The notes under the pieces were generated by a model, which ran no database searches, was not told the origin of the DNA, and worked only from the letters and a program-made list of their open reading frames with translations. Shown piece after piece: positions 1 through 64,000 of a stretch of 64,000 nt of DNA. Source of the DNA: Robiginitomaculum sp. (GTDB lineage: Bacteria > Pseudomonadota > Alphaproteobacteria > Caulobacterales > Maricaulaceae). A program made the position numbers and the translations under genes. The DNA lies in the NCBI GenBank assembly GCA_015485155.1, contig WFUF01000003.1, positions 124,001 to 188,000 on the forward strand, given 5' to 3'. The number at the start of each line of letters is the position of its first letter. Within the stretch, counting starts at the first letter, position 1.

Positions 1-475
1 TCAACTGTTCATCAAGAGCGGTTAACTCGGACGGTGTACATCCGGCCTTTTGAACGAAAGTCCCTGTCTTCGGCAAAGGTGCCGACACCGGGCCTTGAAC
101 AATTCGCAAACCTGTCACCCGGCCTGATCCTGTAAACAGATTAACCCGTTCAAGCAATTGGGCGGATTGCGCCTGCACCAGCAATGCGGCACTGCCTCTT
201 GCACGTACGGTAAGTGTTTGTCCGTTTTTGCTTCCGGATAATTTATCAGGAGCACAAACAGCTGCCAGACGAGGCCCAGCAATATCCTGCCAGCGCATTT
301 TTAACTCACGCACTCCGGGGCCGAACTTTTTGCCCATGGGGCGCAGGATTTTGCGAACCGCCCGATCAGGGCGCGACATACCTCGCGCCGCAGGCCGGGC
401 CGGGGTTAGTAACAACCGGGCAGCCTGCTGCGCATCTCGATGCAGCTTGCCAGATAAGTTGATATCGCGTTTCAT
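1..475 (-). CDS. DciA/DUF721 family protein, 3' end outside window
   Basis: An open frame runs from an ATG at 475 leftwards without a stop to the window edge, giving 158 visible codons. The middle carries the DUF721 signature: a basic segment, then RWQDIAGPRLA near residue 61 and a small beta-rich stretch (TLTVRARGSAA). DUF721 proteins are related to DciA, which recruits the replicative helicase. In alphaproteobacteria the family is usually encoded near mutY, a DsbA-like gene and smc, which would lie to the left. It is transcribed away from the peptidase gene at 633. The C-terminus is missing only because the window ends. No strong Shine-Dalgarno precedes the ATG, so the start is less certain than the family call. 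Confidence 0.72.
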   Translation of the reverse strand, partial: MKRDINLSGKLHRDAQQAARLLLTPARPAARGMSRPDRAVRKILRPMGKKFGPGVRELKMRWQDIAGPRLAAVCAPDKLSGSKNGQTLTVRARGSAALLVQAQSAQLLERVNLFTGSGRVTGLRIVQGPVSAPLPKTGTFVQKAGCTPSELTALDEQL

Positions 476-632
476 GTGGATAATCATCAAACCAAAATCA
501 GGATTTTACAAGAGACAAAGAAAAAAACCTGCAAAGTCATGCCAGGGTAAGAACCCTGCCACTTCAATAGTTGGCGGGGTGATGCAAACGTGATAGATGC
601 ATTGCTCTGACAAAGAACAATTGGGGGTTGAT

Positions 633-2192
633 GTGAGGCTAAATCTATTTACTGTAATTATTGCCGTAACTTTTGTATTAAGTGCGCCTGCCAGCTGGGC
701 CAGGGCCATTGAGGTGACCTCAGATAACTTTGTGCTGGTAGGAAATTTAAGCCCCGGTGATGCAAAAAAGCTGATACGTGAACTGGAACAATATCGTCAA
801 GGTATTATGCAGCTTTTAGGTCTGGAAGACCGTCTGGAACCAGTTCGTGTCCGAATTTATACTGCGCGGAGCACCAAAGCCTTGGAGGAAATGACCGGCA
901 GGAGCAATATTGGTGGAATTTACACCACCAATATTGAAGGCCCGATATTCATGCTCAACTCCATGGGCGGGTTTGGCAACAATCAAAGAAAAGGCAGCTC
1001 TGCACGCAGCCGCATGCAAAACAGAGGTCAGGCCCGCAATATTGCCCTGCACGAATATACGCATCATTTTCTCGCCTCTTACACCAATCAGTTTTATCCC
1101 AGATGGTATAATGAAGGGTTTGCAGATTATCTGGCCACCTTCAAAATCAACCATAAAGGCCAGATGCAGATCGGTATTCCTCGTCAATCTTACACCTATG
1201 CATTGTCACAACGAAAGTGGATGCCCACCGAAACAGTAGTTGGTGCAATCAACAAATATCCGCCCAGTTCCAAAAGCGGCAACCCAAACCAGCTTACAGC
1301 CATGGACTTTTTCTATGCGCAAAGCTGGCTTGCTGTGCATTATTTGCTGTCCAGTCCAAAGGATGCGAGCAAGATCAGCGATTATATTGATGCTTTGAAC
1401 ACCCAAAACCGGCCCAAGGATCTGTTTGAAACTGTATTTGGCCGAACTCCGCAGGAATTTCACCAACAATTAAAAGCCTATTACAAGCAAAACAATTATG
1501 CGGTCGCAACAATTACACCCAAAAAACTAATCAGCGAGCGTTCATTTCGGGTTAGAAAAATTTCCAGAGGCGAAGCCCTGTTTCACAAGGCCGAGGCCAT
1601 GCGATATTTTCGCGGAGATGGAAAAACTTCGCAGGAAATCATTGATATGTATCTGCGTGCCGCCAAAGAACTGGGCAAAACCCCGGCAATACTCTCTGCC
1701 ATCGCCGAGTTAAAAACCTGGCAGGACGATTTTGCTGCTGCGCAAATTTATATTGATCGGGCACTGGCGGCATCTCCAGAAGATCCGCGAACCCATCATC
1801 TGGCCGGAATGATTCTGGTTTACAAGAATGAAGATCAATCAACACCAGCAAATTTACAAGAGTTACAGCGCGCCCGGAAACACTTGAAAAAAGCCATGAG
1901 CAGCAACCCTGATAATATGAGCGCGCATTTCTATTATGCAAAATCCTATTATCTATCGAACAAAAAGCCCTCTGCACAGGCGCTGGCTTCTGCGGAACTG
2001 GCTCTTGGTTATTATCGCAGCCGTAATTTTGTAAATAGCAATTTGGTGCTGGCCAGCGTCCTGATGCAAGGAGGAAGGACCAAACATGTTCGCCATGCGA
2101 TCTATAACGCTATTATCTGGGGGCATGACGCTGATACACTTGCTATGGCCTATGACATGAAACAAAGACTTGATCAGATTGAGGGGCAATAG
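633..2192 (+). CDS. secreted peptidase MA-like protein with C-terminal TPR repeats
   Basis: A probable exported zinc metallopeptidase of 519 residues. I start it at the GTG at 633 because it sits about six bases after a GGGGG ribosome site and gives a clean signal peptide (MRLNLFTVIIA...ASWARA). The ATG at 597 would add twelve residues. The HExxH motif is HEYTH at residues 140-144, followed by WYNEGFADYL with the likely third ligand Glu161, as in the peptidase MA-like (DUF1570-type) families. Residues from about 330 to the end form helical TPR-like repeats (AAKELGKTPAILSAIAEL and similar), often protein-binding. It stands alone between divergent and convergent neighbours. The substrate is unknown. 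It acts presumably in the periplasm. Confidence 0.72.
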   Translation: MRLNLFTVIIAVTFVLSAPASWARAIEVTSDNFVLVGNLSPGDAKKLIRELEQYRQGIMQLLGLEDRLEPVRVRIYTARSTKALEEMTGRSNIGGIYTTNIEGPIFMLNSMGGFGNNQRKGSSARSRMQNRGQARNIALHEYTHHFLASYTNQFYPRWYNEGFADYLATFKINHKGQMQIGIPRQSYTYALSQRKWMPTETVVGAINKYPPSSKSGNPNQLTAMDFFYAQSWLAVHYLLSSPKDASKISDYIDALNTQNRPKDLFETVFGRTPQEFHQQLKAYYKQNNYAVATITPKKLISERSFRVRKISRGEALFHKAEAMRYFRGDGKTSQEIIDMYLRAAKELGKTPAILSAIAELKTWQDDFAAAQIYIDRALAASPEDPRTHHLAGMILVYKNEDQSTPANLQELQRARKHLKKAMSSNPDNMSAHFYYAKSYYLSNKKPSAQALASAELALGYYRSRNFVNSNLVLASVLMQGGRTKHVRHAIYNAIIWGHDADTLAMAYDMKQRLDQIEGQ

Positions 2193-2222
2193 CCTTAACA
2201 TTTATTACAGGGCATTCTGGCG

Positions 2223-2927
2223 CTAAATGTCTTTGGTGAGCAGTGCTTTTTCCCTGGTGTTGGGGAAGCGATAAAACACATGACTGCCCACATTGGCCGT
2301 ACGAAGCAAATTGGACGACCAGAACGGATTGACAGCCATTGTGTGATAATGGGTGGCGCGCTTGATAGTGGTATTGGCGCTCATGCCCAAAAATGAATTT
2401 ATTGCACTGGCCTTTGAACGAGCCCAGATTTTATCTCGCGGCTGTTTTTGCAAGGAACCATCGCAGGTAAAAGAAAACTGGCAGCCAGTGGTGCGGTTTG
2501 CGCCTTGATATACCACCTCGCACACTGTTGCCGGATATATGGAGCTTTTAGTGCGGTTCAGAACTACCTGGGCCACCGCCAATTGCCCGGCAATAGGTTC
2601 GGATCTTGCTTCGTAATATATGGCAGTAGTCAGACAATCCAACTCCTTCTTTTGCTGCAATGCCTGCTCAATATGAGAGCGGGTAAAGGTCTCAACCTCC
2701 GAAATAGCAAAAGGTCTTGCCGCATTTATCTTTGGGGTGATTATCTGCGGTGATTGCAGGAATGCAACTGCCAACTCCTGCCATTGCGTGTCATCTACCT
2801 GATTTTTTGCAATATCAGAAACCTGAAAAAACATGGTTGGCGCCATCAATAAAGCCGGTGCAACCACCATGGATCGAACAAAATGATTCAAGGTCAAGCC
2901 CTGGAAAAAATCGTATATATTGCCCAT
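2223..2927 (-). CDS. SleB/CwlJ-type cell wall hydrolase
   Basis: A 234-residue protein with the Hydrolase_2 (SleB/CwlJ) fold in its second half, a family that cleaves peptidoglycan glycan strands. A hydrophobic segment at residues 18-35 should act as an uncleaved signal anchor. The catalytic domain begins at LTTAIYYEARSEP (candidate catalytic Glu106) and continues with AQVVLNRT, CQFSFTCDG and THYHTMAVNPFW, all typical of the family. Alphaproteobacteria are not spore formers, so the likely role is wall remodelling rather than germination. It is a single-gene unit convergent with the peptidase at 633. A TATAAT on the minus strand at 3045-3040 could serve as its promoter. Confidence 0.85.
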   Translation of the reverse strand: MGNIYDFFQGLTLNHFVRSMVVAPALLMAPTMFFQVSDIAKNQVDDTQWQELAVAFLQSPQIITPKINAARPFAISEVETFTRSHIEQALQQKKELDCLTTAIYYEARSEPIAGQLAVAQVVLNRTKSSIYPATVCEVVYQGANRTTGCQFSFTCDGSLQKQPRDKIWARSKASAINSFLGMSANTTIKRATHYHTMAVNPFWSSNLLRTANVGSHVFYRFPNTREKALLTKDI

Positions 2928-3039
2928 GTCCCGCTACCTGTTTTGCTAATATCAAACCAGATCCCGTGCAAAAAATACCGTAAAGTGCTTAACAATTAAC
3001 TAATTTCAACGATTCCAGCAAGGGGAGAAAGTTGCTCTA

Positions 3040-3045
3040 ATTATA
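3040..3045 (-). promoter_or_regulatory. candidate -10 for the cell wall hydrolase gene
   Basis: A perfect TATAAT lies on the minus strand in the 199-base gap between ppdK and the hydrolase gene. It is enclosed by a small inverted repeat (TTGCT...AGCAA, 3032-3049). I see no good -35 at 16-18 bases, so the call rests on the -10 alone. Nothing else recognisable lies in this AT-rich gap. Confidence 0.3.
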
Positions 3046-3126
3046 GCAAGATAGGCAAAGTATCCCGAAATACCAACACTTTTCCGAATAAAATACCTTA
3101 AATATTCTTGTGGAGAGAAAGTTATA

Positions 3127-5796
3127 CTAACTATTTGCGGAGGTTATTGCCGCTTGTGCTGCAGCCAATCTGGCAATAGGAACCCGAAATGGCGAACAGG
3201 AAATATAGTCCAGACCAAGGCTTTCAAAGAACATGATGCTGTCAGGATCGCCGCCATGTTCGCCACATACACCCAGCTTGATTTCCTGCCGCGCCCCGTG
3301 CCCCAGCTCTACAGCACGGCGCAATAATTGCCCCACACCCTGCTTGTCCAGAGTAATAAACGGGTCTTTCTCGAACACGCCCTGATAAATATAGCTGTTT
3401 AGGAATGACGTGGCGTCATCTCGCGACAAGCCTAAGGCGGTTTGGGTCAAGTCATTGGTGCCAAAGGAGAAAAAATCGGAAAATTGCGCCAGCTCATCGG
3501 CACAAAGTGCAGCTCTTGGCAATTCGATCATTGCACCAAAACTATATTTTGGGGCAAATCCCTGCAATGCGGCAACTTCATCGCACACCTCACGGATTTT
3601 GCCTTTCAGGATTTTCAACTCCTTGGCCGTCATTGCCAGTGGGATCATCACCTCGACACGGGTCATTATTCCGGTATCGGCCTTAACTGCGCCTTGCGCC
3701 TCAAAAATAGCCCTAGCCTGCATCTGATATATCTCAGGATAGGAAATTCCAAGCCTGCACCCCCTATGCCCCAGCATTGGATTGCTTTCCACCAGCTCTG
3801 CAGCCCGCTGCATCAGGGCTTCTGCGGAAACACCCGTTGTCTGGGCCACCTCATCCACGTCCCTGGCTGTATGGGGCAGGAATTCATGCAAAGGCGGATC
3901 CAGCAGGCGTATGGTGCAGGGGCGCTCCCCCATAATGCGAAAGATATCAATGAAATCGTCCCGCTGCATGGGCAATATCCGCTCCAGCGCGGCAATCCGG
4001 CCTTCACGGGTTTGCGCCAATATCATTTCGCGCATGGCGGCAATGCGCTGACCATCAAAAAACATGTGCTCTGTCCGGCACAGACCAATACCTTCTGCGC
4101 CAAAGTCGCTGGCGGTTCTAACATCAGCAGGGGTTTCAGCATTGGCGCGCACTTTCATTCTGCGCGCACCATCTGCCCAGCCCATCATTGTTCCAAAATC
4201 CCCGGTAAGTTCCGGCTTTACCATAGTGGCGGCACCGTCCAATACCTGACCCTTGGTGCCGTCAATGGTGATTATATCACCTTCGCATATGGTTCGCCCT
4301 GCAATATGAAACTGCCTTTTGGAGTAATCTATCCTGATATCTCCGGCACCGGACACACAAGGGCGGCCCATGCCTCTGGCAACCACTGCTGCATGAGAGG
4401 TCATGCCCCCGCGTGCGGTTACAATACCTTTGGCTGCATGCATGCCGTGAATGTCTTCTGGCGAGGTTTCAATGCGCACCAGTATAACATCTTCGCCGTG
4501 ACCGGCACGGACCACTGCTTCATTGGCATCAAATACCACCTGGCCAATGGCTGCTCCTGGAGAAGCCGGAAGCCCAAGGGCAATTACTGGCCGACCATGG
4601 CCCTCAGCAAGCATCGGGTGCAGCAATTGGTCAAGGGAGGCAGGGTCAATGCGGCAAACTGCCTGGGTTTCGTCAATTAAACCCTCTGCGACCATGTCAA
4701 CGGCGATTTTCAAGGCGGCTCTTGCGGTGCGTTTACCGCTGCGGGTCTGTAATACCCACAAATGTTTACGCTCAACCGTAAACTCAATGTCCTGCATATC
4801 CTTATAATGGGTTTCCAGCCGGTCAAATACGCTCGTAAGCTGGGCAAATATATCCGGCATAGCCTCTTCCATGCTAGGTTGTGCATCACCCATCTCCAGC
4901 CGGGCGGCCTTGGTCAAGGACTGCGGGGTTCTGATACCGGCTACCACGTCTTCACCCTGAGCGTTTATCAGAAATTCGCCATAATATGCCCGCTCGCCGG
5001 TAGACGGATTGCGAGTGAACGCCACTCCGGTTGCCGATGTTTCACCCATATTGCCAAACACCATGGCCTGCACATTGACCGCGGTGCCCCAACTGGCCGG
5101 TATTTCGTGCAAGTTACGATAGACCTGAGCCCGCTCATTCATCCAGCTATCGAATACGGCGCCAATTGCACCCCATAACTGATCCAGCGGACTGGCGGGA
5201 AAAGGTCTGCCCGTTTCATCCTCAACTAACTGCAAATATGCCGTTGTTATCTGCTCCCAGTCTTCTGCTGCCAGATCAGTATCACCCTCAAAGCCGCAAA
5301 CGTCCTTGTGCTCGTCCAGAACCTCTTCAAACAGGTCATGATCAACGCCCAATACCACATCTGAATACATTTGAATGAAGCGCCGATAACTATCAAAGGC
5401 GAAACGCCTGTCCCCTGAAAGAGATGCCAGCCCTTCCACGGTTTCGTGGTTCAGGCCCAGATTTAATACCGTATCCATCATTCCCGGCATGGATGCCCGC
5501 CCACCGGAGCGCACCGATACCAGCAATGGGTTGGCAGCATAACCAAAACTTTTGCCTGATTGCTGTTCCAATGTCTGCAACGCTGCCAACACCTGATCGT
5601 GGAGGTTCTTCGGCCATGATTTTTGATTATCGAGATAATTGGTGCAAACCTCGGTGGTAAGGGTAAAGCCCGGCGGAACCGGCAGGCCAAGACTGCACAT
5701 TTCGGCCAGATTTGCCCCCTTACCGCCGAGCAGGTTCTTCATACTAGCCTTGCCCTCTGCGGCGCCACCACCAAATCCATATACCCATTTCGTCAT
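3127..5796 (-). CDS. ppdK: pyruvate, phosphate dikinase
   Basis: Full-length 889-residue PPDK, which interconverts pyruvate + ATP + Pi and phosphoenolpyruvate + AMP + PPi, in the cytoplasm. The N-terminal ATP-grasp part opens with GFGGGAAEGKASMKNLLGGK. The central swivelling domain carries the phosphorylated His468 in GGMTSHAAVV. The C-terminal TIM barrel holds the catalytic Cys844 in CGEHGGDP. Length and motifs are ordinary. It is the last gene of a minus-strand run glyQ-glyS-ppdK, with 18 bases after the glyS stop, a neighbourhood common in alphaproteobacteria. Several long frames on the opposite strand inside it are shadows. Confidence 0.98.
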   Translation of the reverse strand: MTKWVYGFGGGAAEGKASMKNLLGGKGANLAEMCSLGLPVPPGFTLTTEVCTNYLDNQKSWPKNLHDQVLAALQTLEQQSGKSFGYAANPLLVSVRSGGRASMPGMMDTVLNLGLNHETVEGLASLSGDRRFAFDSYRRFIQMYSDVVLGVDHDLFEEVLDEHKDVCGFEGDTDLAAEDWEQITTAYLQLVEDETGRPFPASPLDQLWGAIGAVFDSWMNERAQVYRNLHEIPASWGTAVNVQAMVFGNMGETSATGVAFTRNPSTGERAYYGEFLINAQGEDVVAGIRTPQSLTKAARLEMGDAQPSMEEAMPDIFAQLTSVFDRLETHYKDMQDIEFTVERKHLWVLQTRSGKRTARAALKIAVDMVAEGLIDETQAVCRIDPASLDQLLHPMLAEGHGRPVIALGLPASPGAAIGQVVFDANEAVVRAGHGEDVILVRIETSPEDIHGMHAAKGIVTARGGMTSHAAVVARGMGRPCVSGAGDIRIDYSKRQFHIAGRTICEGDIITIDGTKGQVLDGAATMVKPELTGDFGTMMGWADGARRMKVRANAETPADVRTASDFGAEGIGLCRTEHMFFDGQRIAAMREMILAQTREGRIAALERILPMQRDDFIDIFRIMGERPCTIRLLDPPLHEFLPHTARDVDEVAQTTGVSAEALMQRAAELVESNPMLGHRGCRLGISYPEIYQMQARAIFEAQGAVKADTGIMTRVEVMIPLAMTAKELKILKGKIREVCDEVAALQGFAPKYSFGAMIELPRAALCADELAQFSDFFSFGTNDLTQTALGLSRDDATSFLNSYIYQGVFEKDPFITLDKQGVGQLLRRAVELGHGARQEIKLGVCGEHGGDPDSIMFFESLGLDYISCSPFRVPIARLAAAQAAITSANS

Positions 5797-5814
5797 ACCA
5801 TTACACCTAATCTA

Positions 5815-7818
5815 TTAGCCGGCAATTTTGTCAAAATCCGCAACTGGAGCCAGAGCCTCGCGGATGCCCGAAAGCAGCCGCAACCGGTTCAATCGAATTG
5901 CCGGATCATCATCATTGACCATTACTGCATCAAAAAACGCATCAACCGGCCCCTGCAATGGGGCCAAAGCAGCCATCGCCGCAGTGTAATCTTCGCCTGT
6001 AATAGCTTTGGATGCTTTGTCTCGAGCGGTTTGCAGGGCTTCATAGAGAGCCTTTTCCTGCGGCTCAGTAAATAAAGCAATTTTGATGTTTCCGGAAACT
6101 TCTGTTCCCTTCTTCTCTTCGGCTTTAACAATGTTCGCAGCGCGTTTGGTTCCAGCCAGTAATTGTTCGCCTTCTGGCGTTTCAAGAAAGCGGGAAAGCG
6201 CTTGCACCCGATCCACAATCGCCACCAGATCATCAGCATCAGGGCTTAAAACTGCATCAATGACATCATGACGAATACCAGAATCCCGAAGGTGAACTTT
6301 CAGACGGTCGTGAAAGAAAGATAATAGTTGCTCTGATACCTTCAACCGCACCTTATTAGCCAACACAATTCTGATCACGCCCAATGCGGCGCGGCGCAAG
6401 GCATAGGGGTCTTTGGAGCCGGTGGGCTTTTCATCTATTGCCCAGAATCCTGTCAACGTATCCAGCTTATCAGCCAAAGCCACGGCAATGCTAACCGGAT
6501 CGGTGGGGATTTCGTCGGTTGGGCCTTGTGGCTTGTAATGATCACAAATGGCATTTGCCACCGCCTTTTCTTCGCCATCAGCCAATGCATAATATCGGCC
6601 CATCACCCCTTGCAGGGACGTAAATTCCACCACCATTTGCGTGGTTAGATCAGCCTTGGCCAGCCGTGCGGCGCGCTCCGCCAGTTTTGGGTCAGCACTG
6701 ACCAATGGCGCAAGCTGTTTGGCCAATTCTGCCACGCGCATCACCTTGTCATAGACACTGCCCAGTTTTTGGTGAAACACCACGTCTTTTAAGGCATCAA
6801 TACGGCTTTCCAGGGTTTGCCCCCGATCCGTGTCCCAAAAGTGCCGGGCATCAGCCAGACGGGCGCTGAGCACCCGCGCATTTCCCTTTGCAATGGCCCT
6901 ACCACCATCGGGAGCATCCAAATTGGCCACCACCAGAAAGTTTGGTGCTAATTTGCCGCTTTTCGCATCCTTGACCGAGAAATATTTCTGGTGTTTGGCC
7001 ATTGAAAGCGTGATTACTTCTGCTGGCAGGTCAAGAAACCCCTCATCCATTTGACCCAATAGTGTTACCGGCCATTCGGCAAGACCTGACACCTCATCAA
7101 GCAAGGCATTGTCCTGAACCAGAGCAAGATTATTTTGATTGCAAATTTCGGAAATTTGCTGTGAAATTTTTGCTTTGCGATCATCCGCATCAAGCAAAAC
7201 ACGACCCACCCCCTCTAATTGCTGGCGATAATTGGCAAATGATGAGACGGTAAACGGCCCCGGCCCCATGATACGATGCCCAAAGATTTGGTTGCCGCTT
7301 TCGATACCTGCTATTTCAAACGGCACGATTCTTCCATCCAATATGCAGACAATGCCATGAATCGGTCGTACCCAGCGAAAATTGCCAAACCCCCATTTCA
7401 TGGATTTTGGCCACGGAAAATCAGCCATTATCTGCGGTATGATTTCAGTCAGCACTTCGGTGGCGGCGCGTCCGGATTTATGCAGTTTGGCAACCCAGAA
7501 TTTTCCCTTTTTGTCCTCACGCTGTTCGCAATCATCGAGGCTGGCAATACCGGCACCGCGCAAAAACCCGGCCAGTGCTTGTTCTGGTGCGCCGACCCTT
7601 GGGCCTTTGCGTTCCTCGGTCACATCTGGGGATTTAATCGGCAGATCAGCAATCACACAGGTCAAACGCCGTGGCCCGGCAAAACCTTGTATATCAGCAA
7701 ATTCAAAACCGGCTTCGGTTAGGGCTTTGGATAATAGACGCTGCAGATCATTGACAGCCTTGACCTGCATCCGCGCCGGGATCTCTTCGGAGAAAATCTC
7801 TAATAGCAATTCGGCCAT
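5815..7818 (-). CDS. glyS: glycyl-tRNA synthetase beta subunit
   Basis: The 667-residue beta chain of the bacterial alpha2-beta2 glycyl-tRNA synthetase, which binds tRNA-Gly for charging by the alpha chain. The start is fixed by the family N-terminus [17 protein letters not shown] and by a one-base TGATG overlap with the glyQ stop. An ATG 39 bases upstream would give a non-conserved leader. Conserved segments include KSMKWGFGNFRWVRPIHG and MAKHQKYFSV. The C-terminal part is the helical anticodon-binding domain. Co-translation with glyQ fits the obligate complex. Confidence 0.97.
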   Translation of the reverse strand: MAELLLEIFSEEIPARMQVKAVNDLQRLLSKALTEAGFEFADIQGFAGPRRLTCVIADLPIKSPDVTEERKGPRVGAPEQALAGFLRGAGIASLDDCEQREDKKGKFWVAKLHKSGRAATEVLTEIIPQIMADFPWPKSMKWGFGNFRWVRPIHGIVCILDGRIVPFEIAGIESGNQIFGHRIMGPGPFTVSSFANYRQQLEGVGRVLLDADDRKAKISQQISEICNQNNLALVQDNALLDEVSGLAEWPVTLLGQMDEGFLDLPAEVITLSMAKHQKYFSVKDAKSGKLAPNFLVVANLDAPDGGRAIAKGNARVLSARLADARHFWDTDRGQTLESRIDALKDVVFHQKLGSVYDKVMRVAELAKQLAPLVSADPKLAERAARLAKADLTTQMVVEFTSLQGVMGRYYALADGEEKAVANAICDHYKPQGPTDEIPTDPVSIAVALADKLDTLTGFWAIDEKPTGSKDPYALRRAALGVIRIVLANKVRLKVSEQLLSFFHDRLKVHLRDSGIRHDVIDAVLSPDADDLVAIVDRVQALSRFLETPEGEQLLAGTKRAANIVKAEEKKGTEVSGNIKIALFTEPQEKALYEALQTARDKASKAITGEDYTAAMAALAPLQGPVDAFFDAVMVNDDDPAIRLNRLRLLSGIREALAPVADFDKIAG

Positions 7819-8693
7819 CACCCAGCACCTTCCAGCTCTACCCAGGCTTCGGCGCATCCCTTGGCCAGATCGCGAACCCGCTTAATAAAACTGGCGCGCT
7901 CGGTAGCCGAGACCACGCCTCTGGCATCAAGAATATTAAAGGCATGGCTGGCTTTTAGCACAAAGTCATATGCTGGCAGCGGCAGGTTTTTATCCAGCAG
8001 TGTTTGGCATTGCACTTCTGCATCAGCAAACCAGCTAGTGAATATTTTTGTGTCGGCATAATCAAAATTAAAGTGTGAAAACTGGCGCTCGTTTTCCTGA
8101 AAAACATCGCCATAGCTCACGCCATCATCATTGAACGCCAGATCATAAATACTATCCACACCCTGCACATAAGTTGCAAGTCTCTCCAGACCATAGGTCA
8201 ACTCGCCCGAGACCGGATTAACCTCCAGACCGCCTACTTGCTGAAAATAGGTAAACTGGCTCACTTCCATGCCATCACACCAGACCTCCCAGCCCAGACC
8301 CCAGGCGCCAACAGTGGGGTTTTCCCAGTCATCCTCAACAAAACGTACATCATGTAAACCCATGTCAATGCCAATGGCACCAAGGCTTCTAAGGTATAGC
8401 TCTTGCAGATTATCCGGGCTTGGTTTCAGTAAAACCTGAAACTGATAATAATGCTGTAAACGATTTGGGTTTTCTCCATAGCGGCCATCAGCCGGACGGC
8501 GACACGGTTGCACATAGGCGGTATTCCATGGCTTTGGCCCCAAGGAGCGCAAAGTAGTTGCCGGGTGCAATGTGCCAGCACCCACTTCCAGGTCATAGGG
8601 CTGCAGGATTACACAGCCCTGATCAGCCCAATATTGCTGCAGGCTGAGGATCAAACCCTGAAAACTGAGCGGTTTATCGTTAGGTGTGGCCAT
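7818..8693 (-). CDS. glyQ: glycyl-tRNA synthetase alpha subunit
   Basis: The 291-residue class II catalytic chain that forms glycyl-adenylate and charges tRNA-Gly together with GlyS. The N-terminus reads [19 protein letters not shown], then [19 protein letters not shown] and [19 protein letters not shown], all hallmark GlyQ blocks. Length matches the family. It precedes glyS with a TGATG junction and follows the trmN6-like gene after 50 bases, so all four minus-strand genes may share a transcript. Confidence 0.98.
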
Positions 8694-8743
8694 AGGTCAA
8701 ACTTTACCAAAATGAAGGTTTATCGGGTTGTATCGTCTTTTTC

Positions 8744-9478
8744 TCAAAATACCAGAGGCTGTTTGCCACGCAAAATGGCATCGGCCAAATCAGTATGGCG
8801 CTTTTCATCTTCATGCAAAACCAAAGGAGCAAGAATTGTCGCCGGAGTTTTAGCGTCTTTGCGCGCCCTGATCAGCACCCGGTGGGCCTTGTCGCCTGCT
8901 CTGGGTGATATGGGCAATATGCGAATATCACCACAAGCGGTATTTAACAGGCTGATGCAGTCGGCAACCCGGTCGGCACGATGGATAAGGGTAATAAAGC
9001 CCCGGCATTTCACCAGCAAAATTGCCTGATTGATCCATGTATCCAACCCGGAAGCATCAGCAATAAAAGCTGTATCCCGTCCCTTTGCAGGAGTATTTTC
9101 ACAAGAGGCGCTATCTTGAAATGGCGGATTAAAAAACACATGGTCAAAGCGATCTGACCCGAATAAGTCTTTGGCATGTGCCACATCGCCCTGTCGCACT
9201 GATACACGGTTTTGCAGTTGATTTTGCCGGATGTTTTGCTCTGATAGCCTTACCAGATTAACCTGTTTCTCCAGCCCCCGAAACTGCGCCTCGGTATTGC
9301 GCCATGCCGCACACAATAATGCCGTTCCAGCTCCAGAACCCATTTCCAGGGCCACCTTGCCATCTGCTATCTGGATAGATGCCGCCAGCAATACAGCATC
9401 AAGTCCAGCGCGATAACCCTCACCCTGGGCAATTTGCAAGGCTCCATCGAGAAAATATGGGGTCAAAGCAACAGACAT
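8744..9478 (-). CDS. TrmN6-type tRNA/small-molecule N6-adenine methyltransferase
   Basis: A 244-residue Rossmann-fold SAM-dependent methyltransferase. The SAM loop is LEMGSGAGTALL (residues 44-55), and the catalytic motif NPPF at 117-120 marks transfer to an exocyclic amine, as in E. coli YfiC/TrmN6, which methylates A37 of tRNA-Val. The alphaproteobacterial members lie in the same family, but substrate identity is inferred. It is first in the run towards glyQ-glyS and divergent from the prenyl synthase gene at 9592, so the 113-base gap between them must contain both promoters. Confidence 0.8.
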   Translation of the reverse strand: MSVALTPYFLDGALQIAQGEGYRAGLDAVLLAASIQIADGKVALEMGSGAGTALLCAAWRNTEAQFRGLEKQVNLVRLSEQNIRQNQLQNRVSVRQGDVAHAKDLFGSDRFDHVFFNPPFQDSASCENTPAKGRDTAFIADASGLDTWINQAILLVKCRGFITLIHRADRVADCISLLNTACGDIRILPISPRAGDKAHRVLIRARKDAKTPATILAPLVLHEDEKRHTDLADAILRGKQPLVF

Positions 9479-9591
9479 TAACTTTCAAACCTGTTTTATT
9501 GCAACATTTTTCAAACATATCACATTCATTTGCTTGGCAAGCAAACCGCAAATCCCTATACAAGAGGATATTTTACGCAAAAGGACTTGGG

Positions 9592-10611
9592 GTGGGCGTG
9601 AGTTTGCAACAAATGTATACGCAGGTTCACGGTGAGAGCCCGGCCAAGCGACTGGCAATTCTGGTTGCTGATGATCTGGAGAAGGTCAACGACCTGATTC
9701 ACAACAGGATGAAAAGCCCGGTGGGGATGATTCCAGACCTGGCAACTCATTTGGTTGATGCCGGCGGCAAGCGCCTGCGCCCGATGATTACTCTTGCCAC
9801 TTCCAAAATGCTGCAGGTTGAGGGAGATAACCCGATCAGACTGGCAACGGCTGTAGAATTTATTCATTCAGCCACCCTTTTGCATGATGATATTGTTGAT
9901 GGCTCAAAACTGCGACGGGGACGTCCGGCAGCCAACCGGCTATGGGGCAATTCGGCCAGTGTTCTGGTTGGTGATTTTTTGTTTGCCCGCTCTTTTGCCT
10001 TAATGGTTGAAACTGGTCATTTGCCGGTTCTGGATATTTTGTCCCGCGCTTCATCCATCATTGCCGAAGGAGAGGTTCGCCAGCTTGCAGCAATTGGAAA
10101 TCTGGATATACCCAAACAGGAATATCTGGCTATTGCCGAGGCTAAAACCGCAGAATTATTTGCCGCTGCCGCCAGCGTATCTGCGGTTATTGCCAACGCC
10201 GGAGCAAAACATCAGCAAGCCCTTGATCAATTTGGAAGATCACTGGGCATGGCATTTCAGCTAGTTGACGATGTGCTGGATTATCAAGGCCTGAATTCAA
10301 AATTAGGCAAACAGGTTGGTGATGATTTTTTTGAGGGTAAAATAACCCTCCCTCTTAGTATTGCTTATCACTCCGGCAACCAAAGTGAGCGAAAATGGTG
10401 GGAAGACATACTGGACGCAGATGGGCGCAGTGAGTCCGATCTTGAAAAAGCCGGACAATTGATTGAACGTCATAACGGTTTGCAAGAGACTATGGCACTG
10501 GCAATTGCCTTTAGCGAAACGGCCAAAGAATCCTTAAGCACGTTTGAACCTAGCCCGTGCCGGGATTGTTTGCTGGATTTATGTGATTTTGTTGTAAAAC
10601 GCGGTTACTGA
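9592..10611 (+). CDS. ispB: trans-polyprenyl diphosphate synthase (quinone side chain)
   Basis: Extends isopentenyl units onto an allylic diphosphate to make the ubiquinone side chain, in the cytoplasm. I take the GTG at 9592, six bases after AAGGA, giving 339 residues. The frame is open further upstream, but that part is not conserved. The two Asp-rich motifs are DDIVD at 99-103 and DDVLD at 225-229, with GGKRLRP upstream and GDFLFA between them. The long-chain (octa- or nonaprenyl) type is the likely match. Its 3' end overlaps the convergent transferase gene by seven bases. Confidence 0.93.
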   Translation: MGVSLQQMYTQVHGESPAKRLAILVADDLEKVNDLIHNRMKSPVGMIPDLATHLVDAGGKRLRPMITLATSKMLQVEGDNPIRLATAVEFIHSATLLHDDIVDGSKLRRGRPAANRLWGNSASVLVGDFLFARSFALMVETGHLPVLDILSRASSIIAEGEVRQLAAIGNLDIPKQEYLAIAEAKTAELFAAAASVSAVIANAGAKHQQALDQFGRSLGMAFQLVDDVLDYQGLNSKLGKQVGDDFFEGKITLPLSIAYHSGNQSERKWWEDILDADGRSESDLEKAGQLIERHNGLQETMALAIAFSETAKESLSTFEPSPCRDCLLDLCDFVVKRGY

Positions 10612-11621
10612 GCTTTTCTTGTATGGCGAAGCTGCCAATGCACCAGCAAGGCAAAAACAGCGCTTGCGGCAAAGCCTAAAAAAGCGCTGGTTGCTGAACC
10701 ATGTAACAATATAGCCAGAAAGCTGCTAAGACCAACCTGGACACTTAGTGACAGGGCAACCCGTATATGTGGCTGCCCGGCTTTTATGGCAAGCTGGTAT
10801 AAATGATCATTGTGCGACTGTAATAAATTATGCCGCTGTCGTAATCGCCACGCCATGGTCAATAACACATCCGACAAATATGGCATAAACATCAGGGGCA
10901 TTAGCCAGACAACAGATTCGGGCCCCTCTTGAATTAACAATAAGGCATTGGTTGCCAGCCAGGTTCCAATAAAAAGAGAGCCAGTATCACCAAGGAACAG
11001 CCGTGCCTTTGGGGTATTAAATGGCAAAAACCCGATTAAACCTGACATTAATAACAGGGTTAACCAGAAAACCAGCCAGTTCTCAAATAGCACAGCCAGC
11101 ACCAACATACCGACAGTCGCCACCAGCGAGCTTAATGGCACTACGCCATCACCACCATCCATGAAATTAACAGAATTGACCATGGTAAAGACCCACAATC
11201 CAGTTCCTGCCATAGCCAGTAGCCAGGGTAATTGCAATTTTATCCCATCAAGTGGAAGCACATTTACCGGGCCCAGATAAAATGCGGCAATCAGCGATAT
11301 CAGCCCAAGCAGTCCAAACTTTAGCTTTGCCGGAACTTCACGAATATCATCAATAAACCCCAAAGCCGCAGACATGCCGGAAAGTCCAAGCACTACGTGC
11401 AGCAAGCTGTTATCAATCTTTATACCAAGCGCCATAACCCCGGCACCCACCGCAATTATCAATGCCAGCCCGCCTGCGGTGGCGGTTGGTGTTTGATGGG
11501 CAGAGCGCCGATTTGGAATGGCCTGAATGCCATATCGAACCAGAAGCCAGCTTATTAAAGCACAAATAATTCCCGTTAAAATTACTACCCACAATACTAA
11601 AATTACATCTGGCTCCGGCAT
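10605..11621 (-). CDS. WecA/MraY-family polyprenyl-phosphate sugar-1-phosphate transferase
   Basis: A 338-residue integral membrane protein with about ten hydrophobic helices. It carries the family motifs: HQTPTATAGGLA, FIDDIRE (catalytic DD at 91-92), NFMDGGDG at 152-159 and RLFLGDTGSLFIG. These enzymes move a sugar-1-phosphate from a UDP-sugar to undecaprenyl phosphate. MraY itself would sit in the division/cell-wall cluster, so this copy probably starts O-antigen or another surface glycan. It follows ispE after five bases and is convergent with the prenyl synthase gene. Confidence 0.88.
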   Translation of the reverse strand: MPEPDVILVLWVVILTGIICALISWLLVRYGIQAIPNRRSAHQTPTATAGGLALIIAVGAGVMALGIKIDNSLLHVVLGLSGMSAALGFIDDIREVPAKLKFGLLGLISLIAAFYLGPVNVLPLDGIKLQLPWLLAMAGTGLWVFTMVNSVNFMDGGDGVVPLSSLVATVGMLVLAVLFENWLVFWLTLLLMSGLIGFLPFNTPKARLFLGDTGSLFIGTWLATNALLLIQEGPESVVWLMPLMFMPYLSDVLLTMAWRLRQRHNLLQSHNDHLYQLAIKAGQPHIRVALSLSVQVGLSSFLAILLHGSATSAFLGFAASAVFALLVHWQLRHTRKAQ

Positions 11622-11626
11622 TCAAA

Positions 11627-12574
11627 TCACTTTCTTTTAAGCTCTGGATTATGACCAAACTGTTCTTTGGCGCCCAATCTGTCAATCTGTGCCTTGGAGC
11701 CAATATTAACGGTTTCTATCCACCAGTGCGGGTAAGCTGCTCGTAAGGTTTTAGCGGCGCGTCTGGCCTGTTCCTGATTATTAAACCTGGCCATACACGT
11801 CGCACCAGAACCGCACATCTGGGCCGGCTTTTGTGGCATTAACTTATCAAGCCCCTGTAATACCATACCTATTTCTGGTGTCAGCGCTATTGCGGCATGG
11901 GTCAAATCATTTGCACAATTTTGCGATTTGATTATCTTTTTAGATTGAGGCCGCTTTGCCATCTTGTCAAATTCAGCAAAAACAGAGGCCGTAGAAACTG
12001 CCACTAACGGGTTAACCAAAAGAGCAAAAAAACCCGGTTGCGCATCTAATACCTGCAATTGTTCTCCGCGCCCTTGCATATGGAACCAGTTACCGGTTGA
12101 TTGTGCTGACCCCCCGAAAACGCAAACCGGGACATCAGAACCCAAAGAGGCCCCGATTTTGGCCATTTCCCCCAAAGACAAGCCAATATCCCAAAGCCGA
12201 TTTAGCCCGCGAAGCGTGGCTGCGGCATCAGCACTGCCGCCACCAATCCCGCTGGCTGCTGGTAGGTTCTTTTGCAGATGAATAGACGCGCCAGACATTG
12301 ATGGACAATGGCTTTCTAACAACACCTTAGCAGCACGGATCACCAGATTATTGTCATCTACTGGAATATCCTTTGCGAACGGGCCATGGATTTTAAGCTC
12401 CAGCTCCGATGCCGGACGAAACTCCAGCTCATCGCCAATATCTGCAAAAGCAACCAGACTGTCGATAGGGTGAAAGCCGTCTGGCTGTAACGGGCCCACA
12501 GCCAATGAAATATTTATCTTGGCGGCGGCAAATTCTTTAACCTTCCGGTATTGGCTAGTTTTCAACAGTGACAC
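11627..12574 (-). CDS. ispE: 4-diphosphocytidyl-2-C-methyl-D-erythritol kinase
   Basis: GHMP-family kinase, fourth step of the MEP isoprenoid pathway. The substrate-binding stretch EFAAAKINISLAVG opens the protein, and the ATP-binding glycine loop PAASGIGGGSADAAATL lies at 105-121. The third motif, QMCGSGATCMARF, is near 260. At 315 residues it is slightly longer than E. coli IspE. The start overlaps the upstream TPR gene by 20 bases, so the two are probably co-transcribed. The isoprenoid product feeds the prenyl synthase encoded nearby. Confidence 0.95.
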   Translation of the reverse strand: MSLLKTSQYRKVKEFAAAKINISLAVGPLQPDGFHPIDSLVAFADIGDELEFRPASELELKIHGPFAKDIPVDDNNLVIRAAKVLLESHCPSMSGASIHLQKNLPAASGIGGGSADAAATLRGLNRLWDIGLSLGEMAKIGASLGSDVPVCVFGGSAQSTGNWFHMQGRGEQLQVLDAQPGFFALLVNPLVAVSTASVFAEFDKMAKRPQSKKIIKSQNCANDLTHAAIALTPEIGMVLQGLDKLMPQKPAQMCGSGATCMARFNNQEQARRAAKTLRAAYPHWWIETVNIGSKAQIDRLGAKEQFGHNPELKRK

Positions 12575-14282
12575 TGATAGCTTTCACATCCGGCAGTCCG
12601 TTTTCGATTTTAGAGCGCACCATTTCCAGATCCACTTCGTCATCAGGCTCCAGAGACAATACCCGCTGCCACTGGAATCTGGCTTCCAGCTTGCGGCCAA
12701 CCTGCCAATACGCATCACCCAGATGATCATTGATCGTAGGCTCTGCCGGTTCCAATTGCACGGCTTTTTCCAGTTCGGTTACTGCCTCTTCATATCTTTG
12801 TAGTTGATAATAACCCCAGCCCAGAGAATCGACAATATAGCCAGCGGTAGGGGCAAGTGCGATTGCCTTTTTTATCAGCTCAAATCCCTCTTCCAGATTT
12901 TCCTGATTATCAACAAAGGTATAGCCAAGATAGTTTAGCACTTCTGCCTGATCAGGGTTTAGCTCCAGGCTTTTCCTGAAATATGGTACCGCCTCGCGCC
13001 ATTTTCCTATTCTCTCAAGACAAACAGCGCGGGCAAAATACAGACGCCAGTCATCTGCTTCCTCAGGGCTTTCATCAATCAATTCAACATAAAGCTTCAA
13101 GGCAGCTTCGTATTGCTTGTCTGCCTGCAATGCCGCAGCCAAAGCCCGTTTCACCCGATCTTGGGGGGCTTCTTCATTTAATTTCAGCAGGCTGGCAAGT
13201 CCTTCTTCGCGCCGGTTTGCCTGAAACAGCGTATTAGCCAGATCAAGCTGCGCCTGCAAATACCATGGCTGGTTCTTTTTGATCGAGGCAAACATTCGCA
13301 AGGCATCATCGGTTCTGTTCTGAACATTATAAAGACGACCCAGCAGTTCGCGTACCGCATCATGTCCGGGATCTATATGTAATGCCAGTTCAAGATAAAT
13401 AATGGCCAATTCATGCAATGACCGTTCCGCCATCGCCCGGCCCAGCCCAAAGAATCCCTCGGCAGCACCTTCTCTTACGGTTGAAAACGCAGGCATAATA
13501 CGCTTATCTGATTGAGCCTGCGCCAAAAGATAGCGGGCCTCTATTTCATATTTATTGTAGTTCAATCGGCTGTTAAGCAGTTTTAATGCCTCGCTTTTAT
13601 TGCCTCTGGCCAATTGCACAGAAGCCCAGCCATAGGCAGTGCGAGAGGTCAGCAAACCACGGGACATAGCGTCATCAAAAGCGGCATCTGCCTGCTCTTC
13701 CAAACCGGCCTGAGCCAGAATCAGCGCCTTGTGGAACAAGGCAAAACTCCCCAGAACCGGGGCCATGGCCACATCATCCAGAGATGTGATTGCGGAATTT
13801 GTATTACCGATGCCGTGCAAAGCCCAGGCCTGTATTATACCGCCAATAACCTGATTTAATGGCCCCAGCTTACTGCCCTCGAGGGTTATAACAGCATCTG
13901 CATATTGTTTTTCGGCAATTTCATTGGCGGCAAGAATCAGTCGCGCCAGACGATCATCCGGATTGGTTTCCAAAATAACCTTAGCCTGTGCAGCAGCCTG
14001 TTTAACATCACTGGCAAATACCGAACTTAGCAGCACGCGCTGGCGCAGTTCATTATTGGCCGGGTCTTTTTTCAAGGCTCGCATATAGTATTTAGCTGCA
14101 GCACTTACATCGGCTTCGGAACTTGCATAGCGGGCAAGCAAATAATCGCCATAGGGTGAGGCGGGCTCACTGGCCAGGCCAAGCGATTTGCCAAAACTTT
14201 TAGTGGTAGCGCAACCGGTCAGGGTAAAAACCGCCACAACGGGCAGCAACAGGAATACAGATCGTAATGGAGCTTTTTTCAT
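12555..14282 (-). CDS. TPR-repeat lipoprotein
   Basis: A 575-residue protein that starts MKKAPLRSVFLLL and has a lipobox (FTLTGC) around residue 24, so it should be lipid-anchored. The rest is a long array of tetratricopeptide repeats; clear units include ALKKDPANNELRQRVLL, ALHIDPGHDAVRELLGRLY and SLELNPDQAEVLNYLGY. Such proteins act as scaffolds, but the partner is not indicated. The ATG at 14282 is preferred over one 36 bases upstream because the signal peptide begins there. It overlaps ispE. Confidence 0.85.
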   Translation of the reverse strand: MKKAPLRSVFLLLPVVAVFTLTGCATTKSFGKSLGLASEPASPYGDYLLARYASSEADVSAAAKYYMRALKKDPANNELRQRVLLSSVFASDVKQAAAQAKVILETNPDDRLARLILAANEIAEKQYADAVITLEGSKLGPLNQVIGGIIQAWALHGIGNTNSAITSLDDVAMAPVLGSFALFHKALILAQAGLEEQADAAFDDAMSRGLLTSRTAYGWASVQLARGNKSEALKLLNSRLNYNKYEIEARYLLAQAQSDKRIMPAFSTVREGAAEGFFGLGRAMAERSLHELAIIYLELALHIDPGHDAVRELLGRLYNVQNRTDDALRMFASIKKNQPWYLQAQLDLANTLFQANRREEGLASLLKLNEEAPQDRVKRALAAALQADKQYEAALKLYVELIDESPEEADDWRLYFARAVCLERIGKWREAVPYFRKSLELNPDQAEVLNYLGYTFVDNQENLEEGFELIKKAIALAPTAGYIVDSLGWGYYQLQRYEEAVTELEKAVQLEPAEPTINDHLGDAYWQVGRKLEARFQWQRVLSLEPDDEVDLEMVRSKIENGLPDVKAISVTVEN

Positions 14283-14351
14283 ATTACCATGCTTGACTTG
14301 CCTAAAGCAGGCAAGCAAGCCCTTATATTCGGATATTACAAAATATAATGA

Positions 14352-16016
14352 TTACATATTAGGATAATTGGGCCCCCCGCCGCCTTCCGGGCAAACCCAG
14401 GTGATATTCTGGCTTGGATCCTTAATGTCGCATGTTTTGCAGTGAACGCAGTTTTGCGCGTTAATCTGGAAACGTACCTCGCCGCTACTCTCATCGGTTA
14501 TGAACTCGTAAACACCTGCAGGGCAAAACCGCTGTGACGGGCCGGCAAATTTGGCCAGATTTACTGATACCGGAATCGAAGCATCCGCCAAAACCAGATG
14601 TACGGGCTGATCTTCTTCGTGATTGGTTGCCGAGAATGAAACAGATGTAAGCCGATCAAAGGTCAAAATACCATCGGGTTTTGGATAGGAAATCGGTTGG
14701 TGCTTATCGGCAGTTTCCGTGCTTTCAGCATCGGTTTTACCATGCTTCATTGTGCCAAAAACGGAGAATGACCCAAATATGGTATTGCTCCAAAGATCCA
14801 AGCCCGTGAGCATAATGCCCCCAAGCATTGTCCCGAATTTTGACCATAGAGGTTTGGCATTTCTTACTTTCTTTAACTCACGACCAATTTCACTTTTGCG
14901 CCAGCCAGTATCATATTCATGTAATTCATCACCACTGCGTCCGGCACTGATTGCCGCAAACGCAGCCTCGGCTGCCTGATAACCGCTGCGCATGGCGTTA
15001 TGGGAACCCTTAATTCTGGGCAGGTTCATGAATCCGGCAGAACAGCCAATTAATGCGCCGCCAGGAAAGCACAGCTTTGGCACTGATTGATAGCCGCCTT
15101 CGGTCAAGGCCCGCGCGCCATAGGAAATGCGCTTCCCGCCACTAAGTGTTTCTTTAATTGCATCATGGGTTTTTAGTCGCTGGAATTCTTCATATGGCGA
15201 CAGGTAGGGATTCTTGTAATTAAGATGCACCACCATGCCGACAGCAACCAGATTATCTTCAAAGTGATAAAGAAAGGATCCACCACCGGTCTTGTTATCC
15301 AAAGGCCAGCCAAAGGTATGTTGCACGAGACCAGGATTATGTTTTTCCGGCTCTACCTGCCACAATTCCTTAATACCAAGTCCGAATTTTTGCGGTTCGG
15401 AGTTTTCCTGCAAAGCAAATTTGGCAATGATTTGCTTGGACAATGAGCCGCGCGCACCTTCGCCAAGCAATACATATTTGCCCAGCAATTCCATGCCCGG
15501 CTCAAATTCAGGCTTTTCATGACCATCAGCAGCACGGCCAAATACTCCGGCAACAACTCCGCGTACGGCGCCATCCTCATTGTACAAGACTTCGGAGGCT
15601 GCCATGCCAGGGTAAATTTCCACGCCCAAAGCTTCGGCCTGTTCAGCCAGCCAGCGGCATAAATTACCCAGAGACGCAATATAATTGCCATGATTATGAA
15701 CCATTGGCGGCATAACAAACCCAGGCAGGGTTATTTGTGCATTTTCTGCCAGATAATAGAATTTGTCCTTGCTCACAGGGGTGTTTAGCGGCGCGCCCTT
15801 CTGTTTCCAGTCGGGAATAAGTTCATCAAGAGCGCCCGGGTCAATAACCGCCCCCGATAGAATATGCGCACCAACTTCGGAGCCTTTTTCCAGAACCACA
15901 ACACCAAGCTCATTATTGGCTTGTGCCGCCAATTGTTTTAGACGGATAGCCGCCGACAGGCCAGCAGGCCCGGCGCCAACAATTACTACATCAAATTCCA
16001 TAGATTCGCGGCTCAT
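14352..16016 (-). CDS. electron-transfer flavoprotein-ubiquinone oxidoreductase
   Basis: Membrane-associated ETF-QO of 554 residues that passes electrons from reduced ETF (fatty-acid and amino-acid oxidation) to ubiquinone. The FAD-binding N-terminus is VVIVGAGPAGLSAAIRL and the middle matches the ETF-QO family (GCSAGFMNLPRIKGSHNAM). The C-terminal 4Fe-4S domain holds cysteines in FCPAGVYEF, NCVHCKTCDIKDP and WVCPEGGGGPNYPNM. The start follows a GGGGAGCC ribosome site. The enzyme is the same as mitochondrial ETFDH and is widespread in alphaproteobacteria. Confidence 0.96.
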   Translation of the reverse strand: MSRESMEFDVVIVGAGPAGLSAAIRLKQLAAQANNELGVVVLEKGSEVGAHILSGAVIDPGALDELIPDWKQKGAPLNTPVSKDKFYYLAENAQITLPGFVMPPMVHNHGNYIASLGNLCRWLAEQAEALGVEIYPGMAASEVLYNEDGAVRGVVAGVFGRAADGHEKPEFEPGMELLGKYVLLGEGARGSLSKQIIAKFALQENSEPQKFGLGIKELWQVEPEKHNPGLVQHTFGWPLDNKTGGGSFLYHFEDNLVAVGMVVHLNYKNPYLSPYEEFQRLKTHDAIKETLSGGKRISYGARALTEGGYQSVPKLCFPGGALIGCSAGFMNLPRIKGSHNAMRSGYQAAEAAFAAISAGRSGDELHEYDTGWRKSEIGRELKKVRNAKPLWSKFGTMLGGIMLTGLDLWSNTIFGSFSVFGTMKHGKTDAESTETADKHQPISYPKPDGILTFDRLTSVSFSATNHEEDQPVHLVLADASIPVSVNLAKFAGPSQRFCPAGVYEFITDESSGEVRFQINAQNCVHCKTCDIKDPSQNITWVCPEGGGGPNYPNM

Positions 16017-16173
16017 ATTGGCTCCCCTGCCCAGATATCCAGATAATTGCGGTAAGGCTAAAACATTTTTAAGGCGGAGCAAACCAAAACGGCAACACAA
16101 AAACTGTTTTTAATTTTGGATTTTGCCAGGCCACGAAACAAATGCCGCCAGCGGGTTAATGGTTGTTGATGAT

Positions 16174-17466
16174 CTATCCTTTAAAGGGGTCTCTCACCAA
16201 AATTACATCTTCTCGCTCCGGAGAAGTGGAAAGCAGATCAACAGGGGCGCCAATAAGCTCCTCAAGGCGGCGCACATATTTAACAGCCTGCGCCGGTAGA
16301 TCGACCCATGATCTCGCCCCTTTGGTTGAACCATTCCAGCCTTCAAAAGTTTCGTATACCGGTTTAATTTTCGCTTGTTCACTAATTCCGGCAGGCAGGC
16401 GGTGAATTCGCTTGCCGTTCAAAGTATAGGCAACACAGACTTTTAATTCAGCAAATCCGTCCAGAACATCCAGCTTGGTAAGTGCAATGCCGGTAATGCC
16501 GCCAATGGTAATGGCCTGCTTTACCATGACCGCATCAAACCAGCCGCAACGGCGCTGGCGCCCGGTAACAGTACCAAATTCAGCACCTCTGGTGCCAAGG
16601 CGCTCGCCCACATCATCAGCAAGCTCTGTAGGAAATGGCCCGGCGCCCACCCGTGTGGTATAGGCCTTGGTTATGCCCAGCACATAATTTAGATTGTGAG
16701 GGCCAATTCCAGTGCCGCTGGCAGCTTGTCCGGCGATTGTGCTTGATGAAGTGACAAACGGCCATGTGCCGTGATCCACATCAAGCATGGCCCCTTGAGC
16801 GCCCTCAAATAAAATTTTCTGTCCTGATCTGGAAGCCGTATCCAATTGCTTCCATACCGGCCCGGCAAGGGGCAAAATCTGCGGGGCAATCTCCAGCAGC
16901 ATTTGCGTCAGTTCTTCAGCACAAACCTCCGGCATATCATAGCCGCGCCGCAAGGCATTGTGGTGATGCAATAGGCTCTTAATTCTGCCAAGAAGGGTTT
17001 GCGGATCAGCAAGGTCTATCACCCGGATAGAACGCCGGGCTACCTTGTCCTCATAGGCCGGGCCAATACCCCGTTTGGTAGTACCTATTTTGGCCTTGCC
17101 AGCAGCCGCTTCACGAGCAACATCAAGATCAGAATGCAGGGGCAGGATCAGGCTGGCATTTTCTGCCAGAGTCAGATTATCAGGTGTAATTTTAACCCCC
17201 TGATCCCCAATGCGCTTTATCTCGTCTAGCAAAGCCCATGGATCAACCACAACCCCATTGCCAATTACTGAATGCTTGCCGCCGCGTACAACGCCAGAAG
17301 GCAGCAAAGACAATTTGAATACTTCTCCATCAATAACCAGCGTGTGCCCGGCATTATGGCCGCCCTGAAACCGCGCTACGACATCAGCGCGGGTAGAAAG
17401 CCAGTCAACAATCTTGCCCTTGCCCTCATCGCCCCATTGCGAGCCGACAACCACTACATTGGCCAT
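16174..17466 (-). CDS. purA: adenylosuccinate synthetase
   Basis: GTP-dependent first step from IMP to AMP. The 430-residue chain begins [20 protein letters not shown] (P-loop-like glycine site and catalytic Asp), followed by [11 protein letters not shown] with the catalytic His, and [11 protein letters not shown]-type segments later. All family blocks are present. The ATG follows AAGAGG at five bases. The gene lies 11 bases downstream of the PagL-like gene and is probably on the same minus-strand transcript. The 157-base gap to ETF-QO holds an AT-rich inverted repeat (16079-16089 with 16114-16126) but no gene. Confidence 0.98.
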
Positions 17467-17477
17467 AAGAACCTCTT

Positions 17478-18062
17478 TTATTGTCCAAATTTACGGGAAA
17501 AACGAATTCCGATATTATCAAGACCCTCATTGCGACCCTGTGCCAGAATTTGACCGTGTGATAAATGCTCAAAAACCAAAGCTGCATCCCAGTCATCATT
17601 CACATGCACACCAATACTGGCTACACTTCTGAACAATAATCGTGATCCTAAAATAACCCGCGTTGCATCAAGCCGTATCCGCTCCGGATCACCAGGATCG
17701 GGAGACAAGGTGGTAATGCCGTCATGATAGACCAGACCAAAATCAAATTCACCAAAGAAACGCTCGCCCATATTTCCTTGCCAGGCCAGACCGGCACCGC
17801 CAAAGCTGGTCATTCCTTCTGTATTCAAAGACAGGTTTACATAAGGCCGCGGTGACCATAGCTTTTGTAAAAACTCCGGCGAGGCAAATACAATTTCCGC
17901 CGTGACATTAAAGCCGCCTTCTTTGCCCCCTGCTCCATTGCCGGTTACATTGACATCGTGATCCATAACGCCAATGCGCACTTCCTCGACCTGCGCCGAA
18001 GCAGAATACCCAAATAATGTAAAGGCAACCACAAATATCAGGGTTTTGGTTCTAAAAGTCAT
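17478..18062 (-). CDS. PagL-like lipid A 3-O-deacylase
   Basis: A 194-residue outer-membrane beta-barrel with a signal peptide ([14 protein letters not shown]...SASA). The last 40 residues carry the acyloxyacyl hydrolase pattern: FEHLSHGQ with His166 and Ser168, then Glu179 in [10 protein letters not shown], and an aromatic C-terminus. The family removes the 3-O acyl chain from lipid A, with a His-Ser-Glu catalytic set in Pseudomonas PagL. I use the ATG at 18062; upstream in-frame ATGs would spoil the signal peptide. It sits between serA and purA, an unlikely functional partnership, so the clustering may be only transcriptional. Confidence 0.75.
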
Positions 18063-18163
18063 TTTCTCCATCCCGTTTTGCACAGCCTGACCCATGAGCC
18101 TGTAGCCCAGTGAACTGCGGCGCCAGCATAACGTCAAATGTTTCTATGCCTACTGCTTTTTTG

Positions 18164-19738
18164 CTAAAATCGCATCGCATAGGCTTTGCGTACATGGGAC
18201 AGGGAATTTACCGCGTTCAAGGTCTTGGCCGTTATTGGCTCATCAACCCCGATCAGCGAAATAGCGCGATCTCCCACTTGTGCGCGCCCAAGGCTAAAGG
18301 TGCCGATATTAACCCCCTCGGCTCCCAATAATTTGCCCAATGCGCCAATATGGCCGGGCTTGTCTTCATTGGAAACAAACAACATATCGTTCTGAAATGG
18401 CGCATCGAGCAGAACATCATCAATACGAATTACCCGCGGCGTTCCGGCAAACAGGCTGCCGGCTAATTCACGAGTGCCGCTTTCATCTTCGAGGCGAATT
18501 TCAATTACCGAGTCAAAATCACCCTTTTGTTCCTCAAGGGTTTCGGCAAGATGAATACCGCGATCTTTGGCCATTATTGGTGCCGAGACCACATTCACAT
18601 CACTTAAAACCGGTTTTAGCACACCAGCCAGAGCCGCAGAGGACAATGGTTTAACATTCAAAGAGGCCACAGCCCCCTGATATGAAATTTCCACCCGGCG
18701 CAGGGCGCCTTCAGTCATTTGACCAGCCAGCAGACCTAAGTTTTGCGCCAGTGCCATATATGGTTTTAGACGCGGACTGTCTTCAGCAGAAATGCTTGGA
18801 ACATTTAACCCGTTGGACACCGCACCGGTTAACAGGAAATCACTTATCTGTCGGGCGATTTGTACTGCGACATTTTCCTGAGCCTCATGGGTTGATGCTC
18901 CCAAGTGCGGAGTCCCAACAAAATTATCCAAAGTAAACAGTGGATTGTCCTTCACAGGCTCAACCGCAAAAACATCCAGTGCCGCTGCCCGCACATGGCC
19001 ACTTAACAATCCGGCATAAAGAGCCGTCTCATCCACAAGGCCGCCCCGGGCGCAATTGACAATCATCACCCCGGATTTCGTCTGGTTAAGGGCATCAGCG
19101 GATATAATATTGCGGGTCTGCTCAGTAATGGGGGTGTGCAGGCTGATAATGTCGGATTTGCGCAACAAGTCCTCCAGTTCAACCTTTTGCACGCCAATTT
19201 CAACAGCACGCTCCTCGGTAAGATAAGGATCATAAGCAAGCACATGCATTTTCAGGCCCAGAGCCCGCTCTGCCACCAGAGCCCCGATATTACCGCAGCC
19301 AATAAGGCCAAGGGTTTTCCCGAACAGCTCGGTTCCAACAAATTTCGGCTTTTCCCATTTGCCATCACGGGTGGAGTTGTCGGCAGCTGGGATGTTCCTG
19401 GCACATGCAAACATCATGGCAATGGCGTGTTCAGCAGTGGTAATAGCGTTTCCAAAAGGAGTGTTCATGACCACTATGCCTTTGGCGCTGGCAGCATGGA
19501 TATCGATATTATCAACACCAATACCGGCGCGGCCAATGACTTTAAGCTTATCGGCCCGGTTAATTAAATCGGCATCAGGACGGGTGCGCGAACGAACCAC
19601 CAATCCTTCATAGGAGCCTATTATTTCAAGCAGTTCAGCTCGGGAAAGATCAGTGCGCACATCTGCGTGCACATCATTATCAGCAAAAACCTGCAATGCT
19701 GCAGGAGATAGCTTATCAGCAATCAATACGTTTGGCAT
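18164..19738 (-). CDS. serA: D-3-phosphoglycerate dehydrogenase
   Basis: First step of serine synthesis, oxidising 3-phosphoglycerate with NAD. The 524-residue chain is the long type: substrate domain (VVRSRTRPDADLI), NAD fold (LGLIGCGNIGALVAERA near 145), catalytic His in GTPHLGAST, an intervening domain, and a C-terminal ACT domain (FVSNEDKPGHIGALGKLLG) that may bind serine. A strong GGAGG precedes the ATG. It lies 44 bases after serC, giving a serC-serA operon governed by the serC leader. Confidence 0.98.
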   Translation of the reverse strand: MPNVLIADKLSPAALQVFADNDVHADVRTDLSRAELLEIIGSYEGLVVRSRTRPDADLINRADKLKVIGRAGIGVDNIDIHAASAKGIVVMNTPFGNAITTAEHAIAMMFACARNIPAADNSTRDGKWEKPKFVGTELFGKTLGLIGCGNIGALVAERALGLKMHVLAYDPYLTEERAVEIGVQKVELEDLLRKSDIISLHTPITEQTRNIISADALNQTKSGVMIVNCARGGLVDETALYAGLLSGHVRAAALDVFAVEPVKDNPLFTLDNFVGTPHLGASTHEAQENVAVQIARQISDFLLTGAVSNGLNVPSISAEDSPRLKPYMALAQNLGLLAGQMTEGALRRVEISYQGAVASLNVKPLSSAALAGVLKPVLSDVNVVSAPIMAKDRGIHLAETLEEQKGDFDSVIEIRLEDESGTRELAGSLFAGTPRVIRIDDVLLDAPFQNDMLFVSNEDKPGHIGALGKLLGAEGVNIGTFSLGRAQVGDRAISLIGVDEPITAKTLNAVNSLSHVRKAYAMRF

Positions 19739-19782
19739 TTCGCCTCCATAACATTCATAAACTTCAATATAATCAGGGAAAA

Positions 19783-20955
19783 TCAGCCCAAAACAGCCTG
19801 TCCATAGGCCCAGTCAAGCCAGGGGGTAAGCCTTTTCAGGTCTTCTTGTTCGACGGTAGCACCGCACCATATGCGCAAGCCCGGCGGGGCATCACGATAA
19901 CCGGCAATATCAAAGGCGACACCTTCTTCTTCCAACAATAAGGTCATGGACTTGACCAATGCGGTTTGTGCACTTGTCTCAAGAGACCGTATATTAGGAT
20001 CAACAAATTGCAGACAGACCCCGGTGTTTGAGCGCAAATCTGAAGACTTACACAAAAAATCAACCCATGGCGTTCTGTCCACCCATTCCTCCAACACAGC
20101 AAGATTGTCATCACATCTTTGGTGCAAGACCCTCAATCCGCCGATCTGCTCAGCCCATTGCAGACTGTCCAGATAATCCTCCACACACAGCATTGAGGGG
20201 GTGTTAATCGTTGATCCGGCAAAGAAGCTTTCGTTTAATTTTGAATTCTTCATAAGACGGAATATTTTTGGCACCGGCCACGCGGGAGTGTGGTTTTCCA
20301 ATCTCTCTACCGCTTTTGGCGATAAAACAATCATGCCGTGAGCGGCTTCTCCGCCCATAACCTTTTGCCATGACCAGGTAATTACATCGAGTTTTTCCCA
20401 GTCAATCTTCTGTGCAAAAACTGCCGAAGTGGCATCGCAAATACTTAAGGCCTGACGATTGTCTGCCAGCCACTTGCCATCGGGCACCCGAACACCCGAA
20501 GTGGTGCCATTCCATGTAAAGACAATATCTGCATCATCGCGAACCTTTGACAGATCAGGAAGTTCGCCATATGGCGCATCCAGCACCCTAACATCGGGAA
20601 GTTTTAACTGTTTGCAAATATCCGTTGCCCAGCCTTTGCCAAAACTCTCCCACGCCAGCACGTCCACCGGCTTGGGGCCAAGCAATGACCAAAGAGCCAT
20701 TTCCATGGCTCCGGTATCAGAAGCCGGAGTAATCCCAATGCGATAATCATCAGGTATTTGCAGCAATTGGCGCGACAAAGTAATCGCCTGTTGCAGACGG
20801 GATTTGCCAATTTTATGTCTATGGGAGCGGCCAAGCGGTGCGTGGCCAAGATTTGCAAGCGACCAGCCTGGTCGTTTTTTGCACGGCCCTGATGAAAATC
20901 TCGGATCATCGGGACGCTCCACCGGCATTGGTGCCGGGTTTACGTGAGGTATCAT
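19783..20955 (-). CDS. serC: phosphoserine aminotransferase, alphaproteobacterial type
   Basis: PLP enzyme for the second step of serine synthesis, transferring an amino group from glutamate to 3-phosphohydroxypyruvate. The start [20 protein letters not shown] is chosen because AGGAG lies six bases upstream, and that site forms part of the conserved leader. The PLP lysine is Lys198 in [14 protein letters not shown]. The 390-residue sequence belongs to the form typical of alphaproteobacteria and archaea rather than the E. coli form. It is the first gene of serC-serA. Confidence 0.96.
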
Positions 20956-20959
20956 ATTG

Positions 20960-21025
20960 TCTCCTATCCTCATTGGACAGGCGCGCACCGTTGGGGGTGC
21001 GAGGCCCACGGCGAACATAGCTCGC
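20960..21025 (-). ncRNA. serC leader RNA motif
   Basis: Directly upstream of serC two hairpins follow each other on the minus strand. The first is CGCACC/GGTGCG (arms 21001-20996 and 20989-20984). The second is CCTGTCC/GGATAGG (20981-20975 and 20969-20963), whose 3' arm runs into the AGGAG ribosome site of serC. Position, two-stem layout and the motif around CCAATGAGGATAGGAG agree with my memory of the serC motif described in alphaproteobacteria. Pairing of the ribosome-site region suggests translational control. The ligand or signal, if any, is unknown. Confidence 0.72.
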
Positions 21026-21075
21026 ACTTTGCAAAGCGCAACAATAAATTTGACACTTCTGATTCTTTTTACATC

Positions 21076-21268
21076 AGAGCATTTTTAGCAAAAGTGGGAA
21101 GCTCTTTGCTGCGCTACTGCCTAGCGGCTACTTGAGCGCGGTTTTGCGGTTCAAAAATGCGATAGAAAAGGAATCTTGCATTTTTAGCAAAAGTGGGAAG
21201 CTCTTTGCTGCGCTACTGCTTCGCTACTTGAGGAGTCTTTATCTGTCCTATCGCCTATCGGCTAGCGC
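21076..21268. repeat. dispersed nested-hairpin repeat, block A (two units)
   Basis: Two copies of the dispersed repeat lie end to end between the serC promoter region and the downstream glycosyltransferase gene. Unit one (about 21078-21165) starts AGCATTTTTAGCAAAAGTGG and closes with TTTTGCGGTTCAAAAATGCG, so its ends pair. Unit two (from 21178) starts identically but lacks a matching right end. The inserts (GCCTAGCGGCTACTTGAG and relatives) are degenerate hairpin modules like those in blocks C and F. No gene is visible in 21026-21364. Confidence 0.8.
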
Positions 21269-21364
21269 TTGCACTTCTTCTTTGGCTTGTTTCCATAACC
21301 CAACTGCACTGCTAAGAGATCAAATAAGATGGTACAAAATTAGCACTTGATAAAAACGGATACT

Positions 21365-22231
21365 CTAGCGGGTCAGCATTAACCAAAATGCCCGTCCCAT
21401 TACAGCCATTGAAATCATTGGAGCCAGCAGCCATGCTCCAGCCGTTTGCCATGGAGAGTCGGCAAATTTTATAAAATATCGTATCAATCCTCTGGTTTTG
21501 TGCCAGTTTACCCGCAGTAAAGAAACCTGACTGGTTGATCCGTAATGGGTTATTTGTGCATCTGGCACAAAAACCACTTCGGCTCCTGCGTGACGTATGG
21601 TTCGGCAGATATCCAGATCTTCCACATGCAAAAAATATTTATCATCAAAACCGCCCAATGCGTTAAAGCCTTCGCGATTGAACATCATGCAGGCTCCGCT
21701 AATTGCCGGAACTTTCACCGGCTGGTCAGGAAGCGGGTGGGTTTCCCAGTGCATATCAGCAAAAATAGAAGAAATGCGCTGCAGACGAGACAGGCCGGTC
21801 ATGGAGACCAAGGCCGACCAAGGGGTCAGCTTACCGCGACGGGCTCCACGCTGTTCTTTACCATTGCTGTTTAACAACCTGCCGCCAACCACGCTAAGTT
21901 CGGGAAGTTTTTTAAGGGCGTCCAGCATTTTACCCAGAGCGTTTGGGTGTAAAACAGCATCCGGGTTCAAGAACATCAAAACCTCCCGCTGTGCCTGCTT
22001 CGCCCCAAGATTACAGGCTTTGGCAAAACCTATATTGCCATTGCCATCTATAAGCTGAACATTTGTATGCTTGTCCGAATAGGCTTTCAGCCTTCTGGTG
22101 ACCTGTGGCGGATTTCCATTATTGACAATAATAATCTCATGATCACTTGAACATGAGTTTAGGCTTTTCCACAGGCTTGGCCCAGTGAAATAGGTCACAA
22201 TAATTATTGAAATTTGGCTGCTGGCACTCAA
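21365..22231 (-). CDS. family 2 glycosyltransferase
   Basis: A 288-residue GT2 enzyme of the rhamnosyltransferase-like type. It shows SIIIVTYF at the start, IIIVNNGNPP, NIGFAKACNLG, MFLNPDAVL (the DxD-like position) and GGFDDKYFLHVEDLDICRTI (catalytic base region), with one hydrophobic segment at the C-terminus. I choose a TTG start at 22231 because it makes a TTGA overlap with the ligase stop and begins just before the first beta strand. An ATG 87 bases upstream would overlap the ligase gene and encode an unlikely leader. It probably builds a surface glycan with the neighbouring ligase. Confidence 0.83.
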   Translation of the reverse strand: MSASSQISIIIVTYFTGPSLWKSLNSCSSDHEIIIVNNGNPPQVTRRLKAYSDKHTNVQLIDGNGNIGFAKACNLGAKQAQREVLMFLNPDAVLHPNALGKMLDALKKLPELSVVGGRLLNSNGKEQRGARRGKLTPWSALVSMTGLSRLQRISSIFADMHWETHPLPDQPVKVPAISGACMMFNREGFNALGGFDDKYFLHVEDLDICRTIRHAGAEVVFVPDAQITHYGSTSQVSLLRVNWHKTRGLIRYFIKFADSPWQTAGAWLLAPMISMAVMGRAFWLMLTR

Positions 22232-23436
22232 TCTCTTGTCCGCCGTTCTGGTGCCGGGCCGAGCAAGAAACACATGGCTGCAATCCAGGCGACACTGGCC
22301 CAGAACCATTCCTGCCATGCGCCATAACTAAGGTTGGCAAATACCAGTATTGCTGCTGAAGATCCTGAAATAGCTGCTCCTTGCAGGCGGCTGAGGTTTT
22401 GGCTGTTTGATACTCTAATAGCAAATGTAAGGGTGGCCGCAGAAAATAGCATCACGCCAATCAATCCTGTCTCCAACCATAATTGCAGCCCAAAATTATG
22501 TGGGTGCAAAGATATGCGTGGAAACTCAAACCCCCTTAGAGTGTAGGTGGAATTAAACGTGCGAGAGGCATCCAAACCCCATCCAATCAATGGTCTTTCA
22601 GATATTCTTTCACTGGCAAACTTCCAGATATCAAGACGCTGCTCCCATGATAGCGGCAAGTTCGGCCCCTCAAAAACATCGATAACAACCGGAATTATCA
22701 TTGGCGCCAGCATGAAAGCACCCAAGGCAGCAAGGCCGGTAAACAAAATGGTCGTTCGAGGAAATGCCCAGCCAAGACCAAAAAAAATACCTGCAATCAT
22801 AATCGCCAGCATGGCAGAGGATAAGCTAAATTGCCATGCTATCCAAAATGCTATTATCCCGATAAAGGCACCAAAAGCTTTGCCCTGCCAGCCAGGAAGA
22901 AAAATGCTCGCAAAAGCCCATGCACAAGGTGTGGCCATTATCAGCGCCGAAACCCCTCTGGTGGCATCTCGTAACTTTTCCTGCCGAACCGCGCCTTCAG
23001 CATACATGCCGGAGAAAATGCCAAAACTGGCTTCGATCAGATAAAGTAAAATAATCATGGCCAGACTGGCTGTGGCTGCATATAATACCAGTAATCTCGC
23101 CTTGCCCTGCAGGCTCCACACTGAAAAGGCGAACAGGCTGTAAAGCATAACGCCAAGCGCCATTTTCCATCCCTGTTCAGTTTGCGGATATGTGCTCCAG
23201 CGCATTGAGGCCCAAGCCCAGGCAATGAAAATCAGAAAAATAGCCAGAGGTAATTCCAGCGGCAGGACAGTTTTTAATCTTGGCCATGGCGGTATGGCCA
23301 AAATTGCCGTTAGTGCTACGGCTGCTGCCACCCCTATGGCTCCGGCGAGAATGAACAGGGCAATCAGAACAAATCCGGATGCAATGGCAATTGGCCGTCG
23401 CCAGCCTTGTTCTTCTGCAAAATCGTGCACGTTCAA
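22228..23436 (-). CDS. O-antigen ligase/polymerase-family membrane protein
   Basis: A 402-residue protein with about eleven hydrophobic helices and a periplasmic loop near residue 290 that contains [18 protein letters not shown], the conserved Wzy_C/O-antigen ligase signature with a functional His. Such proteins join or polymerise lipid-carried glycans in the periplasm. The start is a TTG overlapping the thrS stop as TTGA; the same junction type links it to the following glycosyltransferase. Whether it is a WaaL ligase or a polymerase cannot be told from sequence alone. Confidence 0.85.
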
Positions 23437-25403
23437 TTTGCCTTTTGATCCGGTGGCAAAGCATCATTTGATAATTTTTTGACCGCTTCATCAACACTCA
23501 TCATCACCTGATGTTTGGCTCCTTTGCCCAAGAACCGCAAAGCTATTGTACCTTCTTCGGCTTCGCGTCGGCCAACCACGGCAATTACCGGGATTTTTGC
23601 TACGGAATGTTCGCGAATCTTGTAATTGATTTTTTCGTTGCGTAAGTCAGTCTCTACCCGCAGCCCGGCAGCACCAAACTGATTGGCCAGATTTTGTGCA
23701 TATTCATCTACATCAGAGGTAATAGGCGTTACAACCACTTGCGTAGGAGCCAGCCATAAAGGAAGATTACCCGCATAATGTTCGATCAGAATCCCGATGA
23801 AACGCTCCATAGAGCCTAAAATTGCCCGATGCAGCATTACCGGGCGATGCTTGTTGCCATCGGCCCCGATATATGTGGCATCCAGACGCTCCGGCAATAC
23901 ATAATCAAGCTGATAAGTGCCACATTGCCAGGTGCGCCCAATGGCATCGGTTAGATGAAATTCAAGTTTCGGCCCGTAAAAGGCCCCTTCTCCCGGCGCC
24001 ATATCATATTCAAGACCAGCCTCATCCAGTGCTGATGCCAGGGCAGTTTCCGCCTGATCCCAGATAGCATCCGAACCGGCGCGAACCTCCGGGCGTGTAG
24101 CCAGCCGGTATTTAATATCCTTTAGACCAAAATCACCGTACACGGTTGAAAACAGCTTCAAGAAACGTACGGTTTCATCAATTATCTGGTCATCGGTACA
24201 GAAAATATGAGCATCATCCTGAGTGAACTGGCGCACTCGCATCAATCCGTGCAGGGCGCCGTGCGGCTCATTGCGGTGGCAACAGCCAAATTCAGCCATG
24301 CGAACCGGCAGGTCACGGTATGATTTCTGTCCATGCTTGAATATTTGCACATGGGCCGGGCAATTCATCGGCTTAATGGCCATTAGCGGGCTATTGCCAT
24401 CAACAACCAGGTCGCTGTCATCTTCTGCAGGTACAATATCCGGCACCACAAACATGGCCTGACGGAATTTTTCCCAATGCCCGGATAATTCCCAGAACTT
24501 TTTGTCCAGCAATTGCGGGGTCTTTACTTCACCATAACCGTCTTTTGCCACGGCGCGGCGTATATAATTTTCCACTGCGAGCCAGATATGATAACCCTTG
24601 GCATGCCAGAACACTGATCCTTGAGCCTCGTCTTGTGTGTGAAACAGATCCATTTCCCGGCCCAGCCGGCGGTGATCACGTTTTTCAGCTTCCTCGATCT
24701 GTAGCAGGTGCAGACGTAATTCCTTGGGGTTGCGCCAGGCTGTTCCATACATGCGGTGCAACATTTGATTATTGGAATCACCACGCCAATAAGCGCCAGC
24801 AAGTTTCTGTAATTTAAAGGCCTTTGGTATTTTACCGGTAGATGGAAGATGGGGGCCTTTGCATAAATCAACCCAATCGCCTTGCCGGTACAAGGTTATT
24901 TCCTCGGTCTTGGGCAGATCAGCGATCAATTCGGCCTTAAAATGTTCACCCATACCGTTAAACAAGGCAATGGCCTCATCACGGTTCCATACTTCGCGAA
25001 CAAATGGTTCATTGCGATCAATAATCTCGATCATTCGTTTTTCGATAGTATCAAAATCATCGGTTGAAAAACCTTCATCCCGGGCAAAGTCATAATAAAA
25101 GCCATTGGCAATGGTGGGGCCGATGGTGACCTGGGTTCCGGGAAACAGCTCTTGTACGGCCTGAGCCAGCACATGGGCGCAGTCGTGACGTATCAGGTCC
25201 AGACCTTCTTCATCGCGAATTGTTATGATGCGGGCATGGGCATTTTGTGTAATCTCGCGTGACAGGTCACGCAATTGGCCATCAAGCTCAATAGCAAGCG
25301 CCGCCTTGGCCAATGATGGCGAGATATCAGCAGCAATATCAAGGCCGGTTACGCCTTTTGGGAATTGACGGGTATTGCCATCGGGGAAGATAATTTCGAT
25401 CAT
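23433..25403 (-). CDS. thrS: threonyl-tRNA synthetase
   Basis: Class II synthetase of 656 residues charging tRNA-Thr. It has the N-terminal TGS domain (residues 1-62), the editing domain with HDCAH at 73-77, the catalytic core ([19 protein letters not shown], then [10 protein letters not shown]), zinc ligands including the core Cys ([10 protein letters not shown]), and a C-terminal anticodon domain ([17 protein letters not shown]). It lies nine bases after yidD and overlaps the ligase gene, so this essential gene is embedded in an otherwise mixed operon. Confidence 0.98.
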
Positions 25404-25412
25404 GTTCGCATT

Positions 25413-25775
25413 CTACTTTTGTTTTGGTTTTTGCCCGGGCGAGCGGTGAGCGCAATTTGTATGCTTATCTTCTACCCCACGGGGGGCCCAAGACCAATCA
25501 CCCAATTTATCAATTTGCCAGAATTTTCCTCTTTTTTTGTGATTTGAAGGAACCGGATCATAACCGTAGGAGCCAAAAGGGTGACATCGCAGCAGTCTTG
25601 ACAAAGTCAGCCAGCCGCCAGTCCATGGTCCATGAGCACGAATTGCATCAATGCCATAACTGGAACAAGAAGGTTCATGGCGGCAGCGTACACCAAAAAA
25701 AGCGAATATCCGTGACAGGGTCTGCTGATAGATTTTAAGCAGTCCAATCATCAAAAATTTAAATAAAGCTGACAT
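25413..25775 (-). CDS. yidD: membrane protein insertion efficiency factor YidD
   Basis: A 120-residue YidD protein that aids YidC-dependent insertion at the inner membrane. The N-terminal amphipathic segment ([13 protein letters not shown]) is followed by [19 protein letters not shown] and [14 protein letters not shown] with GYDPVP, the full family signature. The C-terminal 40 residues are basic and variable. Here it is not next to rnpA-yidC but follows the IscU-like gene with a one-base TGATG overlap, an order seen in many alphaproteobacteria. Confidence 0.94.
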
Positions 25776-26218
25776 CAGCTTGTTTTACTATTGTTGATCG
25801 CCTGCTCACAGGCAGCAATAGCTGCATCAAATGCCAGACAGGTAGAGGTATGTCGTTGCGGTAATTTGCTAACCTCGGATAGTTTTTGTAATTCATCAAA
25901 GCGGCCTGCTGGCATTGGTTTTTGTTCCTTTAACATGCTCCACAGAGCATTTCTGGCATCAAGAATTTCACTGGTGCTGGCACCGATAATATTTTTACCT
26001 AAAATTGCGGCCGCCGCCTGTCCCAAAGCACATGCCTTTACGGTCTGGGCAAATTCCGTGACCTTTTGCTGCTCATCCAGGTTAAGATAAACGGTTATTC
26101 GTGAGCCGCACAAACGTGCGCTGCAACTGGCCGTGCCTTGCGGATTATCCAGTTTGCCAATATGAGGTATGCCTGCGGCCAGAGTCAGGACAGCAGTATT
26201 ATAAAGCCCGTCGATCAT
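25775..26218 (-). CDS. IscU-like iron-sulfur scaffold protein
   Basis: A 147-residue member of the NifU/IscU N-terminal family. Candidate cluster-binding cysteines are Cys32/Cys37 (SCSARLCGS), Cys63 ([10 protein letters not shown]) and one in TSTCLAFDA near 127. The family builds or transfers Fe-S clusters. This short alphaproteobacterial form, encoded beside yidD or folE, is not the main IscU of an isc operon and its client is unknown. It is 14 bases after cysS and overlaps yidD by one base. Confidence 0.8.
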
Positions 26219-26232
26219 TAGACCAGCTCCGC

Positions 26233-27615
26233 TTAGCCTCGTCGCCAGATACTTCCATCTGGCCCATCTTCGACAATAATTTTAAGTTCATTTAACTGTT
26301 GGCGCAGCCGATCGGCTTCCGCCCAGTCCTTGTTTTTGCGAGCGCTTAACCTTGCCGCCACCAGTTCGTCAATTTCCCTTGCCGATAAGGTGTCGGCAGA
26401 ACCATCCTGTTTGAACCAGCCTTCCGGATCATGGGATAATAGTCCTAGCAATTGGCCGGAGGCTAGAATCTGCCCCTTTAGTCTTTGCTTGTCAGCCAGT
26501 TCGGTAGCCTGATTGGCCTGTTTGAACAAGGTGGAAAGTTTGGCCATGGCCTGCGGGGTATTTAAGTCATCATGCAATGCCGCGATCAATCCAGAAGGTG
26601 CGGTCTGTTCATCAGCAGCCACATCAGCCAGACGGCGCAAGGTCCCATAATAGCGGTTCAAAACAGTTTGGGTGCGTTGCAATAACTCCGCTGTCCACTC
26701 CAAAGGCGAGCGGTAATGAGCGCTAAGCAGGGCAAAGCGCAATACCTCTCCTGGCCATTGCTTTAGCAAATCGTGAACCAGCTTCACATTGCCCAGGCTT
26801 TTGGACATTTTTTCCGATCCCAGGTCCAAAAATCCATTATGCAGCCAGAATCGTGCCAACGGCACATTGTCATGGGCGCACATGCTTTGGGCAATTTCGT
26901 TTTCATGGTGTGGAAAAATCAAATCCTGTCCGCCGGCATGAATATCAATGGTGGTACCAAGATTATGCTCTATCATGGCAGAACATTCAGTGTGCCAGCC
27001 CGGTCGCCCCGGGCCAAAGGGGCTGTCCCATGAGGGCTCATTTGTTCCCGAAGGCTTCCACAATACAAAGTCTGCCGGATCCTGTTTATAGCCTGCAATT
27101 TCAACACGGGCACCGGCGAGCATGTCTTTTAGATCCCGGCCGGATAATTTTCCATAACCATCGAATGATTTTACGGAAAACAGCACATGACCTTCGGCTT
27201 GATAGGCATGTCCTGTTGCCAGCAATCTTGAAATCAAAGCTATCATTTGCTCGATATGGCCGGTGGCAGTGGGTTCAAGGCTTGGAGGCAAAATCCCTAG
27301 GGCAGCAGAATCCTCACGATAGATTTTCGTGAACTTGTCGGTAATTACGGAAATATCGACATTCTGCTCGGCAGCGGCTGCGTTGATCTTGTCATCAACG
27401 TCGGTAATATTTCTGGCATAGACTACGTGTTCGCTGCCGTATTGTTGGCGCAAAACCCGAAACAGAAGATCAAATACCACGGCCGGGCGAAAATTACCGA
27501 TATGGGCATAGGAATACACTGTCGGCCCGCACAGATACATGGTTACTTCTTTTGCATTGGCCGGTTCAAAGTCGCGTTTGCGCCTTGTGCGGGTGTCATA
27601 AAGGGCAATGGTCAT
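26233..27615 (-). CDS. cysS: cysteinyl-tRNA synthetase
   Basis: Class I synthetase of 460 residues. Zinc-binding Cys29 lies in MYLCGPTVYSYAHIGN, whose end is the HIGH-type motif at 38-41. The other zinc ligands are in WHTECSAMI and FPHHENEIAQS. The second signature SEKMSKSLGN is near 265. Length is usual. It heads the minus-strand series down to the glycosyltransferase at 21365 and is divergent from folE across 256 bases. Confidence 0.98.
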   Translation of the reverse strand: MTIALYDTRTRRKRDFEPANAKEVTMYLCGPTVYSYAHIGNFRPAVVFDLLFRVLRQQYGSEHVVYARNITDVDDKINAAAAEQNVDISVITDKFTKIYREDSAALGILPPSLEPTATGHIEQMIALISRLLATGHAYQAEGHVLFSVKSFDGYGKLSGRDLKDMLAGARVEIAGYKQDPADFVLWKPSGTNEPSWDSPFGPGRPGWHTECSAMIEHNLGTTIDIHAGGQDLIFPHHENEIAQSMCAHDNVPLARFWLHNGFLDLGSEKMSKSLGNVKLVHDLLKQWPGEVLRFALLSAHYRSPLEWTAELLQRTQTVLNRYYGTLRRLADVAADEQTAPSGLIAALHDDLNTPQAMAKLSTLFKQANQATELADKQRLKGQILASGQLLGLLSHDPEGWFKQDGSADTLSAREIDELVAARLSARKNKDWAEADRLRQQLNELKIIVEDGPDGSIWRRG

Positions 27616-27767
27616 GGCTGCTATTAAATCTTTTAAGGTTTCGCGGGCGAACTTAGGCTTTTCCTGACAACAGGCAAGTCAAATTGCTGTCAGTTTTGAA
27701 AAGAATAACGCAGTACAGTTAAATCCACAATTTGCCAATGGTTGCAAGTTTACCTGATCGGCTTTAT

Positions 27768-27865
27768 TTTATCGGCAGGGGTCGATCCTCGACCTCTTTA
27801 TCAGGGCTGGCGTTAAGTCCGAAAAGGTTTCGGCTCGCACACTGGTCCCCTTACTTACAAGGGAT
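27768..27865 (+). promoter_or_regulatory. candidate THF-II (folE motif) riboswitch
   Basis: The leader of folE is strongly structured. A nine-pair stem with one wobble (AGGGGTCGA/TCGACCTCT, 27777-27797) has a three-base loop. It is followed by TTTATCAGGGCTGGCGTTAA, then a perfect stem CCGAAA/TTTCGG (27819-27833), and finally CCCTT (27848-27852) able to pair with AAGGG (27859-27863), the ribosome site of folE. The folE motif, later named THF-II, is known upstream of folE in alphaproteobacteria and acts on translation. I match it by gene, position and layout from memory, not by alignment. Confidence 0.55.
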
Positions 27866-27871
27866 ATAATT

Positions 27872-28510
27872 ATGGATGTTATCAATAAAGATAATCTGCA
27901 TTTGCGTGCAAAATCCTCTTACCAAAAATCATCAGGAAAACGTCCGGGGCGCGCCGAAGCCGAAGCGGCAGTACGCACCTTGCTGGCCTGGGCCGGTGAT
28001 GATCCGGATCGGGAGGGCTTACGCGAAACTCCAGCCCGTGTAACCCGTGCCTTTGGCGAATGGTTCAGTGGATATCAGGGTGATCCGGAAAAAGAATTGT
28101 CAAAGACATTTGCCGAGGTGAGCGGCTATGACGAAATGGTCATGCTGCGCGGAATCGACGTGCAAAGTCATTGTGAACATCATATGGCCCCGTTTATTGG
28201 CAAGGCGCATGTGGCTTACCTTCCCACCGGCAGGGTTGTGGGACTGTCTAAAATTGCCCGTGTGGTCGAGATATTTTCAAAACGTCTGCAAACACAGGAG
28301 AATCTGACCGCTCAGATTGCCGGGGCAATTGCCAAAACTGTCGGTACCAAGGGAGTTGCCGTATTGGTGGATGCAGAACACCAGTGTATGAGCACGAGGG
28401 GCGTAGGACACAAGGATGTAGGCACTCTGACCACCAGGTTTACCGGCGAGTTCAAGAATAATCCGGAATTGCGCGCGCGATTTCTGCGTATGGCCGAGGG
28501 CACGAACTGA
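27872..28510 (+). CDS. folE: GTP cyclohydrolase I
   Basis: Converts GTP to dihydroneopterin triphosphate, the first step of folate synthesis. The 212-residue chain has family-typical blocks: [14 protein letters not shown], the zinc Cys/His region [30 protein letters not shown], and [13 protein letters not shown] with the second zinc Cys. The N-terminal 30 residues are variable and basic. The ATG follows AAGGG at eight bases, and that site can be masked by the leader hairpin. It is a single-gene unit on the plus strand. Confidence 0.98.
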
Positions 28511-28530
28511 GCAGGTGGCAGCATCAAGCC

Positions 28531-28577
28531 TCGCTAGTTGAGGACGGGTTTTTGCGACTAACAATGCGATAAAAGTG
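28531..28577. repeat. dispersed repeat remnant, block B
   Basis: Between the convergent folE and MBL-fold genes lies a partial copy of the dispersed repeat: CGCTAGTTGAGGACGGGTTT followed by TTGCG and AATGCGATAAAAG. Only the right half and part of one module remain. Its place between two 3' ends fits a terminator-like role. Confidence 0.6.
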
Positions 28578-28607
28578 CTTCAGGGCAAAGTCCCCGAACC
28601 ATAGTAC

Positions 28608-29498
28608 CTATTGCCCCGCCGATGGCGATGTATCGAGCACTCTGATCTCGCCTGGTCTGGTGAACATATCGACACCGTCAAGCGCCGTTCCATATCGGTT
28701 TTTCAAATCTGACAAGGCAGTGGGCACATGAATAGCAATGGCTCGCTCGGGGCGCACATATAAATCAAGAGCCGCCCGGCGCTGTCGATTTTTGTATAGC
28801 CAATAAGGGGTAAAAACCAGATTGTTTATCTGGCGACCCCAGAACACCTTGTGCACTGCAAATGGCTCGGTTTCTATGGTGGCATCGCCTAAATGCAATA
28901 CTCTTAGATCCTTGGCTACCTGCACCCGATATACGGTATTGCGAACTTCGGCAAAGCGCTCGCCACCAGAATGAGGAATGGTTACGGCTTCTATAAAAAT
29001 ATCTCCGGCCTGAATTAAAACCGGCAGATCCGAGGGGCTCTGATCAATGGAAAAAACCTGCGCCGTATCTGAGAGACCGGCAGCGAGTAATTTGTCAACT
29101 GCCTGTTTTGGAGCCACCAGTTTTACCTGCGGGAATGTTTGTAAATAAGCCAAAACCGTATCGGCAGCAAAATGATCATCATGAGCATGACTTATAAACA
29201 ACACATCAATATCATCATACGGCGCGCTACCCAGCATTAGCGCACCCTTAATCCGGGGTGGCACCAATTGATAGGTCTCAAAATTGTTCTCAAACAAGGG
29301 GTCAAACAATAATTTGGTATCGCCGTCCTGCACCATCACCCCCGCATTTCCCAGATAACGGGCAGTACGGTGGTGATCGTCCGATTGCTGAGTAGCGCTT
29401 ACAGGTTTTGGCGTGTCATCAGGTGCCGGTGCCGAACAGGAACCAAGCAAAAACAGTAATAATGCCAATAAAGAAATGTTCCGAGAAAATCCCATCAT
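28608..29498 (-). CDS. MBL-fold metallohydrolase lipoprotein
   Basis: A 296-residue lipoprotein: hydrophobic leader, lipobox LLGSC with Cys21, then a metallo-beta-lactamase fold. The metal motif SHAHDDHF (HxHxDH) is near 108, and further candidate ligands are in IPHSGGERF, LHLGDATIE and AIHVPTA. It resembles UlaG/YcbL-like hydrolases (COG2220 type) rather than true beta-lactamases. The substrate is unknown. It starts right after the yebC stop, so it is probably cotranscribed. The lipobox places it outside the inner membrane. Confidence 0.8.
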   Translation of the reverse strand: MMGFSRNISLLALLLFLLGSCSAPAPDDTPKPVSATQQSDDHHRTARYLGNAGVMVQDGDTKLLFDPLFENNFETYQLVPPRIKGALMLGSAPYDDIDVLFISHAHDDHFAADTVLAYLQTFPQVKLVAPKQAVDKLLAAGLSDTAQVFSIDQSPSDLPVLIQAGDIFIEAVTIPHSGGERFAEVRNTVYRVQVAKDLRVLHLGDATIETEPFAVHKVFWGRQINNLVFTPYWLYKNRQRRAALDLYVRPERAIAIHVPTALSDLKNRYGTALDGVDMFTRPGEIRVLDTSPSAGQ

Positions 29499-30245
29499 TT
29501 ACTCATCAAGGGAGGCCATCACTTCTTCGGAAATATCAAAATTGGCATAGACGTTCTGCACATCATCGCAATCTTCCAATACTTCCAGCATTTTTAACAA
29601 CTTACCGGCGTTTTTAGCATCAACCTCAATATTATTTTGCGGTTTCCAGATCAAATTGGCAGCCTTTGCCTCGCCAAAGGTTTTTTCCAGCCGTGCCGCT
29701 ACATCAGTCATATCCTCACGGGAGCAATAGATAATATGCTGATCTTCGTTAGATACCACATCATCAGCACCAGCATCCAGCGCAGCTTCAAATATGGCCT
29801 CCTCATCGGCCACATCAACCGGGTATTTTATCTCTCCTACACTGTCGAACATAAATGAAACCGAGCCGGTTTCACCCAGATTGCCGCCATTCTTGGCAAA
29901 AGCAGTTCTAACCTCCATGGCGGCGCGGTTTTTATTGTCCGTGGACACCTCGACAATCACCCCGACACCCCCGGGACCAAAGCCTTCATAACGAATTTCA
30001 TCATAACTTTCGCCATCACCGCCGGCACCCTTGGTAATTGCCCGTTGTATATTGTCCTTGGGCATGCTTTCGCCACGAGCGTTTTTAATGGCCAGCCGCA
30101 GTCTTGGATTTCCATCAGGATCGGGGCCGCCGATTTTGGCCGCAATAGTTATCTCTTTGGATAGTTTTGAAAAAGCCTTTGCCCGCAATTTGTCCTGTCG
30201 ACCCTTGCGGTGCTGAATATTGGCCCATTTACTGTGACCTGCCAT
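29499..30245 (-). CDS. YebC/PmpR family DNA-binding regulator or translation factor
   Basis: A 248-residue YebC protein. It opens [18 protein letters not shown] and continues [21 protein letters not shown] and RAITKGAGG, the family signature. YebC proteins bind DNA as PmpR-type repressors, and members of the family have been linked to translation of proline-rich stretches. It is usually placed beside ruvC in other bacteria, but not here. The next gene downstream begins immediately after its stop. Confidence 0.95.
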
Positions 30246-30324
30246 GAAAAAGCCCTATATGCTGAGAATAAAATTTGCATACTTGTAACCAGAGGCGCCC
30301 CACTGGGCAAGACTTTGTGCGGCC

Positions 30325-31347
30325 CTAGCGGGTATCCATTTTAAGCTCAATTCTTCGATTGCGGGCCAAAGCTTCAGCGCTGCGCCCCCGGTCAATTGGG
30401 TGATACTGACCAAATCCGGCAGCAGCAAGATGCTTGGGCGGCACACCAGCTTGCTGAAAAAACTCTACTACCGATAATGCCCGGGCAGTGGACAATTCCC
30501 AATTACTGGAAAATCCGCGCCTGATCGGAACCACATCCGTATGACCATCAACCCGGATGACCCATTCAATATTGGTGGGAATATCATCGGCAATCTCAAT
30601 TATTGCATTGGCAATTATCGCCAATTGCTGCTCTCCAGCCGGATTTAAGTCAGCCGAGCCGCTGGCAAATAAAACATCGCTTTCAAATACGAACCTGTCT
30701 CCTTCAACCCGAACTCCGGGGCGATCCGCCATAATTTCCAGCATTTTCGCAAAAAAGTCGGACTTGTATCTGGCCAGTTCTGAAACCTGCCTAGCCAGCG
30801 CTGCATTTAAGCGTTTGCCCAGATTTACAATCTGTACCTTTTGTTCTGCATCCTTTGCTTCGGCAGCCTGCAAGGCTTCGTTTAATTTATTCAACTGTGC
30901 ATTCAAAGCAGCTAATTGAGCCGTAAGCGCCGCCACCTCATCCCTTGCCTGCTGACTTAATTCTCGTTCCTCAGCCAGCTTTTGCTCAGTTAAAGCCAGC
31001 GAAGCCTCTCCTTTAGTAATACCATCCTGCAGGCTGGCAATCAGCCTAGCCTGTTCAGCCGAAGCCTCCCGGGCTTCTTCCAGCGTTACCATGAGCCGGG
31101 CAATTTCTTCTTGTGCCGAAGCATTTTTGGTTTTTTCCAGCGCCAGTAATTCCGCCAGAGCAGAAAGCCTTGCCCGCACGCTGTCAAGCGCTGCATCTTT
31201 GGAGGACAAGGCCCGGCCAAGGGTAAATTGAGCGGCAATAAACAGCGCCAGTAAAAACACTACCACCAACAAAAGCGTAGCCAAGGCATCAACAAACCCC
31301 GGCCAGTAATCTTCCGCTTCACCCCTGGATTTTCGGATCCGGGCCAT
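30325..31347 (-). CDS. MotB/OmpA-like peptidoglycan-binding membrane protein
   Basis: A 340-residue protein with a short cytoplasmic start, one membrane helix at about 20-42 containing a candidate proton-channel Asp (GFVDALATLLL), a long coiled coil (about 45-190) and a C-terminal OmpA domain (VRVDGHTDVVPI, NWELSTARALSVVEFF, AAAGFGQYHP) that binds peptidoglycan. It overlaps the TolQ/MotA-type gene by one base, so the two should form one proton-driven complex. The coiled coil is far longer than in flagellar MotB, and no flagellar genes are near, so a flagellar role is unlikely. Confidence 0.87.
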   Translation of the reverse strand: MARIRKSRGEAEDYWPGFVDALATLLLVVVFLLALFIAAQFTLGRALSSKDAALDSVRARLSALAELLALEKTKNASAQEEIARLMVTLEEAREASAEQARLIASLQDGITKGEASLALTEQKLAEERELSQQARDEVAALTAQLAALNAQLNKLNEALQAAEAKDAEQKVQIVNLGKRLNAALARQVSELARYKSDFFAKMLEIMADRPGVRVEGDRFVFESDVLFASGSADLNPAGEQQLAIIANAIIEIADDIPTNIEWVIRVDGHTDVVPIRRGFSSNWELSTARALSVVEFFQQAGVPPKHLAAAGFGQYHPIDRGRSAEALARNRRIELKMDTR

Positions 31348-32261
31348 TACTTGCGCCCATCCCTGTATAGGCCAACCATGGTTTTGGTCAGTAATTTTAT
31401 CTCCTGTCGTACTGCTTCTATGCCTTCATTGCGATCACGCTCTGCCTGACGTAGCACGTGCTCCAAAGATTTGATATTCTCCGATGACTGCTCGAGCAAA
31501 GCTCCCATATAGGCCGGGGAACCCGGTTCCGCATCCACCGCCGTGGATACCCGTGAAATGGAGTGTACCCAGTCTTCGATTTCCATAAAAAACCGGCGCT
31601 GGGCCTGTCCAACCTGCAAATCAAGAAACCCGATTACCAAAGAACCGGCCAGCCCGAATAAAGATGAGGAAAAGGCTGTTCCCATACCCTTAATCGGCTC
31701 TTCTAATGCCAGCATCAGCCTGGCAATATCCTCCTCGCCACCGGTACCATTGGACAAGGCGCTGACCGCAGCTCCGACCGATCCAACTGTCTGCAACAAT
31801 CCCCAAAATGTACCAAGAAGTCCCAGAAAAATCAGCAAGCGGCCCAGATAACGGGTGATTTGCCCCGCCTCATCCATACGTGAGCTTACCGCGTCTAAAA
31901 TCGAGGTGCTGGAGCCTGCAGCCAGACTCAATTTGCCCGGTGTCTCTGAAAGCAATACCGCCAAAGGCGCAATCAGGCCCGGCGGCGAGGACATTTCATC
32001 AAAGTCACGAGAGCGGGTTAATCTGCGGACCCAGCCCACAGCCGGTGCCACGCTCAAAACCTGCCGAAAACAGTATAAAACCGCCACCACAAACACGAAC
32101 AGAATTAAACCATTGATCGCTTCATTGGCAAAAAAGGCGGCCCTTACCTGTTCTTCCAGAAAATAACCAAGTGCTGCGACCCCTAATACAAAACCAGTCA
32201 TCCACAACAAATACCGGGCCGGGCCAGTGAAGCTGGTAATGGCATAATTTGAGTTTTCCAT
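31347..32261 (-). CDS. MotA/TolQ/ExbB-type proton channel protein
   Basis: A 304-residue inner-membrane protein with hydrophobic helices near 20-40, 50-70, 145-165 and 185-215. The later pair (FLGLLGTFWGLLQTVGSVG and GMGTAFSSSLFGLAGSLVIG) is the MotA/TolQ/ExbB core. The ATG at 32261 follows AAGGA at seven bases. An ATG 33 bases upstream is less likely. The C-terminus is a charged helix. With the overlapping OmpA-domain partner it probably energises an envelope process; the client is unknown. Confidence 0.86.
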   Translation of the reverse strand: MENSNYAITSFTGPARYLLWMTGFVLGVAALGYFLEEQVRAAFFANEAINGLILFVFVVAVLYCFRQVLSVAPAVGWVRRLTRSRDFDEMSSPPGLIAPLAVLLSETPGKLSLAAGSSTSILDAVSSRMDEAGQITRYLGRLLIFLGLLGTFWGLLQTVGSVGAAVSALSNGTGGEEDIARLMLALEEPIKGMGTAFSSSLFGLAGSLVIGFLDLQVGQAQRRFFMEIEDWVHSISRVSTAVDAEPGSPAYMGALLEQSSENIKSLEHVLRQAERDRNEGIEAVRQEIKLLTKTMVGLYRDGRK

Positions 32262-32418
32262 AACAGTTCCTTGATACTTAACAGGTACAGGCAAGGGACT
32301 ATACAGGCAAATTCGATCCTGTTCAGGTTTTTTTTAGTTTCGCAAACCAATCATGATAATGCCGCCATGATAGCTAACATATTGTGGGTAAACCCCCCAA
32401 TTGCGTCATGATCTGTTC

Positions 32419-32786
32419 TATCGCATTTTGGCGGCAAAACCCGCGCTCAAGTAGCCGCTAGGCGATAGGACAGATAAAGAGTCCTCAAGTAGCCGCTAGG
32501 CGATAGGACAGATAAAGAGTCCTCAAGTAGCCGATAGGCGATAGGCGATAGGACACAAAAAAACCTTCCCACTTTTGCTAAAAATGCAAATCTTTTATCT
32601 GTCGCATTTTTGGCCGCAAAACCCGTCCTCAAGTAGCCGATAGGCGATAGTACACAAAAAAACCTTCCCACTTTTGCTAAAAATGCAAAATCTTTATCTG
32701 TCGCATTTTTGGCCGCAAAACCCGTCCTCAAGTAGCCGATAGGCGATAGGACACAAAAAAACCTTCCCACTTTTGCTAAAAATGCT
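32419..32786. repeat. dispersed nested-hairpin repeat, block C (three units)
   Basis: Three units lie head to tail downstream of the mscS-like gene. Each begins TCGCATTTT and ends CTTTTGCTAAAAATGC, so the ends pair. Units two and three (starting 32602 and 32701) are nearly identical with a 99-base period and hold one inner hairpin, GTCCT...AGGAC. Unit one (32419-32587) holds two perfect 38-base tandem copies of the inner module (from 32447 and 32485) and a third with a seven-base duplication (GGCGATA). Apart from this, the 32262-32786 gap shows no gene. Confidence 0.9.
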
Positions 32787-33617
32787 TTATCCCTTACGGC
32801 TCACATTGACCTGATGAGGATATGGAATGGAAATGCCCTTGGCATCAAAAGCTTCCTTGACGTTTTTCATGGCATCAAAATATACGCCCCAATAATCACC
32901 ACTGGCACACCAGACACGAGTAACAATGTCAACTGAGCTGTCGCCATGGGCGGTAACCCCGGTAAAAACATCAGGGTTTTTGTGTACCCTGTCGTCCTGG
33001 CGCAAGGTTTCCTCGATCAATTTCATTGCCGTTGCGATATCATCTTCATAATCAATGGAGAAAACGAAATCCACACGCCTTGTTCCATTGGCTGAATAAT
33101 TGGTGATGATATCGCCCCAGGCACTTCCATTAGGCACGATAATTTTTTTATTATCTCCGGTGGCAAGAATAGTGGTGAACAGGCTGATATCCTTTACGGT
33201 TCCTGACTGTCCGGCAATTTCCACGAAATCGCCAAGGCGATAGGGGCGAAACAATACCAGCATGACCCCGGCTGCCAGATTTGACAGGGTTCCCTGTAAT
33301 GCCAAACCAATAGCCAAAGTAGCAGCACCAAGCGCCGCAACCAGGCTGGTGGTCTCCACGCCAAAACGATCCAACACCGAGATCAGCACCACCGCCATAA
33401 TGACATAATAGGCCACATGAGAGAAAAAACTGCTCAGTGTGGGATCAATGCGCCGGGTTTTTTCTGCAGAAGACCTGATAACCTTGCGAACCGATCCGGC
33501 AATCATCAACCCGATAATGAAAATCGCAGCCGCCAGCAAAACATTGCTGCCCATATTTATCCCGCGCTCCAGCAAGCTGCTAATGGTTTCGGGGTTTAAC
33601 AGTTCTTCGGGTTTCAT
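32787..33617 (-). CDS. small-conductance mechanosensitive channel (MscS family)
   Basis: A 276-residue MscS-type channel that opens under membrane tension to release solutes. Three membrane helices span about 20-100. The pore helix TM3 is ALGAATLAIGLALQGTLSNL, rich in Gly/Ala as required, followed by the beta domain (PYRLGDFVEIAGQSGTVKDI) and the C-terminal cytoplasmic cage. Length is like E. coli MscS. It reads alone on the minus strand, divergent from the porin gene, with repeat block C immediately after its stop. Confidence 0.95.
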   Translation of the reverse strand: MKPEELLNPETISSLLERGINMGSNVLLAAAIFIIGLMIAGSVRKVIRSSAEKTRRIDPTLSSFFSHVAYYVIMAVVLISVLDRFGVETTSLVAALGAATLAIGLALQGTLSNLAAGVMLVLFRPYRLGDFVEIAGQSGTVKDISLFTTILATGDNKKIIVPNGSAWGDIITNYSANGTRRVDFVFSIDYEDDIATAMKLIEETLRQDDRVHKNPDVFTGVTAHGDSSVDIVTRVWCASGDYWGVYFDAMKNVKEAFDAKGISIPYPHQVNVSRKG

Positions 33618-33697
33618 CGATGTCCTCCGGCAGTTTTCAAATAGGTGTGGGTTAACAGTAAATGTAAATTTTAGCTAGTGGCATTTTACGGAGCCTG

Positions 33698-33824
33698 ATA
33701 CCGCGTCATTCTGCCACGCGGTCAAATAACGCAGTGAGTTTTTGTAAGCACTGCAGTAAAGCTTGTGCATCGGTTAGCTATGTGTATACCGTGGTTACAT
33801 AATACCGCTGTCTTGTTGATACCG
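33698..33824. promoter_or_regulatory. dyad and repeated ATACCG in the mscS-porin divergent region
   Basis: The 225-base divergent gap holds a perfect inverted repeat ACCGCGT/ACGCGGT (33700-33706, 33716-33722) and four copies of ATACCG at 33698, 33786, 33802 and 33819. The last three are spaced 16 and 17 bases, just before the porin ribosome site GGGAG. This looks like a regulated promoter, but no factor can be named. Confidence 0.3.
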
Positions 33825-33842
33825 GCTTTTGGGAGTTAAGCT

Positions 33843-35222
33843 ATGAAAAACAAACTACGAATAACATCCGCATTGGTCGCTGGCCTGCTAGGCACCATAC
33901 CAACCGTGGCCATGGCAGCACAAACCAGCCCCAGTGCCGCAGAAGTAAATCAGGCACTTCTTGAGCGAATCGCCAAGCTGGAAGCCGAGCTGGGGGACTT
34001 GCGTGCTTTGGTGCAACAGTCAGTAACCAAGGCAAAAGATGCGGAAGAAACTGCCAATAATGCACAGAAAACCGCAGAAAGTGTGCAAAAAACCGCAAAA
34101 TCAGCTAAGAAGCTGGTTACCAATATCATAAAGAAATCAGAGGCAGGATCAGATATTCAATGGCACCTGGTTGGCTATGCCAATGCCGGGTTTGTCGCCA
34201 GCAGCCGTCCCGGCCCGGATAGTTTTGTAACTGGAAAATTTAATCCAGCCTTTCACTTTAAGTATAAGGACTTTTTCCTATATGAAAGTGAGCTTGAGCT
34301 TACAACTTCGGCAGATGGTGAAACCAATCTGGAGCTGGAATACTCAAAATTCAACATCTTCCTGAATGATTATGCAACTCTTGTGATCGGCAAATATTTA
34401 AGCCCGATTGGACAGTTCCAGGAACGCTTGCACCCAACATGGATAAACAAAATCCAAACTGCACCTGCCGGTTTTGGTCATGATGGCATTCAGCCCGGTA
34501 GTGATACCGGCGTACAATTGCGTGGTGCAATACCTATGGGCGATACCAGATTTACCTATGCAGTGGCGCTAGGCAATGGCCCTCGTACCAATATTGAAGG
34601 CGGAGTGATCACCTCAGGAATGGGAAGAGATGACAACAGCAATAAATCATTTGGCGGGCGCATCGGATTTTTCCCAGTACCCTATCTTGAGGTTGGCGGC
34701 TCATACCTGACCGCAAAAGTAGATGGATATGCATCAGGCCCTGCTGCTGGTCATGAAGGCATTTCCGGAATTACATCTCTTGCAACCGGCCCCAGCGATG
34801 CCACTTATGAATTATGGGGATTTGATGCCGCCTATACCAAAGGCCCGCTCCATGGTCGATTTGAGTATCTAAGCTCAACCCGTGATGTTCTGTTTACCAT
34901 TACCGACAGCAGCCCGACAGGAGAGCTGTTACCGCAACTGGGCATGGAAGCATGGTACGGACAGATATCTTATCGCTTATCAAGCATTAGCTCATCCACT
35001 GCACTGCAAAAACTGGAGCCGGTAATTCGCTATGGTGAGTTTCGTATCACAGGTCAGGATGAGCTATCCGCCGAAAGTTCGCAAAACCGGTTTAATCTTG
35101 GTATGAATTACTGGGTTGCACCGACTATTGTAACCAAATTCGGTCTGGAATGGCGCGATTATCAGGACCTTGGTGTCGAAGATGATACCAGATATCAATT
35201 TCAGATCTCTTACGGATTTTAG
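33843..35222 (+). CDS. outer-membrane porin with N-terminal coiled coil
   Basis: A 459-residue exported protein. The signal peptide (MKNKLRITSALVAG...AMAA) is followed by a short coiled coil at about 33-100 (EVNQALLERIAKLEAELGDL) and then a beta-barrel domain rich in alternating and aromatic residues ending LGVEDDTRYQFQISYGF with the terminal Phe needed for outer-membrane assembly. The coiled coil may bind peptidoglycan or trimerise, as in OprO/OprP- and DcaP-like porins, but I cannot assign a substrate. GGGAG lies seven bases before the ATG. It is 18 bases ahead of a cytochrome c gene on the same strand. Confidence 0.75.
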   Translation: MKNKLRITSALVAGLLGTIPTVAMAAQTSPSAAEVNQALLERIAKLEAELGDLRALVQQSVTKAKDAEETANNAQKTAESVQKTAKSAKKLVTNIIKKSEAGSDIQWHLVGYANAGFVASSRPGPDSFVTGKFNPAFHFKYKDFFLYESELELTTSADGETNLELEYSKFNIFLNDYATLVIGKYLSPIGQFQERLHPTWINKIQTAPAGFGHDGIQPGSDTGVQLRGAIPMGDTRFTYAVALGNGPRTNIEGGVITSGMGRDDNSNKSFGGRIGFFPVPYLEVGGSYLTAKVDGYASGPAAGHEGISGITSLATGPSDATYELWGFDAAYTKGPLHGRFEYLSSTRDVLFTITDSSPTGELLPQLGMEAWYGQISYRLSSISSSTALQKLEPVIRYGEFRITGQDELSAESSQNRFNLGMNYWVAPTIVTKFGLEWRDYQDLGVEDDTRYQFQISYGF

Positions 35223-35240
35223 CCGAAAAGGAACAGTATC

Positions 35241-35552
35241 ATGAATATGAACAAAAAGCCCATGGCACTAATGACCATGATTGCAGGAGTTGGCGCATTA
35301 ATTGCCGCCGGATCTTTGATGGGAACCGCTGCAATTGCCGCAGAAAAAAAGGCGGATACCCCTGACCCGATGTTAATTGTAAAAGGGGCAAAGGCCTGGA
35401 AAGAAAACTGTGGCCGCTGTCATAATTTGCGCTCCCCCAAAGAATTAACTGATGAAGAATGGGATACATCGGTGGCTCATATGCGCACCCGGGCCAATTT
35501 GGCCGCAAAGGACGCAAGAGCTATCAGGGCATTCCTGCAATCCAGCAATTGA
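35241..35552 (+). CDS. monohaem cytochrome c, small
   Basis: A 103-residue exported protein with a signal peptide (about 1-34, ending AAIAA). Its single haem site is CGRCH, followed by a likely axial Met in VAHMRTRANL. It lies 18 bases after the porin and probably shares its transcript. The haem is attached in the periplasm and the protein should be an electron carrier or a subunit of a periplasmic oxidoreductase. No enzyme partner is encoded beside it. Confidence 0.82.
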   Translation: MNMNKKPMALMTMIAGVGALIAAGSLMGTAAIAAEKKADTPDPMLIVKGAKAWKENCGRCHNLRSPKELTDEEWDTSVAHMRTRANLAAKDARAIRAFLQSSN

Positions 35553-35589
35553 GCATTTTTCGGGTTAAACACCTGAAATTCTCTCTGGT

Positions 35590-35772
35590 CTTTGTCTGTC
35601 GCATTTTCGAACCGCAAAACCGGAACCACTTTTGCTTAAAAATGCTTTGAATTTTGTTCTGTCGCATTTTCGAACCGCAAAACCGGAACCACTTTTGCTT
35701 AAAAATGCTTTGAATTTTGTTCTGTCGCATTTTCGAACCGCAAAACCGGAACCACTTTTGCTGAAAATGCTC
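35590..35772. repeat. dispersed hairpin repeat, block D (three short units)
   Basis: Three near-identical copies with an exact 63-base period (GCATTTTCG at 35601, 35664 and 35727) fill the gap between the two cytochrome genes. Each is a module-free hairpin: GCATTTT pairs with AAAATGC, and inside it GCAAAA pairs with TTTTGC. This is the basic form of the family; blocks A, C and F carry an extra inner hairpin. The frames read through it are artefacts. Confidence 0.9.
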
Positions 35773-35851
35773 CGGTATCCACACTTGCAAACAAGTCCGT
35801 TTTGCGCAAGAACCAATTATTCACTTTGAACCAAACCAACTGGAAACTATT

Positions 35852-36211
35852 ATGAAACCAACTTTCAAAACTTCCAAGAATCTTGTCTTATTTGCTGGGA
35901 TTACCTCACTGTTTGCATCGGCGGCCTTTGCCGAAAGCGGAGATGCTGATAAAGGAAAATCCGTTTATGAAAGCACATGCATTTATTGCCATGGCGCCAG
36001 TGGCAAGGGCGAAATTCCCGGTGTTCCAAATTTCAATAACGCCGATGGTGTTTTGGCAAAAAGCGATGAAGAGCTAATCGCTGCGATCACGGACGGTTTT
36101 GAAAGTCCAGGTTCTGCAATGCCCATGCCGGCCAAGGGTGGCAACCCTGACCTTAGCGATGAAGACATTGTAAATGTGCTGGCATATATTCGCAGTGAAT
36201 TTGGATCCTGA
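35852..36211 (+). CDS. cytochrome c, class I
   Basis: A 119-residue exported monohaem cytochrome. The signal peptide ends at AFA near residue 27, the haem motif is CIYCH, and the distal Met is probably in AMPMPAKGGNPDLSDEDI. The C-terminal helix VLAYIRSEFG is typical of class I cytochromes. It is separated from the first cytochrome gene by repeat block D, so it could have its own promoter or read through. Function is likely periplasmic electron transfer. Confidence 0.87.
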   Translation: MKPTFKTSKNLVLFAGITSLFASAAFAESGDADKGKSVYESTCIYCHGASGKGEIPGVPNFNNADGVLAKSDEELIAAITDGFESPGSAMPMPAKGGNPDLSDEDIVNVLAYIRSEFGS

Positions 36212-36250
36212 TCATCTAAAACCTGATCCGTATTATTGCGGAATTTGAAT

Positions 36251-36286
36251 GGGGCATATGGCGTATATTCAGCGCTGTAATGCCCC
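36251..36286 (+). terminator. hairpin after the cytochrome gene
   Basis: GGGGCAT (36251-36257) pairs perfectly with ATGCCCC (36280-36286) 40 bases after the cytochrome stop. No real T-run follows, so termination would be weak or Rho-assisted. Confidence 0.35.
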
Positions 36287-36337
36287 TTATCAAACTTGCC
36301 AAACCGTCTGTAAAAGACACTTAATACTATTGGATTT

Positions 36338-36445
36338 CTAGAGCAGCTTTCCGGTTCAGAACACCTAAAAGTTGCTCTAAATCTTTGTTTATCGCATTTA
36401 TCATACGTAAAAACCCGCGCTAAAATAGCGAAGCGACAGGACAGA
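36338..36445. repeat. degenerate dispersed repeat, block E
   Basis: Diverged copy of the repeat family. AGAGCA...TGCTCT forms the outer pair (36340-36379), followed by AAATCTTTGTTTATCGCATT, ACCCGCGCT, AAATAGCGAAGCGACAGGAC. It most resembles the form I recall from Rhizobiales. It marks the left part of the 688-base gene-free stretch 36212-36899. Confidence 0.55.
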
Positions 36446-36486
36446 AAATATCCGCAAGTGACGGTTGGGGTAAGGGCCTGTGACGA

Positions 36487-36632
36487 GGGTCACTCTTAGG
36501 GTCAACATTAGGGTCAGTGCCATTTTTTGCTGTCCCTTGGGTGATACTTGCGCCACCCTGTAATCATACCAAAACAGCACTTGTTGGTAATAAAATGACC
36601 TTAAAGTGACCCTTGATGACACTGACTGACCC
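36487..36632. promoter_or_regulatory. phased GGGTCA/TGACCC hexamer array
   Basis: Three GGGTCA copies sit at exactly 12-base spacing (36487, 36499, 36511). After about 80 bases four inverted copies follow: TGACCT, TGACCC, TGACAC and TGACCC (36596, 36607, 36617, 36627) at 10-11 base spacing. The sites are spaced by about one helical turn and face each other. Such arrays bind multimeric proteins (regulators, recombinase arm sites, replication initiators). No gene for such a protein lies next to it. Confidence 0.45.
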
Positions 36633-36678
36633 TTACAATAAGGGGATAAGTGGTAAAGATGCCCGCATGCTGCAGAAC

Positions 36679-36731
36679 TGTTATAATGCAAGGGTTGGGG
36701 TGCCTTGCACCCAAACAGAAGCTCTTTGACA
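36679..36731 (+). promoter_or_regulatory. extended -10, hairpin and boxA-like leader without rRNA
   Basis: TGTTATAAT (36679-36687) is a perfect extended -10. It is followed by a hairpin (GGGTGC/GCACCC, about 36699-36713) and then GCTCTTTGACA (36721-36731), which matches the boxA antitermination element of rRNA leaders. No rRNA, tRNA or CRISPR repeats follow before hisIE ends on the other strand at 36900. It could drive a small RNA or be a relic of an rrn leader. The rest of 36732-36899 shows nothing recognisable. Confidence 0.4.
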
Positions 36732-36899
36732 GGTGAATATTTTTCTCAAAACCAATAAAACAAAAAGGTTTTTCAACACTCATCTGCGCGCAAGCAAGCT
36801 GTCAGAAATTGCTTCATGCCGGTGTGTTTTTCTATTTATCCTGCTTTGTCCTGTGGGAAAGATCAGAATAACATTTGTTGCAGGCGGTTTTGGCGCTAA

Positions 36900-37517
36900 T
36901 TATGGTTTGTGGCGCTGGCGCAAGACCTTAATCACATCCTCCAATTGCTGATTTTGGTGGCGCAGCAAGGTCATGAGGTGAAAAAGCAAATCTGCTGCTT
37001 CTTCGGTTAGTTTGGCAGGATCACTACCCATGGCAGCCAGAGCAACCTCCACCCCCTCTTCACCAACCTTTTGCGCGGCGCGCTCCACAGGCCCGGATAA
37101 CAGTTTGGCGGTATAGCTTCCAGCTTGATCATGCTGGCGGCGCTCTTCAATGATCTGATCAAGTTCAAACAGCCAGGAAAAACCCGGTTCCGGGGCGCTG
37201 GCAAAACAGGTTTTATCACCCTTATGGCAAGTTGGCCCGGCAGGGCTCGCCAGCACTAAAAGCGTATCACCATCACAATCAGCACTAATGGAAACCAGCT
37301 CAAGCACATTGCCGCTGGTTTCGCCCTTTTGCCAAAGCTGCTGTCGTGAACGACTAAAGAATGTAACCTTTCCGGTTTGCAAGCTGGCCTGCAAGGCATC
37401 TTGATTCATATAAGCCAGCATCAATACCTCGCCGGTTTTTGAATCTTGCACAATTGCCGGTATCAGGCCTTCACCCTTTTGCCAGTCAAGCTCTTGTATA
37501 TTATTGGTCAGGCTCAC
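36900..37517 (-). CDS. hisIE: fused phosphoribosyl-AMP cyclohydrolase/phosphoribosyl-ATP pyrophosphatase
   Basis: Bifunctional enzyme of 205 residues for steps two and three of histidine synthesis. The N-terminal HisI domain (1-115) has [24 protein letters not shown] and the metal Cys/Asp set in DCDGDTLLV and GPTCHKG. The C-terminal HisE domain (118-205) has [16 protein letters not shown] with its acidic metal-binding residues and a helical end. The fusion is usual in enterics, xanthomonads and Bacteroidetes, whereas most alphaproteobacteria keep hisI and hisE apart. It is the last gene of the operon, with an ATGA overlap to hisF. Confidence 0.96.
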
Positions 37518-38281
37518 AATCTCACCTCGATTTTCTGTTGACGCAAATAGGCTTTTAGATCTGGTATATTGATGACAGACTTGTGAAAAACACTGGCTGC
37601 CAGAGCGCCATTTACATCTGTCTTGGCAAATACATCATAAAAATCATCCATGCAGCCAGCACCGCCGGATGCAATTAACGGCACCGCGCACAATTTACGC
37701 ATTACTGCCAATTGTTTCAAATCATAGCCGTTTCTTCTCCCATCTTCATTCATGCAATTAAGAACTATTTCACCAGCACCGCGCTGTTGAACCTGTTGCA
37801 GCCAGTCGGTGGTTTTCCATCTGGTGGAAATCATGGCATCGGGATCCCCGGTCAGGGCTTTGACCTGCCAGTCATCACCATCCCAAAAACTGTCAATTCC
37901 CACCACAATGCACTGACTGCCAAATTTATCCACCAGAGCATCAATCAAATCAGGGTTTAACAGGGCCGGGGAATTTACAGATATTTTGTCAGCACCCGCC
38001 TCCAGAATAAACTGAGCTGCTTCAATACTGTTGATGCCACCAGCCACGGTAAAGGGAATATCCAGAACCTTAGCCACTCTTGATATCCAGCTGACATCAA
38101 CCTGACGCTGTTCCGGACTGGCTGTAATGTCATAAAACACCAGTTCATCAGCACCAAAACGGGCATAATTTTGTGCCAGCTCAACAATATCACCCACCAC
38201 CTGATGATCGGCAAAGCGCACGCCCTTAACCACCTCGCCATCTTTTACATCGAGACAGGGAATTATCCGGCGGGCCAACAT
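37514..38281 (-). CDS. hisF: imidazole glycerol phosphate synthase, cyclase subunit
   Basis: TIM-barrel cyclase of 255 residues that uses ammonia from HisH to close the imidazole ring. The catalytic Asp11 is in [11 protein letters not shown] and the second Asp is in [10 protein letters not shown] near 130. The phosphate-binding loops include VAGGINS and LIASGGAG. It starts 19 bases inside hisA and ends overlapping hisIE. Confidence 0.98.
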
Positions 38282-38994
38282 GCCAACGCCTCCTCTAATG
38301 TAAATTTTTTCTCATACAGGGCCTTGCCGATGATCACACCATCAGCGCCACAATCCCGTGCGGCGGCAATATCATCCAATGAACCAATACCACCGGAAGC
38401 CAATATCTGAAAATTGCTGAACTTGCGTTTTACCTGCCTATAGAGTTCCGTATTACTGCCAGAGAGAACTCCATCGCGGCCAATATCGGTAATCAGCAAA
38501 TTGGCATCCCATTCTTTGTATTGCTCAAGCAAATCCCACAAATTGGTGGTTGAAGCCTGCTGCCATCCTGAAATGGCCGGAATTGGCAAGCCGTTTTCAA
38601 GACGCACATCCAGTGCCAGAACCAGATTGTCTGCTCCGAATTTGGCTATCCAGCTTTTGACAGTTTGCGGATCACTCACAGCCAAGGATCCGATAATCAC
38701 CCGCGCAACCCCACAGGTCAGCAAGGTTTCAATCTGATCAGGGCTGCGAATCCCGCCCCCCGCCTGCACTGTTAAGCCGGTTTCTCTGGCTATTTTGCAG
38801 ATCAAACCGGTCTGGCAGGCGGCACCCTCTCTGGCGCCATCAAGGTCAACAATGTGCAAATGATGAGCCCCGGCATCGGCAAACCGGCAGGCCCTGTCAA
38901 CAGGGTCATCATCATACAGGCTTTGCCGGGCAAAATCGCCCTGATACAGGCGCACGCACTGGCCATTCATTAAGTCAATAGCTGGCCATATCAT
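38263..38994 (-). CDS. hisA: phosphoribosylformimino-AICAR-phosphate isomerase
   Basis: Half-barrel homologue of HisF, 243 residues, performing the Amadori rearrangement before the HisFH step. Catalytic Asp7 lies in [15 protein letters not shown] and the partner Asp in [10 protein letters not shown] near 128; phosphate loops are VQAGGGIRS and [15 protein letters not shown] overlap with hisH and a 19-base overlap with hisF show tight translational coupling. Confidence 0.98.
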
Positions 38995-39587
38995 GGCTTT
39001 GCCTCCAGAAAATTCTGTAAAATCCTGGCGCCAGCTTCGCCGGAACGCTCAGGGTGAAACTGACATGCATAAAGGTTATCGCGGCGTATGATCGCCGAAA
39101 AATCCAGTCCGTAACTGGTGCTGGCCAATGTGTTTGGCCCGGTTCTGGCAGCAAAGGAATGGACAAAATAGACATATGAATCAGGCCTTACTCCAGCCAG
39201 AAACGGATCATCCTGAACAATCCTTAGCTGATTCCAGCCCATATGCGGCACCGGGCCATCAGAGACTGGCAGCGGCACCACCTCATCCGGGATCAGGCCC
39301 AGACAGGCAGTGTCACCTTCGGCACTGTGCAAAAACAGTAATTGCATACCCAGACAAATACCCAGCAATGGGCGCTGATAGTCCAAAAACACATGCTCCA
39401 GCTCTTTTGCCCGCAAAGCAGCCATTCCTGCCTGTGCAGAACCGACACCGGGAAGGACAAGCCTTTCGGCCTCGGAAATGGTCTTGGCATCTGAACTTAC
39501 CCTGACTCTGACGCCCAGCCGGGCAAAGGCAAAGCGCACCGAAGCCACATTCGCCACACCAGTGTCAACAATTACCAGATCCATCAC
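38991..39587 (-). CDS. hisH: imidazole glycerol phosphate synthase, glutaminase subunit
   Basis: Class I glutamine amidotransferase of 198 residues supplying ammonia to HisF. Nucleophile Cys78 is in GICLGMQ, with the His178/Glu180 pair in FHPERSG. The oxyanion strand is LPGVGSA. Two adjacent ATG codons are possible; the first overlaps the hisCB stop as ATGA. Confidence 0.97.
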   Translation of the reverse strand: MMDLVIVDTGVANVASVRFAFARLGVRVRVSSDAKTISEAERLVLPGVGSAQAGMAALRAKELEHVFLDYQRPLLGICLGMQLLFLHSAEGDTACLGLIPDEVVPLPVSDGPVPHMGWNQLRIVQDDPFLAGVRPDSYVYFVHSFAARTGPNTLASTSYGLDFSAIIRRDNLYACQFHPERSGEAGARILQNFLEAKP

Positions 39588-41221
39588 AGCACCCCTTTGC
39601 TAGATGGAATTTGCGAGCCTTCACGGCGCAGTGCCGGCCGCAATGCCCGGCCAACACCCTTAAAAATCACCTCTATTAGGTGGTGGGTATTATTGCCATC
39701 GGCCCGAATGTGAATGGCGGCACCAAGATGTTGAGCAAAGCTCTCAAAAAAGTGCTGTACCATTTGCCCTTCAAAACCACCGGCACCAGCATCATCAATA
39801 TCAGCCTCAAAGCGCAAGGCCGGGCGACCAGACAGATCTATGACAATTTGCGCCTGTGCCTCATCCATTGGCAGGACGAAACCATAACGGCCAATACCGG
39901 CACGATCCCCAAGCGCCTTACGCAAAGCCGTTCCCAGCACAATAGCGCAGTCTTCAATGGTGTGGTGGGCATCAATGTGCAGATCACCACTGGCATTCAT
40001 CACCAGCGAAAAATCTCCATGCCGGGCTATCTGCTCGAGCATATGATCAAAAAAACCAATACCAGTGGCAATTTGAACCGGCTCACTATCATCAAGTGCG
40101 ACCATGGCACTTATGCTGGTTTCACGGGTTTGGCGGCTAACCGCCGAACTGCGCGTGGGCAAGGAGGGCTTTTGCAAAACACCAAAGGCGGACAATAACG
40201 CATTGTTTTGCTGTGCTGAGCCAATACTGATCCGCACCATGCCTGCGCCAAGAGCCGAAAAATCTCTAATGTGAATGGCGCTGGCCCGAAGCCGCTGGAG
40301 AATGTCGGTTTTAACCTGTAATTGCGCCAGTAAAAAATTAGCAGATGACGGCCAGATACGGCGCACAAACGAACTCTTGCCAAGGGCCGTAAACACCCGC
40401 TCTCGTTCGTCTTTGATCTGGTTGATCCGCTGATTTATAATGCTCATATTCACCGGTGACAAAGCCCGTAAAGCCTCATCAACCACCGGCACCGGCAGCG
40501 GATATGGGGGCAATACTTTGCGCAATAGCTCTATCACCGGAGCATTGGCAAGCACGCAGCCCAGCCGGATGCCAGCCAGTGAATAAGCTTTGGACAGAGT
40601 TCGCAACACCACCAGATTGGGAAAATCGGACAAGGCGCTAACTACTGAGTCCGCCCCGGAAAATTCTATATAGGCCTCATCTACCACCAGCAACTGATCA
40701 GGACATGATGCCGCCAGCTCAAACACAGTGTTACCTGGTATCAGACTACCAACAGGATTGCCCGGACTACACAAAAATATCAACTTTACCGGATTGGCTT
40801 TAGCCGCTGCCGCAATGGCTTTGGGGAGAATTTTGTAATCATCATCCAGCGTTACCTCGATTACCTCAGCACCTTGAATACGGGCCGCCACTGCATACAG
40901 GCCGAAGGTGGGCGGTGTTATCAGCACCGCATCCCTGCCGGCCCTGCAGCTAGCACGCACCAGCAGGTCAATCGCCTCATCGGCGCCACGGCTCATTAAT
41001 AATTGCTCCGGATTAACACCATATAATGCTGCAAGGCGCTGCGCCAAAGCTGTTGGTTGTTGCTCTGGATAACGATTATTGTTTCTGCTACCGGACAGAG
41101 GCGGCCACGGATTTTCATTTGCATCAAGCACAATTGCATCAGCACTGGCCCCGCCCCGGGCCTTGTAAGGGACAAGAGCTGCAATTTCTGGTCTGGCAAT
41201 TTTGTCAATCAGGCTATTCAT
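39584..41221 (-). CDS. hisCB: fused histidinol-phosphate aminotransferase/imidazoleglycerol-phosphate dehydratase
   Basis: One uninterrupted 545-residue frame with two complete enzymes. Residues 1-350 are HisC: LDANENPWPP, CSPGNPVG, VDEAYIEF and the PLP Lys211 in RTLSKAYSLAGIRLG. After a linker of about 15 residues, residues 357-545 are HisB: TRETSISAMV, FFDHMLEQIARHG, metal-binding DAHHTIEDCA at 417-426 and NTHHLIEVIFKG, ending IPSSKGVL. The start at 41221 overlaps hisD by eight bases. In E. coli HisB is fused to a phosphatase instead; no histidinol-phosphate phosphatase lies in this operon. The two activities are steps 6 and 7 of the pathway. Confidence 0.95.
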   Translation of the reverse strand: MNSLIDKIARPEIAALVPYKARGGASADAIVLDANENPWPPLSGSRNNNRYPEQQPTALAQRLAALYGVNPEQLLMSRGADEAIDLLVRASCRAGRDAVLITPPTFGLYAVAARIQGAEVIEVTLDDDYKILPKAIAAAAKANPVKLIFLCSPGNPVGSLIPGNTVFELAASCPDQLLVVDEAYIEFSGADSVVSALSDFPNLVVLRTLSKAYSLAGIRLGCVLANAPVIELLRKVLPPYPLPVPVVDEALRALSPVNMSIINQRINQIKDERERVFTALGKSSFVRRIWPSSANFLLAQLQVKTDILQRLRASAIHIRDFSALGAGMVRISIGSAQQNNALLSAFGVLQKPSLPTRSSAVSRQTRETSISAMVALDDSEPVQIATGIGFFDHMLEQIARHGDFSLVMNASGDLHIDAHHTIEDCAIVLGTALRKALGDRAGIGRYGFVLPMDEAQAQIVIDLSGRPALRFEADIDDAGAGGFEGQMVQHFFESFAQHLGAAIHIRADGNNTHHLIEVIFKGVGRALRPALRREGSQIPSSKGVL

Positions 41222-42512
41222 TGGACTGCCCCAGCCTGATGGCAACAGCCCTGGAATGGGCTGCCAGAGTTTCCATCTGCGCCAGTTTCTGCACCACCGG
41301 CCCCAATGATCGTAAAGCGGTTTTTGATGCCTCTTGCACAGTGATGAACTTGATAAAGCTCTGCACCCCTAATCCGCTATAACTGCGCGCAGCCCCGGCG
41401 GTGGGCAGGACATGATTAGTGCCGCTGGCATAATCTCCCAAAGCCTCTGGAGTATAGGGGCCTAAGAAAACAGAACCTGCATTACGGATACCCCCAAGCA
41501 ATTTTCGTGGTGATCTGACCTGTATGATCAAATGCTCCGGCGCATACCGGTTCACCAGCTCCAGCATTTGCCGCTGATTGCCAACCTGTATCAAACGGGC
41601 ATTCTTTAAGGATTCTTCCGCTATTGCCTTACGCGGAAGGGCCTGTAACTGCTGTAACACAGCTCGTTCAACGGACTTTATGGTCTGGGCGCTGTCACTT
41701 AGCAAAATCACCTGCGCCACCGGATCATGTTCGGCCTGACTCAAAAGATCTGCAGCCACCCAGTCTGCATTGGCAAAACTATCTGCCAGCACCATTACTT
41801 CGCTCGGACCGGCCGGAAGATCAATGGACGGGCCGCCAGGCCATTGGCAGATTTGTGCCTTGGCCTCATTAACCCATTTATTGCCCGGGCCAACGATTTT
41901 GTTAACTGGATCAATACTGTTTGTACCAAATCCCATAGCGGCAATGGCCTGCGCACCACCAACACAGTAAACTTCATCAACCTGACACAAATATCCCGCA
42001 GCCAGTACTGTCGGGTGAATATTGCCAGTTGCTGATGGCGGGCTGGCCACTGCAATTCTCCTGACACCCGCCAGTCGCGCTGGAACAGCCGCCATCAGCA
42101 ATGATGAAAACAATGGCGCATTACCGCCCGGCGCATAAATCCCAACACTATCAATAGGCAAGGCAAGGCGCTCGCAAACAAGGCCTGGCTCCACCTCTAC
42201 CCGGATTCTGCCCGGTGCCTGCGCCGTATGAAATTTGCGAATATTGGTAACAGCCCGGCGCATGGCATCTTGCTCGGCACTGCCAAGCCTGTTCCATGCG
42301 GTCTCCATTTCTGAGCGATTTACTTGCAGCTTGTTTGCAGGCGCTGTGTCAAAGAGCCTGGAAAAGTTCAATACCGCCTCATCACCACCAAGACGCACCT
42401 GCTCAAGAATATCAGCAACCTGATTGCGCACGGCCGTGTCACCGGCCACCGGGCGGCGCAAGGCGGCTTCCTGTTCGGATAGCTGTAAATTGTTCCAGTC
42501 AAGAATCTGCAT
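41214..42512 (-). CDS. hisD: histidinol dehydrogenase
   Basis: 432-residue NAD- and zinc-dependent enzyme that makes the last two oxidations to histidine. The signatures are VGIYAPGGNAPLFSSLLMAA, KIVGPGNKWVNEAK, GPSEVMVLADSFANADWVA and LLSQAEHDP with zinc-ligand His. The C-terminal His of the family is in YASGTNHVLPT. It starts two bases after the hisG stop. Confidence 0.98.
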   Translation of the reverse strand: MQILDWNNLQLSEQEAALRRPVAGDTAVRNQVADILEQVRLGGDEAVLNFSRLFDTAPANKLQVNRSEMETAWNRLGSAEQDAMRRAVTNIRKFHTAQAPGRIRVEVEPGLVCERLALPIDSVGIYAPGGNAPLFSSLLMAAVPARLAGVRRIAVASPPSATGNIHPTVLAAGYLCQVDEVYCVGGAQAIAAMGFGTNSIDPVNKIVGPGNKWVNEAKAQICQWPGGPSIDLPAGPSEVMVLADSFANADWVAADLLSQAEHDPVAQVILLSDSAQTIKSVERAVLQQLQALPRKAIAEESLKNARLIQVGNQRQMLELVNRYAPEHLIIQVRSPRKLLGGIRNAGSVFLGPYTPEALGDYASGTNHVLPTAGAARSYSGLGVQSFIKFITVQEASKTALRSLGPVVQKLAQMETLAAHSRAVAIRLGQSNE

Positions 42513-42514
42513 GT

Positions 42515-43399
42515 CTAACCCATCATTTTTTCAATGGGCAGAACCAGAATTGACTGCGCGCCCCGCGCTTCCAATTCTTCCAGCGTATCCCAGAATATTG
42601 TTTCGCGACAAACCGCGTGAATCGCCATCTGATCTTCCCGGCCCGCCAGCGGTATAATAGTTGGCGCATCGGCACCTGGTAGCAATTCCGTAATTTCACC
42701 GATTGCTGACTTGGGAGCATTAAGCATGATATATTTGGTGGCACGGCTTGCTATTACTCCATCCATACGCCGTAGCAGGCGCCGCAGCAAAGCCTCACGC
42801 TCATCGTCCCATACATTATTGGAGCGCACTAATACTGCTTCGCTTTTCATTACTGTTGCAAAGTCCACCAGACCATTAGCGGCCAAAGTGGCACCCGATG
42901 AAACCAGATCACAAATTGCATCTGCCAGTTCAAGAGCCGGAGCAATTTCCACGGCGCCCTTTAACGGAACACAATCGGCAATTATATCATTTTCCTTTAG
43001 ATATTTTGCCAAAATCTGCGGGTAGGAAGTAGCAATTCTTGCCCCACGCAAATCCTCAACGCCACTGATTTTGCTGTCTTTTGGTGCCGCCAGCTTCAAG
43101 GTGCAAAATGAAAAGCCCAGCGAACGAACTGTTTGCAACCCCTGATCCTCAGGCGATGCCAGAGCCTCCTCCAGCAAAACATTTTCACCGGCAATGCCAA
43201 GGTCGCACACACCCTTGGCCACGAGCGAAGGAATATCGTCATCACGTACAAATAACAGCTCAATCGGCAAACCACGCGCCCGGCATGTCAAGGCGCCGGG
43301 ATTGCGAAAAATACCAAGACCAGATTGCTCCAGCAATTTGATACTGCCCTCGGCCAAACGGCCCTTTTTTTGTAATGCAATCCGCAAGCTCTTGCTCAT
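42515..43399 (-). CDS. hisG: ATP phosphoribosyltransferase, long form
   Basis: First and regulated step of histidine synthesis. At 294 residues it is the long HisG, with an ACT-like regulatory domain at about 220-294 (LLPGADAPTIIPLAG to VLPIEKMMG), so feedback by histidine needs no HisZ. The catalytic part has LRIALQKKGRLAEG, DLGIAGENVLLE and the PRPP loop LVSSGATLAANGL. Alphaproteobacteria commonly have the short form with HisZ, making this copy unusual. The start overlaps the regulator gene by four bases. Confidence 0.96.
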   Translation of the reverse strand: MSKSLRIALQKKGRLAEGSIKLLEQSGLGIFRNPGALTCRARGLPIELLFVRDDDIPSLVAKGVCDLGIAGENVLLEEALASPEDQGLQTVRSLGFSFCTLKLAAPKDSKISGVEDLRGARIATSYPQILAKYLKENDIIADCVPLKGAVEIAPALELADAICDLVSSGATLAANGLVDFATVMKSEAVLVRSNNVWDDEREALLRRLLRRMDGVIASRATKYIMLNAPKSAIGEITELLPGADAPTIIPLAGREDQMAIHAVCRETIFWDTLEELEARGAQSILVLPIEKMMG

Positions 43400-43719
43400 C
43401 GTCCCGCCTCCCGCTGCAGGGCAATGCGATAGCCTTGATATGCTTCTTCTTTCAAAAACCTGGCAACCCGTCCAACCGTTGTCGTGCTGGCTCCGGTTTT
43501 TTCTGCAATTTCACGATAGGAAAGCTCACCCTGATCCAGTAATTGCGCAACCTGCCAGCGCGCAGCCAGTGCCCGCAACTCTGCCGGGGTGCACAGATCT
43601 GTCAAAAACCGCAAAAGCTCATCCTCAGATTGCAGGCTGCGAATAGCCTGCAACAAGCTTTCTGTATCGGATCCTGGAGCTGCACCAGATGTTTGATTGG
43701 GGTTTTTCGGGGTTGTCAT
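43396..43719 (-). CDS. TrpR-like regulator (YerC/YecD family), likely his repressor
   Basis: A 107-residue TrpR-superfamily protein. The conserved part is DELLRFLTDLCTPAELRALA, then RWQVAQLLDQGELSYREIA and KTGASTTTVGRVARFL as the helix-turn-helix. In xanthomonads a member called HisR sits at the head of the his operon and controls it; here the position is the same. An 18-base palindrome lies 17 bases upstream of the ATG. I infer autoregulation and repression of the operon with histidine as likely corepressor, none of which is visible directly. Confidence 0.85.
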   Translation of the reverse strand: MTTPKNPNQTSGAAPGSDTESLLQAIRSLQSEDELLRFLTDLCTPAELRALAARWQVAQLLDQGELSYREIAEKTGASTTTVGRVARFLKEEAYQGYRIALQREAGR

Positions 43720-43735
43720 CGGTTTGCCTTATTGC

Positions 43736-43753
43736 TAGTGTGACAGCACACTA
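43736..43753. promoter_or_regulatory. palindromic operator upstream of the his regulator
   Basis: TAGTGTG (43736-43742) and CACACTA (43747-43753) form a perfect seven-base inverted repeat around ACAG. On the minus strand it overlaps a possible -10 (TAGTGT) placed 16 bases after TTGTGT. Its size fits a TrpR-type dimer. The gap continues to lysCA with a weak stem ATCTC/GAGAT followed by six T (43818-43843), which could be an attenuator or terminator. Confidence 0.55.
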
Positions 43754-43866
43754 ACACACAAGCACGATAACACAAGACTTATTTTGCCTTACTGGCCTTC
43801 GTACTGGACTTGGTGAAATCTCTGTGCTCATGAGATGTTTTTTCGGCTGTAATTTTGGAGCTTGCA

Positions 43867-46479
43867 ATGAACACCACAAATAATCCTGCGCCATGGGTGG
43901 TCATGAAATTTGGAGGCACCAGTGTTTCAACTAAAAAAAACTGGCAGACTATCAAAATGCTGGCACAAAATGCCATGTCTGGTGGCAATCGGGTATTGGT
44001 TGTGCATTCAGCCTTGTCGCAAGTCTCTAACCGGCTGGAGCGGGCAATTGCCGCAGCTATAAAAAACGAAACCGGCCACATGCTTGATGAGATAAGTCAG
44101 GTGCATATTGATCTGGCAGCACAATTGGGTGTGGATGGGCAAAGCCTGATTGCGCCTTCCATACAGCGACTGGGCAAATGGTTAAGCGGTATCGAAATGG
44201 TTGGCGAGGCCAGTCCACGCATCCGGGCCAGTATTATGGCCGAAGGTGAAATTATGGCTACCGCCTTGGGGGCGGCAAATTTACAAAAATCAGGACTAAA
44301 AACAATACTGCTTGATGCCAGAGAATTGCTGCATAGTGTTCCACAAAAAAACACCGCAGACAGCGCACAGTATTTATCTGCAATCTGTGCTGATGTTCCT
44401 GATGTCAAATTACAGCAAAGGCTCGATGAACTGGAGCCGGGAATTGTGCTGACCCAAGGCTTCATAGCCAGCAATTCCAATAATGAAACTGTTTTGCTGG
44501 GGCGTGGGGGATCCGATGTATCCAGCGCTCTGTTTGCCAGTAAATTACAGGCGAAACAGCTTGAAATATGGACTGATGTGCCCGGCATGTTCAGCACTGA
44601 TCCGCGGCTTAGCCCCTCGGCGCGATTGCTAAAAGATCTGTCCTATGAAGAAGCGGAGGAAATCGCATTGATGGGGGCAAAAGTGGTCCACCCACGCGCC
44701 CTGCCCCCGGCCCGGCGGGCACATATTCCAGTACTGGTAAAATGCACCCATACCCCGGAAGCACCGGGAACCAGAATCAGCAACAACCCCGCAGACACCC
44801 ATGCCCGGGTAAAGGCGATTACGGTTAAACAGGGACTCATTCTTGTCTCCATGACTTCTTCTGCCATGTGGGGAGAATCCGGGTTTTTAGCTAATGCTTT
44901 TGCCGCATTTGCCAAAAACAACCTGTCGATTGATCTGGTTTCAACCTCGCAAGCCAGTGTTACCGTATCACTTGATACAGGCCAAAACCCCGATGCCAGG
45001 GCATTGGCGCAATTGCAAGCTGAGCTTGAACCCTTGTGCCGGGTTAAAATTATAAAGAGCTGTGCCTCTGTCAGCGTGGTTGGCCGCGGTATTCGTACTA
45101 TTTTACACAAATTGACACCCGCACTGGAATTATTCCGCGAGCATCCGGTCAGGCTGGTAAGCCAGGCAGCCAATGATCTGAACTTTACGGTGGTAGTTGA
45201 TGGTGATCAGGCACAGAAACTGGCCAGAAGACTGCACGATGAACTTGTTGAGGTGGAGCCTGAAGACAAGGTTTTCGGCCCTCCATGGCAGGAGGCACAA
45301 GTAGAGACAAGCAAAAACACGCCTGGCAAAGCCCCGTGGTGGGTACAAAAGCGGGATGAATTATTGTCGATCAAGCCAAAACAGTCAGCCGCCTATATAT
45401 ATGATCTTGCAACCATCAAATCCCGCGCCCGATCACTGCTTTGCATATCTGCCATAAGCCGGGTGTTTTACGCGATGAAGGCTAATTCCAACCCGCAAGT
45501 GCTGCAAACCATTGCGGAACAAGGCATCGGGGTGGAATGTGTATCATTGTCAGAAATTGACCATGCACTTGCCAGTATTAACGGCCTTGACCCCAAAAAC
45601 ATCCTGTTTACGCCTAATTTTGCACCGCGCCATGAATACGAAGCCGCGATTAAGCGTAAAATACAGATAACTATTGATAATCTGCACCCATTGCAGAATT
45701 GGCCGGAAATTTTCGCAAACAGTGAAATTCTGCTGCGGGTTGATCCAAAACGCAGCCGGGGTCACCACCGCCATGTGCAAACTGCAGGTGCGCGTGCCAA
45801 ATTCGGAATCCCAATTCAGGATATGGCAAAGGCAAAAGAGCTGGCATTAGCCGCAAATGCGAAGATAATTGGCCTGCACGCCCATGCCGGAAGCGGTATT
45901 CTTGACCCCAATCACTGGCGGGACCTAGCTGAACTATTTGCCGGATTGGCCAAAGACTTTCCAGATGTGCGAATTTTCAATCTCGGAGGCGGGCTTGGAG
46001 TGCCCGACAATACCAGTGCCGCAAGTCTTGACCTGCAAAAACTTGATCAGAATCTGGCACTGGTGCGCGCCCAGTGCCCGGATATTGAGTTCTGGCTGGA
46101 GCCGGGGCGGTTTTTAGTAGCTGAGTCCGGGGTATTACTGGCAAGCGTTACCCAGACCAAAACCAAAGGCTCCGTAAAATATGCCGGTCTGGAAACCGGC
46201 ATGAACTCGCTGATAAGGCCGGCATTATACGGATCTCACCATGAATTGGTGAATTTAAGCCGCCTTTTTGAACAAGAGGATATTTCACCGGTTTCCATTG
46301 TTGGGCCAATTTGCGAATCTGCTGATATTTTGGGGGTTGATCGGCATTTACCGCCGACCCATGAAAATGACGTATTGCTGATTGCCAATGTCGGGGCCTA
46401 TGGCGCGGTAATGGGCAGCAGGTATAATCTGCGCGAACCAGCCACAGAGCTTACTCTGCCAGCTAAGACCACAAGCTAA
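43867..46479 (+). CDS. lysC-lysA: fused aspartate kinase/diaminopimelate decarboxylase
   Basis: One 870-residue chain with the first and last enzymes of lysine synthesis. Residues 1-465 are aspartate kinase: VMKFGGTSVS (Lys14), GRGGSDVSSALFA, and two ACT domains (MWGESGFLANAFAAFAKNN; VVGRGIRTILHKLTPALE). Residues from about 500 are the PLP decarboxylase: FYAMKANSNP with Lys538, HAHAGSGI, NLGGGLGVP near 706, EPGRFLV near 745, and CESADIL. GGAG lies before the ATG at 43867. The same fusion is known in Xanthomonas and Xylella and is rare in alphaproteobacteria. It is divergent from the his operon. Confidence 0.95.
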   Translation: MNTTNNPAPWVVMKFGGTSVSTKKNWQTIKMLAQNAMSGGNRVLVVHSALSQVSNRLERAIAAAIKNETGHMLDEISQVHIDLAAQLGVDGQSLIAPSIQRLGKWLSGIEMVGEASPRIRASIMAEGEIMATALGAANLQKSGLKTILLDARELLHSVPQKNTADSAQYLSAICADVPDVKLQQRLDELEPGIVLTQGFIASNSNNETVLLGRGGSDVSSALFASKLQAKQLEIWTDVPGMFSTDPRLSPSARLLKDLSYEEAEEIALMGAKVVHPRALPPARRAHIPVLVKCTHTPEAPGTRISNNPADTHARVKAITVKQGLILVSMTSSAMWGESGFLANAFAAFAKNNLSIDLVSTSQASVTVSLDTGQNPDARALAQLQAELEPLCRVKIIKSCASVSVVGRGIRTILHKLTPALELFREHPVRLVSQAANDLNFTVVVDGDQAQKLARRLHDELVEVEPEDKVFGPPWQEAQVETSKNTPGKAPWWVQKRDELLSIKPKQSAAYIYDLATIKSRARSLLCISAISRVFYAMKANSNPQVLQTIAEQGIGVECVSLSEIDHALASINGLDPKNILFTPNFAPRHEYEAAIKRKIQITIDNLHPLQNWPEIFANSEILLRVDPKRSRGHHRHVQTAGARAKFGIPIQDMAKAKELALAANAKIIGLHAHAGSGILDPNHWRDLAELFAGLAKDFPDVRIFNLGGGLGVPDNTSAASLDLQKLDQNLALVRAQCPDIEFWLEPGRFLVAESGVLLASVTQTKTKGSVKYAGLETGMNSLIRPALYGSHHELVNLSRLFEQEDISPVSIVGPICESADILGVDRHLPPTHENDVLLIANVGAYGAVMGSRYNLREPATELTLPAKTTS

Positions 46480-46540
46480 AAATTTAAGACTCGCCCCATA
46501 GTGCAATTATGGCTATTATTCCCTGATAGGGGGAACAGGT

Positions 46541-48067
46541 GTGACTAATGAGGAAAATTTCCTCGTTACGCATTCAGCCAATAACAGCGAATCCGGCACA
46601 AGACCGGCTCAGGCTGGTGCAAACAGGGAACAGAAAAGCCCATATATAATCCGGGCCCGTGAAAGTGAAACTTTCCACGGAGCATTTGAGCTTGCGCGCG
46701 AAAAGCCCCTTTATTCAGCCTCTTTGGGCCTGATTCCGGCGCAGCGCATTGTGCTGGCTGCGCTGTTGGGTGCAATAATCATTGCAGCAATTATTGACAT
46801 TTCTGTACTAATGCAAATCGGGCGTATTTTATTATTGTCGGTTTTTATCTTTGCCATCTGTTTTCGTATCTTATTGCTCGCAATCCATTTTTGGCCAAAA
46901 CAGCAATCCAGTGACGATGAGCCATCATTAAACCCGGATATCTGGCCGATATATACCTTGCTATTGCCAATGTACCGTGAAGCAAAAATGCTTCCCCAAC
47001 TGGCCGAGGCCATTTCCCGGCTTAAATACCCGCAAGACCGGCTGGATATAAAATTGCTGCTTGAAGCCGATGATGAGGAAACTCTGGCAGTAGCCAGAAA
47101 GTTAAAACTGGGAAAAAACTGGCAGATTATCATTGTCCCTGATATTGGCCCAAGAACCAAACCCAAAGCCTTAAACATAGGATTGGCCAGAGCCAAAGGA
47201 TCTTTTGTGACCATTTATGATGCTGAAGATCGTCCGCACCCTGATCAATTGCGCGCTGCCGTCAAAGCCTTTGATACAGCCGACAATAAATTGGCCTGCG
47301 TACAGGCACCGCTTGGTTACTATAATGCCGCCCACAACTGGCTGACCAGGCAGTTTTCTCTTGAGTATAATGCCCATTTTAACGTGATTTTACCGGCGCT
47401 GGTAAGGTTGGGTATTGCCTTTCCACTTGGAGGAACCAGCAATCATTTTCGCCGCAAAGCCTTAATAGAAACCAGAGGTTGGGATCCGTTTAATGTTACC
47501 GAAGATGCTGATCTGGGTTTTCGTCTGGCGCAAAATGGCTGGCACGCCGCAATGATAGAGCCTCCTACTTTGGAAGAGGCCACCGCCCATGTCCTGCCAT
47601 GGATCGGACAGCGCTCACGCTGGATAAAGGGCTTTGTGCAAACCTTAATGGTGCATTTGCGCGGCGGCATGCCCGGAGGCTGTTTGACTCACGCGTTTGG
47701 ATTTATTGCCGTACTCGGCATGGCGGTGTTTTCAGCATTTAGTCATGGTTTTTTGCTGCTGGCCACCCTGATTTGTTTTGCCTGCTGGCCAATCATCGGC
47801 CCCATGCTCTCCACTACGGATATTGTCCTGGCAATTACCGGGGTAAGCATTACATGGGCACTACTCCTTGCCGGGCAGTTGGCTACACGCAATGATCTTA
47901 ATCCTGTCATTATTATCAGCTCGGTTTTTTATTGGCCCTTGCAGACAATTGCTGCCTTGCGGGCAGCACGGGAATTGCTGAACAAGCCGTTTCACTGGGA
48001 AAAGACCGAACATGGCCATTCTATATTTGCGGCAATAAAAGCAAAGTCCCTTGACAGACGACCATAA
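46541..48067 (+). CDS. processive family 2 glycosyltransferase, membrane-bound
   Basis: A 508-residue protein: two helices near 65-115, a cytoplasmic GT2 domain, then three to four helices at the C-terminus. Catalytic positions are LLLEADDEET, TIYDAEDRPHP (DxD-like), NVTEDADLGFRL and QRSRWIKGF, the QxxRW motif of processive beta-glycosyltransferases such as cellulose or hyaluronan synthases. The product is unknown, probably a surface polysaccharide or glycolipid. The GTG start follows AGGGGGA at seven bases. It is 61 bases after lysCA. Confidence 0.87.
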   Translation: MTNEENFLVTHSANNSESGTRPAQAGANREQKSPYIIRARESETFHGAFELAREKPLYSASLGLIPAQRIVLAALLGAIIIAAIIDISVLMQIGRILLLSVFIFAICFRILLLAIHFWPKQQSSDDEPSLNPDIWPIYTLLLPMYREAKMLPQLAEAISRLKYPQDRLDIKLLLEADDEETLAVARKLKLGKNWQIIIVPDIGPRTKPKALNIGLARAKGSFVTIYDAEDRPHPDQLRAAVKAFDTADNKLACVQAPLGYYNAAHNWLTRQFSLEYNAHFNVILPALVRLGIAFPLGGTSNHFRRKALIETRGWDPFNVTEDADLGFRLAQNGWHAAMIEPPTLEEATAHVLPWIGQRSRWIKGFVQTLMVHLRGGMPGGCLTHAFGFIAVLGMAVFSAFSHGFLLLATLICFACWPIIGPMLSTTDIVLAITGVSITWALLLAGQLATRNDLNPVIIISSVFYWPLQTIAALRAARELLNKPFHWEKTEHGHSIFAAIKAKSLDRRP

Positions 48068-48085
48068 ACTGCCAATTGCCATAGC

Positions 48086-48301
48086 ATGGAAATGACAACA
48101 ACTCTTCTTTTGCTGATCATTAGCGTGGCAATTATTGGTATTGCCATATGGCGCGACTCGGTACCGCGTAAAAACGGCAAGGCTCACTGGTTTAGCTGGA
48201 AGCCGGTATTGATGGTTTTTACAGTTATTTTTATTGTTTTATTGGTTCATATTCTAAATATGTTTGGCATTGAGACCGGACAGGGACGTGGCAGATCTTG
48301 A
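48086..48301 (+). CDS. small two-helix membrane protein
   Basis: A 71-residue protein with two predicted membrane helices, about 5-21 and 39-60, joined by a basic loop (RDSVPRKNGKAHW). The end is FGIETGQGRGRS. I do not recognise a named family, but similar small proteins with an ETG-type tail seem to recur beside helicase genes in alphaproteobacteria. Its stop overlaps the helicase start as TTGA, arguing that it is translated. Confidence 0.6.
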   Translation: MEMTTTLLLLIISVAIIGIAIWRDSVPRKNGKAHWFSWKPVLMVFTVIFIVLLVHILNMFGIETGQGRGRS

Positions 48302-49638
48302 CAAAAGAGCAGACCGGCCAATTGCATAAAAACATGGATACACAAACATATCTGCCGGTATTTGAGATTTTGCAAAGTGGAGCCAATGTATATCTTACCG
48401 GACGTGCCGGAACCGGAAAAACAACCCTGATAAAATCTTTTGTAAAACAAAATCACACCAGCACCGTTGTCTTGTCACCTACGGGTATTGCTGCGATCAA
48501 TGCCGGTGGACAAACCATACATTCATTCTTTCGCCTGCCACCACGGCTGATTGAGCCTGCGGATGTAAAACGGCTGCGCCACGCCAGAGCCTTGCGTGAA
48601 ATGCGGACCCTTATCATTGATGAGGTTTCAATGTTAAGAGCAGATATGATGGCAGCAATAGATCGTTCTTTGCGGCTTAACCGGGAGACAAATACCCCCT
48701 TTGGCGGCGTGCAAGTAATTCTGGTGGGAGACCCCTATCAGCTACCACCCGTAATAGAAAGCGGATTGCGTGGCTATTTAGAAGAAACATATGGCGGCAG
48801 TTACTTTTTCTCTCCCCCTGTATTTCGCGAAGCAGATTTCCAACTGGTGGAATTATTGCAGGTGTTTCGCCAATCTGATCCGGTATTTCTTGATATACTG
48901 GCCGGGGTTCGTCGTGGCGAGCTTGATAGCCTGCAAAAAGAAATACTGGCCGATTGTGTAAGTCAGAAAGGCCCGGCAGCAGCATCGCAAACCCATCTGG
49001 TGCTAACCGGAACCAATCAGGCGGCTTTTGAAATAAATCACCGGCGGCTTTCTGAACTGCCTGGAGAAACCCATGCCTTTGATGGCAAGGTCACCGGTGA
49101 ATTTGATGCCCGACTGTTTCCAACGGAATCCCCCTTATTGTTAAAAGCCGGAGCACGGGTAATATTGCTCAAGAACGATACGGAAAAACGCTGGGTAAAT
49201 GGATCTCTGGCCATAATAGAGGCCGTAAACGAACAGCAGATAACGATCAGGATCAATGACAAGGTTCACCGCATAGAGCCGGCAATCTGGGAGCGGTTCC
49301 GATATGGCTATGATGAGATCACAAAACAGCTAACCAAAGATGTAGTTGGCACTTTTCGCCAATTCCCCGTGCGACTTGCCTGGGCACTTACCATCCACAA
49401 ATCACAAGGTCAGACCCTGGACAAGGTGTATGTGGATCTGGGCCGGGGCCTGTTTGCACACGGGCAGGCCTATGTGGCACTAAGCCGGTGCCGCACGTTG
49501 GAAGGCTTGCAATTATCCCGCCCGCTTGCCACGCGCGATATGGTCATGGACAGACGGGCGCTTGCTCTTGGCAGGCTTTATAGAACCACAGAGCACAAAC
49601 AATACCGAATAGCAGAGCTTGAAGAAAATCTTGTGTAA
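48298..49638 (+). CDS. PIF1-like superfamily 1B helicase
   Basis: A 446-residue DNA helicase of the PIF1/RecD-like group, unwinding 5' to 3'. Walker A is GRAGTGKTTL (35-44), then SPTGIAAINAGGQTIHSFF, Walker B LIIDEVSML, VGDPYQLPPV, the UvrD_C-like ALTIHKSQGQTLDKV and VALSRCRTLEGL. The TTG start gives a TTGA overlap with the small membrane gene; an ATG at 48334 is the alternative. Bacterial PIF1 proteins resolve G-quadruplexes and stalled forks; the specific role here is unknown. Confidence 0.88.
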   Translation: MTKEQTGQLHKNMDTQTYLPVFEILQSGANVYLTGRAGTGKTTLIKSFVKQNHTSTVVLSPTGIAAINAGGQTIHSFFRLPPRLIEPADVKRLRHARALREMRTLIIDEVSMLRADMMAAIDRSLRLNRETNTPFGGVQVILVGDPYQLPPVIESGLRGYLEETYGGSYFFSPPVFREADFQLVELLQVFRQSDPVFLDILAGVRRGELDSLQKEILADCVSQKGPAAASQTHLVLTGTNQAAFEINHRRLSELPGETHAFDGKVTGEFDARLFPTESPLLLKAGARVILLKNDTEKRWVNGSLAIIEAVNEQQITIRINDKVHRIEPAIWERFRYGYDEITKQLTKDVVGTFRQFPVRLAWALTIHKSQGQTLDKVYVDLGRGLFAHGQAYVALSRCRTLEGLQLSRPLATRDMVMDRRALALGRLYRTTEHKQYRIAELEENLV

Positions 49639-49663
49639 AATTTGAACCTGCCGGGCCTTTGTC

Positions 49664-50596
49664 CTAATCAAAAAGAGCAGATACGCTTTCTTCATTGGCA
49701 ATGCGCCTAATTGCTTTTGCCAATAGTGACGCAATACTAAGTATGCGGATATTAGGAGCATCGAGTACTTTTTGCGGCTGATTGATGCTGTCGGTGATCA
49801 CTAATTCCTTTAATTGTGAACTGGCAATTCTATCGGCGGCACCATTGGATAAAACCCCGTGCGAACAATAGGCGGAAACCTCGGTAGCTCCTTGTTCAAG
49901 CAAGGCTTCTGCCGCTCCGACCAAAGTACCGCCGCTATCAACAATATCATCAACCAAAATACATTTGCGGCCCTTCACATCACCGATAATATTCATCACC
50001 TTGCTGGTACCGGGCTTGGGCCTGCGCTTGTCAACAATGGCAATATCAGCCCCAAGGCGCATGGCAATGCCACGGGTTCGCACCACGCCACCAACATCGG
50101 GTGAAATAAGCATCAGCTTGTCGGTGCCGTAATTTTCCCTGATATCTTCACGCAGCACCGGCCCGGCAAACAAATTATCGGTGGGAATATCGAAAAACCC
50201 CTGAATTTGCCCGGCGTGCAAATCCATGGTCAGCACCCGATCAGCCCCGGCAGTGGTGATCAGATTAGCAACCAGTTTTGCTGATATTGGAGTGCGGCCC
50301 TCGGATTTTCGATCCTGTCTGGCATAACCAAAATACGGCAATACCGCGGTAACCCTGCGAGCGCTGGCCCGGCGCAAGGCATCAATACAGATCAGCAATT
50401 CCATCAAATGGTCATTGGCAGGAAAGCTGGTGGACTGCACAATAAAAATATCCTTGCCGCGAACATTCTCATCAATATTGACAAAAATTTCCTTGTCGGC
50501 AAACCGACGGACAGCCATCGCAGAAAGCGGCATGTCCAGCTTGTCAGCTATTTTATTGGCCAGATTGAGGTTGGAATTTGCAGACAGGATTTTCAT
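49664..50596 (-). CDS. prs: ribose-phosphate pyrophosphokinase
   Basis: Makes PRPP from ribose 5-phosphate and ATP for nucleotide, histidine and tryptophan synthesis. At 310 residues it starts [18 protein letters not shown] six bases after AAGAGG. Signatures: [19 protein letters not shown], catalytic [12 protein letters not shown], and the PRPP loop [14 protein letters not shown]. It is convergent with the helicase gene. It supplies the HisG substrate, though it is not in that operon. Confidence 0.98.
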
Positions 50597-50631
50597 TCGA
50601 AACCTCTTATGAAATCTGTAGCCCCGAAATT

Positions 50632-51372
50632 TCAGGGCAGACAAAGCACACTGATATTCCGCCCATAGCCCGATTCGCCACCCTGTAAGGCCCTTCGATA
50701 ACTAAAATAACGATTTTTTTCTGTAAAAGTATCAATCGGAATTACATGACACTCTTTTATTCTGGATTCTCGTAATTGATGCTCGCAAAATCCGGCCAGA
50801 TCAAATTGCAATTTTGGCGGTGAGGCTTGCAAAAAAAACTGGGCATTAAATACGGACTGTTGCAAAAATTTTTCGGCAAACTCCTCGCCAACCTCGTAAC
50901 TTTCCTGCGCAATACATGGGCCAATAGCAGCAATAATCCGGCTGCGCTGCGCACCTAATAATGTCATATGCAATACTGTTTGCTGTAAAATTCCGGCCAA
51001 GGCCCCGCGCCAGCCGGCATGAGCTGCCCCGATGACGCCAGCTTGCACATCTGCCAATAAAACCGGCGCACAATCGGCGGTCTTTATGGCCAGCGCCAGC
51101 CCCGACCTGTCGGTTACCATGCCATCGGCCTTGGCAGGCTGCTGTGCCCATTTTGCCCCGACGGGCCGGACTTTGGCGGAATGAACCTGATGTAAAAGAA
51201 TCAACCTTTCCGTGGGGATATGCATCTGTTTGGCAACATATTCACTTTGGGCTGCAAACAGGTCTGGATCATCGTCTGCAATTTTGCCATCGCTCATCCC
51301 AAAAAAGCCATGCAGCAGGCCTGTCTCCTCCTGTAGCAGAGGACTTTGGCAGTGCTCTAGAGAGTTAAACAT
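50632..51372 (-). CDS. pgeF: PgeF/YfiH multicopper-oxidase-like purine nucleoside hydrolase
   Basis: A 246-residue YfiH-family protein (laccase domain, DUF152). Zinc ligands sit in [19 protein letters not shown] and [14 protein letters not shown], the hallmark triad. In E. coli the protein corrects misincorporated peptidoglycan residues, and relatives have adenosine-phosphorylase-like activity. The start [10 protein letters not shown] overlaps the methyltransferase gene by eight bases, so the lgt-midA-pgeF order is an operon; the same order is widespread in alphaproteobacteria. Confidence 0.9.
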
Positions 51373-52453
51373 CAAAACCTGCCGGTGCTGAAAGACCAGG
51401 TGACCAAACTGCCATAAACTTGAACAACTCCCCCATTTCACTGGCATCACTCAAGCGATGCACCTGTCGGGCAATCTGTTGCCGCGCCTTAGGGCTGGAA
51501 CCTGCCAATATCCCTGCCCTGTCCATAAGACCCATTTGGTGCAGCCACTGACCCTGACTAACCGGACGTGACACCTGCAGGCCGGACATTTTTGCAGCCC
51601 GTGCCAGTTCTGAAAAATCCACCTGCGCGGTTAAGTCCACCTCTCCGGGGCGGTTTAGGGGATTTACCTTCTTGTGCCTGCTTACTGCCTGAAAACTATC
51701 GCCTGCCTCACTTTTTGCCGGGCCGTAATCCACAAACAATGCCAGAACCGGGTCGGTTTGGGCGCGACGGGCCAGTGGATCAAATAATCCGGCCAATGAG
51801 GGGCGAACCTCAACCAGACTATCGGGTGGAGCCTGTTGCAGGCTTGGGGCAATCAGTTCAATGTCCTTTGCGGCCAGCGGTACCGGATCAAGGACAAATT
51901 GCAAATCTCCACCTTCATCAAATGCAACCAGTCGCTCATGCCAATTACTAGCTGTCCGGACAAATTGACGTATGGGCATACAATCCACATATTCATTGGC
52001 CACTAGAAAAAGCGGCCCCGACCCGGTATCTGCCAAATCATCAGTCCAGCGTATGGGTTGCGCAAAGCCGCCTAAAACTTTCGCCTGTACCGCGACCAGA
52101 GCGGCACTGGCTTCAAGCAAATGCACCTGCAGGGCATTGGAGAATTTGGGCGCAATACGAGAAGCGCGCAAAATATCGCTCATCATACTGCCTTTGCCCG
52201 GGCCTGCTTCTGCCAGATTAACCAGAGCAGGTTCACCCATAACATGCCAGTTATGAACCAGCCACATGCCGATCAATTCGCCAAACATCTGGCTGACCTC
52301 CGGTGCGGTTATGAAATCGGCACCAGCACCGATTGGATCACGGGTCGGGTAATATCCGTCCTTGGGATCCAGCAGGCAAATGGTCATATACCGGGCCACG
52401 GACATCGGCCCGTCCTGCTGAATTTGTTTTTGCAGACGCCGGGTTAAATTCAC
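51365..52453 (-). CDS. MidA/NDUFAF7-type SAM-dependent methyltransferase
   Basis: A 362-residue member of the family whose mitochondrial form (NDUFAF7) methylates an arginine of complex I subunit NDUFS2. Motifs: QDGPMSVARYMTICLLDPKDGYY, ITAPEVSQMFGELIG, EAGPGKGSMMSDIL (SAM loop) and VANEYVDCMP. I start it at the GTG at 52453, 17 residues before the GPMSVARYM block, as in relatives; an ATG at 52501 would overlap lgt more. In bacteria the substrate is unproven. It overlaps lgt and pgeF. Confidence 0.87.
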   Translation of the reverse strand: MNLTRRLQKQIQQDGPMSVARYMTICLLDPKDGYYPTRDPIGAGADFITAPEVSQMFGELIGMWLVHNWHVMGEPALVNLAEAGPGKGSMMSDILRASRIAPKFSNALQVHLLEASAALVAVQAKVLGGFAQPIRWTDDLADTGSGPLFLVANEYVDCMPIRQFVRTASNWHERLVAFDEGGDLQFVLDPVPLAAKDIELIAPSLQQAPPDSLVEVRPSLAGLFDPLARRAQTDPVLALFVDYGPAKSEAGDSFQAVSRHKKVNPLNRPGEVDLTAQVDFSELARAAKMSGLQVSRPVSQGQWLHQMGLMDRAGILAGSSPKARQQIARQVHRLSDASEMGELFKFMAVWSPGLSAPAGFDV

Positions 52454-52463
52454 AGAATCACGC

Positions 52464-53345
52464 TCACTTATCCCCGCCAATGGCTGGACGACGCAATGCA
52501 TAAATAATCATTGCCACGCCAATAACCCACATTGGCGCCGAGTACACCATGCCCCGAGTAAAGCCAAAAATAAGCTCAGCATCAGGCTCTCGAACATTCT
52601 CCACCAGAGTGCGGAACACCCCATAACCGGCTAAAAATATCCCGGCAGTTAATCCAGGCCTAGTCAGTGAACTAAACTTATGGGTGGCAAAGCGCAAAAT
52701 CACCCACAATACCAGACCTTCCAAAACTGCTTCGTATAAGGGGCTGGGATGGCGGCTGAACACCCCGCCACTGCCATCGCATGGAAATACCATTGCCAGC
52801 GGCCCGTCATAGGCCCGGCCATATAATTCACCATTTATCAAATTTGCAAGCCGCACCAGACCAAGGCCAATAGGCGCCACCGGGGCAATGGCATCTGCGA
52901 GTCGAAGTAACGGAATTTTCGACTTCCACGCCACATAGGCTACGGCCATGCTAACGCCAACCATGCCACCATGAAAGGACATGCCACCATTCCAGGTTTG
53001 CAGCACAGACAAGGGGCGGGCAAACATGGCAGGATCATACAGAATCACATAGCCCAGACGACCACCAACAATCACACCAAGCGTCGCCCAAAACAGCATA
53101 TCTTCGGTTACTGATGCTGCAATGGGAGAAGTTCCGGGCTTTGATTTTGTCCCCCACAAATTATGGTTTTTAATGATTCGGTGAAAATACATGGCACCAA
53201 ACACCAGACCCAGCAAATACCCCAATGAGTACCAGCGCAAGGATATGGGCCCTGCAATATGAAAAATAACCGGATCAAGCCATGGTATCGGCGAACAATT
53301 CTGCACCACCATTTGCGCATTTTGAAACAAACTGAGAATTATCAT
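52464..53345 (-). CDS. lgt: prolipoprotein diacylglyceryl transferase
   Basis: Inner-membrane enzyme that attaches diacylglycerol to the lipobox Cys, needed for the lipoproteins encoded in this window. Seven hydrophobic helices are visible, with LRWYSLGYLLGLVFG, SFHGGMVGVSMAVAYVAW, the Lgt signature LVRLANLINGELYGR and RHPSPLYEAVLEGL. The start is uncertain: ATGs at 53381, 53345 and 53312 are in frame. I choose 53345, after GGAT; family length favours 53345 or 53312. Confidence 0.94.
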   Translation of the reverse strand: MIILSLFQNAQMVVQNCSPIPWLDPVIFHIAGPISLRWYSLGYLLGLVFGAMYFHRIIKNHNLWGTKSKPGTSPIAASVTEDMLFWATLGVIVGGRLGYVILYDPAMFARPLSVLQTWNGGMSFHGGMVGVSMAVAYVAWKSKIPLLRLADAIAPVAPIGLGLVRLANLINGELYGRAYDGPLAMVFPCDGSGGVFSRHPSPLYEAVLEGLVLWVILRFATHKFSSLTRPGLTAGIFLAGYGVFRTLVENVREPDAELIFGFTRGMVYSAPMWVIGVAMIIYALRRPAIGGDK

Positions 53346-53415
53346 AACCGATCCATTGCGAAAATGTGGAACATTGTCCATATACTAGAGCCAAAATAAT
53401 ATTCTGGAAACGCCC

Positions 53416-53703
53416 ATGCAAACGAAAAACCCGATTTTTGATGATATTGCCGGTGTAATGACTGGCGCTGCCGGCATAGTGGCCGGAGCCGGTGAGGAAG
53501 TGCGAACCGTACTTAGGGCCAGAACAGAAAGACTAATTGCTGATATGGATCTGGTAAGCCGTGAGGAATTTGATCTGGTTAAGGAAATGGCCAGCAAGGC
53601 GGTGCTGGAGAATCAGGCCCTGCGCAAGGAAATCGCAGAGCTAAAACAAGCAATACAAAAACCTAAACCACGCAAAACCAGAAAAACCAGTAGCACGAAA
53701 TAG
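53416..53703 (+). CDS. ubiK: UbiK-type accessory factor (BMFP domain)
   Basis: A 95-residue coiled-coil protein. It opens QTKNPIFDDIAGVMTGAAG, the conserved start of the YqiC/BMFP family, and has DLVSREEFDLVKEMA followed by a coiled coil and a Lys-rich tail. UbiK assists the Ubi complex that builds ubiquinone in E. coli, and it binds membranes. It is divergent from lgt over 70 bases. Confidence 0.87.
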   Translation: MQTKNPIFDDIAGVMTGAAGIVAGAGEEVRTVLRARTERLIADMDLVSREEFDLVKEMASKAVLENQALRKEIAELKQAIQKPKPRKTRKTSSTK

Positions 53704-53754
53704 CCACACCTGACACTACAATCAGCGATTACTGACAAGTTTGTTGGCCAAACC

Positions 53755-54306
53755 ATGATCGTTGATTTACACCCCCTATCTCTTGCAAGCCTTTTGGAGA
53801 CCGACTTGGAAACTGACCTGCAACCCGACAGGAATATTAACGACCCTCTTGATGAGGTGGAACAATTCCTTGTGCAAGAACAAATCCTATTTGAGCGGAT
53901 TGCAGATTCTGAAATTCAGTTTTCTCTCTCTGGAGCATGGTGTGACTACCCAGTGTGGTTTCGCTGGCTAGCCCACCCCAATGCCTTGCAGATAAGCCTG
54001 GGTATTGAGACCAAAGTTCCAAAACAGCAGAAAAACGAAGTTACTGATCTAATCGTACAGATCAATGAACGGCTGTTACTTGGTCATTTTGATATGTGGA
54101 GCGTAGACCGCACTCTGGTCTATCGGCATACGCAATTGATCGAGCCCGGGGAAATAATACACGAACAAATGGCAAAAAAATTAAGTGATGCTGCTTTTGA
54201 GGCCGCTGAAGTTCTGACCCCTGCTCTGGGCTTTTTGCTGTGGAGCGATAAGAGCGCAAGTGAAGCGGTTGAGGCCGCCATGTTTGAAACCATAGGGGAA
54301 GCCTGA
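53755..54306 (+). CDS. YbjN domain-containing protein
   Basis: A 183-residue protein of the YbjN family, found upstream of proC in many alphaproteobacteria. Conserved features are DEVEQFLVQEQILFERIADSE, then a beta sheet around WFRWLAHPNALQIS and a helix DLIVQINERLLLGHFDMWS. The biochemical role is not known; E. coli YbjN has been linked to stress and motility. It overlaps proC as TGATG, which argues for translational coupling. Confidence 0.85.
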   Translation: MIVDLHPLSLASLLETDLETDLQPDRNINDPLDEVEQFLVQEQILFERIADSEIQFSLSGAWCDYPVWFRWLAHPNALQISLGIETKVPKQQKNEVTDLIVQINERLLLGHFDMWSVDRTLVYRHTQLIEPGEIIHEQMAKKLSDAAFEAAEVLTPALGFLLWSDKSASEAVEAAMFETIGEA

Positions 54307-55139
54307 TGCTTAGAAAGCCAAGAACAGTATTGTTCGGTGCCGGGCGCATGGGCAGGGCCTTGTTGCGCGGCTGGGCCGAGGCAAATTGTTTTGAGCCTGC
54401 AGGTTCTGTTTTGGTAATTGACCCTAATTGCCCTGAAGAAATATCTGAATTGATCCGCCAAAACTCTGCAAGACACGCAGAGACTCCAAAACCAGAAACA
54501 TTCACCAAGCTACAAACCGTAATATTAGCAGTAAAGCCGCAAAAATTTGAAGAACTGGCGGCGGTGATACGCCCAATGCTGCCGGATAATGTTTTGATTA
54601 TATCAGTAGCTGCCGGTGTTTCACTGGAACAGATGGAAGCATTATTCGGTGCCGGGCCCCACATTAGAGCAATGCCAAACATTGCCGCAGAGGTGGGTAA
54701 AGCCATAACTGTTCTCTGTGCCAATACAATGGCTGATAATACACATATTGAAACAGCGTCCGGCTTCCTGAAGGCAGTGGGACAAGTTGAGAGCGTGCAG
54801 GACGAACGGCTCATGGATGCGGTCACTGCTGTATCCGGCTCCGGGCCGGCATATTTTTATCTCATGGTCGAGGCTCTTGGTGCTGCCGGACAGGCCGAAG
54901 GCCTGCCTGAGGATCTGGCACAAAAACTGGCTTTGCAAACCATGATCGGAGCCGGGGCACTACTAGAAAGCCGCAAGCAAGATACTGTTGCAGCATTACG
55001 TGCCGAAGTTACATCACCCGGAGGAACTACTTCTGCGGCCCTTGATGTAATGATGGGTAATGGGGCTTTTGCAGAGATGATGCGCAACGCGGTATCCGCT
55101 GCAACCCGGCGCAGCTCCCAATTAAGAAGGCCGGGTTAA
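54306..55139 (+). CDS. proC: pyrroline-5-carboxylate reductase
   Basis: Last step of proline synthesis, NAD(P)H-dependent. The 277-residue chain has the Rossmann start VLFGAGRMGRALLRGW, then ILAVKPQKFEE, SVAAGVSLEQ, RAMPNIAAEVGKA and the signature AVSGSGPAYFYLMVEALGAA with DVTSPGGTT-like AEVTSPGGTTSAALD. It follows YbjN with a one-base overlap, and repeat block F starts directly after its stop. Confidence 0.97.
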   Translation: MLRKPRTVLFGAGRMGRALLRGWAEANCFEPAGSVLVIDPNCPEEISELIRQNSARHAETPKPETFTKLQTVILAVKPQKFEELAAVIRPMLPDNVLIISVAAGVSLEQMEALFGAGPHIRAMPNIAAEVGKAITVLCANTMADNTHIETASGFLKAVGQVESVQDERLMDAVTAVSGSGPAYFYLMVEALGAAGQAEGLPEDLAQKLALQTMIGAGALLESRKQDTVAALRAEVTSPGGTTSAALDVMMGNGAFAEMMRNAVSAATRRSSQLRRPG

Positions 55140-55408
55140 GAGCATTTTTAGCAAAAGTGGGCACCGGTTTTGCGGCCAAAAATGCGATAAACAAAGATTT
55201 GCATTTTTAGCAAAAGTGGGAAGCTCTCTCTTGTGTCCTACCGCCTAGCGGCTACTTGAGGACGGGTATATGTCCTATCGCCTAGCGGCTACTTGAGGAC
55301 GGGTATATGTCCTATCGCCTAGCGGCTGCTTGAGGGAGTCTTTAATGTCCTACCGCTTCGCTACTTTAAGGACGGGTTTTTGCGGTTCAAAACACGACAG
55401 ATAAGAGA
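55137..55408. repeat. dispersed nested-hairpin repeat, block F (short plus long unit)
   Basis: Between the convergent proC and envZ-like genes lie a short, module-free unit (55141-55187, AGCATTTTTAGCAAAAGTGG to AAAAATGCGATA) and a long unit (55199-55400). The long unit has the same ends but holds four tandem copies of the inner module GTCCTATCGCCTAGCGGCTA CTTGAGGAC (GTCCT pairs with AGGAC), with units about 37-40 bases long. The position between two 3' ends suits bidirectional termination. Confidence 0.9.
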
Positions 55409-55409
55409 T

Positions 55410-56768
55410 TTATCTGCTCGCCGGCAATATCACCTCTACCAATAAGCCGCCATGGGAAGAATCATCTAATCGGATATGTCCTCCGTGAGACTGCACTGCA
55501 TCTCTGGCAATAGACAGCCCAAGGCCCACACCCTCTGTATTCAGGTTTCTGGCTTCATCAAGTCGGTTGAAGGGACGAAAAGCCTGCTCGCGGGCGTTTT
55601 TTGGAATTCCCGGCCCATTGTCCTCAATAATAATAAAAATCATATCATCATTCGTATATGCGCTAACCCAGACCTTATCTGCGTATCGCACTGCATTTTC
55701 CAGAATATTGGTAAGGCAGCGCTCAATGCTTTGGGCCCTTACTCGCACCATTAGTGATGCGCTGACATCCAGCTTGGCCAATTGTTCTTCGGTGAGCAAT
55801 TGCGCAACCAGTTCACGCAACATTTCTGATATATCAAGCTTTACTGATTCTGCTTCTGATTCGCCTTGAGCAAAATCAAGATAACCCTCAAGCATTTCCT
55901 GCATTCGCTGCAAGTCCTTGCGGGCAGCATCCAGCTCCGGGGTTTTTTCCATCATGGCAAATTGCAATTTAAGACGGGTTAGCGGGGTACGCAAATCATG
56001 ACTGACCCCGGCCAACATTTCTGTTCGCTGGGCAACAAATCGCGAAATTCGCTCACGCATTTTGATAAAGGCTTCAGAGGCCTGCCGAACCTCTGTGGGG
56101 CCGCTGGCCTTAAAGTTCGGCATATCCAGCCCCTTGCCCAGCCGATCGGCTGCCTTGGACAATTGCAAAATTGGCCGCAACTGAATACGGGTAAACAACA
56201 AAACAACAGCCATCAATATCAAGGTAGCTGCCACCAACCATGCTACAAAAATATCTCCGGTGGTGGCATAGACCTTATCGCGAGGTGCAATGAAACGCAT
56301 AACATCCTTTCCCACCTGCACCCGGATATCCACATATGCCGGAAACCGGTTGGTATCGAACCAGAACGGCAAGACAAGTTTAGCCGCCAAAGCCCGGCGC
56401 AAGGTGCGATCAAGCGGAGAATTGAACGACGAATGTGTACTGGTCGGCAGTTCTTCATCAAGCATTAGCGCAACACTCAAATTCATTTTTTCCAGTGACA
56501 GTTTTTGAACCTTTTGCAGACCCTGCATCGTCGGATTTTCAGAATACAACTCCAGCACCACAGAAATATCACCCACCACCCCTTCAGAAAGCGATGTGCT
56601 TGCCGATTGCCAATGCCGATCAAAAAACATGAAAACAACTGCTATCTGCATCACCAATACCGGCAAGGCAACAATAAGCATCGACCTGCCAAAAAGAGTT
56701 TTTGGCGTATAATCACGCAAAGCAGGCAGGCGCTTTCTCAGTTTGCGCCAAAGTGGAGCCACAGTCAC
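55410..56768 (-). CDS. EnvZ-type sensor histidine kinase
   Basis: A 452-residue membrane sensor. TM1 is about 29-49, a periplasmic loop follows to 172, TM2 is 173-193, then HAMP (RPILQLSKAADRL). The phospho-acceptor is His257 in GVSHDLRTPLTRLKLQ. The N box is LTNILENAVRYA, G1 EDNGPGIP and G2 GVGLGLSIARDAV. This is the EnvZ pattern. It overlaps the response-regulator gene by four bases (ATGA), and the two form one system. The stimulus is unknown; osmotic or envelope sensing is a guess from the family. Confidence 0.93.
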   Translation of the reverse strand: MTVAPLWRKLRKRLPALRDYTPKTLFGRSMLIVALPVLVMQIAVVFMFFDRHWQSASTSLSEGVVGDISVVLELYSENPTMQGLQKVQKLSLEKMNLSVALMLDEELPTSTHSSFNSPLDRTLRRALAAKLVLPFWFDTNRFPAYVDIRVQVGKDVMRFIAPRDKVYATTGDIFVAWLVAATLILMAVVLLFTRIQLRPILQLSKAADRLGKGLDMPNFKASGPTEVRQASEAFIKMRERISRFVAQRTEMLAGVSHDLRTPLTRLKLQFAMMEKTPELDAARKDLQRMQEMLEGYLDFAQGESEAESVKLDISEMLRELVAQLLTEEQLAKLDVSASLMVRVRAQSIERCLTNILENAVRYADKVWVSAYTNDDMIFIIIEDNGPGIPKNAREQAFRPFNRLDEARNLNTEGVGLGLSIARDAVQSHGGHIRLDDSSHGGLLVEVILPASR

Positions 56769-57490
56769 CGGTTCTGTTCTGGTTGCTGATCTTCTGCAAA
56801 TTCCGGACGCGCCAACAACCGGTATCCGGAACCGCGCACGGTTTGCAGAAATCTGGGGTTTTTGGGATCAGCCTCAATCTTCCGGCGCAAGCGGGCCATT
56901 TGCACATCAACCGAACGCTCTGCAGCATCCGTGTCCTCGGACAGGCTTAAACGCGAAACTGGCTCGCCGGGTGTTTTGGCCAGCGCGCTCAATAAATTGG
57001 CCTCACTGTCAGTAAGAGAAACCCTGCCCCCTGGTCCTTGCAGGTCTCTGGTCGCCGGATTGAACTTCCAGTCACCAAACACCAAAATGCTACCATCAAG
57101 CTCAAAGCGCAAAGAACGCCGCAAAATCGCCTGAATACGCAAGACAAGTTCTTCCGGTTCAAAGGGTTTTACCAGATAGTCATCAGCACCCAGCCGCAAG
57201 CCCTCAATCCGTTCATCAGCCTCTGCCCGTGCCGTAAGCAGCAAAATCGGAATATTTCCCTGCTCGCGCAAACTGTTTGTCAGCTCCAGCCCGCTTTCAC
57301 CGGGCATCATGATATCAATGATCAGCAGATCAAAATGCAAGGTCTCCATTAACTTTCTGGCTTTGGCGGCATTGGCGGCCGAAGACACCCTGAAACCATG
57401 ACTGCTAAGATACTTTTTTAGCAAGCTGCGAATTCGATTGTCATCATCCACAACCAGCAAATGATTTTCAAAATCCGGTTTTTGAATCAT
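56765..57490 (-). CDS. OmpR-family response regulator
   Basis: A 241-residue regulator: receiver domain with acidic pocket VVDDDNRI and phospho-Asp59 in LLIIDIMMPGESG, Lys in LVKPFEPEEL, then an OmpR-type winged helix (VSLTDSEANLLSALAKTPGE; RSVDVQMARLRRKIEADP; VRGSGYRLLARP). It is first in the pair with the EnvZ-like kinase. Targets cannot be read from sequence. It is divergent from ilvE. Confidence 0.94.
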   Translation of the reverse strand: MIQKPDFENHLLVVDDDNRIRSLLKKYLSSHGFRVSSAANAAKARKLMETLHFDLLIIDIMMPGESGLELTNSLREQGNIPILLLTARAEADERIEGLRLGADDYLVKPFEPEELVLRIQAILRRSLRFELDGSILVFGDWKFNPATRDLQGPGGRVSLTDSEANLLSALAKTPGEPVSRLSLSEDTDAAERSVDVQMARLRRKIEADPKNPRFLQTVRGSGYRLLARPEFAEDQQPEQNR

Positions 57491-57598
57491 GATAATGGCC
57501 TGACTTGACAGTTAAACATACAGGGCCGACAACATCGGCCAGCCCAAGGGTAACAAGCCACGGCCCAATTGCAAAGAGCCACAGCAAAAGGGGAAAAG

Positions 57599-57636
57599 GC
57601 ATAAATCAGCCATGGGCGATTATTTATGCGTTTTTC
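57599..57636 (+). terminator. AT-rich hairpin with T-run ahead of ilvE
   Basis: GCATAAATC pairs with GATTATTTATGC (bulged) and is followed by GTTTTTC, about 15 bases before the ilvE start. A TTGACA lies upstream (57505-57510) and a perfect GGCCGA/TCGGCC hairpin at 57524-57540. It resembles a weak attenuator. I found no leader peptide rich in branched-chain codons. Confidence 0.3.
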
Positions 57637-57652
57637 CAACAGGATATCATAT

Positions 57653-58528
57653 ATGAGCAAAGTAATTCCATTTACTCAAACAACCGGAAATATTTGGATA
57701 AACGGCGAGATGATTCCGGTGGAAGATGCCAAAATCCCCTTATTATCCCATGGGCTGCACTATGGATCTACCGTGTTTGAAGGTGAACGCGCCTATGGCG
57801 GGGTTATTTTCAAGTCCGGACAACATACGAGCCGATTGATGAACTCCTGTCAGTTACTGGGGTTTGAACTGCCATTTGATTTTGACAGTTTTGAACAATC
57901 CAAAATGGATGTTTTGCAGGATTCCGGCTTAAAAGACGCATATATTCGTGCCATTGCCTGGCGCGGTTCCGGCGCTCTTGGGGTTGGTTCATCCAATAAT
58001 AAAATAAATGCCGCCATCGCGATCTGGCAGATGAGCCCATATTTTAATTCTGCCGATGGAATACGCCTGACAATTTCAATCTGGCGCAGACCCCCTGCGC
58101 AGTGTGCTCCGGTCAAAGCCAAGGCGGCGGGACTTTATGCCATATGCACCTTGTCCAAAGATGCCAGCCTATCAGCAGGATATGATGATGCCTTAATGCT
58201 CGATATCAAGGGTCGGATTGCAGAGTGCACCGGCGCCCATATATTCTTTGTGCAGGATAATCAGCTATTTACCCCAAAGGCGGACTGGATGATTGATGGC
58301 ATAACCCGGGCATCGGTAATGGAGATTGCCGATAAATTGCAAGTTCCGGTAGCTGAAACTTCCATTTTGCCTGAACAGATACCTGATTTTAGTGAAGCCT
58401 TTATTTGCGGATCTGCCGTTGAGATTGTACCGGTGCGAGAAATAGCCGGAACAGAATTTACCCCGGGAGAACTTACGCAAAAGATTATAAATGCTTATGA
58501 CAAAATGAAATATGGCCTCCCGTTTTAA
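57653..58528 (+). CDS. ilvE: branched-chain amino acid aminotransferase
   Basis: Fold-type IV PLP enzyme of 291 residues exchanging amino groups among Leu, Ile, Val and glutamate. The start MSKVIPFTQTTGNIWINGEM follows AGGAT at eight bases. Key blocks: SHGLHYGSTVFEGERAYGG, RAIAWRGSGALG, and PVKAKAAGLYAICTLSKDAS, whose Lys binds PLP, then GYDDALMLD and AECTGAHIF with ICGSAVEIVPVREI. A 4-amino-4-deoxychorismate lyase is the alternative in this fold, but the motifs favour IlvE. Confidence 0.9.
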   Translation: MSKVIPFTQTTGNIWINGEMIPVEDAKIPLLSHGLHYGSTVFEGERAYGGVIFKSGQHTSRLMNSCQLLGFELPFDFDSFEQSKMDVLQDSGLKDAYIRAIAWRGSGALGVGSSNNKINAAIAIWQMSPYFNSADGIRLTISIWRRPPAQCAPVKAKAAGLYAICTLSKDASLSAGYDDALMLDIKGRIAECTGAHIFFVQDNQLFTPKADWMIDGITRASVMEIADKLQVPVAETSILPEQIPDFSEAFICGSAVEIVPVREIAGTEFTPGELTQKIINAYDKMKYGLPF

Positions 58529-58546
58529 GGAGAGGCCAAATATTTC
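58511..58546. terminator. bidirectional terminator between ilvE and the chemoreceptor gene
   Basis: GGCCTC (58514-58519) pairs with GAGGCC (58532-58537), extended by inner CC/GG. The ilvE stop codon lies in the loop. AAATA and TTTCT sequences flank it on the two sides. Both genes end here, so it may serve both strands. Confidence 0.6.
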
Positions 58547-58566
58547 TACTTTTGTAAAATCAACGA

Positions 58567-59931
58567 TCAGGCAGCGCGAATTGTTTCTAAGAAGTCATGA
58601 ACCTTATTGGTAAGAATTTCGGTTTGCTTTCCGATCTCAACAGATGACTCAACCAAAGAAGCAGAAGCTGCGCCGGTTTCATTTGCCCCTTCCAATACGG
58701 CAACAATATTCCGTGACACGTCCTGAGTTCCCTCGGCAGCTTCATGGGTGTTGCGCGATATTTCCTGAGTGGCTGCTGATTGCTCTTCCACGGCGGCATT
58801 GATGGTCACCGAAACCTCATTCATCTCATCAATAGTGGATTGAATGGCGTTAATTGCTTCAACTGACTTGGTGGTAATGCCCTGCATTTCATTGATCTGA
58901 TGCGCAATATCCTCAGTGGCCTTGGCGGTTTGCGTCGCCAGTGATTTAACCTCTGCCGCAACAACTGCAAATCCACGCCCGGCCTCACCAGCCCGCGCTG
59001 ATTCAATTGTGGCATTTAGAGCCAGCAAGTTGGTTTGCTCGGCAATATCCGAAATCATATTCACAACTTCGCCGATTTTTTCTGCTGCTCTGGCCAGCGA
59101 CTCAATAGTGTCACTGGTTTCTCTGGCTCTTTCCACAGCCTGTGAGGCGATATTGGTGGAATGAGAAACCTGTTCGGCAATTTCGGAAACCGACTTGCCC
59201 ATTTCTTCGGTACTTGCTGCAACCACTGACACGTTGGCCGTGGCCTCTTCAGCAGCAGCCGAAACCGTGGTTGAACGGTGTGAGGTCTGCTCCGCCGTAG
59301 TTGACATTGCCTTGGCCGTGCTTTCCAGCTCATTGGCTGCGGCACTTACCGCTTCAACAGAACCCAACACGGTTTGTTCAAATGCATCAGCAAGTTCAGT
59401 GCGTTCCTTGACCTTTGATAGCTCAAGCTCTTCAAGATATATTGAAATTACCAGATCCATATCGAGCATGGCCGCTTTGCTCACAGCGGTAAGATAGCCA
59501 ATTCTTTTTTCAATGTTTTTGTCGGCACCAAAGTTGGCGCCAATGCCTTTATTGGTAAATTCTCTGGCGATGAAAGAAAGCAATTCTGTGGTAATAAATG
59601 TATAACCGGCAATATACCATCTGGGCTCAAGCCCTAAAACCGCATGAACCTTGCCAATTGCCCGCACAGATTCAAAATACTCATTATCAAATTTTCCAGA
59701 AGTAATACGCAGCCAGTGAGTTAATTGCTTGCTGCCGGCTCCTTTCATCTGTGCATCAGATTCAAAAAATCTCGCAACTTCCGGCCATTGCCTAATATGA
59801 TCATAAAAGCGATCCAAAATCCCCGGTAATTTGTCTTTTACATGCGATTGGAAATCAGCCAATGCATCTCTTGTCTCCTGATCAATTCGCAAGAACCGCA
59901 AACGATCCGACAAAGTTTCTATTCCTGCCAT
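58567..59931 (-). CDS. globin-coupled methyl-accepting chemotaxis protein
   Basis: A soluble 454-residue chemoreceptor. Residues 1-165 are a globin-coupled sensor domain ([17 protein letters not shown], proximal haem His96 in [18 protein letters not shown]). Residues 205-454 form the MCP signalling domain with the hairpin tip region [20 protein letters not shown] and [15 protein letters not shown]. No membrane helix is seen. The start is the ATG at 59931, six bases after AGGAG. Such HemAT-like proteins sense oxygen and talk to CheA; no chemotaxis gene is nearby. Confidence 0.93.
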
Positions 59932-60085
59932 ACTCAACTCCTGATTGTTTTGGCTGGCGGTCACAACAGACCCTTAGCCTCCCCGTATTGCTTCGGTTCT
60001 GCTCTGCTTTTGGTTACTAAAGTGTTAGCAAATCCGGGTTTTTGCCGGTTTCAGACGGATTTATACACTTTTTAGGTGTAAAGAC

Positions 60086-60631
60086 CTAGCTTGTACGCGC
60101 AAAGCCAATTACATAATCTACCAGGGAATAACAGGTGACAATCGCAGCAATTGCAACAAGCCACAAATTCCAATCAGCAGCAAATCCGCTTGCAAACAAT
60201 ACCAATACCAGTATCTGCACCGCCCCTTGAACCACAGCCTTGAACTTGCCTGACCATCTGGCGCCAACACTCACCCCGCGACCAGCAGCAGCAATTCGGG
60301 CATAGGAGACAATAATATCACGAAATACAAATGGTAAAATCAGCCATAATGGTATCCAGCCAGCAGCAGCAAAGCCCAAAAACACCGTAAGCCGGTACAG
60401 GCTATCACACAGCGGGTCCAAAGCTGCGCCCAGCTCAGAGCTCATACCAAGTTTTCTGGCTAAAAATCCGTCGGCCAGATCAGTAATTTCACCAAGAATT
60501 GCCAAAGCAACCAAAATCCAGGCCCAGCCAGCCGCATCACTTGCGAGCATCCAGTACATAACAAGGCCAAGCAATACTCTGGAAAGAGTAAGCACGTTGG
60601 GCAGGGTAATTAAATGATCATTACTGGTCAT
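60086..60631 (-). CDS. pgsA: CDP-alcohol phosphatidyltransferase, probable PgsA
   Basis: A 181-residue inner-membrane enzyme with about five helices and the family motif DLADGFLARKLGMSSELG followed by AALDPLCDS (D-x2-DG-x2-AR-x8-G-x3-D-x3-D), then FRDIIVS and GKFKAVVQG, which recall E. coli PgsA. It should make phosphatidylglycerophosphate from CDP-diacylglycerol. The pairing uvrC-pgsA is conserved in proteobacteria; here a HAD phosphatase gene lies between and overlaps it (ATGA). Confidence 0.88.
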   Translation of the reverse strand: MTSNDHLITLPNVLTLSRVLLGLVMYWMLASDAAGWAWILVALAILGEITDLADGFLARKLGMSSELGAALDPLCDSLYRLTVFLGFAAAGWIPLWLILPFVFRDIIVSYARIAAAGRGVSVGARWSGKFKAVVQGAVQILVLVLFASGFAADWNLWLVAIAAIVTCYSLVDYVIGFARTS

Positions 60632-61446
60632 GAATTTTCTCGTTTAATAAGATAAGAATGGTCTTGTAAAATCCGGGCAGCAACCTCCAAAAAACCATCG
60701 GCGCCATCACCTTTGGTCAAATATTTGGGCATGTCCTCTGCCTCCATTGAATATTCGGTTACACTTTTCATACCGACGGACAAATCAAAACGCCTGAACA
60801 TTGGTGCATCATTGGGGGAATCCCCTGTATAAATTGCCTTATCCAATATATCTTGCACATGCGTATTAAACTCATCAGCAAGTAATCGCTCAAACATGGA
60901 AAGCTTGTCATAACTGCCTATCCAGGCATTGACGTGAATGGAACTGACCTTGGCTGTTGCGCCCATTCCGATAAACCGGCTACAGATTTGTTCAGCCACC
61001 TTTAACGGCAATGGCGCAACATCCTCGGCAAAATCCACCGCCACATCAGTAGCGCGCCACGGATTATCCTCGGCCAGAGCTGTGCCGGGAAATTCCGCCA
61101 CTATTTTTTCTGCCATACTTGATAATCTGACAAGATTGGCAGCACGCGTGGCGGCATTATCAACCCAGACCCGTTTAATAGAACCGCCCTCAGGCTTAAA
61201 ATAAAAAGAGCCATTTTCGCCAACCACAGCATCCACTGGCCAGAAGCGTGCAATCATATCGCACCAGCCCGCTGGCCGGCCGGTTATTAAAATCACCAGG
61301 GTGCCTGTTGCTCTTATGGCTTGCAAAGACGAATATACCTTAGCCGGCAACACTCCGTGCAGGGTTAAGGTGTCATCAATGTCCGAAACCAGAAACCCAA
61401 GACCACCCACATATTTTTGGGGCATTTGCGCAAAAGGCTTCATCAA
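60628..61446 (-). CDS. HAD-superfamily phosphatase (IIB type)
   Basis: A 272-residue HAD hydrolase. Motif I is VSDIDDTLT (nucleophile Asp22, Asp24), motif II ILITGRP, motif III Lys in YDKLSMFERLL and motif IV TGDSPNDAPMF. The cap is of the C2B type seen in mannosyl-3-phosphoglycerate and trehalose-phosphate phosphatases and Cof proteins. It overlaps pgsA by four bases and follows uvrC by 15 bases. A role in dephosphorylating phosphatidylglycerophosphate is possible from position, but the fold suggests a soluble sugar phosphate. Confidence 0.8.
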   Translation of the reverse strand: MMKPFAQMPQKYVGGLGFLVSDIDDTLTLHGVLPAKVYSSLQAIRATGTLVILITGRPAGWCDMIARFWPVDAVVGENGSFYFKPEGGSIKRVWVDNAATRAANLVRLSSMAEKIVAEFPGTALAEDNPWRATDVAVDFAEDVAPLPLKVAEQICSRFIGMGATAKVSSIHVNAWIGSYDKLSMFERLLADEFNTHVQDILDKAIYTGDSPNDAPMFRRFDLSVGMKSVTEYSMEAEDMPKYLTKGDGADGFLEVAARILQDHSYLIKRENS

Positions 61447-61461
61447 GCTTGTACCTGCCTG

Positions 61462-63318
61462 TTAAACCTGCTCATGAAACCAGTCATAAATTGTCCTTGC
61501 CATTTGTTTAGATAATCCTCTTACCTGCTCCAGATCAGCAAGGGAAGCTCCAGCTACCTGTTTTGCCGAACCAAAATGAGCAAGGATTGCCCGCTTTCGT
61601 ATTGGGCCGATACCTGGAATATTGTCCAGCGGACTTTTTACCATTGCACTGGAGCGCCGGGCCCGATGCACACCAATGGCATAACGATGCGCCTCGTCAC
61701 GCAATTGCTGTAAATAGTATAATACCGGATCATTGTGCGCTAATCTAAATGGCTGTTTGCCGGGCAGAAAAAACTGCTCACGGCCGGCATCGCGATCCTT
61801 GCCCTTGGCAATGGCCGCCACATTTATCTGATCTGTCAGATCCAAATCTTCCAGAACTGTAAGCACTGCGGATAATTGCCCGGCACCGCCATCAACCAAT
61901 ACCAGATCAGGTATTTGTGCTGTCCCGGCCTTTATTTCTTTGGTTAAACGTGAAAAACGCCGCTTAAAAACCTCTTTCATCATTCCAAAGTCATCACCCG
62001 GACTTAAATCCTTACTCCTAACATTAAATTTTCGATATTTGCTTTTTTCAAAACCATCTGGTCCGGCAACAATCATTCCGCCAACTGCATGGGTGCCGGA
62101 AACATGTGAATTATCATAAACTTCAATACGAAGTGGGGGATGATGCAGCCCAAACACCTGTTGCACCCCGGACAATTGCTTTACTCTGCTGGCGTTAGCT
62201 GCCAAATGTCGCTCCAGAGCATTTTTTGCGTTCAACCGGGCATTTTCCACCAATTTGGCCTTTTCTCCCTGTTTGGGGCGGACAATACGCACATTGCGCC
62301 CGGCGCGGACTGAGAGCGCTTCAGCCAGAATTTTGCTTTCAGGCATATCAACATTCACCAAAACCAAAGCAGGAGGAGTTTTGTTTTCATAAAACTGTCC
62401 CAGAAATGCCTGTAAAACATCCCCCGGGCTTTGTTCCTTATCATGCCGTGGAAAAAATGCCCGCTCCCCCCAATTCTGCCCGGCGCGAAAGAAAAACACC
62501 CGAACACAACTATAGCCACCGATCATTTCAATGGCGGCAATATCCGCCTCTGCCACATGGCGCGGATTAACAATCTGATTTGCCGTAATCACCGCCAAAG
62601 CCCGGATGCGATCACGCAAATCCCCGGCTTTCTCATAATCATGCACCTGCGCCGCCAGTTGCATTTGCTCATTTAACTGCTGGTTCAATCCTGTGGATTT
62701 ACCGCGAAGGAAGTTCGTGGCCTGCACAACCAATTCGGCATAATCTTCGGGTAGTATTTCGCCAGTACAAGGCCCTGAACAGCGCTTTATCTGAAACTGC
62801 ATGCATGGACGGGTGCGACTTTCAAACATTGAATCCGAACAGTTTCTGAGCAAAAATGCTTTTTGCAAGGTGTCCAACGTACGGTGTACGGCTGCGGCAC
62901 TGGCAAAGGGGCCAAAATATTCACCAGCATGTTTGCGCCGCCCCCGGTGTTTAAGGATTTGTGGTGCCTTGTGATCTGTGCGGATCAGAATATTCAAAAA
63001 CGACTTATCATCACGAAGCAGGATATTATATCTTGGCTTTAGGCGCTTGATGAGATTACTCTCCAGCAGCAAGGCCTGTGACTCGGTCTCGGTCAGGATA
63101 AATTCCATGGTGTAAGTGGCGCTGATTACCCGCTGTATGCGCCTGGGGTGGCCCTTTAGCTTGGTATATGCCGCCACCCGCTTTTTCAAAGACTTTGCCT
63201 TGCCCACATAAAGCACATTTTTGTCTTTATCGAGCATTCGATACACCCCCGGCGCCATAGGCAAGTCGGCCACATATTGTTGAATACGATCTGCGCCAGA
63301 TTTTGTGTCTTTATTCAT
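61462..63318 (-). CDS. uvrC: UvrABC system protein C
   Basis: Excision nuclease of 618 residues. The GIY-YIG domain begins LPMAPGVYRMLDKDKNVLYV with GKAKSLKKRV, the cysteine block is CMQFQIKRCSGPC, then the UVR domain for UvrB contact (AAQVHDYEKAGDLRDRIRAL), the RNase H-like endonuclease (VYDNSHVSGTHAVGGMIV, LVDGGAGQLSA) and the C-terminal helix-hairpin-helix pair. I start it at the ATG at 63318; the longer GTG start at 63387 would add a hydrophobic leader that makes no sense for this cytoplasmic protein. Confidence 0.97.
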   Translation of the reverse strand: MNKDTKSGADRIQQYVADLPMAPGVYRMLDKDKNVLYVGKAKSLKKRVAAYTKLKGHPRRIQRVISATYTMEFILTETESQALLLESNLIKRLKPRYNILLRDDKSFLNILIRTDHKAPQILKHRGRRKHAGEYFGPFASAAAVHRTLDTLQKAFLLRNCSDSMFESRTRPCMQFQIKRCSGPCTGEILPEDYAELVVQATNFLRGKSTGLNQQLNEQMQLAAQVHDYEKAGDLRDRIRALAVITANQIVNPRHVAEADIAAIEMIGGYSCVRVFFFRAGQNWGERAFFPRHDKEQSPGDVLQAFLGQFYENKTPPALVLVNVDMPESKILAEALSVRAGRNVRIVRPKQGEKAKLVENARLNAKNALERHLAANASRVKQLSGVQQVFGLHHPPLRIEVYDNSHVSGTHAVGGMIVAGPDGFEKSKYRKFNVRSKDLSPGDDFGMMKEVFKRRFSRLTKEIKAGTAQIPDLVLVDGGAGQLSAVLTVLEDLDLTDQINVAAIAKGKDRDAGREQFFLPGKQPFRLAHNDPVLYYLQQLRDEAHRYAIGVHRARRSSAMVKSPLDNIPGIGPIRKRAILAHFGSAKQVAGASLADLEQVRGLSKQMARTIYDWFHEQV

Positions 63319-63470
63319 GAAAAACAGCATAAATGGAACCGCAACCAATGTCATCAGGACAGAATAGGCAATGGTCTTGAACCGCACTCTTTTGCAAGCT
63401 ATATTCAGAGAATAAAGCGGATCGGCAATTGTCGATATTATCTTATCTTAACGTGAGACGAATACCCGAA

Positions 63471-63944
63471 ATGAGCAAAGTACCAATGACCGTTGAGGGA
63501 CATTTGGCCCTTGATGAAGAATTAAAATTCCTGACCAGCAAGGAACGCCCACAAATAATTGCGGCGATTGCAGAGGCTCGTGAACATGGCGATCTGAAAG
63601 AAAATGCCGAATATCACGCAGCAAAAGAGCGACAAGGATTTGTGGAAGCCAGAATCAAGGATCTGGAGGCCAAGCTGTCACGAGCCCAGATAATTGATGC
63701 GGCAACCATGAGCGGAAATGTGGTTAAATTTGGTGCCACCGTTACGGTAATTGATGAAGATACCGAAGAAGAGCACACCTACAAAATCGTTGGTGAAGAC
63801 GAAGCCGAGGTAACTCTTGGAAAGGTTTCGATTACTTCTCCTATTGCCCGCGCCCTGATCTCCAAAGAGGTGGGCGATGTTGTTGAAGTGCGCGCTCCTG
63901 CGGGATTGCGGTCTCTTGAAATTTGTGAGGTAAACTGGGTGTGA
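63471..63944 (+). CDS. greA: transcription elongation factor GreA
   Basis: A 157-residue factor that rescues backtracked RNA polymerase. The start [20 protein letters not shown] lines up with the family; an earlier TTG would add 14 non-conserved residues. The coiled coil tip carries [19 protein letters not shown] with the acidic pair that enters the polymerase channel. The C-terminal FKBP-like domain has [13 protein letters not shown] and ISTP-like [10 protein letters not shown]. It is divergent from uvrC. Confidence 0.98.
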
Positions 63945-64000
63945 AAGAAACCGGCGGGCGACTTGTAGTATGGACGATCAGTGATGGCCGAGCCGGAATT
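63941..64000 (+). CDS. start of an ELM1/DUF1022-family gene, cut by window end
   Basis: A GTG overlaps the greA stop as GTGA and opens a frame for all 20 remaining codons: [20 protein letters not shown]. The [11 protein letters not shown] block is the N-terminal signature of the ELM1 (DUF1022) glycosyltransferase-like family, whose plant member acts in mitochondrial fission. Only this beginning is present, so the call rests on one motif and the coupling to greA. Confidence 0.6.

Follow-up and report, generated by a model that had tools for sequence, protein, structure and literature searches.

Histidine synthesis is a classic example in discussions of gene fusion and channelling. In a Robiginitomaculum sp., one reading frame of the histidine (his) operon carries both histidinol-phosphate aminotransferase (HisC) and imidazoleglycerol-phosphate dehydratase (IGPD), which raises the question of how the two came to be joined and what the join does for the cell. 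IGPD dehydrates imidazole-glycerol phosphate to imidazole-acetol phosphate, which HisC transaminates to histidinol phosphate. The stretch of DNA analysed here (the window; 64,000 nucleotides) comes from contig C3 in a genome of 2.39 Mb. The best explanation, to which we assign a probability of roughly 0.8, is that the HisN part of hisNB was lost from a his operon of gammaproteobacterial type and that hisC was joined to IGPD, giving a bifunctional enzyme.

The window holds a complete his operon on the minus strand, in the order TrpR-family regulator (which we take to be yerC-like), hisG, hisD, hisCB, hisH, hisA, hisF and hisIE (Table 1). Promoter-like sites number 11 against 7.6 expected, and terminator-like sites 8 against 9.1 expected. 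A gene for a bifunctional aspartate kinase/diaminopimelate decarboxylase of a known family (lysC-lysA; 43855-46479, plus strand; NF006515, 1155.6 bits vs 802) diverges from the operon. This gene adjoins the his operon in the window and in locus L036; in the gammaproteobacterial loci L093, L102 and L104 it lies at the opposite end.

Table 1. Features of the his operon and of the fused gene in the window.
Feature	Position	Strand	Evidence and remarks
hisIE	36900..37517	-	PF01502 + PF01503
hisF	37514..38281	-	PF00977 + operon position
hisA	38263..38994	-	TIGR00007 249.1 bits, over cut-off
hisH	38991..39587	-	PF00117 + operon position; overlaps fusion stop by 4 bases
hisCB: fused histidinol-phosphate aminotransferase / imidazoleglycerol-phosphate dehydratase	39584..41221	-	545 aa, 58.5 kDa; ORF, Pfam, NCBIfam
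IGPD part, residues 357-545; HHTIED (39950-39967), NTHH (39680-39691)	39587..40153	-	PF00475, NF002111
Junction, residues 351-356	40154..40171	-	Alignment; differs among relatives
HisC part, residues 1-350, PLP lysine K211 (codon 40589-40591)	40172..41221	-	TIGR01141 308.2 bits
hisD	41214..42512	-	PF00815 518.9 bits; overlaps fusion start by 8 bases
hisG	42515..43399	-	PF01634 + PF08029
TrpR-family regulator, operon head	43396..43719	-	PF01371 87.5 bits; same slot in gammaproteobacterial operons

The fused gene reads on the minus strand from an ATG at 41221 to a stop codon at 39584-39586 and encodes 545 residues; an alternative TTG start at 41245 would give 553. The original prediction was of a complete HisC and a complete IGPD, with the catalytic lysine and metal-binding motifs in place and a short linker free of stops and frameshifts, and all of this was borne out. 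Pfam finds Aminotran_1_2 at residues 42-345 (166.8 bits), and the hisC equivalog of NCBIfam, TIGR01141, spans residues 10-346 at 308.2 bits, over its cut-off of 276.55. Similarly, the IGPD domain (PF00475) covers residues 386-527 (192.2 bits; cut-off 27), while the IGPD model NF002111 covers residues 356-545 (237.4; cut-off 231). Lys211 sits in a TLSK motif and, together with N155, D181, Y184, R219 and R330, forms what we take to be the active site of this fold type I HisC. HHTIED (residues 419-424) and NTHH (511-514), of the HHxxED and NxHH types, are presumably the metal-binding motifs of IGPD. The inter-domain stretch of ~6-10 residues contains no stop. Separate translation of IGPD from an internal start was considered and rejected, as no Shine-Dalgarno-like stretch was seen by eye before the possible starts at codons 343-373. 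The gene product is predicted to be a bifunctional enzyme in which steps 6 and 7 of histidine synthesis are joined covalently.

An assembly or sequencing error that deleted a stop, named at the outset as something that would refute the fusion, can be dismissed with near certainty because an intact HisC-IGPD fusion occurs in 36 of a set of 99 genomes that includes the window's own, and the single-contig genome G018 is among the 36. Each of the 36 was confirmed as a stop-free frame on the DNA, that of G001 starting at residue 73, at a contig end. All fusions counted here were checked on the DNA with real stops, except in the lysine-less genus described below, where 20 of 92 were checked. The nearest relative, a Robiginitomaculum MAG (L036, apparently the same contig as G006), is 97% identical over the fusion, and identity to the window fusion drops to 47% among the 99 genomes. 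K211 is present in all 41 intact fusions examined, as are the IGPD metal motifs, and N155 in 38 of them. Of eight intact pairs, six yielded a dN/dS value for the HisC part, in the range 0.07-0.23 (two with saturated dS, one over only 103 residues); in the nearest pair it is 0.136, against 0.192 for IGPD. Judged from these ratios, purifying selection acts on both parts.

The fusion also occurs further afield. Outside Caulobacterales, DNA-confirmed full-length fusions were found in 8 of 385 sampled Alphaproteobacteria, plus one cut by a contig end (G185), in a search with a limit of 1e-70 and at most three candidates scored per genome, which may miss divergent copies. Histidinol dehydrogenase, found in 213 of 289 Alphaproteobacteria, offers a rough denominator only. 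Further one-frame fusions lie on named contigs of two unclassified alphaproteobacteria (L045 and L047, the latter apparently the same as G318), a MAG labelled Burkholderiales (L043), Bacteroidales (L046, L048, L060) and Gemmatimonadales (L049). K211 is kept in all four fusions from the last two groups, one of which has no match to the HHxxED pattern. The L043 fusion sits on a long branch; mislabelling, contamination and transfer are all candidate explanations for it. In a plasmid collection, among the matches listed (20 of 568), annotated records name separate hisC and/or HisB genes.

How does this architecture relate to known ones? It shares with HisNB (the enteric HisB; NF003937) a C-terminal IGPD, a second his enzyme at the N-terminus, the same operon slot and the phylogenetic type of IGPD. 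However, the N-terminal partner in HisNB is the DDDD-type histidinol-phosphate phosphatase HisN, which hisCB does not have: NF003937 scores 261.2 bits against a cut-off of 443, at model positions 165-355 only. The fusion joins two consecutive steps and differs from enteric HisN-HisB, as had been proposed. Other fused his enzymes include HisIE, which joins neighbouring steps, and eukaryotic HIS4 (hisIE-hisD) and HIS7 (hisHF); their partners differ from those seen here, and hisC is absent from the fused genes listed (PMC1963479). In its listing passages, this 2007 survey of his fusions names seven genes, D, B, N, I, E, F and H, without hisC, and describes fusions as often preceded by adjacent or overlapping genes (PMC1963479). 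The string 'hisC-hisB' occurs in two papers whose titles concern C. glutamicum (PMC6432763, PMC7696456). The expectation that the architecture was not a described one held in the open-licence literature, where no description of a HisC-IGPD or HisD-IGPD fusion was found; unnamed database entries may exist. We regard hisCB as a new architecture within the known class of his-gene fusions.

Both parts of the fusion are of gammaproteobacterial type. In the IGPD tree (120 of 143 domain sequences, with every second HisNB row and with six duplicate loci, L081 and L112 left out), all fused Caulobacterales IGPDs fall on the gammaproteobacterial HisNB side, apart from the monofunctional IGPDs that five Caulobacterales genomes carry (support 99). 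A long-branched monofunctional Clostridium IGPD (L065) also falls on the HisNB side. In the HisC tree (91 rows, with about every second gammaproteobacterial and Caulobacterales row kept), the fused HisCs group with gammaproteobacterial HisCs (97), apart from native alphaproteobacterial HisC (100); many deep branches are weakly supported in both trees. A smaller and more careful tree splits 59 intact and decayed sequences from 8 chosen gammaproteobacterial HisNB rows by a 96/90 branch. Gene order in the displayed Caulobacterales loci is that of the displayed gammaproteobacterial operons, with a yerC-like gene at the head of both, and an annotated Klebsiella record has the same order as the gammaproteobacterial loci. 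In gammaproteobacterial relatives read on the DNA, hisC is followed by a longer hisB frame, the two being separate and often overlapping. The distance from the hisC start to the hisH start is ~2.1-2.2 kb in gammaproteobacterial operons vs 1.6 kb in Caulobacterales. Taken together, the trees and the shared gene order point to the transfer of an operon from a gamma-type source, without HisN. Gammaproteobacteria have been described as donors of hisNB operons, in a source that lists one alphaproteobacterial HisNB (PMC1963479), and one alphaproteobacterium in our set (G203) retains a HisN-HisB frame with a separate gamma-like hisC. The original prediction was right that the fusion is real, complete and of consecutive steps; its presence in much of the surrounding clade and its apparent derivation from hisC and hisNB by loss of HisN had not been foreseen.

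The starting operon would have been yerC-hisG-hisD-hisC-hisNB-hisH-hisA-hisF-hisIE. An IMPase-type HisN would have made the phosphatase part of hisNB redundant; that part would have been lost, and hisC and the IGPD part would have come into one frame. The HisN model TIGR02067 matches all 99 genomes, so the lost phosphatase may be covered; 48 genomes pass its cut-off (275), including that of the window at 297.7 bits. An IMPase-type HisN (TIGR02067 type) has also been reported for Caulobacterales (PMC5516325). HisN cover is less certain in the 21 genomes that have no HisC over the cut-off besides the fused one: of these, G016 alone passes the TIGR02067 cut-off; most of the other 20 score 217-272 bits vs 275, and G008, G046 and G057 (two of them incomplete) match weakly.

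No HisC-HisN-HisB intermediate was seen among the loci read on the DNA, so these loci do not fix the order of HisN loss and joining. It is conceivable, if rather unlikely, that HisN was lost earlier and independently, and that loss of a stop codon then joined hisC to an adjacent, already HisN-less hisB of gamma type in a neutral event. In the window, neighbouring his genes share 4 and 8 bases, which means that a small shift of frame is enough to fuse them, and the fused parts decay readily; nevertheless, the fusion persists with both parts under apparent purifying selection. Unfused HisN-less HisB may exist, as in a Balneolia locus with only ~120 residues before IGPD (L109) or in Bacteroidales G623, where the IGPD match falls within a 213-aa frame (not read on the DNA) on a contig other than that of hisC. 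However, no adjacent pair of unfused hisC and HisN-less gamma-type hisB was recognised among the proteobacterial loci read.

Bacteroidales appear to provide a second origin. In 198 genomes of that order (assigned from the names of related records), any match to the query was found in 94, and HisC and IGPD share one frame in 5 (G479, L192-L195); G612, where the contig ends within the gene, may be a sixth. Three Bacteroidales fusions group in the HisC tree with the unfused HisC of L032 (95), apart from the proteobacterial clade (97). The simplest reading, although not strictly forced, is that the Bacteroidales fusion probably arose separately. In 14 further Bacteroidales loci with both genes complete (13 chosen for a suspicious frame, plus L197), hisC and hisNB are separate. 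A three-domain HisC-HisN-HisB was a candidate there, with predicted open frames of 726-761 aa, but was rejected since a stop codon parts hisC from hisNB in 13 of 13 loci; an open frame reported by a search is therefore no proof of fusion. Ten of these loci (L179-L183, L186, L187, L189-L191) have the two genes in-frame with one stop between them (two in L183) and are close to a three-domain fusion. Four contigs filed as viral (L032-L035) carry an IGPD with an N-terminal extension, with hisC also present in L032; they group with Bacteroidales sequences and are probably cellular DNA.

What has happened to the fusion since it formed? The 99 genomes comprise 36 with the intact fusion, 5 with a lysine-less form, 14 with a vestige, 4 with HisD-IGPD, 32 with a monofunctional IGPD (five read on the DNA) and 8 with no IGPD match (G003, G009, G012, G033, G036, G048, G050 and G056, several of them incomplete). 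G050, which is 99% complete and belongs to the genus of G023 and G039, has a HisC over the cut-off and is a possible histidine auxotroph or a case of an assembly gap. In 23 of the 99 genomes IGPD is intact but the HisC part is dead (Lys to Leu), reduced to a vestige or missing; four of the 23 have IGPD joined to HisD.

In the lysine-less form (8 of 8 loci; L134-L138, L050, L052, L053), SLSL stands in place of TLSK, Asn155 has been deleted and other residues replace Asn35-Glu36 of a DANENP-like motif, with the IGPD motifs intact. The genus that carries this form clusters with three named Brevundimonas loci in the IGPD tree. The lysine-less protein was matched in 92 of 101 genomes of the genus (the query's genome included), and in 84 of the 101 the match starts no later than residue 35 and runs to the end; 12 of these 84 near end-to-end matches show an internal stop, located before the HisC part in the three read. 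Of the 92, 20 were fetched (L200-L219), and the lysine is replaced by Leu in 15 (one, G752, apparently L050), Met in 2 and Ser in 1. One further case is intact with its lysine (G720, L211; apparently the same contig as L044 and placed as sister to the lysine-less clade), and in another (L212) the HisC part is broken between frames. An AlphaFold model of the lysine-less fusion, built from three sequences, was weak (pLDDT 62.6) and was left out of fold searches.

The vestige is an unrecognised N-terminal part of ~186-234 residues (the length depends on the chosen start) before IGPD, and Pfam finds IGPD alone in the two such proteins tested. A profile of the 14 vestige parts was compared with 100 HisCs and aligns with their C-terminal third, remaining collinear up to the HisC end, at a score of 41.2 (probability 69%, E 4.4e-5); with only the five closest intact HisCs the score is 36.5 (45%). 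In 100 column shuffles against HisC, the highest score was 20.3. Without its most divergent member the profile scores 36.7 (46%), and a second collinear segment then appears at HisC 59-89 (31.5, 19%). A HisN remnant was rejected as an explanation, with the vestige profile scoring 11.6 against HisN as a control vs 41.2 against HisC. The vestige is most likely the small domain of HisC with the PLP core gone, with moderate support from these profiles. Decayed parts have dN/dS values of 0.22-0.55 (4 lysine-less and 6 vestige pairs) vs 0.04-0.12 for their IGPD, which indicates selection that is relaxed but not neutral.

The HisD-IGPD form, in which HisC is gone from between HisD and IGPD, reads in one frame with complete Histidinol_dh and IGPD domains in L121 (1998-3920, minus strand) and L133 (4580-6481, minus strand), and L119 and L122 look alike in translation. 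L133 also has a native-type HisC beyond hisIE on the same stretch. Two origins of this form are possible, as G085 belongs to another family.

Where a second, native HisC is kept, the fused HisC would be free to decay, losing its active site, then most of the PLP domain and then the whole domain, although individual lineages need not have followed this order. All 23 genomes whose fused HisC is decayed or lost have a separate HisC that passes the TIGR01141 cut-off, vs 15 of 36 with an intact one (Fisher p 1.1e-6, which ignores relatedness). The tree needs ~3 changes (2-4 over bootstraps), with one independent pair on supported branches and three on all branches. A phylogeny-aware test of whether decay needs a second HisC was set aside, the 1-3 independent pairs being too few to reach significance. 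With so few clades and pairs, redundancy is therefore a consistent pattern and not a demonstrated cause. In 21 of the 36 intact-fusion genomes (17 of 29 at >=90% completeness) there is no other HisC over the cut-off, which leaves the fused one as the best candidate to serve as HisC in those cells.

The window's genome does have a separate HisC (G000:C25:74153-75205; 310.0 bits, over the TIGR01141 cut-off), and the fused HisC is therefore not proven to be needed there. This second gene (L163 4097-5221, plus strand) directly follows a chorismate mutase type II frame, a position that hints at an aromatic amino acid role. An unlikely alternative is that this gene is the real histidinol-phosphate aminotransferase and that the fused HisC of the window is dispensable and heading to decay. 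Such a course would match the second HisC and the universal presence of a separate HisC in genomes with decayed forms, but the catalytic residues are kept and dN/dS in the nearest pair is lower in the HisC part than in IGPD.

The predicted structure bears on what the intact fusion might gain. The full-chain AlphaFold model has a pLDDT of 86.4 and a pTM of 0.81, with residues 22-50, including active-site residues, mostly below 50. Its HisC part matches solved HisC structures, and all 50 fold matches listed are to the aminotransferase part. Relatives of IGPD with 24 chains exist in the PDB (7oj5, 6ezm), and since an N-terminal partner is tolerated in the enteric enzyme, a fusion particle of 24 chains is plausible; it would reach ~1.4 MDa if complete. 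The likely gain would be that the two enzymes stay at a 1:1 ratio and assemble together on the IGPD 24-mer, rather than obligatory channelling. That the fusion was made or is kept by selection for a metabolic channel, with an IGPD 24-mer carrying HisC dimers and imidazole-acetol phosphate passing directly between them, seems distinctly improbable, even though the domains catalyse consecutive steps, the architecture is conserved across genera and a second origin in Bacteroidales is likely. Junctions are variable, and HisD-IGPD joins arose at the same operon position although the HisD and IGPD steps are not consecutive in the histidine pathway. The decayed HisC parts beside an intact IGPD also argue against channelling as an essential function.

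Pseudoenzyme domains are known to survive within multi-domain proteins. The lysine-less HisC part, kept in frame in one related genus, resembles them, but here intact and further decayed forms are still present in close relatives. One tentative possibility, which we hold to be less probable than not, is that the fused HisC outlives catalysis as a non-catalytic piece that IGPD needs for folding, assembly, spacing or regulation, with the window enzyme as the intact ancestral stage. If true, this would trace a route from a bifunctional enzyme to a pseudoenzyme-scaffolded IGPD, with HisC retained through many species without its lysine or even most of its PLP domain.

In summary, natural variants within one order (intact, active site lost, vestige, domain gone, HisD-joined) provide a record of fused-domain decay. 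They make it testable whether fusing consecutive enzymes channels an intermediate or merely fixes a ratio, and why fused domains persist after their activity is lost. They also carry a warning for annotation: genes named hisB or hisC in these bacteria may be bifunctional, half-dead or fused to hisD.
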